Source: a virus. From it: a stretch of DNA of 35,608 nucleotides. This document shows positions 1 to 35,608 of this stretch, in pieces. The DNA lies in the IMG/VR virus record IMGVR_UViG_3300010401_000030, positions 1 to 35,608 of that record, one strand, 5' to 3'. The notes under the pieces are model-generated. The model was not told the origin of the DNA and did not search any database. It saw nothing but the letters and a program-made list of their open reading frames with translations. The position numbers and the translations under genes are program-made. How positions within the stretch are numbered: position 1 is the first letter of the stretch; the number at the start of each line of letters is the position of its first letter.

Positions 1-123
1 ATTGAGGAAAGGAATAGAGAAAAAAAGTAAATATTGACCTTTTTTTACTTTTCCTTAAACTCACATGGATGCAAGAAAACATAAAACACGACCACAATTT
101 TTGCTGCCAATGTAAAAGAGAAA
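1..123. repeat. Direct terminal overlap, first copy
   Basis: Bases 1-123 are identical to 35486-35608. The gene at 35321-35515 ends inside the repeat and the gene at 69-266 starts inside it, so the two ends join into one continuous plus-strand operon. This fits an assembly overlap of a circular or circularly permuted molecule better than a physical T7-type terminal repeat. Confidence 0.95.
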
Positions 124-266
124 GGCATATAAAATACTTCTACAAGGGAAAATCTTCCCCATGTAAAGAATGCCATATACTAATCGTAAAGAGATGGCAG
201 AAAAGAAATCCCGACAAAGTAGCTGAATACAAAGAACGTCAATTAGAGAAGTTGAGGAAGAAATGA
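69..266 (+). CDS. Small zinc-ribbon protein, possible partner of the nuclease downstream
   Basis: A 65-residue basic protein. Two CxxC pairs (CCQC at about residues 12-15 and CKEC at 32-35) form a likely four-cysteine zinc site, followed by a Lys/Arg-rich helix containing RWQKRNPDK. This pattern is common in small phage proteins next to, or at the N terminus of, HNH or endonuclease VII-like enzymes, but no HNH residues are present here. The stop overlaps the start of the PD-(D/E)XK gene by ATGA, so the two are translationally coupled and may act together on DNA. The beginning of this gene is duplicated at 35554-35608 because of the circular overlap. Function beyond zinc and nucleic-acid binding is inference. 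Confidence 0.7.
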   Translation: MQENIKHDHNFCCQCKRERHIKYFYKGKSSPCKECHILIVKRWQKRNPDKVAEYKERQLEKLRKK

Positions 267-697
267 CTTCTCAAGACTGGCGTGAAATAGGCGGAAAGAA
301 ATGCTTCTTTCGAAGCTGTTGGGAGGCCAATTATGCCCGATATCTTGAATTTCTAAAACAACACAAAAAGATCTTAGACTGGGAACATGAGCCGAAAACA
401 TTCTGGTTCGATGGAATAAAACGCGGATGCGTAAGCTACAAGCCAGATTTTCAGGTGTTTGACTTAGATGGGACTTGGGTTTGGCATGAGGTTAAGGGAT
501 ATTACGATGCAAAAAGTATAACAAAACACAAAAGATTTGCTAAATATTTCCCTGACGAAAAATTAATTATAATAGATAAAAAGTGGTTTTCACGCAATAA
601 CAAGCAGCTTTCTGGACTTATTCCAGGATGGGAAAAAGGTTCTAGTCGACAAAATATATACAAACAAAGTAAAAAAATATTTATATGTCAGAAATAG
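263..697 (+). CDS. PD-(D/E)XK family phage endonuclease, DUF1064-like
   Basis: A 144-residue protein with the core of a PD-(D/E)XK nuclease: an N-terminal helix with E21 (SCWEANYARYLEF), then YKPDF with D62, then HEVKGY with E76 and K78, and a following basic helix (KSITKHKRFAKYFP). The order and spacing match small phage nucleases of the DUF1064 type, which are thought to act as Holliday-junction or branched-DNA endonucleases. It starts by ATGA overlap with the zinc-ribbon gene and lies in the same plus-strand operon as RecT and YqaJ when the circle is closed, which supports a recombination or junction-resolving role. The catalytic residues are visible; the substrate is inferred. Confidence 0.75.
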   Translation: MTSQDWREIGGKKCFFRSCWEANYARYLEFLKQHKKILDWEHEPKTFWFDGIKRGCVSYKPDFQVFDLDGTWVWHEVKGYYDAKSITKHKRFAKYFPDEKLIIIDKKWFSRNNKQLSGLIPGWEKGSSRQNIYKQSKKIFICQK

Positions 698-990
698 AAA
701 ATTTGCAAAAAGAAGCAATGAAAATATTAGATGCTGTAAATGTGAAAGAGATCTTAGACATATCTAGTGATCTTTTTCTAGTTGCAGAATGGATTGAATC
801 TTCGGAAAAGGGTTTGCCTGACGAAGTATTCAACGAAATAAAATTGGAAACAGCTTTTATTTTGAGCCTATTTGCTGAAAAGCATTCTCCTAGCTTGAAC
901 AAAATCATAAATCAATTTCCTGATTTTTGGCTGAGAGTTCAAAATTATAGGAAGCATAAAAAAGAATATGAGGAACTCATCGATGGATGA
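685..990 (+). CDS. Small helical protein of unknown function
   Basis: A 101-residue protein, predicted almost wholly alpha-helical, acidic in the first two thirds and ending in a Lys-rich stretch (NYRKHKKEYEE). I do not recognise the family and see no cysteine cluster, membrane segment or catalytic motif. The start lies 13 bases inside the end of the nuclease gene and the end overlaps the next gene, so it belongs to the tightly packed plus-strand operon. Confidence 0.65.
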   Translation: MSEIENLQKEAMKILDAVNVKEILDISSDLFLVAEWIESSEKGLPDEVFNEIKLETAFILSLFAEKHSPSLNKIINQFPDFWLRVQNYRKHKKEYEELIDG

Positions 991-1207
991 GGAGGAAAAA
1001 ATTCAAAAATATATTATTGTTTCTGCTCTCATTTCCGCTTTATTGATAGCTATTTTTTCTACTATTTTCTTGAGTTGTACAATTTCTTTTCAGAACATTT
1101 CCACGAATGGAAAGGCTGAAGATGTTGTCGACGAAAATCAGGATGCTTCTCCAAATGTTTCTCCTGACATAACTATCCCATTAACAAAACTAAAGGAATA
1201 TGTATGA
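983..1207 (+). CDS. Small single-pass membrane protein
   Basis: A 74-residue protein with a short acidic N terminus (MDEEEKIQK), one strong hydrophobic segment at about residues 9-32 and a polar, Asn/Ser/Asp-rich tail. The segment ends with FLSC, which does not match a normal lipobox. An upstream ATG at 968 is in frame, but the start at 983 has AGGA eight bases before it and overlaps the previous gene by only 8 bases, so I prefer it. The stop overlaps the next gene as ATGA. A lysis or envelope role is possible but unproven. Confidence 0.6.
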   Translation: MDEEEKIQKYIIVSALISALLIAIFSTIFLSCTISFQNISTNGKAEDVVDENQDASPNVSPDITIPLTKLKEYV

Positions 1208-1383
1208 AAGAGTCACCTAAAGCGAAAAAGAAAGTAAAAAAAGTAATGCATGAGTTCAAAGAACACAAGCTGCACAGCGGGTCAAAAAAAGGACCTGTGG
1301 TTACCAATCCTAAACAAGGCATAGCAATTGCTTTATCTGAAGCTAGAAAAGCAGGAGCAAAGGTACCTAAGAAGAAAAAATGA
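1204..1383 (+). CDS. DUF6496-like small basic protein
   Basis: A 59-residue, Lys-rich protein. The pattern KKVKKVMHEFKEHKLHSG, then a short linker and QGIAIALSEARKAG, matches small DUF6496-type proteins that I know from phages and bacteria (function unknown; perhaps nucleic-acid binding from its charge). It is coupled on both sides: its ATG overlaps the previous stop as ATGA, and its own TGA overlaps the next ATG at 1380. The coding sequence is intact and fills what would otherwise be an empty gap in the operon. Family assignment is from memory of the motif. Confidence 0.75.
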   Translation: MKESPKAKKKVKKVMHEFKEHKLHSGSKKGPVVTNPKQGIAIALSEARKAGAKVPKKKK

Positions 1384-1631
1384 GAGAAATTATTTATATA
1401 GTACTTCCTATGCTGCTAATGATATTTATCATAGCTATGACTTATGTTGTCGATAGGAGAACGAAAGAACCAATTGAACCCACACAGGAGCCAGAAATGG
1501 ACAAGAAAATAAAAAAAGTAATTTCCAAAGAGAAAGCTGCGGTTAAGGAAACCAAAGAGCTTCTCAAAATGGATAAAAAGCATGACAAAAAACTTGAAAA
1601 GCTTAAAATTGTGAAGAAAAAAAAGAAATAA
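1380..1631 (+). CDS. Single-pass membrane protein with a lysine-rich coiled-coil tail
   Basis: An 83-residue protein with an N-terminal hydrophobic segment at about residues 3-23, then a Glu/Pro stretch (KEPIEPTQEPE) and a long, highly charged helix rich in Lys and Glu (KKVISKEKAAVKETKELL) ending in KKKKK. The topology, a membrane anchor with a charged coiled coil, resembles the other small membrane proteins of this genome, but the sequence is not clearly homologous. It is the last tightly coupled gene of the plus-strand operon and is followed by a large inverted repeat. Function unknown. Confidence 0.65.
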   Translation: MREIIYIVLPMLLMIFIIAMTYVVDRRTKEPIEPTQEPEMDKKIKKVISKEKAAVKETKELLKMDKKHDKKLEKLKIVKKKKK

Positions 1632-1635
1632 CTTT

Positions 1636-1704
1636 TCGAGTCTTAAGGAATTTTTGAATGTTTAAAAAGGTCAATACTCCTTTAATTGGTTCCTTGAGAC
1701 TCGA
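1636..1704. terminator. Long inverted repeat, possible bidirectional terminator
   Basis: Arms at 1636-1650 and 1690-1704 are complementary over 15 bases with one G-U wobble. The 39-base loop holds a second small stem (AAAGG at 1666-1670 with CCTTT at 1679-1683). It lies just after the stop of the plus-strand operon. On the minus strand the outer arm is followed after a few bases by a T-rich run, so it could also stop the tail-fibre transcript. The loop is long for a standard terminator, so a structured RNA or protein site is also possible. Confidence 0.5.
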
Positions 1705-1715
1705 TTTATAACCCT

Positions 1716-1973
1716 ATGAAAACCATTTTTACGATACTATTATGTATCCATCTACACATTTTCTGCAATGATATTGCTGACTTCTATATAAAGTATGAAC
1801 CCCTATTTGGATTGCCTCTCTATGATTTCATTCAGGGTGAAAAATTACATTCCGAATTCTTCTTGAGAACCGCAAAAGAAGAAGAAAAGTTTTATTGGCA
1901 AGGATATATAGATGGACTGTTATTTGTACAATATAAATTGATTTGCGATAAGAAATGTGGGATAGGTGGTTAA
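1716..1973 (+). CDS. Small probably secreted protein of unknown function
   Basis: An 85-residue protein whose first 17 residues (MKTIFTILLCIHLHIFC) look like a signal peptide or membrane anchor. The mature part is acidic and aromatic-rich and carries a CDKKC pair near the C terminus. There is no clear Shine-Dalgarno site before the ATG. It follows the 1636-1704 inverted repeat, so it may be expressed separately from the upstream operon. It ends 3 bases from the stop of the convergent fibre gene at 1977. I do not recognise the family. Confidence 0.5.
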   Translation: MKTIFTILLCIHLHIFCNDIADFYIKYEPLFGLPLYDFIQGEKLHSEFFLRTAKEEEKFYWQGYIDGLLFVQYKLICDKKCGIGG

Positions 1974-1976
1974 CAA

Positions 1977-2777
1977 CTATCTGGAAACTGCTAAAACATA
2001 TTGCAGAGTAACTATATCTACATCAACTTTTGTGTTCAAGTTCTGTGTTACAAAGGTAAGACCAATAGCAGCAGAAGGTATATTGGTAGATAGAGGGCTA
2101 TTGGTTATTTCGGTCCCATTTACAAAAAAACTAACGCTTGTTCCTGCTGAATTTACGACTATTTTTAGTCTATCCCATTGATTCAACACCACAGTGTTAT
2201 TTGAATTAGCAGAACTTCTAGAAGATGCGGAAGATGTTTTACCAACCCATTTCCCAGAATTCGTTCCGCTAGCATAATTGAAATACACTCCATTAACAGG
2301 TTCAGCAACAGAACTAACTGCATTATCTGCTAATCCAATCCATATATTTCCGGTTCCTAAAGTAGAAACTCTAACTATCATTTCTACCGTCACTTGTCCG
2401 GATCCCAGACGCAGAATAGACGTAGAAGCCCCATTTTTTGTTACTGTATTTCCTCCAGTAGAATTTGATAATCTAATAATTCCTGGATGGTTAGCTTCTC
2501 CACTTATAAAAATATCTGTATTATTAATTAACCAGTTAGTGTCTCCCATTTGTGTTGAATCTAAGCAGCCAAAATCTTCAACTAAGGTATAGGTGCCAAA
2601 AGCTGTATCGGGAGGAGAACTTGTAGCTGATATGGTTGGATTCCCACCAGTTCCATCTTGATTGGTAATACTTATTCCTGTACCTGGGGTTAAAGTTCTT
2701 CCATTCCACACCCCTGTTGAAGTGTTTAGGGATTGAAAGCCTTGTGTCTGTGCGTTTACTGCGTTATTTAATACCAT
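1977..2777 (-). CDS. Tail appendage protein with a C-terminal lectin-like beta domain
   Basis: A 266-residue protein, the last gene of the minus-strand appendage cluster. The N terminus (NNAVNAQTQGFQSLNTSTG) resembles that of the 450-residue fibre just upstream (GNAVNATSTGIQ), which suggests a shared attachment module. From about residue 65 to the end the sequence reads as a concanavalin/LamG-like jelly roll, with VTVEMIVRV, IWIGLAD, GVYFNYASG, WDRLKIVVNSAGTSVSFFVNG and a final beta strand. Such domains bind sugars, so this is a good candidate receptor-binding protein. The domain call comes from pattern, not a search. Confidence 0.65.
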   Translation of the reverse strand: MVLNNAVNAQTQGFQSLNTSTGVWNGRTLTPGTGISITNQDGTGGNPTISATSSPPDTAFGTYTLVEDFGCLDSTQMGDTNWLINNTDIFISGEANHPGIIRLSNSTGGNTVTKNGASTSILRLGSGQVTVEMIVRVSTLGTGNIWIGLADNAVSSVAEPVNGVYFNYASGTNSGKWVGKTSSASSRSSANSNNTVVLNQWDRLKIVVNSAGTSVSFFVNGTEITNSPLSTNIPSAAIGLTFVTQNLNTKVDVDIVTLQYVLAVSR

Positions 2778-2795
2778 TGATTACTTTTCCTTTTT

Positions 2796-4148
2796 TTATC
2801 CTACTCGTGTGCCTGAAATTCTTGCATTGGTGGGACAAGTTGTTGATGAATAAGTATTATTCACGACACAATAATAAGTTGTGCTTCCAGATAAAGTAAC
2901 TCTAAATGATGGAACACATCCAGATGCAGCTCCTAATGAAAGTTGATTTATGATAACTTTTTGATCTCCAAAATTTCCTTCAACCGTATTGTCTGTGGTA
3001 GAAATACTTACTACTTGCTGCTGCATTACCAATGTCCCCCCTGTTGGCAATGAAGTTGCTATGGCTGTTACATCCCAAATTCCTGCAGTTAAGGTAATAC
3101 TAGCTATGGTTTTTGCAGCTCCCGAAGTAGTTGCGACACTTGTTGCAGCAGATGATATTGTTTGACCAATGAATCCAGCTGGAGGAGCTGTATTAGTGTT
3201 GTTCCCCTTCATCTGAACACCAGTAGTCAATACACTAAAATTTGTCGTATCAATTGATGGGACGCCTGATGAACTTGTTGTTAGAACTCCACTGTTAGCT
3301 GTAGCTAAAGCAGCCATAACATTAGCAGATGATGCGTATAGCAATGTGCTAACAGCATTAGTATTTGGATAAGTAGATGTTGTCGCTACCCAGTTTGTGC
3401 CATCTGCTCTAAGTATAGTACCTGTTCCAGTAGCAGTTGAAGGAAAAGTTGCTGTAGAGTAAACAGGATCAGCAGAAGCGCCACCGCTTTGTAAAACTTG
3501 TCCTGCACTCCCAGCAGCTAAAGCAACTATAGAACTTGTGCCCTCACCAACTAATACTCCATGTGCTGTGTACGTTGCAGGCGTGTAAGGACCAATAAGC
3601 GATATAACTGGAGTTGTTGTTCCATTTGCAACTGCTACTTGATTAGCTGTACCTGAGACACTAGTTACAGTTCCTGAAGTTGCAGGAGCTACCCATGAAG
3701 GTGGTGATCCAGTAGTGGCGGTAAGAATTTGTCCTGTTGTGCCATTTGCAAGCCAAGAAGGAATTCCTGTTGTTCCAGAAATCATTGTTCCATTATTAGC
3801 AGCTGTAATCCCTCCGACAACGTTATTTGAAGATGAATAAAGAACTTGATTAATAGTTGTAGTGGCTGGATATGTGGCAGTAGTAGCAACCCAATTGGTG
3901 CCGTCGGCCCTAAGAATCGTGCCAGTGCCAGCAGCAGTTGAAGGAAAAGTAGCTGTGGAATAAGTAGGATCTGCTCCAGTATTTGCCTGTAAAACTTGTC
4001 CTGTGGATCCTACAGATGTTGAAGCAACTGCATTAGCAGCCCCTCCAACTAATACCCCATGTTGGGTAACAGTAGATCCAGTAAAAGCAGTACCCGTGAA
4101 CGTTTGTATGCCTGTTGATGTAGCATTGACTGCATTTCCTGCTGGCAT
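2796..4148 (-). CDS. Tail fibre protein with duplicated repeat blocks
   Basis: A 450-residue Ala/Thr/Gly/Ser-rich fibre. Two long blocks repeat the same order: HGVLVG, then GQVLQ, then YSTATFPSTA.GTGTILRADG and NWVATT.TYP. The last 120 residues form a beta sandwich of the kind seen at fibre tips (GFIGQTISSA, ITLTAGIWDVTAIA, SFRVTLSGSTTYYCVVN). The N terminus carries the NAVNA module shared with the 266-residue protein. AGGAG stands upstream of the start. It probably forms a trimeric fibre that contacts the host. It has strong internal repeats at DNA level and could diversify by recombination. Confidence 0.75.
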   Translation of the reverse strand: MPAGNAVNATSTGIQTFTGTAFTGSTVTQHGVLVGGAANAVASTSVGSTGQVLQANTGADPTYSTATFPSTAAGTGTILRADGTNWVATTATYPATTTINQVLYSSSNNVVGGITAANNGTMISGTTGIPSWLANGTTGQILTATTGSPPSWVAPATSGTVTSVSGTANQVAVANGTTTPVISLIGPYTPATYTAHGVLVGEGTSSIVALAAGSAGQVLQSGGASADPVYSTATFPSTATGTGTILRADGTNWVATTSTYPNTNAVSTLLYASSANVMAALATANSGVLTTSSSGVPSIDTTNFSVLTTGVQMKGNNTNTAPPAGFIGQTISSAATSVATTSGAAKTIASITLTAGIWDVTAIATSLPTGGTLVMQQQVVSISTTDNTVEGNFGDQKVIINQLSLGAASGCVPSFRVTLSGSTTYYCVVNNTYSSTTCPTNARISGTRVG

Positions 4149-4166
4149 TTTTTATTCTCCTAATTT

Positions 4167-5120
4167 TTACGCAAGAGTCCAGTTACCTACAACGGCTGTA
4201 GCTCTCCAAGATACTGCTGTAGCATCGAATCTAAGAGTCAACGAATCTCCAATAGCATTACTGGTGGCTGTTCCAGCAGATGAACTTACGGCAGATCCTA
4301 TACGTATTGTTTGGCCTGTATTTCCAGTAACGACAAGAGCGCCGGCTGTAGTGCAATAGTATATTACAAGATCTCCATCTGTTACTCCGGCTGTAGCAGG
4401 TAAAGTCCTGGTTACTGCAGCCGTTACAAATTCACCACTATTCAAAACACTTGTTGAACTTGATCCTACTTGTGAAAATGGAGGGCTTTTAATTGTTAAA
4501 GTAGAGCCTGATCCAGATGTTTTAGATCCAGATCTACCCAAAATATTCCAATTTCCTGCTGTAGGGCTTAAAGCTCCTCCAGAGTCTCCAGTTATTGTGT
4601 TTCCTATCCCTGTACCGCTAGTAGACACAAAACCGTTTGCATCGACCGTAAACTGTGCTGAATTGAAATTAGATAAACCTATCTTTGTGGCATCAGCAGA
4701 AGCAAGGGCTTGACTTTTTTGCACTTCAAGGGTCATTGTATGAAGGCCAGTTCCATCAGTTCTTACGGGATTTGTTCCAGCTGCAACGACAGCTCCATTA
4801 AAAATTATAGTTCCACCGGTAGGAGTAATAGGAGAAGAACCCGTTTGAAGAGTAACTCTTTCGATAGCTGCAGATCCCCCTGCTATGTCTATAGTAATAT
4901 TAGGAGAAGAATACCCAACAGTTATGGTTCCTCCTGGGGAAACAATCTGTCCAATATTTATATTATTTCCGCCAGCGTTAGGTGCAGTTGATCCAATAGG
5001 TAATTGACCATTTGTGGTAACAGTATTTGTACGAGTTACACCTGTGAAATCAAAATTATCGGCATAAACAGTGGTTCCAGGAACTCCACCACCTTTGTCA
5101 TATGTTGCAAAACCGCCCAT
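4167..5120 (-). CDS. Tail fibre or tail appendage protein
   Basis: A 317-residue protein rich in Gly, Ser and Thr, lacking charged clusters, as is typical for trimeric phage fibres. The C-terminal 90 residues (from about GEFVTAAVTRTLPATAG, with DGDLVIYYCTTAGALVV and a final GNWTLA) look like the compact beta domain often found at fibre ends, with alternating hydrophobic strands. It lies 7 bases after the 191-residue gene in the same operon. The role in host binding or in holding other fibres is inferred from context. Confidence 0.65.
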   Translation of the reverse strand: MGGFATYDKGGGVPGTTVYADNFDFTGVTRTNTVTTNGQLPIGSTAPNAGGNNINIGQIVSPGGTITVGYSSPNITIDIAGGSAAIERVTLQTGSSPITPTGGTIIFNGAVVAAGTNPVRTDGTGLHTMTLEVQKSQALASADATKIGLSNFNSAQFTVDANGFVSTSGTGIGNTITGDSGGALSPTAGNWNILGRSGSKTSGSGSTLTIKSPPFSQVGSSSTSVLNSGEFVTAAVTRTLPATAGVTDGDLVIYYCTTAGALVVTGNTGQTIRIGSAVSSSAGTATSNAIGDSLTLRFDATAVSWRATAVVGNWTLA

Positions 5121-5127
5121 AAACTCC

Positions 5128-5703
5128 TTAGCTTACAAATACATAAGTTGCTACTACGTTCCAATCGATGATTAATCCAGAAACTCCAGTTACTCTTATG
5201 ATTAGATTATTTCCGGAAGCGACCATATCTACATCACAATCAATCATTGCTACATCTTCAACTACTGTTTCATCCGGAATTGCAACCAAAGTTGCTGCAA
5301 TTCCATTTGTTCTCATTGTTCCTAAAACAGTAAATCCACTAGCTGCCGGAGTTGATGCATTAAAACCAATAACCTTTAATTCAAAATTGTATGCTCCAGG
5401 AACCGCTCCTAAATTAAATGTCACTAAATCTGCTGTAGTATGTCCTGCAGTTGGTGCAGCCCCCTGAAGCCTATTTGTCAAATAAATACTTACTTCGTTA
5501 GATACTCCAGTTCCTGGGGGATCACCTGCTGCAACTCCCCCTTTAGTCACGATTCCATTATTGTTATTCTCAGTTGAATCAAAAGCATCAATAATCAAAA
5601 TATTTGCTGCTGGAACCGCTGTTCCTGTTTGCTCAACAAAACTAGTTGGAATAGTTGGAGGTATTGGTCCACCTGATGTCAAGGGCTTATAAATTTGGCT
5701 CAA
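5128..5703 (-). CDS. Phage structural protein, tail appendage type
   Basis: A 191-residue protein. The N terminus (GGPIPPTIPTSFVEQTGTA followed by VPAANILIIDA) is a motif I associate with small tail-fibre proteins of many environmental phages; the rest is beta-rich (LVTFNLGAVPGAYNFELKVIGF and NLIIRVTGVSGLIIDWNVVATYVFV). No catalytic motif is seen. It sits between a 103-residue beta protein and the 317-residue fibre and probably forms part of the same appendage. Confidence 0.6.
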   Translation of the reverse strand: MSQIYKPLTSGGPIPPTIPTSFVEQTGTAVPAANILIIDAFDSTENNNNGIVTKGGVAAGDPPGTGVSNEVSIYLTNRLQGAAPTAGHTTADLVTFNLGAVPGAYNFELKVIGFNASTPAASGFTVLGTMRTNGIAATLVAIPDETVVEDVAMIDCDVDMVASGNNLIIRVTGVSGLIIDWNVVATYVFVS

Positions 5704-5712
5704 ATTACACCT

Positions 5713-6024
5713 CTAACCATTTTTTGCATAAGTGTATGAAATGGAAAAATTTCCATTATTTACACCTGTTGTTGTAAAAACCGCTCCTATTCGAAAAGTA
5801 TAGTTTGCGGCTAGTCCTTGAGCCGCTCTCAAATCTAAAACAAGAGCTTCTCCACCTGTAAATGTCTTAAACTGGACACCATCAATGAAAAGAACGGCTG
5901 CTGTTGTGCTTTGGTTATCCAGAATAAGAATTACGGGATTGTGAAGAAGAGTTCCTATAGTTCCTCCGACCGCTGCTATTAATTCTGTAGCGGGTAGGGC
6001 ATATTGACTATTATTTACTGACAT
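5713..6024 (-). CDS. Small beta-rich structural protein
   Basis: A 103-residue protein with alternating hydrophobic strands (NPVILILDNQSTTAAVLFIDG, EALVLDLRAAQG, TFRIGAVFTT, FSISYTYAKNG), which suggests a small jelly-roll or beta-sandwich fold. It overlaps the upstream 72-residue gene by 10 bases and lies 9 bases before the 191-residue gene, so it is expressed with the appendage proteins. I take it as a virion or appendage component; its exact role is unknown. Confidence 0.6.
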   Translation of the reverse strand: MSVNNSQYALPATELIAAVGGTIGTLLHNPVILILDNQSTTAAVLFIDGVQFKTFTGGEALVLDLRAAQGLAANYTFRIGAVFTTTGVNNGNFSISYTYAKNG

Positions 6025-6233
6025 ACTTTTTCTTCTGTTGGAGACTGTTCATTAGCTTTTTCACAGTCTGCTTTTTCTTGTTGAGCTTTCACTTGATCTT
6101 CAATATGACCAACATATTTCTGGTATTGAAATAAAGCTTCTTTTACATATGCTAATGGGCAATCGTTATCGCAGATTAGTTGTATCATCCTATTTTCAAT
6201 TTTAACCTCAAGAGCCGCTAGGTTTCTTAGCAT
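6015..6233 (-). CDS. Small helical protein, possible fibre assembly factor
   Basis: A 72-residue acidic, helical protein with three or four cysteines (ICDNDC and a final VCQ) and a predicted coiled-coil stretch (KYVGHIEDQVKAQQEKADCEKAN). It is the only non-beta protein in the fibre cluster, overlaps the next gene by 10 bases and has AAGGAGG before its start. Small helical proteins inside fibre operons are sometimes assembly chaperones, but nothing in the sequence proves this. Confidence 0.55.
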   Translation of the reverse strand: MLRNLAALEVKIENRMIQLICDNDCPLAYVKEALFQYQKYVGHIEDQVKAQQEKADCEKANEQSPTEEKVCQ

Positions 6234-6247
6234 GTTATCCTCCTTAT

Positions 6248-6269
6248 TTTTTCTATTTTTATAGAAAAA
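6248..6269. repeat. AT-rich hairpin before the 72-residue gene
   Basis: Perfect 9-base arms at 6248-6256 and 6261-6269 around a four-base loop. On the minus strand it lies a few bases before the AAGGAGG site of the gene at 6015-6233. It has no run of T after it on that strand, so it may affect translation or RNA stability rather than stop transcription. Confidence 0.4.
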
Positions 6270-6288
6270 CTTAGGATTATTTAAAAGT

Positions 6289-8595
6289 TTAATTTACAAT
6301 CATCCAGCCAACATTGCTCACATCTGTAGCGCATAGCGTCGTCGCATCTGCTGTTGTCCAGGAATTAATAACAAAGGATGTTCCAGCAACAATTGTTCCT
6401 CTAGTGAGCATACCCATTGGATTTGCACCAGTTGCACCAACTGTTTGTCTTGTCAAAAATACTATTGAGCTTGCTGTAATCGCAGTTGTTGAAACTGTAG
6501 CTGTACCACCAACTAGAGTTACTGTTCCGAAGGAGTTTGCTCCTGCGGCTGTTGTTGAAGCTACGGAAGTACTTATGATTTTATTCCCTGCAGTACCGAA
6601 TACTAGGTTACCATTTGTTGCGGTGATGGCTCCCAGAGTTGCAGTCAAAGTAGTACTTGCGGTCAAAGATCCTGTTACTGCAGTGTTTCCAGTGGCATTA
6701 CCTATATGTACAGCTCCAGTTCCACCAGTTCCAATGGTTACTAAACGAGCTCCTGAAGTAGCAATATTGACAATACCTAAAATTGTAGTTGTGGAAGCAT
6801 CTCCAGCTATTGCTAAACTATTTGCACCTGTTGCATCATCCCCGATATGAATTACCTTACCACCAGTCCCTGCGCCTAAATTAAGAGTTTGGGTTCCTGC
6901 TGCAGCATTTCCACTCAAGATCGATACAGTTGAAGCGGCGCCAGCGGCTCCGTTTGCAATATTAATGACTTGAGTACCTGTGTTGACAGCATTACCAATA
7001 GCAATCGTTTGACCCCCAGCAGCAGTGCTAGAACCTAAAGTAATGCTACCTGTCATCGCAGAGCCACCTAACAATATAGTTCCAGTAGTCATCAAATTAC
7101 CTACAGCAAATGAACCGGCTGTTTGTGTATTTGCAATTTGAATAACGTTAGCACCAGTTCCTCCAAGAGTGATATCTGTTCTTGCACTACCTGTACCAAG
7201 AGAAATACTTTGAGTTGTACCTGTTGAATTTCCGGTAAGGATGTTAACTTGATAGGTTCCGGCAGTACCAACACCTGTCATTAAGTTGAATGTTTGGCTA
7301 GCTCCTGGAGTTGCACCAGCAAGAACGTTAACAGTATTACCGCCAGCAATAGTTGCAGCACTCGATATATTGATAATTTGTCCAGCTGTAGAAGCGCCGA
7401 AGGTCATAGTTCCTGTCTGAGTAGCTGAGCCAAATGCCATTGTTGCGCCAACGGTTGCAGTACTCATAGTGAAATTTCCACCTGAACCAACTACGATACC
7501 TATTGCTCCCGCACTAGCACCACCAATAGTTGTAGCAGCAGAACCAGAGTTATTAATTAAAGTTGTTCCTACGACAGTCAAAGCACCTGTTGTTAAAGTT
7601 CCACTTCCTATTGTTGCACCACCGTTAAATGTTGCTAGCCCTGTAAATGTTGATGTAGAAGAAACTGCAAGTGTTGTTAATGAGGCAAGTCCTGTCACAC
7701 CTAAAGTTGTGCTAAATGTTCCAGAGGTGAATGTTGAAGCTCCTGTTACTCCTAATGTCGAACTAAATGTACCAGTTGTTGCAGAAAGAGCTGCTAATGT
7801 TGAAGCTCCGGTAACACCTAATGTTGTCGATATCGTTAAAGCACCTGTAATTGCTGTATTTCCAGTGGCGTTACCTAAAGCCAAAGTACCAGTTCCACCT
7901 GTAGCTATTGTTGTTGCAGCAGCACCAGAAGCGTTAATACTAGCAGTTCCTACAGCAGTATGTGCCGCCAAAGTTGTAAGACCAGTTACACCCAAAGTAG
8001 TTCCAATTGTTGCAGCACCTGTTGTCGAAAGTGTTGTAGCTGCAACAGGTCTTGGAGTTGTGCTACCGAATCCTCCAGCTGGAGGAGCAGCAAAAACAGC
8101 AGCAATATTACTAGGTTGTAAAGCAGTGTTAGGATTTGGGTATGTTCCTGAAACGGCATTAGCATCAGTTGAAAGAAATACTATACCTGCTTGAGCAGTT
8201 GTTGCAGGAGGAACAGCTCCAACAACAATCCCTTGAATAACAGTAGCCACATCATTGGCTAAAGGAACAACCATACCAGCAGGTGCAGTCCCGTTTTGTA
8301 ACTGAGACAACGAGGCTATGGTTACTATTCCAAAATTCTCAGCAGGGATGGGAGAAGCAGTTCCAGCTAAACTTGCGATTGCATTTCCGCCTACATCCCA
8401 AATACCATTAACAGAATCTACAAATGTATAAACTTCAGCAGGACTTACAGCGGTATTGATCCACTGCATCCCTAAAGGAAAATTTACATCCACTCCATTT
8501 ACAGGAGCTCGACTTGCTTCGAAAGGGACCGGGAATGTTGAAATTAATGCTGCTCCTACCCCTATACACTTATTGATTTTTGCTGAAGGCGCCAT
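6289..8595 (-). CDS. Large repetitive tail fibre protein
   Basis: A 768-residue protein, first gene of the appendage cluster. Residues 1-170 form a conserved head with NGIWDVGGNAIASLAG and TTAQAGIVFLSTDANAVSG, the latter close to a motif common in phage tail fibres. The middle (about 190-650) is a long run of short Ala/Thr/Gly repeats such as STTLGVTGASTL and GNATGNTAITGALT, probably a trimeric beta-helical shaft. The final 100 residues (SFGTVTLVGGTATVS to DVSNVGWMIVN) form a compact beta tip. It is likely the main adsorption fibre. The low-complexity codons create long false frames on the other strand. No chaperone autoprotease is visible. Confidence 0.75.
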   Translation of the reverse strand: MAPSAKINKCIGVGAALISTFPVPFEASRAPVNGVDVNFPLGMQWINTAVSPAEVYTFVDSVNGIWDVGGNAIASLAGTASPIPAENFGIVTIASLSQLQNGTAPAGMVVPLANDVATVIQGIVVGAVPPATTAQAGIVFLSTDANAVSGTYPNPNTALQPSNIAAVFAAPPAGGFGSTTPRPVAATTLSTTGAATIGTTLGVTGLTTLAAHTAVGTASINASGAAATTIATGGTGTLALGNATGNTAITGALTISTTLGVTGASTLAALSATTGTFSSTLGVTGASTFTSGTFSTTLGVTGLASLTTLAVSSTSTFTGLATFNGGATIGSGTLTTGALTVVGTTLINNSGSAATTIGGASAGAIGIVVGSGGNFTMSTATVGATMAFGSATQTGTMTFGASTAGQIINISSAATIAGGNTVNVLAGATPGASQTFNLMTGVGTAGTYQVNILTGNSTGTTQSISLGTGSARTDITLGGTGANVIQIANTQTAGSFAVGNLMTTGTILLGGSAMTGSITLGSSTAAGGQTIAIGNAVNTGTQVINIANGAAGAASTVSILSGNAAAGTQTLNLGAGTGGKVIHIGDDATGANSLAIAGDASTTTILGIVNIATSGARLVTIGTGGTGAVHIGNATGNTAVTGSLTASTTLTATLGAITATNGNLVFGTAGNKIISTSVASTTAAGANSFGTVTLVGGTATVSTTAITASSIVFLTRQTVGATGANPMGMLTRGTIVAGTSFVINSWTTADATTLCATDVSNVGWMIVN

Positions 8596-8718
8596 CTGAA
8601 AAACCCTTTGTTTTGAAATATTAAGTTTACCATCTGCTTTTCTACAACATTTGTCAACATAATATTTTAATCTATGTAAAGCATGGTAAGTTAATGCAAG
8701 TTATGATATGCTAGTGGC
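8596..8718. promoter_or_regulatory. Divergent intergenic region between the fibre and small-membrane-protein operons
   Basis: This 123-base AT-rich gap separates two operons that face away from each other and so should hold promoters for both. On the minus strand there is a perfect TTGACA at 8652-8657, but no good -10 box at 17 bases. On the plus strand TATGAT at 8702-8707 resembles a -10 box but lacks a clear -35. The adjacent HTH protein is an obvious candidate to bind here. Confidence 0.35.
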
Positions 8719-8925
8719 ATGAAAGGAGAATTTTATACAGTTAAAGAAGTAGCGGAAAAGCTTAAGGTTTGTACGAGAACAATACAATACGCAATAAGAA
8801 AAGGTCGTATACACGCTTGTAGGCCAGGAATTGGTATAAAAGCTCCCTATAGAATTCACGAGGATGAGCTTATAAGAATTCTTATGGTCGATTTTCAAAC
8901 AATTAAAAAGGAAAGAGAGAAATAA
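8719..8925 (+). CDS. Excisionase/MerR-type helix-turn-helix protein
   Basis: A 68-residue DNA-binding protein. YTVKEVAEKLKVCTRTIQYA followed by IRKGRIHACRPG and YRIHEDELIRIL is the standard winged HTH_17 layout of excisionase-like proteins. There is no integrase in the genome, so it is more likely a transcription regulator of the divergent fibre and membrane-protein operons than a true excisionase. It is the first gene of the plus-strand cassette, 3 bases before the next gene. The DNA-binding call is strong; the target is inferred. Confidence 0.8.
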   Translation: MKGEFYTVKEVAEKLKVCTRTIQYAIRKGRIHACRPGIGIKAPYRIHEDELIRILMVDFQTIKKEREK

Positions 8926-8928
8926 GAT

Positions 8929-9213
8929 ATGACTTCTAGACCAAACACTATAACAATAGGTACAAACATGAACGAAAAACAAAGAATTCAATGGCAACCT
9001 TTGGTTGAGTTAATAGTTGTTCTTTTGACAATTTTGGGATCTACAATACCTTTATATTTACATACTGACAGTAAGCTTGAAGCATCCATGTCTAAAATGG
9101 ATGACACATTGCAAGGAATCAGAGAAGAAATTAGAGATTTTCATACAAAACTTGCTCTTCAAGATCAGGAATACAAGAATCATTTAATTCATATGCATAA
9201 GGAATGGAAATGA
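8929..9213 (+). CDS. Membrane-anchored coiled-coil protein, DFHTKL family copy A
   Basis: A 94-residue protein with one hydrophobic segment (about residues 25-45) followed by a coiled coil. Residues 70-86, DFHTKLALQDQEYKNHL, are identical to those of the protein at 27574-27813, and the DFH-x-(K/R)-L core recurs at 35321-35515. Twelve of these 17 shared codons differ silently between the two loci, so the sequence is held by selection. An in-frame ATG at 8968 would give a shorter N terminus closer to the paralogues. It leads a chain of coupled small genes. A holin-like, spanin-like or envelope-scaffold role is possible; none is shown. Confidence 0.7.
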   Translation: MTSRPNTITIGTNMNEKQRIQWQPLVELIVVLLTILGSTIPLYLHTDSKLEASMSKMDDTLQGIREEIRDFHTKLALQDQEYKNHLIHMHKEWK

Positions 9214-9407
9214 CACCTGACGAAAAAAGATCTTATGAATTTCTTTTGCATATCAAATACCTCGTTGATATAGAACATAAATATGGTTTTTTAGATTATG
9301 GAGATATCCAAGAGGTGATTTCTAATGAAATTAGAGGTTTAAAATATTCGGTTGGCGAAAGAATTATAGATAAACATTGTCACGAACAAAAAAATTTAGG
9401 TGAATAA
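9210..9407 (+). CDS. Small soluble protein of unknown function
   Basis: A 65-residue acidic, helical protein (MTPDEKRSYEFLLHIKYLVD...). The ATG at 9210 overlaps the previous TGA as ATGA and has AAGGA at a good distance, so I prefer it to the ATG at 9204, whose Shine-Dalgarno site would be too close. It ends in TAATG overlap with the next gene. There is no membrane segment, which sets it apart from its neighbours. Family not recognised. Confidence 0.6.
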   Translation: MTPDEKRSYEFLLHIKYLVDIEHKYGFLDYGDIQEVISNEIRGLKYSVGERIIDKHCHEQKNLGE

Positions 9408-9607
9408 TGCAAAATGAACAAAAATCAAAGTTAAGTTTTTTAAAAAACCATGCTGATGCGATTGCCATAGTTACAGTTAACTTAGCTGCTATAGCTATTT
9501 TAACAACAATGTGGGTATCCAATTCTCATAGAGTTGATGCTTGTAACGCTAGAATAGATACTACCTATCAACTGATATTAGAACTTTTGAAAGAAAGAAA
9601 GAAATAA
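9407..9607 (+). CDS. Membrane-anchored coiled-coil protein with a RID-LLKER tail
   Basis: A 66-residue protein with a hydrophobic segment at about residues 17-37 and a short charged coil ending in ARIDTTYQLILELLKERKK. I associate this pattern (membrane helix, then RID..Y..ILELLKER) with small proteins of intracellular bacteria and their mobile elements, but cannot confirm it here. It is joined to both neighbours by TAATG overlaps and has AGGTG upstream. It has the same overall design as the DFH family but lacks the DFH motif. Function unknown. Confidence 0.65.
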   Translation: MQNEQKSKLSFLKNHADAIAIVTVNLAAIAILTTMWVSNSHRVDACNARIDTTYQLILELLKERKK

Positions 9608-9693
9608 TGATATTTTTTGTTTATTCAACAATTTTTGGATTTATTTTAGTGCCTTTTTTGTGGTATTTTGGTTCTGGAGACCCTGATTCTTAA
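9607..9693 (+). CDS. 28-residue membrane microprotein
   Basis: The reading frame encodes MIFFVYSTIFGFILVPFLWY and eight more residues, nearly all one hydrophobic helix with an acidic end (GDPDS). Its ATG overlaps the previous stop as TAATG, the same coupling used throughout this cassette, which argues that it is translated. Tiny membrane proteins at the same position follow the coiled-coil proteins at 27574 and 34929. It could be a partner subunit, a lysis peptide or a host-targeting peptide. Confidence 0.55.
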   Translation: MIFFVYSTIFGFILVPFLWYFGSGDPDS

Positions 9694-9706
9694 AAGGAGG
9701 AAAATA

Positions 9707-9871
9707 ATGATTACATTTATAATTATATATATACTATTAAACATAATAATATCTATATTTGGAGCTCATCTTTTTATGAAAGAAGTTCGAAAAGACTTGC
9801 CAAGTCAATCTATTTTTTGTGGTCTGATTGAATGGTTTCTTAATTTTGAAAATTGTAAAGGAAAAAAATAA
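9707..9871 (+). CDS. 54-residue membrane protein
   Basis: A strong N-terminal hydrophobic helix (MITFIIIYILLNIIISIFGA), a basic stretch (KEVRKDLPSQ) and a second aromatic helix (IFCGLIEWFLNFENC) that may lie in or on the membrane. The start at 9707 is fixed by a full AAAGGAGG site seven bases upstream; a longer frame from a TTG at 9668 is possible but unlikely. Its stop overlaps the next ATG as TAATG. The topology is holin-like in size only. Confidence 0.65.
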   Translation: MITFIIIYILLNIIISIFGAHLFMKEVRKDLPSQSIFCGLIEWFLNFENCKGKK

Positions 9872-9936
9872 TGGGTGTTTTAGGTGCTCTTTTATTTGGA
9901 ATGTTTATGTTTTTCTTTTTTTTACTTACTGATTAG
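9871..9936 (+). CDS. 21-residue membrane microprotein
   Basis: A minimal frame encoding one hydrophobic helix: MGVLGALLFGMFMFFFF followed by LLTD. The ATG is shared with the previous stop (TAATG), and the frame runs 11 bases into the 3-prime end of the convergent gene at 9926. It is the last of five membrane proteins in this operon. It is too short for ordinary gene finders, and chance cannot be excluded, but the repeated coupling supports it. Confidence 0.45.
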   Translation: MGVLGALLFGMFMFFFFLLTD

Positions 9937-11524
9937 CATCAAAGTCTTTTTTTCCCATTTCCTCTATCTCTTTAGCTAATATAGTTGCTTGAGAAAAACT
10001 TCCATTCCTAACTTTATCAGCCATTTTTAACCAAAGATTTTGATATTTAGGATTAGTTAAAAACTGAGTTGCTACATATTGAGATAATGCAACAGCTCCA
10101 GACCCAAATCCTGCAATAGCCATATTTTGTGGATTCAATGACAACATTGATTGCGCAACTGCTCCATATTTGGCAAAAGGAAGTCCTTGTTTTAGTAGTC
10201 CACCTTCAATTGCCTTTTCTGATTTTTGTAATTTTTCTCCTATTTTTGACATTAACTTAAAATTTTCTGCTGCTTGTGACCCTAAAGCATCCTTCACAGA
10301 TGCAAAGTTTTTTTCCGAAGAAAGACTCTTGTTTAATTTATTGAAGTCTACCCTATCATTCACATAGGATTTTTCTAGAAGATTATTTAGTTTTTCAGCT
10401 TGATGCAATCGAACCCAACCTGAATTTGCCTTTTCGAAATCATTTGCCAATTGAATTCCACCTCTACCATTATCTCTAAAAGTATCTTTGATGGCATCTT
10501 TAGCTGATTTCATATAAGATTCTTTCTTAGAAGGATCTACCCATTTCCCTATGCGATTAAGAGTTTGATAAAAATTAATAAAAGGTTCTGCGGTTTTACC
10601 TTCAACAGCATTTTTCTTTGCCGTATCCAACATATTTATAAAAGAAATTTCATCAGGAGAATTAGCTAAGGTATTTCTCACATCATCTATTATTTCATCA
10701 ACTTTTTTTGTAAATTTTTCTGGTTTTGATACGACCAGGTTTTTAGCTTCTTTTTTTACCGGATCGAATAGTTTTATAGCCCTACTTTCAACTTCTTGTA
10801 TTCCCTTTTCGAATCCAGGAAAAGACTCAGAAACTATTTGCTGAACGCCTTTTTCTAAACCTTCTTTGGTATTTTCAAATTGTTTTTCTGTAGACTTATA
10901 CATTTTAGCGAGCTTTTCCAAAGAAGATTTTTCTTTCAAAGCATTAGTGGCTAAAGTGATTTCTTTTTCACCTAATCCAGCTTCCTTCATTAATTTCTGT
11001 GCTCGAGCTATCTCTGGAGATTTGTCTGTAAAAGTTTTTTTAGATCCAGGTTTAAATAATCCTACGCCTAGTTCTCCCGCTATCTGTAGCCATTTAGGCG
11101 CTCCAGCTTGTTTTAATCCTTCTCCTGTAGCTCCCATTGCAAAAGCTGTTCGTGGCCCACCCAATAAAGAAAAAGGGTCTGCAGCTGTTTCTATGCCTTT
11201 TCCAACAATAGCCGGGATAACTTGTTCGCTTTCTTCAGGAATATGTTCTCTTATCCATTTTGCAATTCCTCTTTCTGTAGATACATTAGGAGGTTTTCCT
11301 AAAAGACCCATTAAAGAACCTTCTTCTTGGGCTTTAGCGCTTCTTTCTAGAAAAGTAGCTGCTGCATTGCCTAAACCTCTAACCGCAGATTTACCAAATT
11401 GAATAGTGGGACTTTCTTCAATAAAAGAAGGCTTTTTTTCTACATCCTCATACTGATCCCAATCAAACTTAGATGATTTATCAGAAACATCCTCATAATC
11501 ATCCCAATTAAATGAAGTTGTCAT
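9926..11524 (-). CDS. Large candidate internal virion or DNA-ejection protein
   Basis: A 532-residue, Lys/Glu-rich and mostly helical protein. It opens with a tandem pair of short motifs, FNWDDYEDV and FDWDQYEDV (residues 5-28), seen at the N termini of other large phage internal proteins, and carries Gly/Ala-rich helices near residues 45-60 and 450-490 that could insert in a membrane. It has no recognisable lysozyme domain. It overlaps the upstream 379-residue gene as ATGA and ends the virion operon, where podoviruses keep ejection proteins. The role is inferred from position, composition and size. Confidence 0.6.
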   Translation of the reverse strand: MTTSFNWDDYEDVSDKSSKFDWDQYEDVEKKPSFIEESPTIQFGKSAVRGLGNAAATFLERSAKAQEEGSLMGLLGKPPNVSTERGIAKWIREHIPEESEQVIPAIVGKGIETAADPFSLLGGPRTAFAMGATGEGLKQAGAPKWLQIAGELGVGLFKPGSKKTFTDKSPEIARAQKLMKEAGLGEKEITLATNALKEKSSLEKLAKMYKSTEKQFENTKEGLEKGVQQIVSESFPGFEKGIQEVESRAIKLFDPVKKEAKNLVVSKPEKFTKKVDEIIDDVRNTLANSPDEISFINMLDTAKKNAVEGKTAEPFINFYQTLNRIGKWVDPSKKESYMKSAKDAIKDTFRDNGRGGIQLANDFEKANSGWVRLHQAEKLNNLLEKSYVNDRVDFNKLNKSLSSEKNFASVKDALGSQAAENFKLMSKIGEKLQKSEKAIEGGLLKQGLPFAKYGAVAQSMLSLNPQNMAIAGFGSGAVALSQYVATQFLTNPKYQNLWLKMADKVRNGSFSQATILAKEIEEMGKKDFDANQ

Positions 11525-12660
11525 TTTTGAAGTTTTCCTCCAGCTTTAATAGCTGCATCTACTTGAGATTTTGGAATTCTTTTACCTTTTCCAGTTTTAG
11601 GATTAATCACCGTAACAAACTCATCGGAATCTTGATTTCCCTCGTCTTCTTGAATGTCTAATTTTCTAGCTTCAGAAGTCAACTTATCAAAGTCATCTGC
11701 TATGGGTTTTAATCTTTCTTCGAGGATATCAGGAAAATTAGCTGGTATTCCTTGGCCATTCTGTTGGAGATCTTGAAGAAGTTGCTGTTGTGCATCTCCA
11801 ATATTCTCTAGATATTCGATAGTTTTTTCTAAAATTTCATATCCTTTTTTATTCGCTTCATAATTTTTAAACGGGGATGGATATGCATTAGTAAGCCATT
11901 GTAATTTTTGGTCAGTTAAACGAAGACCTTTTGTATCAGCCAATCCTAGAAGCGCATTCTTTACTGTGGAACTAATAGCCTGTTCGTTTTCATTCATAGC
12001 TTGATCAACTACTTTGGAAACTACAGGAAGATTGCTTCCAAATTGTTTTGCGTAAGACCCGACACCACGATCTTTTAGTTTTTCAATTGATTGTTTTAAA
12101 ATTGGAAGTTGATTTTTTATTTCTTTAGCTGCCGAAGACTTCTGTTGATTCTGTTTAATGTAACTTAAATTATTTGGAAGAAGATTCTTATCAAGAGGTG
12201 TTTGATTATATATTTCTACCGAAGGTTTTCTTGTTTTCGCTATTTCTAATGCTTGTTTATGTTTAGCTATTGCCAAATGCTCTTCCGGGGAAAGCAACTG
12301 TTCTTCTTCTTGAGTCAAAGGTTCATTTTTTAAAGATTTTGCAAAAACTTTGGCTTTTTGTTTCTGTAAACCTTCTTGTTTCTTAACTTCCTGCTCTTGT
12401 TGCAATTGTTGTTCTATACCAATACGATTCTTTAAAACTTGCTCTCCATATTCACCAAATGGTCGTAAAGCGCTTTCTAATCTAGATGCTCTTTGAGACA
12501 TATCTGCGCTTAAATAGTCTTTATTATTAATAACATCATCTAAAGCTTTCCCGGCAAAATAGTTATTAGTAAAGTTAGCCAACCCCTTACCTAAAGATTC
12601 ACCCAAAGCACTTTTCATCAATGATTTTCTAGAAGGACCGATATTATGAACGCGTACCAT
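11521..12660 (-). CDS. Candidate internal virion / ejection protein
   Basis: A 379-residue protein, helical and rich in Gln, Lys and Leu, with coiled-coil stretches (EQQLQQEQEVKKQEGLQKQK and the region around residues 290-340). The C terminus carries FVTVINPKTGKGKRIPKSQ, then DAAIKAGGKL. No enzyme motif is visible. It starts 8 bases after the 195-residue gene and overlaps the 532-residue gene by ATGA, so the three form a coupled set, like the three ejection proteins of P22-type phages. No sequence homology to P22 proteins is claimed. Confidence 0.55.
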   Translation of the reverse strand: MVRVHNIGPSRKSLMKSALGESLGKGLANFTNNYFAGKALDDVINNKDYLSADMSQRASRLESALRPFGEYGEQVLKNRIGIEQQLQQEQEVKKQEGLQKQKAKVFAKSLKNEPLTQEEEQLLSPEEHLAIAKHKQALEIAKTRKPSVEIYNQTPLDKNLLPNNLSYIKQNQQKSSAAKEIKNQLPILKQSIEKLKDRGVGSYAKQFGSNLPVVSKVVDQAMNENEQAISSTVKNALLGLADTKGLRLTDQKLQWLTNAYPSPFKNYEANKKGYEILEKTIEYLENIGDAQQQLLQDLQQNGQGIPANFPDILEERLKPIADDFDKLTSEARKLDIQEDEGNQDSDEFVTVINPKTGKGKRIPKSQVDAAIKAGGKLQK

Positions 12661-12668
12661 ATTACTCC

Positions 12669-13256
12669 TTATGAACCAAGTCCTTTAAATAACTGTTGAA
12701 AAGAACCTGGTGATATATTGGAAAGACCTTGAGACAAACCGGACCCAAATCCCCCACCGCCTTGTTTATTTATATAATCAAAAGGTTGAGCACCCAAAAC
12801 AGTATTAGTTTGCTGATTGTATTGATTAAGGAGTTGTTGTAGGGCTTGCATAATCATTCCACTTTTACCAGCTGCAAGATTAGATTGAAGGCCTGAAGCG
12901 GCTCCTCCTAAAGCTTGACCAAACCCCGAAGATGATAAAGCACCGCCTTGGGCTCCTCCGGCAAATTGTTCAGCTAATCTAGGTATTGTTTGTTCATTAA
13001 ATTGCGTCATTTGTTGGTTTTCAAAGTTCTTAAAGAAATCTGAGTTAGGATCTAGCATAGATTGCAAAAGTCCCATGATTTCTTGTTGTCCACCTAAACC
13101 TTGTTGCGCTTGTTGGGCATATTGATTAAAAAAGTTTTTCTGATTTCTATCAAAATTACTCACCTTTTTCATTTTATCGCCACCGCCGCCAAATAATCTG
13201 CCCAATAATGGGGCTGCTGCTGATGCTAAAGCTGGTAATGCTGCTGCGAACGCCAT
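12669..13256 (-). CDS. Candidate DNA-transfer / ejection protein, small member
   Basis: A 195-residue protein very rich in Gln, Gly and Ala. It begins with an Ala-rich amphipathic or membrane helix (MAFAAALPALASAAAPLLGR) and then a GGGG linker, followed by Gln-rich helices and a Gly/Ser-rich C terminus. This composition is typical of small ejection proteins of short-tailed phages, which leave the virion and help form the DNA channel. Position just ahead of two larger helical proteins supports this. It cannot be told from sequence alone whether it reaches the host membrane. Confidence 0.6.
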   Translation of the reverse strand: MAFAAALPALASAAAPLLGRLFGGGGDKMKKVSNFDRNQKNFFNQYAQQAQQGLGGQQEIMGLLQSMLDPNSDFFKNFENQQMTQFNEQTIPRLAEQFAGGAQGGALSSSGFGQALGGAASGLQSNLAAGKSGMIMQALQQLLNQYNQQTNTVLGAQPFDYINKQGGGGFGSGLSQGLSNISPGSFQQLFKGLGS

Positions 13257-13264
13257 AATTTACC

Positions 13265-13750
13265 TCAATTTTTTAAATATTCTGCTACCAGATTACATCT
13301 GGTCACTATACTACCCAAAGGATTCACAAAAACCACATTCGTAGCAGTTAAGTATGCATAAGGATACATTACACTAAAAAAATTAAAATTGGGATCTGCT
13401 GGGCTTGTACATCCTGCATAAATGATCGCCGTATCTAAAATTCCTGTAATCCCATGGGGTGCCGTTACTGTCGCTCCTCCACCAATTGGACCGCCGTTAA
13501 GATTAACCATATCGAAAGTTTTACGATATGCATTACGATTAACCTGAGGATTTCCTTGGGTGTAGTACTGTTTAAAATTGGCTATTTCATTTAAAAGATA
13601 AAATGCCCCTTCTTTTGTGTTTAAGGCATCTACGATCCTTTTTCTGTCTAATGTTAGAGCGTCAATAAATTCAGGATCTTCCGTAGCTGGAAAATCGATA
13701 GATCTTGATATCTGATTTGACTGTAAAGGAATATCACTGCTAAATGCCAT
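13265..13750 (-). CDS. Virion-associated protein, tail region
   Basis: A 161-residue protein with a helical first half (DPEFIDALTLDRKRIVDALN, then EGAFYLLNEIANFKQYYTQG) and a beta-rich second half (TVTAPHGITGILDTAIIYAG to NPLGSIVTRCNLVAEYLKN). The second half, ending in a hydrophobic strand, resembles small fibre or tail-tip domains. It lies 6 bases after the nozzle gene and is followed by the ejection genes. I do not know a named family; a tail or fibre-base component is the most likely role. Confidence 0.5.
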   Translation of the reverse strand: MAFSSDIPLQSNQISRSIDFPATEDPEFIDALTLDRKRIVDALNTKEGAFYLLNEIANFKQYYTQGNPQVNRNAYRKTFDMVNLNGGPIGGGATVTAPHGITGILDTAIIYAGCTSPADPNFNFFSVMYPYAYLTATNVVFVNPLGSIVTRCNLVAEYLKN

Positions 13751-13756
13751 TTATCC

Positions 13757-16042
13757 TCAAAAAGGTAATTTCCCGCCTGGTCTAACATATAAAGTAATTG
13801 CATTAAGTTCGAAAGTGTCTTGGTGTGTGGTTATCTGATTCATTAAATCATCATCGAAAGTCACTTCTATACGAACGTATTGCCCGAAAGTCTGAGCAAA
13901 AAATCTATGCCAAGCATAATAAGAACCAGGTATATAAAAAGGAGGTGTCAAAGAATTTTCTACTTCTTTGTTTCCAACAAGAAGGTTCCCGAAAACTGTC
14001 GGAGATGCGTTTACAATAAGATTTACAGAAATGGCTGAACCAGCGCTAGCGGGTTGTACATCTGTTTGAAAATCAATGTAGGATATTCTTATTTGCCTTC
14101 CTTCTGTTTGGTAAGGATTGAAATCTTTTGTTGAGAAATCCATTTTAGGAAATAATCTTACTTCCCCATTTCCAGTGTAAACTGTTTCACCGGCTGGAGG
14201 CGCTACGTTTACATAATTTGTCCCATCCCATTTTGTGATTGTCACGTTGTTGACATCTACAAATTTTACCTGATAAATTTGATTATTTAATGCAGAAGAC
14301 ACTCCCGGTAAATTTACTAATATACCCTGTAAGTAAATGATTTCTTCGGTTTGCAAATTATGATTAGGAATCGTCAATTTAACTGGTGTGACTGTCAAAT
14401 CAATGTTCTGTATAAATAGCGAAGGATCATCTAAAGAAGTATATCCATAAAGATGCACATAACCTTCTTGATTTCCCGAGACAACTGCTGGAAATCTTGT
14501 TTGATCATCCACATCATCCCAAGTAATGTTCATATCATCCCAAAAGATATCTGTACTATCCCACGTAACCCCATTAATTAACTGAAATAAACCAAATGCT
14601 GTAACATTGTTTCTAAATATTGCATAAGTTCCATTTCTATAATTGTAAAGTAATGATTTATTTGGGAAATATTGTGTAGGCTCTAAATCGTTTGCATCAG
14701 GATAACACCAAAATGCCAATTCTCTTTGGAAATCTCTTACGCCCCAGACTCTTTTAACTCCATTGTCTCTATTTAAAAAATCAAATACCTGATCTGGAAT
14801 TTTTTCATCAATTCTCGCTACATTATTAGAAGTTGCACTTGTTATTGCCCTATCACCAACCGACGCAACACCTTGATCAAATATAATAGATGAAAAAGTA
14901 GATTCACATCCAAAATCAGAAGAAATTCTTTCCCATAAAAATGGTAATCCATATTCACCTACATATCTTAACTGCCAAATTGATCTTTCAAATTGAACGA
15001 TAAGCGTATTTTTAAAAAAGGAAGCAGAAATGATGTCTTCATTCACAGGAGCATCTATAAAACCGCCTTTTCCAAAAATGTCAGATCTAAAAGCGTCAAC
15101 TGCTACTGGATTTCCTACCGCTGAAAATCTAGCTCTATTAGCAATATTCAATGCTCCTGCATATCCACCACCTGTAGTGCCTTCATAAACGTTTAACATA
15201 ACTAAGCGTCCATAGTAAGGAACCATTATTCTAGCTTGATATAACGTATCGGTAGCTGAAATCAAAGGAGCAAAATTAGTCCAAGCAACCGTTGTTTGAT
15301 CCGTATATCGAATGGGGTTGGATGCATTAACCACAAAATTAGTGGCAAAAAATAATCTATCACTAGGCAATATACCTCTATAATTGGCCACTGAAAAAAA
15401 GTCAGAATCAGTTCCGGACCAAGTAGTTCCTGGTATGAATTCAGTGAAACCTGTCCCTGTATTTATATAAGCATATTTTGTATCCCAAAAAACAGTTTGC
15501 TCATCGTTTATAGGAGCTATTTCTCTTTGCCATATACCCATTACAGGTAGACCAGGGAAATAATTCATTGTAATAGTTGTTACAAGTCCTGCTGCGGGTG
15601 CTGTAAAAGTTAGAGTTAAAACTCCTGAAGAATAATTTATTGATGCAGCTGTTATATTTCCTGCTGGTGCTATTGTTAAAACACCATTTCCTGAAACATC
15701 TGTTAAGGTTTGTCCCCCAATCACTATATCTAAAGAACCTCTTTCTATAGACGCATTAGGTTCTGTTACAAGCAATCCAAGTAAAGTAAATACATTGAAA
15801 TTTTGTGGTGATACAGTTAAATCTATCGTCCCAGGTGGATTTGGAAGAACAGGTTGATTTGTTAAAATCCTTCTTAAACGGCCTAAAAGCTTTAATCCTT
15901 CTCTTTTTTTTACTCTTCCACGATACACATAAGCATTCTCCAAATTGGAAAAAGCTGTTTCAGGAAGTAAAAGAGGTTTTACATCAGTCTCTAGACCTGA
16001 TTCTGAGTGAAAACCAAATAAAGAAATCGGTTGAAAGCTCAT
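13757..16042 (-). CDS. Tail nozzle / packaged-DNA stabilization protein
   Basis: A 761-residue protein. The N-terminal region has the pattern of podovirus nozzle and stabilization proteins: PLLLPETAFSNLENAYVYRG followed by RVKKREGLKLLGRL, where the phage DNA exit is sealed. The rest is beta-rich, with propeller-like strands (DRLFFATNFVVNA, YYGRLVMLNVYEG, FFKNTLIVQFERSIWQLRY) and a C-terminal beta domain. Length is in the range of T7 gp12-type proteins. The start overlaps the previous stop (TAATG). An extra beta insert near residues 65-170 looks like an added immunoglobulin-type domain. I am fairly sure of the class, less of the exact orthologue. Confidence 0.7.
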   Translation of the reverse strand: MSFQPISLFGFHSESGLETDVKPLLLPETAFSNLENAYVYRGRVKKREGLKLLGRLRRILTNQPVLPNPPGTIDLTVSPQNFNVFTLLGLLVTEPNASIERGSLDIVIGGQTLTDVSGNGVLTIAPAGNITAASINYSSGVLTLTFTAPAAGLVTTITMNYFPGLPVMGIWQREIAPINDEQTVFWDTKYAYINTGTGFTEFIPGTTWSGTDSDFFSVANYRGILPSDRLFFATNFVVNASNPIRYTDQTTVAWTNFAPLISATDTLYQARIMVPYYGRLVMLNVYEGTTGGGYAGALNIANRARFSAVGNPVAVDAFRSDIFGKGGFIDAPVNEDIISASFFKNTLIVQFERSIWQLRYVGEYGLPFLWERISSDFGCESTFSSIIFDQGVASVGDRAITSATSNNVARIDEKIPDQVFDFLNRDNGVKRVWGVRDFQRELAFWCYPDANDLEPTQYFPNKSLLYNYRNGTYAIFRNNVTAFGLFQLINGVTWDSTDIFWDDMNITWDDVDDQTRFPAVVSGNQEGYVHLYGYTSLDDPSLFIQNIDLTVTPVKLTIPNHNLQTEEIIYLQGILVNLPGVSSALNNQIYQVKFVDVNNVTITKWDGTNYVNVAPPAGETVYTGNGEVRLFPKMDFSTKDFNPYQTEGRQIRISYIDFQTDVQPASAGSAISVNLIVNASPTVFGNLLVGNKEVENSLTPPFYIPGSYYAWHRFFAQTFGQYVRIEVTFDDDLMNQITTHQDTFELNAITLYVRPGGKLPF

Positions 16043-16665
16043 TAAAATCCTATTGCAAACCAGTTAATAATACTTATATCTCCGGAATTGGAAGTATTGT
16101 AACAAGTAAAATTAGAGGCTGTTTTAGTTTGAACGTATACTATATCAACATTACCAGGATTATTGGTCCTAACTGGGGTTATAACAACAGAAATACAAGC
16201 GTTTGGAAATGGACAAGCAAAATTGACAACATTTGCTCCAGCTGCAAGCGATGTGCTAGTTGCATAATTCATTATCAATCCTCCTGGCAAAAAAGACCAT
16301 CCACCAGTAGAACTAGGAACTCCTACTTGATAATTCGCATTTCCACCTAGAGTAGATAAACTAGCTGCAATCACTTTAGTCATTTGAACGTCTGTTCCAG
16401 CTGCAGCAATTGATTGTGATTGATAAAATAATTGAGGAACTCCAGCTACAGTTCTAGTATATAAAGCTACTTCTCCAGCAGCAGTGCCTGGAGAGGCTGC
16501 TTGAACAGTTGGCATTTGTATTAAAGAATGTTTTCCAGCACCAGTATTATTGAAACCGATATGATTAGCCGCAAATACAGACTGTATGAGAGAAAAGTTT
16601 GTATTTATTGGTACTCTAGTTATGCCTAAAGATTGGCCGCTATTTGGAACAATTGTGTATGTCAT
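16042..16665 (-). CDS. Tail fibre-like protein with gp53-like C terminus
   Basis: A 207-residue protein. The N-terminal half carries NHIGFNNTGAGKHSLIQMP, a motif found in several podovirus tail proteins. The C-terminal half is beta-rich and ends in INWFAIGF, the ending typical of gp53-like fibre domains. It sits between the adaptor and the nozzle genes instead of in the fibre cluster, so it may form a collar or side fibre attached close to the portal. Assignment is by motif only. Confidence 0.65.
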   Translation of the reverse strand: MTYTIVPNSGQSLGITRVPINTNFSLIQSVFAANHIGFNNTGAGKHSLIQMPTVQAASPGTAAGEVALYTRTVAGVPQLFYQSQSIAAAGTDVQMTKVIAASLSTLGGNANYQVGVPSSTGGWSFLPGGLIMNYATSTSLAAGANVVNFACPFPNACISVVITPVRTNNPGNVDIVYVQTKTASNFTCYNTSNSGDISIINWFAIGF

Positions 16666-16677
16666 AAATTACCTTTT

Positions 16678-17781
16678 TTAAACCCCGCTTCCGAAACCAA
16701 TACCACCACCACCATACCCACCAGTTCCATAACCATTATTCATTTGATCAGCATAAATTGTGCCAATTCTCTGTTTTCCTAATTGAGCGTATGTTCTGGC
16801 TTCTGCAACAGCATATCTTTCGAAAATAATCTTATCCATTACCTGAATGCTATTAATATCTTGTTGGTCTTCAAAAAACTTTTTGGCAGCCCCTGTGGCA
16901 AGTAATTCCCACCATTCTTTTAGCTCTGGTACTCCGGCTAAATTGGGATTAGTAGGATCCTCAGATCCCAAAAGAGCTTGAGAAGGTTGCCTATAAGCAA
17001 TTAATTCAATAGTGTAACCTTGATCTGGAATAGGTCTGAGAGTAAATTGATTTTGGAAAAACAAAATACTTAAAGGAACGCTCATAACCGTTGGGCTGTA
17101 CATTACTTGAATATTTTGACCTGCTGGAACAGCAACGGAAAAAGTTACAGAAATTGCTCCTGTATCATAATTAATTGTGTTAGGACCAACTCCCACGTTT
17201 CCTATAAGATTTCCAGCTCCATCATCCGTAATATTTAAAGTATTTCCTAAAGCAACATTTGCAGTGATAAGGATGTTTTGAACTCTTCCTATATTTGCTT
17301 GAGGAAAAGGAACCGGATTTCCAGCTGGGAAAACTTGTGTGGAAGAAAGAGGTGTTTGAACCATTGGATTGTTATTGGTACTTCTTACCACAGGAGTATT
17401 TTCAAGTGTTCCTATATATGGTCCTACAGTTCCATTCCCTTGAGTCAAATTCTGTTGAAACTGCCAATTAGAAGATGATCCCCAAAAACCCTCATTTCCC
17501 CAAGGTTGTTGGTATAAAGGGATAATTCTCTTCATGCAATAGCAAGGCATTTCTACGGTTGTATAATGCTCAGAATCAAATGGATAGATATCTATTCCCC
17601 TAATAGTATTGAAAGTGTAACGATCTTTTAGTTTAAGACTTCTAAATTGAGCTGGAAGATCATAAAGATAAAAGCTGTTGATGTAATCGATAATCTGAGC
17701 ATCGGTTAACTGAAAAGCATTTCCACTTCCAGTTAATCTACGAACCTTAGTAATGATGTCTTGTAGGGTTGCTATGCTCAT
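16678..17781 (-). CDS. Head-tail adaptor (tubular A / gp4-like) with an inserted beta domain
   Basis: A 367-residue protein. The N terminus, MSIATLQDIITKVRRLTG followed by LTDAQIIDYINSFYLYDLP, is the typical opening of podovirus adaptor proteins that bind under the portal. The helical end region (LKEWWELLATGAAKKFFEDQQD) supports it. Residues about 155-235 are beta-rich and polar, an insert not found in the smallest adaptors. The C-terminal tail is almost pure Gly/Tyr. It lies just upstream of the fibre-like and nozzle genes, as expected. Confidence 0.75.
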   Translation of the reverse strand: MSIATLQDIITKVRRLTGSGNAFQLTDAQIIDYINSFYLYDLPAQFRSLKLKDRYTFNTIRGIDIYPFDSEHYTTVEMPCYCMKRIIPLYQQPWGNEGFWGSSSNWQFQQNLTQGNGTVGPYIGTLENTPVVRSTNNNPMVQTPLSSTQVFPAGNPVPFPQANIGRVQNILITANVALGNTLNITDDGAGNLIGNVGVGPNTINYDTGAISVTFSVAVPAGQNIQVMYSPTVMSVPLSILFFQNQFTLRPIPDQGYTIELIAYRQPSQALLGSEDPTNPNLAGVPELKEWWELLATGAAKKFFEDQQDINSIQVMDKIIFERYAVAEARTYAQLGKQRIGTIYADQMNNGYGTGGYGGGGIGFGSGV

Positions 17782-17782
17782 T

Positions 17783-18151
17783 TTATGTCCTTATATTATC
17801 AAAAGCATCTTCCAAAATAACTGTTGGGGTATACAAAATTGGATTTATACCAGATCCTGAAGGCACACACACTGGAGGAGATGTCCTTCCTGAGACTGGA
17901 TATATAAAAGGCGTCCAAAACGTCGTATCGATTCCAACAGTTATAGTATTACTTGTATGCGATAAGACGGTACTTTGTAAATTATTTATTTCAACCATTC
18001 CATACGGTGGTGAAACTCTAAATGAAACAATTTCCCAATCTACAAAGTCATGGTCCTGTGAAAAGGTTATGACTGCATATTGGGAATTTGTTATGCCTGT
18101 TATAAATTTATATCTAGGTACAAGCCTATATCCAGACGTAGGAGTCGTCAC
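17783..18151 (-). CDS. Stand-alone paralogue of the decoration-protein C-terminal domain
   Basis: A 122-residue beta-rich protein. It aligns along nearly its whole length with residues 190-330 of the 359-residue protein at 18592-19671: VPRYKFITGITNSQYAVITF matches YPRKRFIANITKATQAVIYF, then EIVSFRVSPP matches EIVGLRVPF, MVEINNLQSTVLS matches MIEANNLDVRVLS, and the end EDAFDNIRT matches LDAFDNRNV. It is therefore a separate copy of that domain, perhaps for another site on the capsid or tail. It overlaps the upstream gene by ATGA-type coupling. Confidence 0.7.
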   Translation of the reverse strand: MTTPTSGYRLVPRYKFITGITNSQYAVITFSQDHDFVDWEIVSFRVSPPYGMVEINNLQSTVLSHTSNTITVGIDTTFWTPFIYPVSGRTSPPVCVPSGSGINPILYTPTVILEDAFDNIRT

Positions 18152-18525
18152 AAATAATCTACCGGTGTAAATCTAACTCTTGACTGAACTTCATAAGAAC
18201 TTGGTAACCCTCTTGCAGGAAGTTCGCCTTTAAGATCTTTATTTTGTAATCCAAATGTTCGTACTTTTTTCTTTGTATTATTTAAACGTTTCACTATCCC
18301 CATAGGAAGTTCACAAATTTCCCCATGTGTCAAACGAATGGTAAGTATAGGTTGATCCTTAAAAGTCCTTTCGGTGAAATCTAACCAGCCTCCTTGAGCA
18401 TCTAAAAATTCAAACATTCCCTTGCATGGTTTGTCATATTCTTTGCGAGCTTTCTTAACAAGGTCAGCAAATTGTTCGGGTGGCATTTTGTTTTGTTGTC
18501 TTTTATGAAATTCTTTGATTTCCAT
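18148..18525 (-). CDS. Conserved-looking virion protein of unknown function
   Basis: A 125-residue protein with a basic helical start (EFHKRQQNKMPPEQFADLVK), a central region with aromatic and acidic residues (KGMFEFLDAQGGWLDFTERT) and a basic end (NTKKKVRTFGLQNKDLKG). It lies between two related capsid-type genes and its end overlaps the next start by 4 bases. No catalytic motif is visible. I expect it to be a capsid or neck component, but this is based on location. Confidence 0.6.
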   Translation of the reverse strand: MEIKEFHKRQQNKMPPEQFADLVKKARKEYDKPCKGMFEFLDAQGGWLDFTERTFKDQPILTIRLTHGEICELPMGIVKRLNNTKKKVRTFGLQNKDLKGELPARGLPSSYEVQSRVRFTPVDYL

Positions 18526-18556
18526 TTTTTCTCCTATTTAATAGCCTATTTAAACA

Positions 18557-18582
18557 GGGGGGAGACAAACCGCCCCACCCCC
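18557..18582 (-). terminator. GC-rich hairpin after the decoration gene, possible attenuator
   Basis: In otherwise AT-rich DNA, six G at 18557-18562 can pair with the C runs at 18572-18582. On the minus strand it follows the stop at 18592 by 10 bases and is followed by GTTTAAAT, a weak T run. It could cut down readthrough from the highly expressed capsid genes into the downstream genes. On the minus strand it also contains two G runs, so another structure is possible. Confidence 0.4.
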
Positions 18583-18591
18583 TTATAGCTT

Positions 18592-19671
18592 TTAGCTAAA
18601 TGACTTATAATCGTCATACTTGAACGCTTGCCACAGCCATACATCGCCATCTTCTGAAACATGTGAAGAGACGTTGAATAAATCAGGTCCTAAATGAATA
18701 ACTTGAACGTTTCTATTATCGAAAGCATCAAGTAAATTCGTTCCAGGAGGTTGTTGTGGAATAGTTGCACTACCGTTAAATGGTACAACTCCAGAAGCTG
18801 AAGGCACTACCATTGCAGGAGATACACCAGCTAATGCTGTTGCACTTGTTGCAAAAGCAAAAGTTGTGAATCCGGTAGTATCTAAATCAACTGTGATAGA
18901 AGAAACTGTAGCGCTATTTGTTACGCTCAGCACTCTAACATCTAAATTGTTAGCTTCGATCATTGTAGGTTCACTTGAGCTAATAAACGGCACTCTCAAT
19001 CCAACAATTTCACCAGGAGTGAAATCATTTTTTTCAGTGAAATAAATCACTGCTTGAGTAGCTTTTGTAATATTAGCTATGAACCTTTTACGTGGATACA
19101 TTCTGTTAGGAATTACTTTCTTAACAAAACCAGTTGTAGCATCTGCTGCAAATGTCATACCAGAACTTGCCATGTAGCCAAGCGTGATAGAGACGTTTGC
19201 TGTAACAGCTGTAACTTGGAATCTATACCCAGAGATTTGTTGTTCCCCTGCTTGGTTATATAGTAGAACAGTGTCTCCTACGTTAATTCCAGAAGTGCTT
19301 GCCATAGAAACAATAAATGTTCCCGCCATACCAGTAACGGCTGTGCTTGCAAGAGGTGCAAAAACAGGTGGTTGTGCTGTGTCATAAGTGCTTATACCAT
19401 TTGAAGAAATGAAATAAGCTGTCATTGCTGGCAATTGAGGAGTAGACCCTTCAGAAGATTGCAAAATACCTTTTGCAGCTCCTTGAGCCATAGAACGCTC
19501 CCACCACCATTCGATAGCTTGCGCTTCACTTGCTTCTCCCCAACCTGTTATAGATTTAAGAAGAACAAAATCGGGTGGTTTCTGACTTTGACACTCAAGA
19601 TCAAGTCCTGAGGCAATTGTTGCTGTGGATAAAGTAAAAGTACCCCCAGCGATCATTTGAAAAGGCAACAT
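18592..19671 (-). CDS. Capsid-associated structural protein, possible decoration or second head protein
   Basis: A 359-residue protein directly downstream of the major capsid gene (12 bases). It is beta-rich with a small immunoglobulin-like insert (residues about 105-180: ASTAVTGMAGTFIVSMASTS, NVGDTVLLYNQAGEQ) and a C-terminal domain at 190-330 that recurs as the separate gene at 17783-18151. Residues 330-359 (GPDLFNVSSHVSEDGDVWLW) have no counterpart there. Position suggests a head decoration, cement or head-vertex protein. It is not a tape measure. I cannot name the family. Confidence 0.6.
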   Translation of the reverse strand: MLPFQMIAGGTFTLSTATIASGLDLECQSQKPPDFVLLKSITGWGEASEAQAIEWWWERSMAQGAAKGILQSSEGSTPQLPAMTAYFISSNGISTYDTAQPPVFAPLASTAVTGMAGTFIVSMASTSGINVGDTVLLYNQAGEQQISGYRFQVTAVTANVSITLGYMASSGMTFAADATTGFVKKVIPNRMYPRKRFIANITKATQAVIYFTEKNDFTPGEIVGLRVPFISSSEPTMIEANNLDVRVLSVTNSATVSSITVDLDTTGFTTFAFATSATALAGVSPAMVVPSASGVVPFNGSATIPQQPPGTNLLDAFDNRNVQVIHLGPDLFNVSSHVSEDGDVWLWQAFKYDDYKSFS

Positions 19672-19683
19672 AAATTATCCTCC

Positions 19684-20631
19684 TTAAATTCCTGTTGAGC
19701 GTAAGTTTTGAATCCACAAGTCATTAGTAATACATTGTCCTTGGTAGAACGATGCACCCGCAGTATGCCTCAAGAAGCATGGATCATTTCCATATCCTGG
19801 AGGTTGGTAAAGGAATCTTGCCTTTCCACCTGTTTGCCAAACCACTTTATAGCTCTCTTTAGCGCATACAAAGCAGTTAGCAACGTCGTTACCAAGTAAA
19901 GAAGCATTAGGTGTAACTGATCCTTGTTCAGAGACAAAGAAACGTACGTTATTAATGCCGCCCCATTCTGTTTGGAGTGTTTCGTTAACATTAGGATATT
20001 GGAATTTCTTCACAAATCCTGCCATGTTATTCAAAACTGGGATCATACGTGTTGTTAATAAACAACCATAAGCATCACCAATTGGGCTAGTCGCGAATCG
20101 ATCTTCGCCAGGAATCATTACGGTAATGTATTCAGCAGAGTTATTCTGTAGAATAGTAACGATATCATCTGTGTCGGAAACAGCCATTTCAGTAGGAAGG
20201 TCTCCGTTACCACCGCCGACGCAGTTAACAACAGAAGCTGAAGATTCAAGGTTATCTCTTTGGAGAACGTCTTGAGTTTCTCTCATAGCTTGTCCCAAAC
20301 GAGCTGCAGCACTATTAAGAACTGGATCTTCGTTCGTAATTGTAACCTGTCTTGTTAGTACGATGTAAGTTGCATAAACTCTAACTCGGCAGTCTACGTC
20401 TACACGATGTAATTGCTGAGAAGGAGGATTGTTTTGTGCATCATCTAGAGGCACTGGGAATAGATCCAATCTGTCATAACGAGATTGTCTATCAATAAAG
20501 CCTTGATTGTCTGGTAACTCAACAGGCGTAGCAAAAAGATTGTGAATCAAATTGCGTTCTGGAGTGGACAACAGCTTAGCATTATACCTCTGCTGAATTT
20601 GCGGAGGCATTGTTGAAATGGAGACTGTCAT
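19684..20631 (-). CDS. Major capsid protein, N4 gp56-like
   Basis: A 315-residue protein directly after the scaffold gene. The layout fits HK97-fold capsid proteins of the N4 gp56 type: a start with PERNLIHNLFATPVELPDNQ, a central ETQDVLQRDNLES, then GCLLTTRMIPVLNNMAGFVK followed by KFQYPN, and finally NVRFFVSEQGSV and the acidic-aromatic C-terminal domain. Length is near the family norm. AAGGAGG-like sequence is not obvious, but TTAAACTGAGG precedes the start by a few bases. Strong call from sequence pattern and place between scaffold and head proteins. Confidence 0.8.
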   Translation of the reverse strand: MTVSISTMPPQIQQRYNAKLLSTPERNLIHNLFATPVELPDNQGFIDRQSRYDRLDLFPVPLDDAQNNPPSQQLHRVDVDCRVRVYATYIVLTRQVTITNEDPVLNSAAARLGQAMRETQDVLQRDNLESSASVVNCVGGGNGDLPTEMAVSDTDDIVTILQNNSAEYITVMIPGEDRFATSPIGDAYGCLLTTRMIPVLNNMAGFVKKFQYPNVNETLQTEWGGINNVRFFVSEQGSVTPNASLLGNDVANCFVCAKESYKVVWQTGGKARFLYQPPGYGNDPCFLRHTAGASFYQGQCITNDLWIQNLRSTGI

Positions 20632-20653
20632 TTTAACCTCAGTTTAACTGAAG

Positions 20654-21397
20654 CTAGTAACTACCTGCTGCGTAACTCATCATTTCTTTATAAATATTTG
20701 ACAGTTCAGCTTTAGACATCTGAAAAGCTTGAGCCATGGGCCGCTTATCATAAACTTGAGGTGATTGTACCACCTTTTCGTTCTTTTCAAGCTTTTGATC
20801 CACTTCTTTCGCTCTTCTTACTTGAGGTGCTTTGTCAGCTAAATTAGTCGCTTTCATATACTTATAGCACTGCATCCCTATTTTATAGGGGTCTTTGAGG
20901 TCCGCAATAGATGCTGCTAGTTCAGGGTCTTGTTCTTCTAAAAGAGACATAGTTTCTGAATTAACAACCTCTTCAAAGTCTGCATATTTGCTCTTCAAGC
21001 GACTCATAAACTGAGAATCATTTTGTTGTTTGAAAAACTTCTCTGTTTCACGCTTAGCTATTTCTTCAGCAATGCGTGCAGCTCTTTTTTCAACTAACTT
21101 ATTGACTTTACCTTTTGGGATAAATTCATCATCACCTATAGCATCCAGTTCATCAATCTCTTGCTTAATAGGAGCTGTTTGAGAGGTCATTTTCATGAGC
21201 CTTTCATTCATTTCCCTTTGCATTTGCAGATCTTTTTCAAGGTCCTGCTGTCTTCTACGCATCTCTTTCCAGTTTCTTTCCTGACGGTCATCTACCGTTT
21301 TGGTAGTTTCTGGTAATTGATTTGTAGTTGACTCATGGTTTTCAGTTACTGGAGTTGCGACCTCTGTACTTACGCTTTTTTCGTTAACTTCTTCCAT
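20654..21397 (-). CDS. Capsid scaffolding protein
   Basis: A 247-residue, highly charged protein without cysteine-rich or catalytic motifs, apart from a single mid-chain C. It starts with a disordered Glu/Thr/Pro-rich part (residues 1-35), then a coiled coil (KEMRRRQQDLEKDLQMQREM), a long helix (EKRAARIAEEIAKRETEKFF) and a basic helical C terminus, as scaffolds have. It lies directly upstream of the major capsid gene. AAAGGAAAG precedes the ATG. Confidence 0.8.
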   Translation of the reverse strand: MEEVNEKSVSTEVATPVTENHESTTNQLPETTKTVDDRQERNWKEMRRRQQDLEKDLQMQREMNERLMKMTSQTAPIKQEIDELDAIGDDEFIPKGKVNKLVEKRAARIAEEIAKRETEKFFKQQNDSQFMSRLKSKYADFEEVVNSETMSLLEEQDPELAASIADLKDPYKIGMQCYKYMKATNLADKAPQVRRAKEVDQKLEKNEKVVQSPQVYDKRPMAQAFQMSKAELSNIYKEMMSYAAGSY

Positions 21398-21410
21398 GTC
21401 TTTCCTTTGT

Positions 21411-21450
21411 GTTGGTGAGACACATGTTGCACCAGATGCGTTGGTGAGAC
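21411..21450. repeat. Direct 11-base repeat between divergent genes
   Basis: GTTGGTGAGAC occurs at 21411-21421 and again at 21440-21450, 29 bases apart, in the gap between the scaffold gene (minus) and the unknown gene (plus). The two copies are far more similar than chance predicts for so short a gap. They may be binding sites for a regulator or recombination scars. Confidence 0.5.
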
Positions 21451-21541
21451 GCTATTTACACCTACCGATCACTCTAAATAAGAAATTATTTTATTTAAAG
21501 AAAAAAGTATTTATACATTTATCAAATACCTAAGGAGTTTT

Positions 21542-22087
21542 ATGAAAAGCATGTATGGAGATAGGGAAACAGTAGGAACAATCTACAAAAATGCCCAACT
21601 TTATGGCGAAAAACAATTAATTACAGGAGATGCAGCGCATGAACTTACAAAAAGTTTAGCAGAAGATTTGAATGAAGCTATAGAAAAGGGCACTAAAGAA
21701 TTAGAAGGCCGTCCATTCTACATCACTGTTCATGAAAAAAAAGATTTACAGATGAAAAGCGCAATACTCAGACGAATGATCAGAACTGAATACAGACCAT
21801 ATCCTGAAGACGATACCGTAGTTTTTCATATTAAGCCTGCTTATAACGATGTCTTATTTTGCTGGTGTTTGCCTCATTGGTCAGATATGGATAATGTTTT
21901 AATGAATTCTAACCTATATGAACACACAAAAGATGGAAAACAATTTGTTGGTCGTATAAGAGCTTGGAAAAATATGAGATTAGAACATTTTGGATTTATG
22001 CCAGATGAAAATGGAAATAATATTCCAAATCCTAATTACAAAGGTGATGAATTACTTAAGAAACCAGAAGTTGCAGTAGCTATATAG
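21542..22087 (+). CDS. Lone plus-strand gene inside the virion operon, function unknown
   Basis: A 181-residue protein, slightly acidic, with a helical N-terminal third (KSLAEDLNEAIEKGTKELEG) and a mixed core with many aromatic residues (VVFHIKPAYNDVLFCWCLPH and HWSDMDNVLM). A C-x-C-x-x-H cluster lies near residue 106; it could bind a metal. I do not recognise the family. It runs against the surrounding capsid genes, has its own AAGGAG site and ends at a strong terminator, the pattern of a moron-type gene expressed independently, perhaps in the plasmid state. Confidence 0.7.
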   Translation: MKSMYGDRETVGTIYKNAQLYGEKQLITGDAAHELTKSLAEDLNEAIEKGTKELEGRPFYITVHEKKDLQMKSAILRRMIRTEYRPYPEDDTVVFHIKPAYNDVLFCWCLPHWSDMDNVLMNSNLYEHTKDGKQFVGRIRAWKNMRLEHFGFMPDENGNNIPNPNYKGDELLKKPEVAVAI

Positions 22088-22089
22088 AT

Positions 22090-22121
22090 AAAAGGCCCTG
22101 AATATATACTCGGGGCCTTTT
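22090..22121 (+). terminator. Strong Rho-independent terminator
   Basis: Arms at 22090-22101 and 22110-22121 form a 12-base stem with one G-U pair and an 8-base loop, then TTTT and AT-rich DNA. The A run on the 5-prime side makes it able to stop transcription on both strands, so it may both end the plus gene and reduce readthrough from the portal genes towards the scaffold. Confidence 0.85.
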
Positions 22122-22123
22122 AA

Positions 22124-22324
22124 TTATTTTGGCTTATGCATTTTAAGCATTTGACCATCACGTCTTCCGTCCATCATTTCAACCTCTTCCGCTGCAAATT
22201 CTCTATGAGTTTTAGTCTGCATAGTTTTTTGATTTGCAACAATTGGGCCTCTTTGGACTTCAACATCGTGTTCTTTATGAGCTTTTGGATTTCCTGGGAA
22301 ATCGTATCTAGCGTTTTTGGCCAT
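22124..22324 (-). CDS. Small basic protein between portal and scaffold
   Basis: A 66-residue protein, rich in Lys, His, Arg and Met (ARYDFPGNPKAHKEHDVEVQ, GRRDGQMLKMHKPK). It starts with MAKN like its upstream neighbour and ends 3 bases from the terminator. No known motif is visible. Small charged proteins here are often minor capsid or morphogenesis factors; that is inference. Confidence 0.6.
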   Translation of the reverse strand: MAKNARYDFPGNPKAHKEHDVEVQRGPIVANQKTMQTKTHREFAAEEVEMMDGRRDGQMLKMHKPK

Positions 22325-22332
22325 AAAACCTC

Positions 22333-22656
22333 TTATTTATTATATCGGCCTCTGTACTCTTGCTTTTCAAGTTCACGAGCTGCCATTTCTTGATGTGCAT
22401 TATTTCTTTCTTGGTACTCAGTTGTCATGCTGAAACCTCTTTGGCTAAATGCAGAAGCTGGCAAAGAGAAATCTTCAACAACAGGTCTCATATTTCCTTG
22501 TGCATATCCTTCTTTTGCCATTTTACCTTCTCTTCCACCATGATCCGCTTGAGCTAAATAATCAATCCCTTGTTTATTCAAAGGTGATGATTTATCTGGT
22601 CTTTCTCTCATATTTCTTACGGATTCTCTATTAGAACCTGAATAATTCTTAGCCAT
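22333..22656 (-). CDS. Small charged protein downstream of the portal
   Basis: A 107-residue protein, hydrophilic and probably disordered, with many Arg, Glu, Gln and Asn residues (GSNRESVRNMRERPDKSS, QERNNAHQEMAARELEKQEY). It begins with MAKN, as does the next gene downstream. It lies 14 bases after the portal gene. I see no enzyme or membrane features. Possibly a scaffold helper or minor virion protein. Confidence 0.6.
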   Translation of the reverse strand: MAKNYSGSNRESVRNMRERPDKSSPLNKQGIDYLAQADHGGREGKMAKEGYAQGNMRPVVEDFSLPASAFSQRGFSMTTEYQERNNAHQEMAARELEKQEYRGRYNK

Positions 22657-22670
22657 ATAACCTCTTTTTG

Positions 22671-24740
22671 TTAGACCGTTGAAGATGCCATGGGCACTGC
22701 GGTCATCTTTTTAGAAGCCGATTCCGTCAACGGTTTTTTGTTTTCATTTTCTGCATTTTGAGAAGTTTCCCCTTCGAGCCTCTCAACTATATCAAGATAT
22801 TGACCTAAATGATTCAAATCAATACTTTGCAGTTCTTTTATAGCTTTGACTAGATTCAATGCAGAGCCTGTTCTATCTTGTTCTGCGCGTTGTATTCGTT
22901 CTGCATTGAGAGCTTTATCTAGTTGAACTTTGGCTAATCTTTCTGTAGCCAATCCCTCTTTAGAATGCGCTTCAGCTATCATCATTTGATTTTTAAGTTG
23001 AATATGCTCTAGTTCTATTTGTTCACGTTTTTGAGCTTGTTCCATTTGAGCTTTTTGAGCTTCTTCCATTTTTTTGATGATGCGATCTTTATTTTGAATA
23101 GTCATAGCTTCTATAATTTCATCTTTAGGGAATATATCAGGAGCTATTTGTTGCATATGAAGTAATTGTGCAAGCTCTAATTGTTGTTGCGATTCCGTAA
23201 GAACCCCTTGAACCACCTTACAGCCATATTTAAAGAAAGCTTTATTATCAAATTCAGATGTAGGGTCTTCTCCAATAACTTGTTTAACTTTTCCATATGT
23301 CCAATTCTTTTGTATCATTTCTATAATAATGTCGCCCGCTAACCTCTGGGACTCATCAAATTGATCAAATAATCGTTGTAGATTGCGAGCAGTTGCAGCT
23401 TGCCTCATCATGGATATGATTCCAGCCTTGTCATCAACATCAATTCCCATTGAAGATGGGTCAACACCAGCTATTCTATGAACCACTTGCATTAACATCT
23501 CTTCCATCTGTAGCATAACAGGACTTGGAGGATGAATATCCATATTTTGGATATCGTCAGGGCTAGCATCTTTTTTGTAGAATAAACTACGTCCATGACC
23601 TTGATTTAAAGCATCATCTGGAGTGACTAATGATCCTTGACGTATTTTATAGCCCTGTTGCTGAGCCTCACAAATATCTAGGTCCCCTACCTTCATTCTG
23701 TTGAAAAGAAACTGCGCATCTTTGAGATCAGAGCATACAGACCGAAACTTATAAGCGTAATAAGGAGTATCGGGAGAAAAATAACCGTAAAAACCAATAT
23801 AAGGATACCGGTCAATACCATAAGGTGCCACTTCATCTACTAAAACCCTATCGTTAATACTTATTGTTCTTTTTACAGTAGGCTTGTTTTTTTTTATTAC
23901 CTTTAGACGTCTACCGAATTGCTGCATGATAATGCGCAAATCTTCTTCGTCACCGGTAAATTCTTGACACTCCTCTGTCTCTCTATCAATTAAATACTCA
24001 GCTTCCCTCGTCGATAAATACCAATACTCATCAAATGCGACTATATTTGGAAATTGAATCTGGTAAACTTCAGGCATATAGTAAAATTTATCATCTCTAT
24101 AAGATCCTGGAGGCAAGGAAAGAATATCATCAGCGAATTTTGAATAGAGTACTGCGGCTTCTTCTTTATCGAAAAACTGTCTTGTCCAAATAAATCTGCA
24201 ATCACTTAAATCGTGACGTCGGAAATATGGATCAATCATTACTGATTTGAAATCTACGTTGCGAAGCCGTATGTCTGGAGATATTGGATCGCAGGAATAA
24301 TCTGGAAAGACAGAAACTAAGCTAAAACCTTGAATAAGCGGACCCTGTTCGAAAGCATCTGAATATATCTGATAGGCTCCTGATTGATTGTGAACATGGT
24401 ATAGGCATTTTGTGAGTTGATCAGATGTTTTTTGTAGTTGATGTTGAATAGGAATACAAATTGTAGATTTTCTAGACTGTCTTTGCTGCCCCGTTACCGC
24501 CTGAACTATAGGATTCATGATGTTGAAATTAAACATCTTCCTACGATTAGGCAAAAGGTTTGTAGGAAATATTTGACCCCAAATATCCTGGTCAGCCATA
24601 CAAAACCTTTGGTTCAAATCAGCTTGATACCATTGGGTTTGTAAGATATTGATCGAATCTTGATAATTTCTATTTTGTTTTTGACGCAGCGAAAGATCTA
24701 TATCAGAAGCTGGCCAGAAAATTGGGTCACTGTTCTTCAT
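22671..24740 (-). CDS. Portal protein, P22-like
   Basis: A 689-residue protein, close in size to P22-type portals (about 700). The N-terminal region contains the typical RRKMFNFNIMNPIVQAVTGQ followed by QRQSRKS, and there is a central FRSVCSDLKDAQFLFNRMKV. After about residue 560 the protein becomes a long Gln/Glu/Lys helix (KKMEEAQKAQMEQAQKREQI), as expected for the barrel or C-terminal helix of large portals. It forms the dodecameric DNA channel and binds terminase. Context, TerS-TerL-unknown-portal, agrees. Confidence 0.85.
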   Translation of the reverse strand: MKNSDPIFWPASDIDLSLRQKQNRNYQDSINILQTQWYQADLNQRFCMADQDIWGQIFPTNLLPNRRKMFNFNIMNPIVQAVTGQQRQSRKSTICIPIQHQLQKTSDQLTKCLYHVHNQSGAYQIYSDAFEQGPLIQGFSLVSVFPDYSCDPISPDIRLRNVDFKSVMIDPYFRRHDLSDCRFIWTRQFFDKEEAAVLYSKFADDILSLPPGSYRDDKFYYMPEVYQIQFPNIVAFDEYWYLSTREAEYLIDRETEECQEFTGDEEDLRIIMQQFGRRLKVIKKNKPTVKRTISINDRVLVDEVAPYGIDRYPYIGFYGYFSPDTPYYAYKFRSVCSDLKDAQFLFNRMKVGDLDICEAQQQGYKIRQGSLVTPDDALNQGHGRSLFYKKDASPDDIQNMDIHPPSPVMLQMEEMLMQVVHRIAGVDPSSMGIDVDDKAGIISMMRQAATARNLQRLFDQFDESQRLAGDIIIEMIQKNWTYGKVKQVIGEDPTSEFDNKAFFKYGCKVVQGVLTESQQQLELAQLLHMQQIAPDIFPKDEIIEAMTIQNKDRIIKKMEEAQKAQMEQAQKREQIELEHIQLKNQMMIAEAHSKEGLATERLAKVQLDKALNAERIQRAEQDRTGSALNLVKAIKELQSIDLNHLGQYLDIVERLEGETSQNAENENKKPLTESASKKMTAVPMASSTV

Positions 24741-24785
24741 GAATTGATATTGCTAAAACATTTTTTAATTGTAAAGCCTCTTTAA

Positions 24786-25295
24786 CTATGGAAGTGATGC
24801 GCTGTTAGTCTCAGGAGGAGGAGTCTCAACGTGTGGTTCTCCTTCTATAGGTAGTGAGGGATATCGTTTATGTAGCATCTCTGGTTGTCGTGAATTCTTT
24901 AAAGCATCATTCAAAATTGATTTAGCTGCATATCCGGAAGCAGTACATCTTGCAAAGAAATCTCTGATTGCACAAAATATTCTAGTTATAATATTAGTTT
25001 TCCTATCGAAATTATCCATATATAAGTCTTCGATTATTCTTTTTATTGCAAATACCTGGCTCTTTTCTATTATTTTATCAGGATCTTTGACAGCTGGGCA
25101 ATTGTCCAATATATGAATAAGCTTTTCATGTATTTTGTAGATAGAAACTGTACCCTTGTATCCATCAAATTTAGTGTATCGATGACCAAAAAATGTAATG
25201 TTTTGTCGAGCTCTCTTGGAAATTTCTTCTAGTTCAGCTAAAGAAGTGATGTTCTTAAAAGCCGATACAGCATCTTTTTTTAATCTGAAGACCAT
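24786..25295 (-). CDS. Unknown helical protein between terminase and portal
   Basis: A 169-residue protein, mostly helical, with a Pro-rich C-terminal tail (EGEPHVETPPPETNSASLP). The region IIEDLYMDNFDRKT then IITRIFCAIRDFFARC looks like stretches I know from hypothetical proteins of environmental chlamydiae, but I cannot test this here. The frame extends upstream to an ATG at 25370 overlapping the terminase stop, yet AAGGAG lies about seven bases before the ATG at 25295, which decides the start. Such a protein is not normal between TerL and portal and could be host-derived cargo. Confidence 0.6.
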   Translation of the reverse strand: MVFRLKKDAVSAFKNITSLAELEEISKRARQNITFFGHRYTKFDGYKGTVSIYKIHEKLIHILDNCPAVKDPDKIIEKSQVFAIKRIIEDLYMDNFDRKTNIITRIFCAIRDFFARCTASGYAAKSILNDALKNSRQPEMLHKRYPSLPIEGEPHVETPPPETNSASLP

Positions 25296-25366
25296 GGTTT
25301 TCTCCTTGTTAAGGGTACAAATTCCATACTGTATATCTAATATATTCTTGGCAAGAATTTTAAATG

Positions 25367-26662
25367 TCATCTCCAGTAGCTATTTAAAGCCTTCACATCC
25401 TCCGATATTGAAGCGTCGCTTTGGCACTTTGGAAGTCCGACTGCTAGATATCTCATTGCATCCGCAAAATGACTAGACCAATCGTGATGCGGTTTTTGGT
25501 TATAAACTTTGTGTTTGTCATTCCATTCTCTATGGTAGTGCTCTAATGAAGCAATTAATGGCTTGCACTTTTCTTTATTTATATGAACTCTAGAAGCAAG
25601 AATTGCCTTCACAGATTCAATGCCATCAGCTATTAATCCTTTAGGAACCACTGTCACAGGTATTGCCAACTCGTTTAAAATATCCCTTCTAGTGCATCCA
25701 GAACCCAAACCATCATTTTGATCTACATCGTGTGGAAATAAATGAATTCCATACCTATAAGGGCGGGAGTTGAATACATCTTTCATATGTGATAAGGTCT
25801 TATTTCTATAGTTTTCACAGTCAATTATATGAATATTGGTTCCTACAATTTGGAAGAAGATTATCGGATTATCATCATCCCATCCGAGATCGCAAGATGT
25901 ATGTACAAGACGGGATGGATCGTATTTCACTACCCCAATTCTATCATCGCTTTGCATATTCATGAGTAAGTTAGCGTAATAAGACCCTTCAACGCCTCTA
26001 TCGAATGAGCAGTAATACTCTTGAAGAGCTAATTCCTCGCTCATTCCCTCAGCTTTTTCCTTTTCTATGTCTTTAGCAGTTAAAACGTGAGTATCTTCGA
26101 TAGTTAAACGTTCTGCAAACCATCCTTCAGTAACTTGCGCCATCCTGAATAATTCGTGAAAATGATTCTTTCCTCGAGGTGTGCTAATGAAAATAGCCAC
26201 GCCGTTGTTTACTTTCAAAATGGGACGAATGTAGTCCCAAGCGGCGGGATCTTGTATAGCGTACTCAGAAAAAACAACTATTTTTGGATTAGTTCCCATC
26301 AAGCTATCTATGTTGTCAGAGCCTATGAGTTGTATTAAAGAGCCATTTATAAAACGAATCTTCATCTCTTGGGAGTTTTTGTTAGCTATAATTTCAGGTG
26401 GGATGAAATCAAGGAAACGGATGCCATCATTTGTAGTTGAATCCCATATTACCTTTTTAGCTTGAGCGTAAGAAGGCATAACATAAAAACACGTGCAAGG
26501 TTCTTTAAAAAGACTTTTTATGCACCAATTTAAAATGGTAACATCTTTTCCAGAACGTCTATGAGCACACCAAACAACGCGTTTAATTCCTGAATCCAGG
26601 GCTTCAAGAATAGGCATTTGGTAGTAGCGTGGTTCAAATCTATGAGGTAGTTTTACTCTCAT
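25367..26662 (-). CDS. terL: Terminase large subunit
   Basis: A 431-residue protein that cuts and pumps DNA into the capsid. ATPase: a Walker A-like HRRSGKD at residues 34-40, Walker B IVVFSE with E133, and a coupling motif ISTPRG near 159-164. Nuclease: CDLG with D258, HD with D312, and HFADAMRY with D401, the metal-binding set of RNase H-like terminase nucleases. The start overlaps the small subunit stop as ATGA. Family (Terminase_6-like) and role are certain; the packaging type is not. Confidence 0.93.
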   Translation of the reverse strand: MRVKLPHRFEPRYYQMPILEALDSGIKRVVWCAHRRSGKDVTILNWCIKSLFKEPCTCFYVMPSYAQAKKVIWDSTTNDGIRFLDFIPPEIIANKNSQEMKIRFINGSLIQLIGSDNIDSLMGTNPKIVVFSEYAIQDPAAWDYIRPILKVNNGVAIFISTPRGKNHFHELFRMAQVTEGWFAERLTIEDTHVLTAKDIEKEKAEGMSEELALQEYYCSFDRGVEGSYYANLLMNMQSDDRIGVVKYDPSRLVHTSCDLGWDDDNPIIFFQIVGTNIHIIDCENYRNKTLSHMKDVFNSRPYRYGIHLFPHDVDQNDGLGSGCTRRDILNELAIPVTVVPKGLIADGIESVKAILASRVHINKEKCKPLIASLEHYHREWNDKHKVYNQKPHHDWSSHFADAMRYLAVGLPKCQSDASISEDVKALNSYWR

Positions 26663-27075
26663 TCTTTAGAATTGGTCTTTCTATAAGTAGTAGTTTCAAC
26701 AATTACTTGTTTTTCGCCATCTGTCTTTTCAGGCTTATCCCAACCATACTTATTACGCATTATCATTTGTAAACTGGCTGTATTGGCTTTAGTATTTTCT
26801 CCATTAGCAGACGCTTTACAAAGTCCTTCGTAATACTTCTTTCCTTTAGTTTTTGCAATGTCTCTTTGTATGGCAGGAAACTCTGTTGGATTATTTTCAA
26901 TATAAGAAAGCATTGTTTTATAACAACAAAGGTTATCCCCCTCTTCAAAGTACCAACAATCTTGAGAATAACCTTCTGATAAATGATCACAAAAACTTTT
27001 ATAAGCCCTTTGTCTCATTTCAGGATCTTTAAGAGCCAACCCATATTGATTTCCTAGAGGTGCTGGGACCAGCAT
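26659..27075 (-). CDS. terS: Terminase small subunit
   Basis: A 138-residue protein. GNQYGLALKDPEMRQRAYKS near the N terminus and the later NTASLQMIMRNKYGWDKPEK are typical of terminase small subunits that recognise phage DNA. It precedes terL with an ATGA overlap and ends with a short Lys/Glu tail, the likely contact with TerL. AAGG lies before the start. Sequence is divergent, so the call leans on pattern and place. Confidence 0.8.
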   Translation of the reverse strand: MLVPAPLGNQYGLALKDPEMRQRAYKSFCDHLSEGYSQDCWYFEEGDNLCCYKTMLSYIENNPTEFPAIQRDIAKTKGKKYYEGLCKASANGENTKANTASLQMIMRNKYGWDKPEKTDGEKQVIVETTTYRKTNSKE

Positions 27076-27096
27076 GTAAAACCTTTTTTATTTTAC

Positions 27097-27125
27097 ATCA
27101 TACATACGAGCTTTTTTTGACACAA
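27097..27125 (-). promoter_or_regulatory. Candidate promoter of the packaging and virion operon
   Basis: Read on the minus strand: TTGTGT, 17 bases, TATGAT, just upstream of the terminase small subunit. The -10 box matches five of six consensus bases; the -35 box is weak. A 7-base dyad overlaps the -35 region, so the promoter may need or resist a regulator, as expected for late genes. Confidence 0.4.
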
Positions 27126-27138
27126 ATATAAGTCAAAA
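27115..27138. promoter_or_regulatory. Operator-like dyad upstream of the late operon
   Basis: TTTTGAC at 27115-27121 and its exact complement GTCAAAA at 27132-27138, separated by ten bases, centred near the candidate -35 box. Such spacing fits a dimeric regulator touching two successive turns. There is no direct evidence for which protein binds. Confidence 0.45.
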
Positions 27139-27256
27139 TTTACATGACATGAATTTGTTACGACTTCTTTTTCTAAATAACCTTAGGTGGCCAAACTTCT
27201 TTTTTCACTTCACATTCCGAGCACATTTTAATCCTATCAAGAGTAAAAACTTATTT
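27139..27256. other. Gap upstream of the late promoter with no clear gene
   Basis: Rest of the interval between the late promoter region and the gene ending at 27257. The only frame I see is a 17-codon minus-strand ORF at 27173-27226 (MCSECEVKKEVWPPKVI) with AGGA before its ATG. It has one CxxC, but is too short to support. Confidence 0.4.
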
Positions 27257-27469
27257 TTAAACCTTTTCTTCTTCTCGTGCTTCTTCTACTAAAATCCATT
27301 TTTTAGCGACTTTATTGGTTTTTGTTTCAGTGTCCATACACAAAACCCTATTTCTCATGTTTATTCTTTTCACATACCCAAGAAAAATTTTCTCTCCTTC
27401 ATCTAAGAACATGTATTTATATTTTTCACCTACACAAGGTCTTTCATTCTTAACATCAATCCAGTCCAT
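27257..27469 (-). CDS. Small DUF551-like protein
   Basis: A 70-residue protein with the pattern WIDVKNERPCVGEKYKYMFL followed by DEG, and later WILVEE. This recalls DUF551-type phage proteins (WI...RPP....V...d....... W.PLP), but the typical proline-rich end is missing, so the match is partial. It is the last gene of the small-protein operon, 2 bases after the 29-residue microprotein, with AGGA before the start. Function unknown. Confidence 0.55.
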   Translation of the reverse strand: MDWIDVKNERPCVGEKYKYMFLDEGEKIFLGYVKRINMRNRVLCMDTETKTNKVAKKWILVEEAREEEKV

Positions 27470-27471
27470 AT

Positions 27472-27561
27472 TTATCCTATATCGTCAACAAATTCATAAT
27501 ATATCCAAATCCACATCAAAATGTTCAGGAAAACACCAAAGAGAAATTGTCCTCTACTCAT
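27472..27561 (-). CDS. 29-residue membrane microprotein
   Basis: Encodes MSRGQFLFGVFLNILMWIWI followed by YYEFVDDIG: a short basic start, one hydrophobic helix and an acidic end. AGGG lies before the ATG. It directly follows the DFHTKL-family coiled-coil protein (copy B) and is followed after 2 bases by the next gene, so the operon would be gapless if it is real. Like the 28- and 39-residue proteins of the two other cassettes, it pairs a tiny membrane helix with a membrane-anchored coiled coil. Confidence 0.55.
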   Translation of the reverse strand: MSRGQFLFGVFLNILMWIWIYYEFVDDIG

Positions 27562-27573
27562 AAAATCCCTATA

Positions 27574-27813
27574 CTACTTTACTTCCTTGTGCATATTCAT
27601 TAGATGGTTTTTATACTCTTGGTCTTGTAGAGCTAACTTAGTGTGAAAATCTTTCATTTCATTTTGAATAGCTTTTATCATAGCATTCGTTTCTTCGCGA
27701 AATGAATCTAATTTAGTGTCCATATGCCTCATATCAGCCCTAGATTCTGTTCTATTCCATATAAATAGTCCAAAAACTCCGATAAAAAATATTGCAAATT
27801 GTGTCCATTCCAT
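27574..27813 (-). CDS. Membrane-anchored coiled-coil protein, DFHTKL family copy B
   Basis: A 79-residue protein: N-terminal MEWTQ, hydrophobic segment at about residues 5-20, ESRAD at 23-27, then a coiled coil with DFHTKLALQDQEYKNHL at 55-71. Copy C at 35321 shares MEWTQ, W-x-R-x-ESRAD and DFH; copy A at 8929 shares the 17-residue block. An upstream in-frame ATG at 27858 exists, but AAGGAG about eight bases before 27813 and the match to copy C fix the start. It follows the partition genes by 2 bases. Role unknown; perhaps membrane-bound structural or lysis protein. Confidence 0.75.
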   Translation of the reverse strand: MEWTQFAIFFIGVFGLFIWNRTESRADMRHMDTKLDSFREETNAMIKAIQNEMKDFHTKLALQDQEYKNHLMNMHKEVK

Positions 27814-27815
27814 TT

Positions 27816-28037
27816 TTATTCTCCTTTTAATTTTTGTTGTATCGTCTGCAAAATCCAACCCGTCTTTGAAATCCCGACAGTATTCTCCATAAATTCATCA
27901 ATTTCCCTCGACATCTTTTTTGGTAGACGTAAAGTAAATCTGACGAATTCCTCATTAGATTCAACATCAGATTTAACATTTCCCCCTTTTTCAATAATTC
28001 GATCAATTTCTCTTGGTTTAAGTTGTTTTATCGTCAT
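27816..28037 (-). CDS. Ribbon-helix-helix partner of ParA
   Basis: A 73-residue protein. The N terminus is a basic, flexible arm; the core VRFTLRLPKKMSREIDEFME then GISKTGWILQTIQQKL is a ribbon-helix-helix DNA-binding fold, with the beta strand at about residues 32-38. It follows parA by 22 bases with AAGGAG upstream. In ParA/ParG- or Omega-type systems such a protein binds the centromere near its own promoter, stimulates the ATPase and represses the operon; I infer the same here. A CopG-like copy regulator is the alternative. Confidence 0.75.
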   Translation of the reverse strand: MTIKQLKPREIDRIIEKGGNVKSDVESNEEFVRFTLRLPKKMSREIDEFMENTVGISKTGWILQTIQQKLKGE

Positions 28038-28059
28038 TTATGCGTCTCCTTTTCGTATT

Positions 28060-28719
28060 TTATGATAATAAACTACATGCTTTAGGTGTATAAATGTAGT
28101 CATATAGACATGTCATTTCCGTAATGGATTTTATATCTTTCGTTTTTAATTCTGAAACTCCAAGACCCTCAGAAGCTGCGTTTCCGAATGCTTTTCTATA
28201 TCCTATCGTACAAGGAACGCACTCTAAGTCTTCAAATTCTTTTAGCACTTCCATTGTTGACTGATTATCTTCTCCTCTAGAATCTGCTTGGTTTATTACA
28301 GCTATGCATCTCAGATCAGAATTTACACTCTTTATTTCGGCTATCATATTTCTGAGAGGTCCAACAGTCCAAATATCAAGAGATCTGGGCTTGAATGGAA
28401 TTACGAATATATCGGCTATTGTGAGAGCTGATCGTTGGCTAGTAGTATCTCTTCCTCCAACGTCTATTATAACATCGTCGTAGTCTTTAGCCATTTTCTG
28501 AATCTGATTATTTACTGCTTTTCCAGAAAGTTCGATGGTTGTGAATTTTGTTTGATTTTCAGAATCTTCTCTTTGTTGGGCCCAATCACAAGAAGACTTT
28601 TGTTCGTCTGCATCAACTAGTAAGACTTTCTTACCAGCTGAAGATCTCATTACGGTTAAATTTGTGGCTAGAGTGGTTTTACCACTTCCGCCCTTGATTC
28701 CACCAAATACTATAATCAT
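28060..28719 (-). CDS. parA: ParA-family partition ATPase
   Basis: A 219-residue protein with the deviant Walker A KGGSGKTT (residues 9-16), D36 in VDADEQKSSCDW, Walker B VIIDVGGRD (83-91) and a conserved IADIFVIPFKPRSLDIW (101-117). There is no N-terminal HTH, so it is the small type Ib class, which relies on a separate DNA-binding partner. It moves plasmid DNA over the nucleoid and is not needed by strictly lytic phages, so its presence argues for a plasmid stage. It has a good promoter with a dyad site just upstream. Confidence 0.9.
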   Translation of the reverse strand: MIIVFGGIKGGSGKTTLATNLTVMRSSAGKKVLLVDADEQKSSCDWAQQREDSENQTKFTTIELSGKAVNNQIQKMAKDYDDVIIDVGGRDTTSQRSALTIADIFVIPFKPRSLDIWTVGPLRNMIAEIKSVNSDLRCIAVINQADSRGEDNQSTMEVLKEFEDLECVPCTIGYRKAFGNAASEGLGVSELKTKDIKSITEMTCLYDYIYTPKACSLLS

Positions 28720-28763
28720 GTGTCATACCTATGCTTTTTTATGCATGTACTCTGTTAAAATTG

Positions 28764-28776
28764 CGCCATTCTGGCG
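28764..28776. promoter_or_regulatory. Dyad between the parA promoter and gene, candidate operator or centromere
   Basis: CGCCA at 28764-28768 and TGGCG at 28772-28776 with a three-base gap, a GC-rich block in AT-rich DNA. It lies just downstream of the predicted transcription start, which would let the RHH protein repress the operon and serve as part of a centromere. Confidence 0.5.
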
Positions 28777-28790
28777 AATTATGTGCGTAT

Positions 28791-28819
28791 AGTATAGGTA
28801 AATATGACATTGAAATCAA
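28791..28819 (-). promoter_or_regulatory. Promoter of the partition operon
   Basis: Read on the minus strand: TTGATT, exactly 17 bases, TATACT. Both boxes are close to the sigma-70 consensus (four and five of six). It lies about 70 bases before the parA start, with the CGCCA/TGGCG dyad between. Confidence 0.6.
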
Positions 28820-28821
28820 GT

Positions 28822-29043
28822 CTATTTGAAGCAAAAATGGCATTTCCATTTTCTTTCTGAAAAGTCGTAGTTACACTCCTCGCATTTTCTGAGGCAATCA
28901 TCGCAAACAACATATGTTACTAGTGAATTTTTTCCATAAAAGTACTCCCTCTTAATGGTAAAATTAGGAGGATTTATCTTTATAAACATAAAGAATATCT
29001 TTAGTTTGATCCACTCAAGAATGGTGTACCTAGGTTGCTTCAT
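28822..29043 (-). CDS. Small zinc-ribbon protein with hydrophobic N terminus
   Basis: A 73-residue protein. The first half is hydrophobic and aromatic (EWIKLKIFFMFIKINPPNF). The second half holds three CxxC pairs (CDDC, CEEC, CHFC), enough for one complete zinc site and an extra pair. Only a weak Shine-Dalgarno site is seen. It is separated from parA by the parA promoter. It may bind nucleic acid or protein; the family is not known to me. Confidence 0.6.
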   Translation of the reverse strand: MKQPRYTILEWIKLKIFFMFIKINPPNFTIKREYFYGKNSLVTYVVCDDCLRKCEECNYDFSERKWKCHFCFK

Positions 29044-29064
29044 CTTTAAAAATCATACCCAAAT

Positions 29065-29304
29065 TTAAAATTCTTCCATTAACTTATCTAATCTTGTCTG
29101 AGCTTCTTCCGACGTTCTATATTTATATCCTATATGTTGAAATCCAAAACTTTCAGCTTTTTCATTAAGAACTTCAAAAGAAATACAAATTCTAAAACCA
29201 ACTTTTTTAGCTCCACCTATATAAAATGTTCGAATTGATCTAACATTTACCCAACAGCCTTCATTTGTTCTAACGAAACCTGCTATCATTCTCATTTCAT
29301 CCAT
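29065..29304 (-). CDS. Small protein of unknown function
   Basis: A 79-residue protein of mixed beta and helix. VNVRSIRTFYIGG and VGFRICISFEV look like strands of a small beta sheet and the end, YRTSEEAQTRLDKLMEEF, is a helix; this order is common in small phage regulators and single-domain accessory proteins. It has no cysteine cluster or catalytic motif. It sits 26 bases before the next gene in the minus-strand early operon. Confidence 0.55.
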   Translation of the reverse strand: MDEMRMIAGFVRTNEGCWVNVRSIRTFYIGGAKKVGFRICISFEVLNEKAESFGFQHIGYKYRTSEEAQTRLDKLMEEF

Positions 29305-29330
29305 GGATCCCCTATCACTTCCTAGATTCT

Positions 29331-29636
29331 TTATTTATTGTCCTCGAGATTTTTAACACGTGAAATCAAATCATTAATTACATTGCACAGAATTTCAATA
29401 GCTAATTTAGATTCTATTTCATCACAAAATGATCGTAAATTATTAACAATAAAAGATTTATTAGCTTTCGGCATTTCATCCCAATCTTTTTTCTTTTCAT
29501 TGTCTAGGAATATTAAACTCTCATATATAGGAGCATTTCCAAATTTTCCAAATCCTTTTTTGCTTTCAGATGTTTTAGGAATAGGATTCATCAATATATT
29601 CTCAAAAAATTCCTTTCTCTTACTTTTTTTTGCCAT
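29331..29636 (-). CDS. Small basic protein of unknown function
   Basis: A 101-residue protein with a very basic N terminus (MAKKSKRKEFFENILMNPIP), a Gly/Phe stretch and a helical C-terminal half (NLRSFCDEIESKLAIEILCN). No known motif is visible. It is preceded by a gap of 158 bases that may carry its promoter. Expression as an early gene is inferred from its place beside the partition and replication genes. Confidence 0.55.
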   Translation of the reverse strand: MAKKSKRKEFFENILMNPIPKTSESKKGFGKFGNAPIYESLIFLDNEKKKDWDEMPKANKSFIVNNLRSFCDEIESKLAIEILCNVINDLISRVKNLEDNK

Positions 29637-29712
29637 TATTCACCTTGATTTTAAATTCATTCTAGGAGCAATAAATTTTAGGTCTGATAATATATGTTCT
29701 GTTCCTTTTCAA

Positions 29713-29765
29713 CCGTACGAAACTATCGTACACTTATGTGTGAACTATTGTGGAAAATCCGTACG
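29713..29765. repeat. Cluster of CGTAC motifs in a non-coding gap
   Basis: The gap 29637-29794 has no gene on either strand that I support. It holds CCGTACG at 29713-29719, TCGTAC at 29726-29731 and CCGTACG at 29759-29765. The hexamer CGTACG is a palindrome. Three copies of CGTAC in 53 AT-rich bases may be protein-binding sites. Confidence 0.35.
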
Positions 29766-29794
29766 CATTTTACAAAATCTATGAACATCAAATT

Positions 29795-30193
29795 TCACTC
29801 ATTTTTCAATGAATTCTCAAAATCTTCATCTAATTTGCATAAAGAACTTTCCATGGCCTTAAAAAAATCGTCAAGGAAGGCCTTTCTTTTGCTAATGGGA
29901 AGGTTTTCGTATATATCGAAGGTTAAGATGTTGACTAAAGCCATATGAAAGCAAACGGGATTGTCATATTCTTCCGCCACATCCAATATCCTATTCGAGA
30001 TATCTAATAGCACTCTTCTATCCATCATGTTAGAATTTGTCACATTTTTTCCATCAATCATGTACCGCCCTCGTCTGAAAAAGCATTCTTCGTGTTCTTT
30101 TTCCATACATCCTTCGTCTTTTAGACGTATTTTATGCGTAAAATATCCGTCACTATTTTTTACGATCACACATTCACTAAAATAATGGATCAT
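29795..30193 (-). CDS. Small protein of unknown function
   Basis: A 132-residue protein. The first part is beta-like and charged, with an acidic-Cys-rich segment (DEGCMEKEHEECFFRRGRYM); the rest is helical (VLLDISNRILDVAEEY, SKRKAFLDDFFKAMESSLCK). I do not know the family. It has no clear Shine-Dalgarno site: the ATG is preceded by TCATCGTT, which also forms one arm of an inverted repeat in its leader. Translation may therefore be regulated. Confidence 0.55.
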   Translation of the reverse strand: MIHYFSECVIVKNSDGYFTHKIRLKDEGCMEKEHEECFFRRGRYMIDGKNVTNSNMMDRRVLLDISNRILDVAEEYDNPVCFHMALVNILTFDIYENLPISKRKAFLDDFFKAMESSLCKLDEDFENSLKNE

Positions 30194-30255
30194 AACGATG
30201 AATAATCTTCTGGCTAAATTTTTTTAGAATCTGGTAGATTGAATTAGTCATCGTT
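30194..30255 (-). promoter_or_regulatory. Structured leader of the 132-residue gene
   Basis: AACGATGA at 30194-30201 and TCATCGTT at 30248-30255 are exact inverted copies that bracket a 62-base segment; AATCT and AGATT extend the pairing inside. On the minus strand the second arm abuts the ATG at 30193, so folding would mask the start. Confidence 0.4.
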
Positions 30256-30262
30256 TTCCCAT

Positions 30263-30291
30263 AGTGGGCGCTACTGTTCATAGCGCCTACT
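30263..30291. terminator. GC-rich hairpin in the 30194-30396 gap
   Basis: Eleven-base arms at 30263-30273 and 30281-30291 with one G-U pair and a seven-base loop. A T-rich run on the plus side is weak. It lies between the gene at 30397 and the gene ending at 30193; it may end the minus-strand replication transcript or be a regulatory hairpin. I see no gene in this gap. Confidence 0.45.
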
Positions 30292-30396
30292 TCTTTCACA
30301 CCTAGTCTATACGAAATTTACTTTTATCCAAGCCATAAAAATATCTCTATGTTAAATTTTCTGTTTATGGTATTTCTTGTACTCAGAAAACACCAT

Positions 30397-30711
30397 TTAA
30401 AGAGGGCGCGGCGCTACACAGGGTAGCGTTCGTGCTTTTTCTTTATACCCCTTCGCTAGTGAATAGAAACTTCTATGAACGCAAAAGCAATCTTTTATGT
30501 TTTGCTTAATTAAGATGCCTTTCTTCACTAGATTGTCAACCCTTGTTCTAATCTCCTTAGCTGTCCAAAAAGGAAATTGAGCAGCAAGATCTTGTCTAGT
30601 TAAGTCTTCAAACTCTACATCGAGTAGAAATTGAATAATTAAAGATTCATCTAGGCCATATTTCATAGCTAAATCAATGTCTACATAAAATTGAGAACTA
30701 CTTTTTTTCAT
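30397..30711 (-). CDS. Small winged-helix DNA-binding protein
   Basis: A 104-residue protein. Residues 15-75 read as a winged helix: LDESLIIQFLLDVEFEDLTR, a recognition helix in QDLAAQFPFWTAKEIRTRVDN, and then LVKKGILIKQNIKD as the wing. The tail is basic with Cys and Pro (KARTLPCVAPRPL). Its start lies 14 bases inside the previous gene. It may control early genes or take part in replication with the HTH protein upstream. No enzyme motif is present. Confidence 0.65.
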   Translation of the reverse strand: MKKSSSQFYVDIDLAMKYGLDESLIIQFLLDVEFEDLTRQDLAAQFPFWTAKEIRTRVDNLVKKGILIKQNIKDCFCVHRSFYSLAKGYKEKARTLPCVAPRPL

Positions 30712-30988
30712 TTTTACTCTTTCTCTTCCGCGTCTTTCTTCCTTGATCCCGATATAGCCTTGTATAGCTATCTAGATGTTTAATCATTTCTTTTATGTAC
30801 TCGCTTCTTTCATCTTGCGGAATTTTGTATGTTATGAATTCAGACAGAACTCCTATCAAAACTTTTCCCGTATCTGGGAGCGTTTTGTATTTATCAAATA
30901 TTATTTTTGACAAATCATATCCTAATTGCGATTCAGGACTTGTTTTTGTTCTTATGAATTCTTCCAATTCTTCTTTGGTTTTTGTCAT
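30698..30988 (-). CDS. Small helical protein of the replication region
   Basis: A 96-residue, mainly helical protein ending in a very basic tail (RDQGRKTRKRKSKNEKK), which suggests contact with nucleic acid. The N-terminal part (KTKEELEEFIRTKTSPESQL) is acidic. It lies between the HTH protein and the winged-helix gene and overlaps the latter by 14 bases. Family not recognised; accessory role in replication or regulation is inferred. Confidence 0.55.
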   Translation of the reverse strand: MTKTKEELEEFIRTKTSPESQLGYDLSKIIFDKYKTLPDTGKVLIGVLSEFITYKIPQDERSEYIKEMIKHLDSYTRLYRDQGRKTRKRKSKNEKK

Positions 30989-31055
30989 ATGTTCTCCAAG
31001 CTTTTAAAGATGCCTAATCATTGTAAATCAAAGATTTCATGAAATGGAAGCGTTT

Positions 31056-31703
31056 CTATGCAGCCCGCTGATAGAACTTTTTAGCGGCTGACGCTCTATC
31101 GTACATGAACCCAAAAGGACTTATGATTTTTTTTCCCTGAGATTTATACCAGAGATAGTCTTCGTAGGCTTTTACGATTTCGGCTTCTGAAAATTTCTTA
31201 GTTAGGGTTTGCTTTTCGGTTTCAGTTAAGGGAAGTTTATCAAGAATGGCATAGGGTTGTACTTTGACGAAGATTTTTTGTACTTTTTTAGCATTATGCA
31301 AATGCGTACCATTAGTACTAATATATTCTTTTTCTTTAGAACTCCCTAATACGTGGACATTTGCCTGGGCTTTTTGACCAAAAAGAATAACTTGCTCTTC
31401 TTCCGAAAGTTTGAAATTTTCAGGATTATCAAAGTCTAAAAACATGAGTTCTTTTGGAATCATATAAAGATTGGATTGATAAGGATTTCTATGGACATCA
31501 ACGAATCCCTTTTCCTTGAGAGCTGTTAATGCCCTCCTGACGGTTTTTTCATTACACCCGCAGTGCTTGGCGATTTTAGGCAAAGAAACCCAGACATGCT
31601 TAAAAGTTAGCGTATACCATCTGATGACCTTAAAGACGGTTTTCGTTTTTTTGGTTAAGCAAACCCAAGAACGAACAAATGAATCTAATTGAGATTTTTC
31701 CAT
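31056..31703 (-). CDS. Helix-turn-helix protein, candidate replication initiator
   Basis: A 215-residue protein (ATG at 31703; a GTG at 31712 is in frame, but the ATG is preferred). Residues about 20-75 form a winged HTH: VWVSLPKIAKHCGCNEKTVR followed by RALTALKEKGFVDVHRN. The C-terminal half has LPLTETEKQTLTKKFSEAEI then VKAYEDYLWYKSQGKKIISP and GFMYDRA, a layout seen in plasmid replication and phage primosome-loader proteins. With no polymerase or helicase in the genome, this is the best candidate for starting replication, but a plain transcription regulator cannot be ruled out. Confidence 0.65.
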   Translation of the reverse strand: MEKSQLDSFVRSWVCLTKKTKTVFKVIRWYTLTFKHVWVSLPKIAKHCGCNEKTVRRALTALKEKGFVDVHRNPYQSNLYMIPKELMFLDFDNPENFKLSEEEQVILFGQKAQANVHVLGSSKEKEYISTNGTHLHNAKKVQKIFVKVQPYAILDKLPLTETEKQTLTKKFSEAEIVKAYEDYLWYKSQGKKIISPFGFMYDRASAAKKFYQRAA

Positions 31704-31730
31704 AATTTTCACCCTTTTTTATTTTTTCTG

Positions 31731-31760
31731 TTGCAAGAAAATCAACAAGGGATTTATATT
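31731..31760 (+). promoter_or_regulatory. Candidate promoter of the non-coding RNA
   Basis: TTGCAA, 18 bases, TATATT. The RecT operon has the same arrangement (TTGCAG, 18 bases, TATATT), so the two may be read together. The expected start of transcription is near 31767, just before the perfect dyad. Confidence 0.5.
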
Positions 31761-31770
31761 ATGGTCACAA

Positions 31771-31797
31771 TTTTGTTATGTTATGAACATAACAAAA
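31771..31797. promoter_or_regulatory. Perfect 27-base dyad, possible repressor operator
   Basis: Twelve-base exact inverted arms (TTTTGTTATGTT) around ATG. The half site TTATG/CATAA also occurs in two dyads at 32356-32365 and 32374-32392, upstream of the XRE gene. It fits an operator shared by the repressor, and also a stem at the start of the RNA. Confidence 0.55.
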
Positions 31798-31882
31798 CTT
31801 TGGCATAAAATGAAAGGTTGTTTTGAGGTTAAACTTTCATTTATGGTTACCACAACTTTTTTCGCAAGTTGGTTTTCTATCA

Positions 31883-31915
31883 AAGGGCTCAGTTTCTTAA
31901 CTGGGCCCTTACTTT
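31883..31915 (+). terminator. Strong Rho-independent terminator
   Basis: Twelve-base stem (31883-31894 with 31899-31910, one G-U pair), four-base loop and ACTTTTT behind it. The T run is only on the plus strand, so it ends plus-strand transcripts although no plus-strand gene precedes it. Confidence 0.8.
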
Positions 31916-32054
31916 TTCAAAGTTTCAGTCTAAAGTAAACATATAAGTCATTATTTTCAACGAAATTCAAATTTTCCTTCCAACTTTCTGGACTTCAATG
32001 CTATGCTCTCTGTCGTCATAAGCAATATTGTCCTTTTGTGTGGATTCAATATGG

Positions 32055-32081
32055 GTGCCCTCTGAAAGGAGGGCACTTTTT
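32055..32081 (+). terminator. Second plus-strand terminator
   Basis: Perfect 8-base stem (32055-32062 with 32069-32076), six-base loop and five T. It stands directly against the stop codon of the convergent repressor gene. A second short transcript starting after 31917 or readthrough from the first RNA would end here. Confidence 0.75.
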
Positions 32082-32334
32082 ACTTATTATCTTTTCCAAA
32101 AATAGCTTTCATTCTCTTTTCAAAGCTGAATCTTATTATGGATTCTGCTGAAATAACGCCGTCAGTAGCTTTTTCGATGCTTAAAGCAGTATGAGTTCTA
32201 GGCATCGTTTTTCCATTTGCAATATTGGTTAACATAGATGCTCCTATGTTGCACTTTGCTGCAAAATCTTGATATTTAATCTGATTAAAATATAAATAGT
32301 CTTTAAGTGTATTAATTTTTATTTGGGGTTTCAT
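32080..32334 (-). CDS. XRE-family repressor-like protein
   Basis: An 84-residue protein consisting mainly of one helix-turn-helix domain: LKDYLYFNQIKYQDFAAKCN, IGASMLTNIANGKTMPRTHT, ALSIEKATDGVISAESIIRF. The tail is too short for a C-terminal dimer or cleavage domain, so it resembles Cro or small phage repressors. It is divergent from the RecT operon, and the shared intergenic region has two dyads with the TTATG/CATAA half site. Likely role: hold the early operon off in the plasmid state; whether it is Cro or the main repressor cannot be told. Confidence 0.8.
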   Translation of the reverse strand: MKPQIKINTLKDYLYFNQIKYQDFAAKCNIGASMLTNIANGKTMPRTHTALSIEKATDGVISAESIIRFSFEKRMKAIFGKDNK

Positions 32335-32355
32335 ATGATTTCCTCTGCATGAAGA

Positions 32356-32392
32356 TTATGCATAAACATACAATTTTTATGGAACATAAAAA
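32356..32392. promoter_or_regulatory. Two operator-like dyads upstream of the XRE gene
   Basis: TTATGCATAA at 32356-32365 is a perfect palindrome. TTTTTATG at 32374-32381 and CATAAAAA at 32385-32392 form a second dyad with a three-base gap. Both hold the half site TTATG/CATAA, as does the dyad at 31771-31797. Confidence 0.55.
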
Positions 32393-32398
32393 AAGCAG

Positions 32399-32428
32399 TT
32401 GCAGAATATTATGCAAGTTGTGTATATT
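32399..32428 (+). promoter_or_regulatory. Promoter of the recombination operon
   Basis: TTGCAG, 18 bases, TATATT, about 65 bases before the first gene at 32494, which has AAAGGA ahead of its ATG. The upstream dyads end 7 bases before the -35 box, so a bound repressor would stand in the way of RNA polymerase. Confidence 0.5.
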
Positions 32429-32493
32429 TTAAAACACAAGACGATTCAATCTTAAATGAAAGAAATCGTTTACACACACAAAAAAGGAAATAT

Positions 32494-32964
32494 ATGGCTT
32501 CATTACAACACTTTCAATCTCAATGGGATAACTTAGACCCATCAGACTTCGATAACAATTATTCAGAATCTCTTGATGAAGAAGTGAAAGATCCTGAAAT
32601 TGCTGTTAAGAATTTAAAGAATGTTCTATTCGAAGAAGGCGGTTATATCGACGAAGGAAAGCTATGGGAGTCCATAAGATGTTTATCAGATTACGTAGGA
32701 TCTCCTATTAAGGGAAACTGTCCAAAAACTGGGGTTACCGTGGTAAAAACAGAAACATTGAATAATGCATATCAAATGATGGAACGGTCCAAAAAAGAAA
32801 TTAGAGATTCTGTAGAAAGACATTTGATCACTATAAAAGAAGCTCTTTACGGGTCAGAGAAGGTAAATGAGTACTCAGTGAATATGGCCATAAAAAATTT
32901 AGAGTACATGTTTTATGGATACCCTATAGAATCTAAAAAAATTACTATAACAAGAAAAGGATAA
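32494..32964 (+). CDS. Unknown protein upstream of RecT
   Basis: A 156-residue acidic protein (MASLQHFQSQWDNLDPSDFD...). It is helical, apart from a central PIKGNCPKTGVTVVKTETLN, and carries no known catalytic motif. It lies 4 bases before the RecT gene and is the first gene of the recombination operon, with AAAGGA at a good distance. Single-strand DNA binding proteins often occupy this place in RecT/YqaJ operons, but I see no OB-fold pattern, so I leave the function open. Confidence 0.65.
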   Translation: MASLQHFQSQWDNLDPSDFDNNYSESLDEEVKDPEIAVKNLKNVLFEEGGYIDEGKLWESIRCLSDYVGSPIKGNCPKTGVTVVKTETLNNAYQMMERSKKEIRDSVERHLITIKEALYGSEKVNEYSVNMAIKNLEYMFYGYPIESKKITITRKG

Positions 32965-32968
32965 GTTT

Positions 32969-33790
32969 ATGACAGTAGTATTAAGAGAAGAACAAAATTT
33001 CGATCTGATTTTGCAGGATGTAGAGACCATGCAAAAGATGTGTTCTACACTGATGAAAACAAAACACTATCAAAGAATGGGTGAAGAAGGAGTTTTTGCA
33101 GTTATTCAGAAAGCAAAATCTATAGGAATGCACCCATTAGAAGCTTTAAATGGCGGCTTATATATCGTAAGTGGCAAAGTTGGAATGTCTGCGGAGAGTA
33201 TGGCTGCTTTAATTAGAATGAAAGGCCATAGCGTTGTGCAGGATGAACGATCGAATGATAAAGTTTGCATCCTCAAAGGAAAAAGAGCCGACAATGGTGA
33301 TACATGGAGGGTTTCATTCGGGATAGAAGATGCTAGACGAGCAGGTCTTTTGAAGAATCCGTCTTATGAAAAGTATCCTTCGATCATGTTGTACAATAGG
33401 GCTATGTCAATTTTAGCCCGTCAATTGTTTCCAGACGTCATCAAAGGAGCTGGTTATACCATGGACGAGCTCAAAGAGATCTCTGAAAGCAAGCAAATTC
33501 CCTTAAAACAAGAAGTTGTTAAGCCTGAATCTATGGAATATGCCCAATTTGAAGAAGTTGATGCAAAGATATCAGAAGAACAGTATTTGACGCTTCGTGA
33601 TTATTTTGATGGTTGTAGCTCTGAAAACCAGGAAAAATTCAACGAATGGATGTTGAAGACTCTAAATATAACCTCAGTAGCTTTATTGAATTCTAAAGAT
33701 TATGAGAGAGTTGAAAGAATCTTGAAAACTAAATCCGAGGAAAACCAAAAGTCTTCCCCAGTTCAGGAGTTACAACATGCAACAGCCTAA
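32969..33790 (+). CDS. recT: RecT-family single-strand annealing protein
   Basis: A 273-residue protein. Motifs of the RecT family are clear: AKSIGMHPLEALNGGLYIVS (49-68), GMSAESMAALIRMKGHSV (72-89), EDARRAGLL (120-128) and YPSIMLYNRAMSILARQLFP (136-155), with GAGYTMDELKEI (160-171) at the end of the core. It pairs complementary strands and works with the exonuclease encoded next. The YqaJ gene begins 14 bases inside it, so expression is coupled. Together they recombine or circularise phage DNA without RecA. Confidence 0.9.
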   Translation: MTVVLREEQNFDLILQDVETMQKMCSTLMKTKHYQRMGEEGVFAVIQKAKSIGMHPLEALNGGLYIVSGKVGMSAESMAALIRMKGHSVVQDERSNDKVCILKGKRADNGDTWRVSFGIEDARRAGLLKNPSYEKYPSIMLYNRAMSILARQLFPDVIKGAGYTMDELKEISESKQIPLKQEVVKPESMEYAQFEEVDAKISEEQYLTLRDYFDGCSSENQEKFNEWMLKTLNITSVALLNSKDYERVERILKTKSEENQKSSPVQELQHATA

Positions 33791-34628
33791 CTTAAGACAA
33801 AGAAGTCCTGAATGGCACGAGTTTAGACAAAAACATATAGGTGGTAGCGATGCTATCACCTGTATGGGTGATTATAGATATGCCACTCCCTATCAACTTT
33901 ATCTAGAGAAATTGGGGTTATCTTCACCTAGGAGGATAACTTCTGCTATGCAGAATGGTATCGATAATGAAGAACCTGCTAGACGGGCATTTGAGAATCT
34001 TATGGGAATCTCTGTCTTTCCAGTTGTCCGGAAATCCCGGACAGTTGACTTTATGATGTCTAGCCTAGATGGTTTAGATATGGATGAAAAGATCGCTGTA
34101 GAGATAAAGTGCCCATCCGATATGACTTATCATCAAATGGCTCTCGATGGAAAAGTCCCTGATCATCATATGCCTCAATTACAGCATCAAATTTCTGTTT
34201 TAGGTCTTGATGGTATTTACTTTTTTAGTTATACTGCTACGTCAAGCGCCGTTGTAGAAGTTAAAAGAGACGAAAACTACATCAGGAATTTGATTGATAA
34301 GGAGAGAATCTTTTGGGATTACGTTACTAAAAAAGAGCCTCCTCCATTTACTGAAAAAGACTACGTTTTCTGTGAGTCAAATGAATGGAAAGAGCTAACT
34401 GATGAATGGAAAAGACTTAGTGACCTGGAAGACAGGAAAGAAGTCATCAGAAAGCGCCTCATAGAGATTTCAGGGGATAGAAATGCGAAAGGTAACGGTT
34501 GCACTTTAACCAAGATTTACCGAAAAGGCAACGTCGTATATTCGAAAATTCCCCAATTGAAGGAATTAGATTTAGAACCATATAGGTCCCCTCCTATTGA
34601 AAGCTGGAGGTTATCTATAAGTGCATAA
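33777..34628 (+). CDS. YqaJ-type exonuclease
   Basis: A 283-residue protein with the YqaJ/lambda exonuclease core: GGSDA (residues 22-26), NEEPAR (64-69), SLDG with D98, VEIKCP with E109 and K111, and QLQHQ (134-138). It degrades one strand from a DNA end to leave single-stranded tails for RecT. Its start overlaps the RecT gene by 14 bases. The C-terminal third (after about residue 190) is helical and charged and probably helps in DNA or RecT binding. The function call is secure; the name of the gene in this phage family is not. Confidence 0.9.
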   Translation: MQQPNLRQRSPEWHEFRQKHIGGSDAITCMGDYRYATPYQLYLEKLGLSSPRRITSAMQNGIDNEEPARRAFENLMGISVFPVVRKSRTVDFMMSSLDGLDMDEKIAVEIKCPSDMTYHQMALDGKVPDHHMPQLQHQISVLGLDGIYFFSYTATSSAVVEVKRDENYIRNLIDKERIFWDYVTKKEPPPFTEKDYVFCESNEWKELTDEWKRLSDLEDRKEVIRKRLIEISGDRNAKGNGCTLTKIYRKGNVVYSKIPQLKELDLEPYRSPPIESWRLSISA

Positions 34629-34639
34629 AAGGAGATAGT

Positions 34640-34867
34640 ATGTCTACAGCAATTCAGTTAGATTTTTTGGAACCACTAGACGAGAACCAGTTTCTGAGGA
34701 AGATAGTTCTTCAAGAAAAGGAAAGTAGCAGAAAGACCGCTAAGAAGCTTTTTGCTTTGAATTCTGAACTTAAGACTGAGATTTTGCTTTTAAGAGGGGA
34801 CCTAGAGTTTCTCAAGAGTCAATTAAATAGGAAGGCAGAGATATTGTCCTTCTGCATAGAAAAATAA
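34640..34867 (+). CDS. Small coiled-coil protein
   Basis: A 75-residue protein, almost all heptad-like helix (KIVLQEKESSRKTAKKLFAL, ELKTEILLLRGDLEFLKSQL). AAAGGAG precedes the start 11 bases after the exonuclease gene. It is followed by a 32-base near-perfect palindrome. It could be an accessory factor for the recombinases or a regulator; no recognised family. Confidence 0.65.
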   Translation: MSTAIQLDFLEPLDENQFLRKIVLQEKESSRKTAKKLFALNSELKTEILLLRGDLEFLKSQLNRKAEILSFCIEK

Positions 34868-34883
34868 TATATAAATACATTAC

Positions 34884-34915
34884 AGACCATTTTGGCGATA
34901 TCACCAAAATGGTCT
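34884..34915. repeat. Near-perfect 32-base palindrome
   Basis: Centred on GATATC, with 12-base exact arms beginning AGACCATTTTGG and one mismatched pair (34896 against 34903). There is no T run, so it is not a good terminator. The Shine-Dalgarno site of the next gene follows 5 bases on. It may be an operator, a processing hairpin, or a recombination site. Confidence 0.75.
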
Positions 34916-34928
34916 TAATAGGAGAGTT

Positions 34929-35183
34929 ATGACACATGAAAAGAAGTTGGACATATTTGAAAAATACGGACAAACAATAGTAATCATATGCACCATTTTA
35001 TCTACGGTTTGTGGATCTTTGATATGGATGAATGGAAAATTTAATGACATTGATGAAAAATTTGCAATTGTTGATAAGGAAATGGAAATTCGATTTGCAA
35101 ATATGGAAAAGGATATGGCCATAATCAAGACAGTACTTTTAATGAAGAAAATATTACCTTCAGAACTTGCTAAAGACCAGTAA
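34929..35183 (+). CDS. Membrane-anchored coiled-coil protein
   Basis: An 84-residue protein with a hydrophobic segment at about residues 15-34 (GQTIVIICTILSTVCGSLIW) and a long charged coil (DIDEKFAIVDKEMEIRFANM). It has the same design as the DFH-family proteins, but lacks the DFH motif and ESRAD. AGGAG stands about five bases before the ATG. Its stop overlaps the next ATG as TAATG. Function unknown; part of the third small-membrane-protein cassette. Confidence 0.7.
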   Translation: MTHEKKLDIFEKYGQTIVIICTILSTVCGSLIWMNGKFNDIDEKFAIVDKEMEIRFANMEKDMAIIKTVLLMKKILPSELAKDQ

Positions 35184-35302
35184 TGCAATTACTTTACTTG
35201 TTATGTACATTTTTCATAATATATCTTCTTATTTCAATACTATGGGAGTTGAGTGAGATACGATGTTCCATTGAGAAATCAAAAGATCAAGAAAAAAAGT
35301 AA
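35183..35302 (+). CDS. 39-residue membrane microprotein
   Basis: Encodes MQLLYLLCTFFIIYLLISIL, then an acidic-basic tail (WELSEIRCSIEKSKDQEKK). One membrane helix is followed by a short charged tail. The ATG overlaps the previous stop as TAATG, as in the 8929-9936 cassette. It fills the gap exactly before the copy C gene, whose AAGGAG follows after 9 bases. The conserved coupling is the main evidence that it is translated. Confidence 0.6.
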   Translation: MQLLYLLCTFFIIYLLISILWELSEIRCSIEKSKDQEKK

Positions 35303-35320
35303 ATTCAAAAAGGAGAAATT

Positions 35321-35515
35321 ATGGAATGGACACAAGTTTTAGCAATAATAGGATCAAATATAGTTCTATTTTTATGGGTAAGAGCTGAATCAAGAGCAGA
35401 TCACAGAGCTTTAGAGAACTGGACAAAAACAATGCTCAGTTCAATTCAACAAGAGATTAAGGATTTCCACGGTAGACTTTGTGCCATTGAGGAAAGGAAT
35501 AGAGAAAAAAAGTAA
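35321..35515 (+). CDS. Membrane-anchored coiled-coil protein, DFH family copy C
   Basis: A 64-residue protein: MEWTQ start, hydrophobic segment at about residues 6-20, W-x-R-x-ESRAD (19-27) and a coil ending with QQEIKDFHGRLCAIEERNRE. It matches copy B at 27574-27813 in the first 30 residues and in the DFH-x-(K/R)-L core, but lacks the QDQEYKNHL block. Both genes have the same leader, AAGGAG then A/T bases then ATGGAATGGAC. The gene ends inside the terminal repeat, at position 30 of the circular map. Confidence 0.75.
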   Translation: MEWTQVLAIIGSNIVLFLWVRAESRADHRALENWTKTMLSSIQQEIKDFHGRLCAIEERNREKK

Positions 35516-35608
35516 ATATTGACCTTTTTTTACTTTTCCTTAAACTCACATGGATGCAAGAAAACATAAAACACGACCACAATTTTTGCTGCCAATGTAA
35601 AAGAGAAA
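35486..35608. repeat. Direct terminal overlap, second copy
   Basis: Identical to 1-123 over all 123 bases. When closed, the gene at 35321 is followed 38 bases later by the gene at 69, giving one plus-strand operon from 32494 to 1631. Confidence 0.95.

Follow-up and report, generated by a model that had tools for sequence, protein, structure and literature searches.

Short phage proteins that join a membrane helix to a charged or coiled segment have been described in several forms. BhlA/UviB proteins (PF10960) are about 70 aa long and carry an N-terminal membrane helix which is followed by a charged coil. In the Rz i-spanin, the N-terminal membrane helix leads into a coiled coil in the periplasm, and in XhlA-type proteins the coiled coil comes first and is followed by a C-terminal membrane helix. 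In phi29 p16.7/p1, a membrane anchor is combined with an oligomerizing coil facing the cytoplasm. Holin-like proteins of Gordonia phages, which are encoded in small-gene clusters, have one membrane helix, an outward N-terminus and a cytoplasmic C-terminal domain (PMC9671378).

Phage membrane proteins are also encoded between gene 16 and gene 9 of P22, in a region which contains sieA and immI, is very variable and lies largely outside the late message (PMC8022706). The sieA/immI region is separately regulated and codes for inner-membrane protein(s) (PMC8022706, PMC10883804). In the following, these systems are compared with cassettes of rod-like membrane proteins and hydrophobic microproteins that occupy three sites of an uncultured phage genome.

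The phage genome and its three cassette sites

The window, meaning the whole stretch of 35,608 nucleotides that was analyzed, is a complete circular IMG/VR record (IMGVR_UViG_3300010401_000030) with a terminal direct repeat of 123 bp. By gene content it is a short-tailed phage of the P22-like kind that also has plasmid functions; the genes include a portal (phrog_156, E=1e-54), a large terminase, a major head protein, RecT, RecE/YqaJ, ParA and a replication-initiator-like protein. The group to which it belongs appears to consist of 35-45 kb P22-like phage-plasmids, which are linked here to Chlamydiota.

Three further genes of the window may be mentioned for themselves. A small lipoprotein with the lipobox FLSC and the family pattern CTYSxxMVHTDGxAxDVVD is encoded at 968-1207 (plus strand), and lipoproteins of this type are found in the relatives L072, L106, L098, L105, L062 and G287; it could be an outer-membrane partner in lysis or exclusion. 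The small basic DUF6496 protein at 1204-1383 (plus strand) is among the more widely shared small genes of the fetched loci. In the terminase-portal interval, a 194-aa protein (24786-25370, minus strand) has no Pfam or PHROG match and a 51% identical homolog in the near relative G273.

Site A consists of the following genes, the tip families being described in the next section:

8719-8925, plus strand: HTH_17/excisionase-like regulator (Pfam HTH_17, E=5.5e-12), first gene of the site-A island
8929-9213, plus strand: DFH-box protein A, 94 aa, with membrane helix, helical shaft and tip DFHTKLALQDQEYKNHLIHMHKEWK
9204-9407, plus strand: 67-aa soluble protein, coupled to its neighbors, with no homolog in the fetched loci
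9407-9607, plus strand: LLK-tip protein, 66 aa, with membrane helix and ARIDTTYQLILELLKERKK
9607-9693, plus strand: 28-aa hydrophobic microprotein; its ORF overlaps the LLK stop codon
9707-9871, plus strand: 54-aa single-helix membrane protein, an orphan among the fetched loci
9871-9936, plus strand: 21-aa hydrophobic microprotein at the island end, converging on gene 9926-11524

A sequence-only reading of the window had noted six coupled plus-strand genes at 8929-9936, five of them with a membrane helix, and this description holds as given: a hydrophobic helix is present in five of the six ORFs, and their junctions are start/stop overlaps or gaps of at most 13 bp. The 66-aa LLK-tip protein has homologs in L082, L091 and L060, and island-terminal microproteins of 21-29 aa also occur in G273, L005, L031, L049 and L083. 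Scans of site A for promoters and terminators gave nothing exceeding chance.

Site A is an antisense island, with putative ejection-protein genes on one side and the tail fiber on the other. By gene order only, gene 9926-11524 may encode a gp16-like ejection protein; it has no match in PHROG or PDB. Both flanking long genes are antisense in 40 of the 69 scorable DFH islands, whose neighbors (tail-fiber genes and putative internal-ejection genes) are conserved and which have HTH_17 upstream in 18 loci. The HTH_17 gene is the constant element of the island, and the cargo differs between phages. At the same position, G125 encodes a regulator homolog with 70% identity, and HTH_17 genes lie in the equivalent gap of G285, G286, G292, G293 and G299 (Pfam hits in the first four). 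Among relatives ascertained through the portal that carry neither DFH nor LLK genes, this gap may hold HTH_17 alone (G293, G286), HTH_17 and a P63C protein (G299) or other cargo, and gaps with cargo often end in a microprotein. The gap measures only about 400 bp in some portal relatives.

P63C-domain proteins lie in or adjoining the island in two further loci (L296 8760-9671, minus strand; L017 4703-5725, plus strand) and are a possible antirepressor parallel to P22 ant. The site-A gap of G294 holds an OMP_b-brl outer-membrane beta-barrel-like protein (L294 2714-3319, minus strand), then a 32-aa microprotein.

Sites B and C are composed as follows:

27472-27561, minus strand: 29-aa hydrophobic microprotein, 12 bp past protein B
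27574-27813, minus strand: DFH-box protein B, 79 aa, the next gene after parA and the RHH gene
27816-28037, minus strand: RHH/Arc-like small DNA-binding protein (PHROG Arc-like repressor, E=0.0037), upstream of protein B
28060-28719, minus strand: ParA-like partition ATPase (phrog_164, E=1e-39; Pfam AAA_31, E=4e-19)
34929-35183, plus strand: IKT-tip protein, 84 aa, with membrane helix and NMEKDMAIIKTVLLMKKILPSELAKDQ; 12 homologs aligned
35183-35302, plus strand: 39-aa hydrophobic microprotein, whose ORF overlaps the IKT stop codon; the G273 copy is 100% identical
35321-35515, plus strand: 64-aa DFH-box protein C, a cassette subject to gain and loss

The recurrence of a short membrane-anchored coiled coil and a microprotein at 27472-27813 and 34929-35515, as first read, stands for both sites with one change of detail: the 39-aa microprotein of site C lies between the 84-aa protein of a sister family, which it follows, and the 64-aa DFH-box protein. 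The 29-aa microprotein of site B has a G273 homolog that is 81% identical and carries an in-frame 6-bp insertion. The gene order parA-RHH-DFH recurs in L085 and in the more distant L069, and recT/yqaJ adjoin site C. An ortholog of the 84-aa IKT protein is encoded on the Chlamydiota-binned phage contig G125:C19.

Tip-bearing membrane rods and their coupled microproteins

Proteins A (94 aa), B (79 aa) and C (64 aa) are homologous (E 1e-41, 9e-10 and 1e-4) and, as judged by sequence comparison, belong to a family not described before, for which we introduce the name DFH-box. In each member, one membrane helix at the N-terminus is followed by a continuous, charged helical shaft, and the C-terminus carries a tip of near-invariant sequence, E[MI]KDFHGRLCAIEERNK (tip peptide DFHGRLCAIEERNK), in which D, F, H and the following L are invariant throughout a 38-member alignment. 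Searches of uncultured viral contigs yielded 80 + 26 loci and about 160 ORFs of the family. Two sister families have the same layout and different tips, RTDxLYEMFIDLLK in LLK (31 members in the fetched loci and 49 further loci) and IKTVLxMKxIMPxELA in IKT (fuller form EKDxAxIKTVLIMKxIMPxELA); the viral searches for both used single proteins as queries. Together, the three families cover about 150 uncultured viral loci, about 100 of them for DFH alone. The genes can stand in tandem, with nine successive genes of the DFH/LLK kind in L015 and six or more in L080.

Only chance-level matches to the three families were obtained in Pfam, NCBIfam, PADLOC, PHROGs and PDB. For DFH, cultured phages gave no match above chance and plasmids none; phrog_1009, which matches all 14 control genomes, is uninformative. 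The first reading had proposed a recurrent cassette of membrane coiled coil and tiny partner without a described counterpart, and both the family searches and the replicated pairing enrichment given below bear this out; matches that would place all partners in one holin or XhlA-type family were not found.

The DFH rods are under strong purifying selection, with dN of 0.03-0.25 against dS of 0.26 to saturation in same-length pairs (two near-identical pairs excluded). This direct evidence replaces the earlier argument that three copies in one genome are costly and therefore probably matter. Proteins A and B have unrelated anchors and a common tip, over which 14 synonymous and 3 non-synonymous codon differences are found in 25 codons. 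Since selection on the tip is so strongly purifying, a conserved partner is suggested for it, and not an arms race.

AlphaFold2 models protein C as one helix (residues 3-63, mean pLDDT 94.6). In 81 DFH proteins with a recognizable membrane-end motif, the distance from this motif to the DFH box takes a limited set of values, namely 25 (22 proteins), 29 (12), 32 (21) and 36 residues (16), and more rarely 39 (1), 40 (2), 43 (5), 47 (1) and 50 (1), with none between. These spacings are sums of 4, 7 and 11, steps which keep the face of a coiled coil; the independent events behind the pattern are fewer than the proteins through shared descent, and many unrelated contigs are covered. The shaft probably oligomerizes as a coiled coil. 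In 140 of 155 DFH and 61 of 70 LLK proteins, lysine and arginine are more frequent beyond the membrane helix than before it, and a cytoplasmic rod is therefore predicted; the topology of DFH, LLK and IKT proteins would accordingly be N-out, C-in.

The pairing of microproteins with rods is real. A hydrophobic ORF of 18-45 aa starting between -8 and +30 bp from the gene stop follows 36 of 179 family genes, compared with 35 of 1094 control genes from these loci (Fisher p=2.6e-14), and the enrichment was replicated in later loci found with LLK/IKT queries (14/67 versus 14/411, p=2.6e-6). Most of these ORFs overlap the stop codon of the gene before them. Conservation of the microproteins in relatives, which the sequence-only reading had made a point of, is one of position and character, and likeness in sequence is only occasional, as between L029 and L089 (dN 0.20, dS 0.87). 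Within the membrane, the coupled microproteins probably form complexes with their rods.

Turnover, patchy presence and host

The near relative G273 is 90-99% identical in the flanks of the cassettes. At site C, it cleanly lacks protein C between 14-bp direct repeats (GAAAAAAAGTAAAT), which consist of the 3' ends of genes that follow one another. The C-terminal half of protein B is replaced at site B, and site A holds other members, of which two have a 21-aa microprotein behind them. Among 20 portal-ascertained relatives, DFH is present in 5, LLK in 7 and neither in 10. DFH and LLK genes are classed as accessory because half of these relatives carry neither. In the 49 near-full-length records tested, all of which were found through DFH, there are 1-7 DFH copies per genome. 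The cassettes are accessory (moron-type) genes that are exchanged by recombination.

The host of the phage is probably a member of the Chlamydiota, to judge from where related sequences occur. A DFH query of 84,980 species genomes gave five loci, of which four belong to Chlamydiae MAGs. The fifth, in a Thermoproteota MAG (L111 1-3346), is probably a mis-binned phage fragment with the order RecT-YqaJ-DFH and 91% identity to L072. Within 234 Chlamydiota genomes, DFH is present in 7 and the window's portal in 9; the Chlamydiota assembly G125 contains, on a 40.7-kb contig for which a binning error is possible, a portal with 86% identity.

Solitary DFH genes also lie amid housekeeping genes on Chlamydiota contigs (L113 8001-8312, L120 1492-1707, L112 7908-8252). 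From our reading of the sequences, we take the neighbors to be aroB/aroDE and a PEBP gene in L112, rpe, efp and accC in L113, and an ftsY-like gene in L120. One of these three solitary genes has repeated 11-residue units in its shaft. The chlamydial phages described in the literature found are small ssDNA microviruses, and no tailed chlamydial phage is described in the literature searched. Groups of phage-derived genes have been reported on chlamydial plasmids (PMC7846284).

Readings of function and the comparison with P22

We tentatively regard the cassettes as accessory rods resembling superinfection-exclusion proteins, which is the best explanation available to us even if it falls somewhat short of being probable. 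Like SieA in P22, rods made in the carrier cell would protect it against related phages; they would interfere late in DNA entry, or at some other early step linked to the membrane. The shaft would keep the conserved tip on the cytoplasmic side, at one of a few set distances from the membrane, and the variety of tips and shaft lengths would serve against a variety of rival phages. Position, regulation, turnover, patchiness and the orphan chromosomal copies make exclusion the preferred single reading. Counted in its favor are the antisense position of the island, the HTH_17 regulator that stays while cassettes turn over, the P63C protein of some islands, and, as a link to the carrier state, the location of protein B after parA-RHH, also seen in L069. 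The rod features are counted with these, namely the single modeled helix, the quantized spacing and the predicted cytoplasmic side. Counted against it are the purifying selection on the tip, the assignment of the gp16-like gene by order only and the location of sites B and C away from the site-A position; a variable island would also suit anti-defense or host-modifying genes. Profile searches of Pfam, PHROG and NCBIfam gave no significant match to SieA or to other exclusion proteins.

The nearest rival, and so regarded because the tip is so constant, is host takeover or anti-defense, in which the invariant tip would attach to a conserved host protein at the membrane and block or divert its action, the target being division, secretion or a membrane-acting defense effector. 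We consider this unlikely, although it is favored by a near-invariant tip under purifying selection that A and B share despite unrelated anchors, and patchy, swappable cassettes with a predicted cytoplasmic rod suit anti-defense as well. Weak matches to an FtsB-like architecture (5 of 38 members, E 0.01-0.1) point the same way, but no match to a defense system or target was obtained, and an inhibitor of the host would hardly be expected to have orphan copies on chlamydial chromosomes. Still less likely is a membrane tether, by which oligomeric rods would fix replication or ParA-DNA complexes to the membrane, as has been proposed for phi29 p16.7/p1. ParA and a replication-initiator-like protein are encoded in the window, site B directly follows parA-RHH as in L069 and L085, site C lies beside recT/yqaJ, and the rod is predicted to be cytoplasmic; most copies, however, occupy the site-A island away from parA and replication genes, parA adjoins DFH in few fetched loci, and 10 of the 20 portal relatives lack both DFH and LLK. 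Unlike p16.7/p1, DFH proteins have no DNA-binding domain and an accessory distribution.

A role in lysis, for which rods and microproteins would have to act like holins or pinholins, independently of an endolysin and in a host without a normal cell-wall sacculus, appears more improbable again. It would agree with the failure to recognize an endolysin among the window proteins tested, with the count of 0 for Phage_lysozyme and Amidase_2 in 49 related viral records, and with an architecture resembling that of BhlA. Yet PF10960 gave no hit for the window proteins and matched 0 of 49 related genomes at E<=1, and DFH differs from BhlA/UviB in being patchy, in occupying several transcription units and in having no endolysin adjacent. 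The single-helix N-out/C-in topology is also described for the Gordonia phage holin-like proteins (PMC9671378), which, however, lack a predicted coiled coil and are encoded next to lysA/lysB, whereas DFH proteins have a long shaft, a conserved tip and no lysin. Half of the portal relatives do without either main family, some with a site-A gap of about 400 bp; DFH and LLK are thus optional and therefore poor candidates for lysis genes. Furthermore, copies are antisense to the late genes or lie in the parA operon, in three different transcription units, and up to nine occur in tandem with no endolysin near the cassettes. Two related candidates were also considered. The small lipoprotein at 968-1207 had suggested an i-spanin reading; this lipoprotein is not adjacent to the DFH gene, and the coil is predicted, by charge only (140/155), to be cytoplasmic, which would speak against such a reading. 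An XhlA-type assignment conflicts with the N-terminal membrane helix of DFH proteins. Finally, that the ORFs are chance hydrophobic frames in AT-rich DNA is hardly credible. In favor of this idea, the microproteins are very short and seldom resemble one another in sequence, but the microprotein enrichment was replicated, and for the rods the idea is already refuted by dN well below dS and by a tip conserved across about 100 loci.

Of the three functions initially suggested, exclusion thus fits best, lysis fits poorly, and attachment of the phage plasmid to the membrane is possible for site B. Should exclusion be the correct reading, the cassettes would open a first way to study how phages compete within an obligate intracellular host, and would offer a compact model in which to ask by what means such a rod, with its conserved tip, blocks the entry of DNA. 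Whatever the function, coiled-coil spacing and microprotein pairing provide testable structural predictions, for a group now linked to Chlamydiota, whose tailed phages have no described biology in the literature searched. It is conceivable, if rather doubtful, that interchangeable anchors, quantized shafts, a few universal tips and microproteins make up a new functional class, a combinatorial layer of exclusion or immunity; in the same doubtful reading, this layer would be common to the tailed phages of Chlamydiota and the chlamydial chromosome.

We know of no description of SieA as a coiled-coil rod or with a coupled microprotein. The regulator also differs, being HTH_17 at site A and Mnt/Arc in P22, and DFH members are present at two other sites, unlike P22 sieA/immI. 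What site A shares with the sieA/immI region is its separate regulation, its coding for membrane proteins and its place between ejection-protein genes, here putative and assigned by order, and the tailspike or fiber gene, together with its hypervariability.
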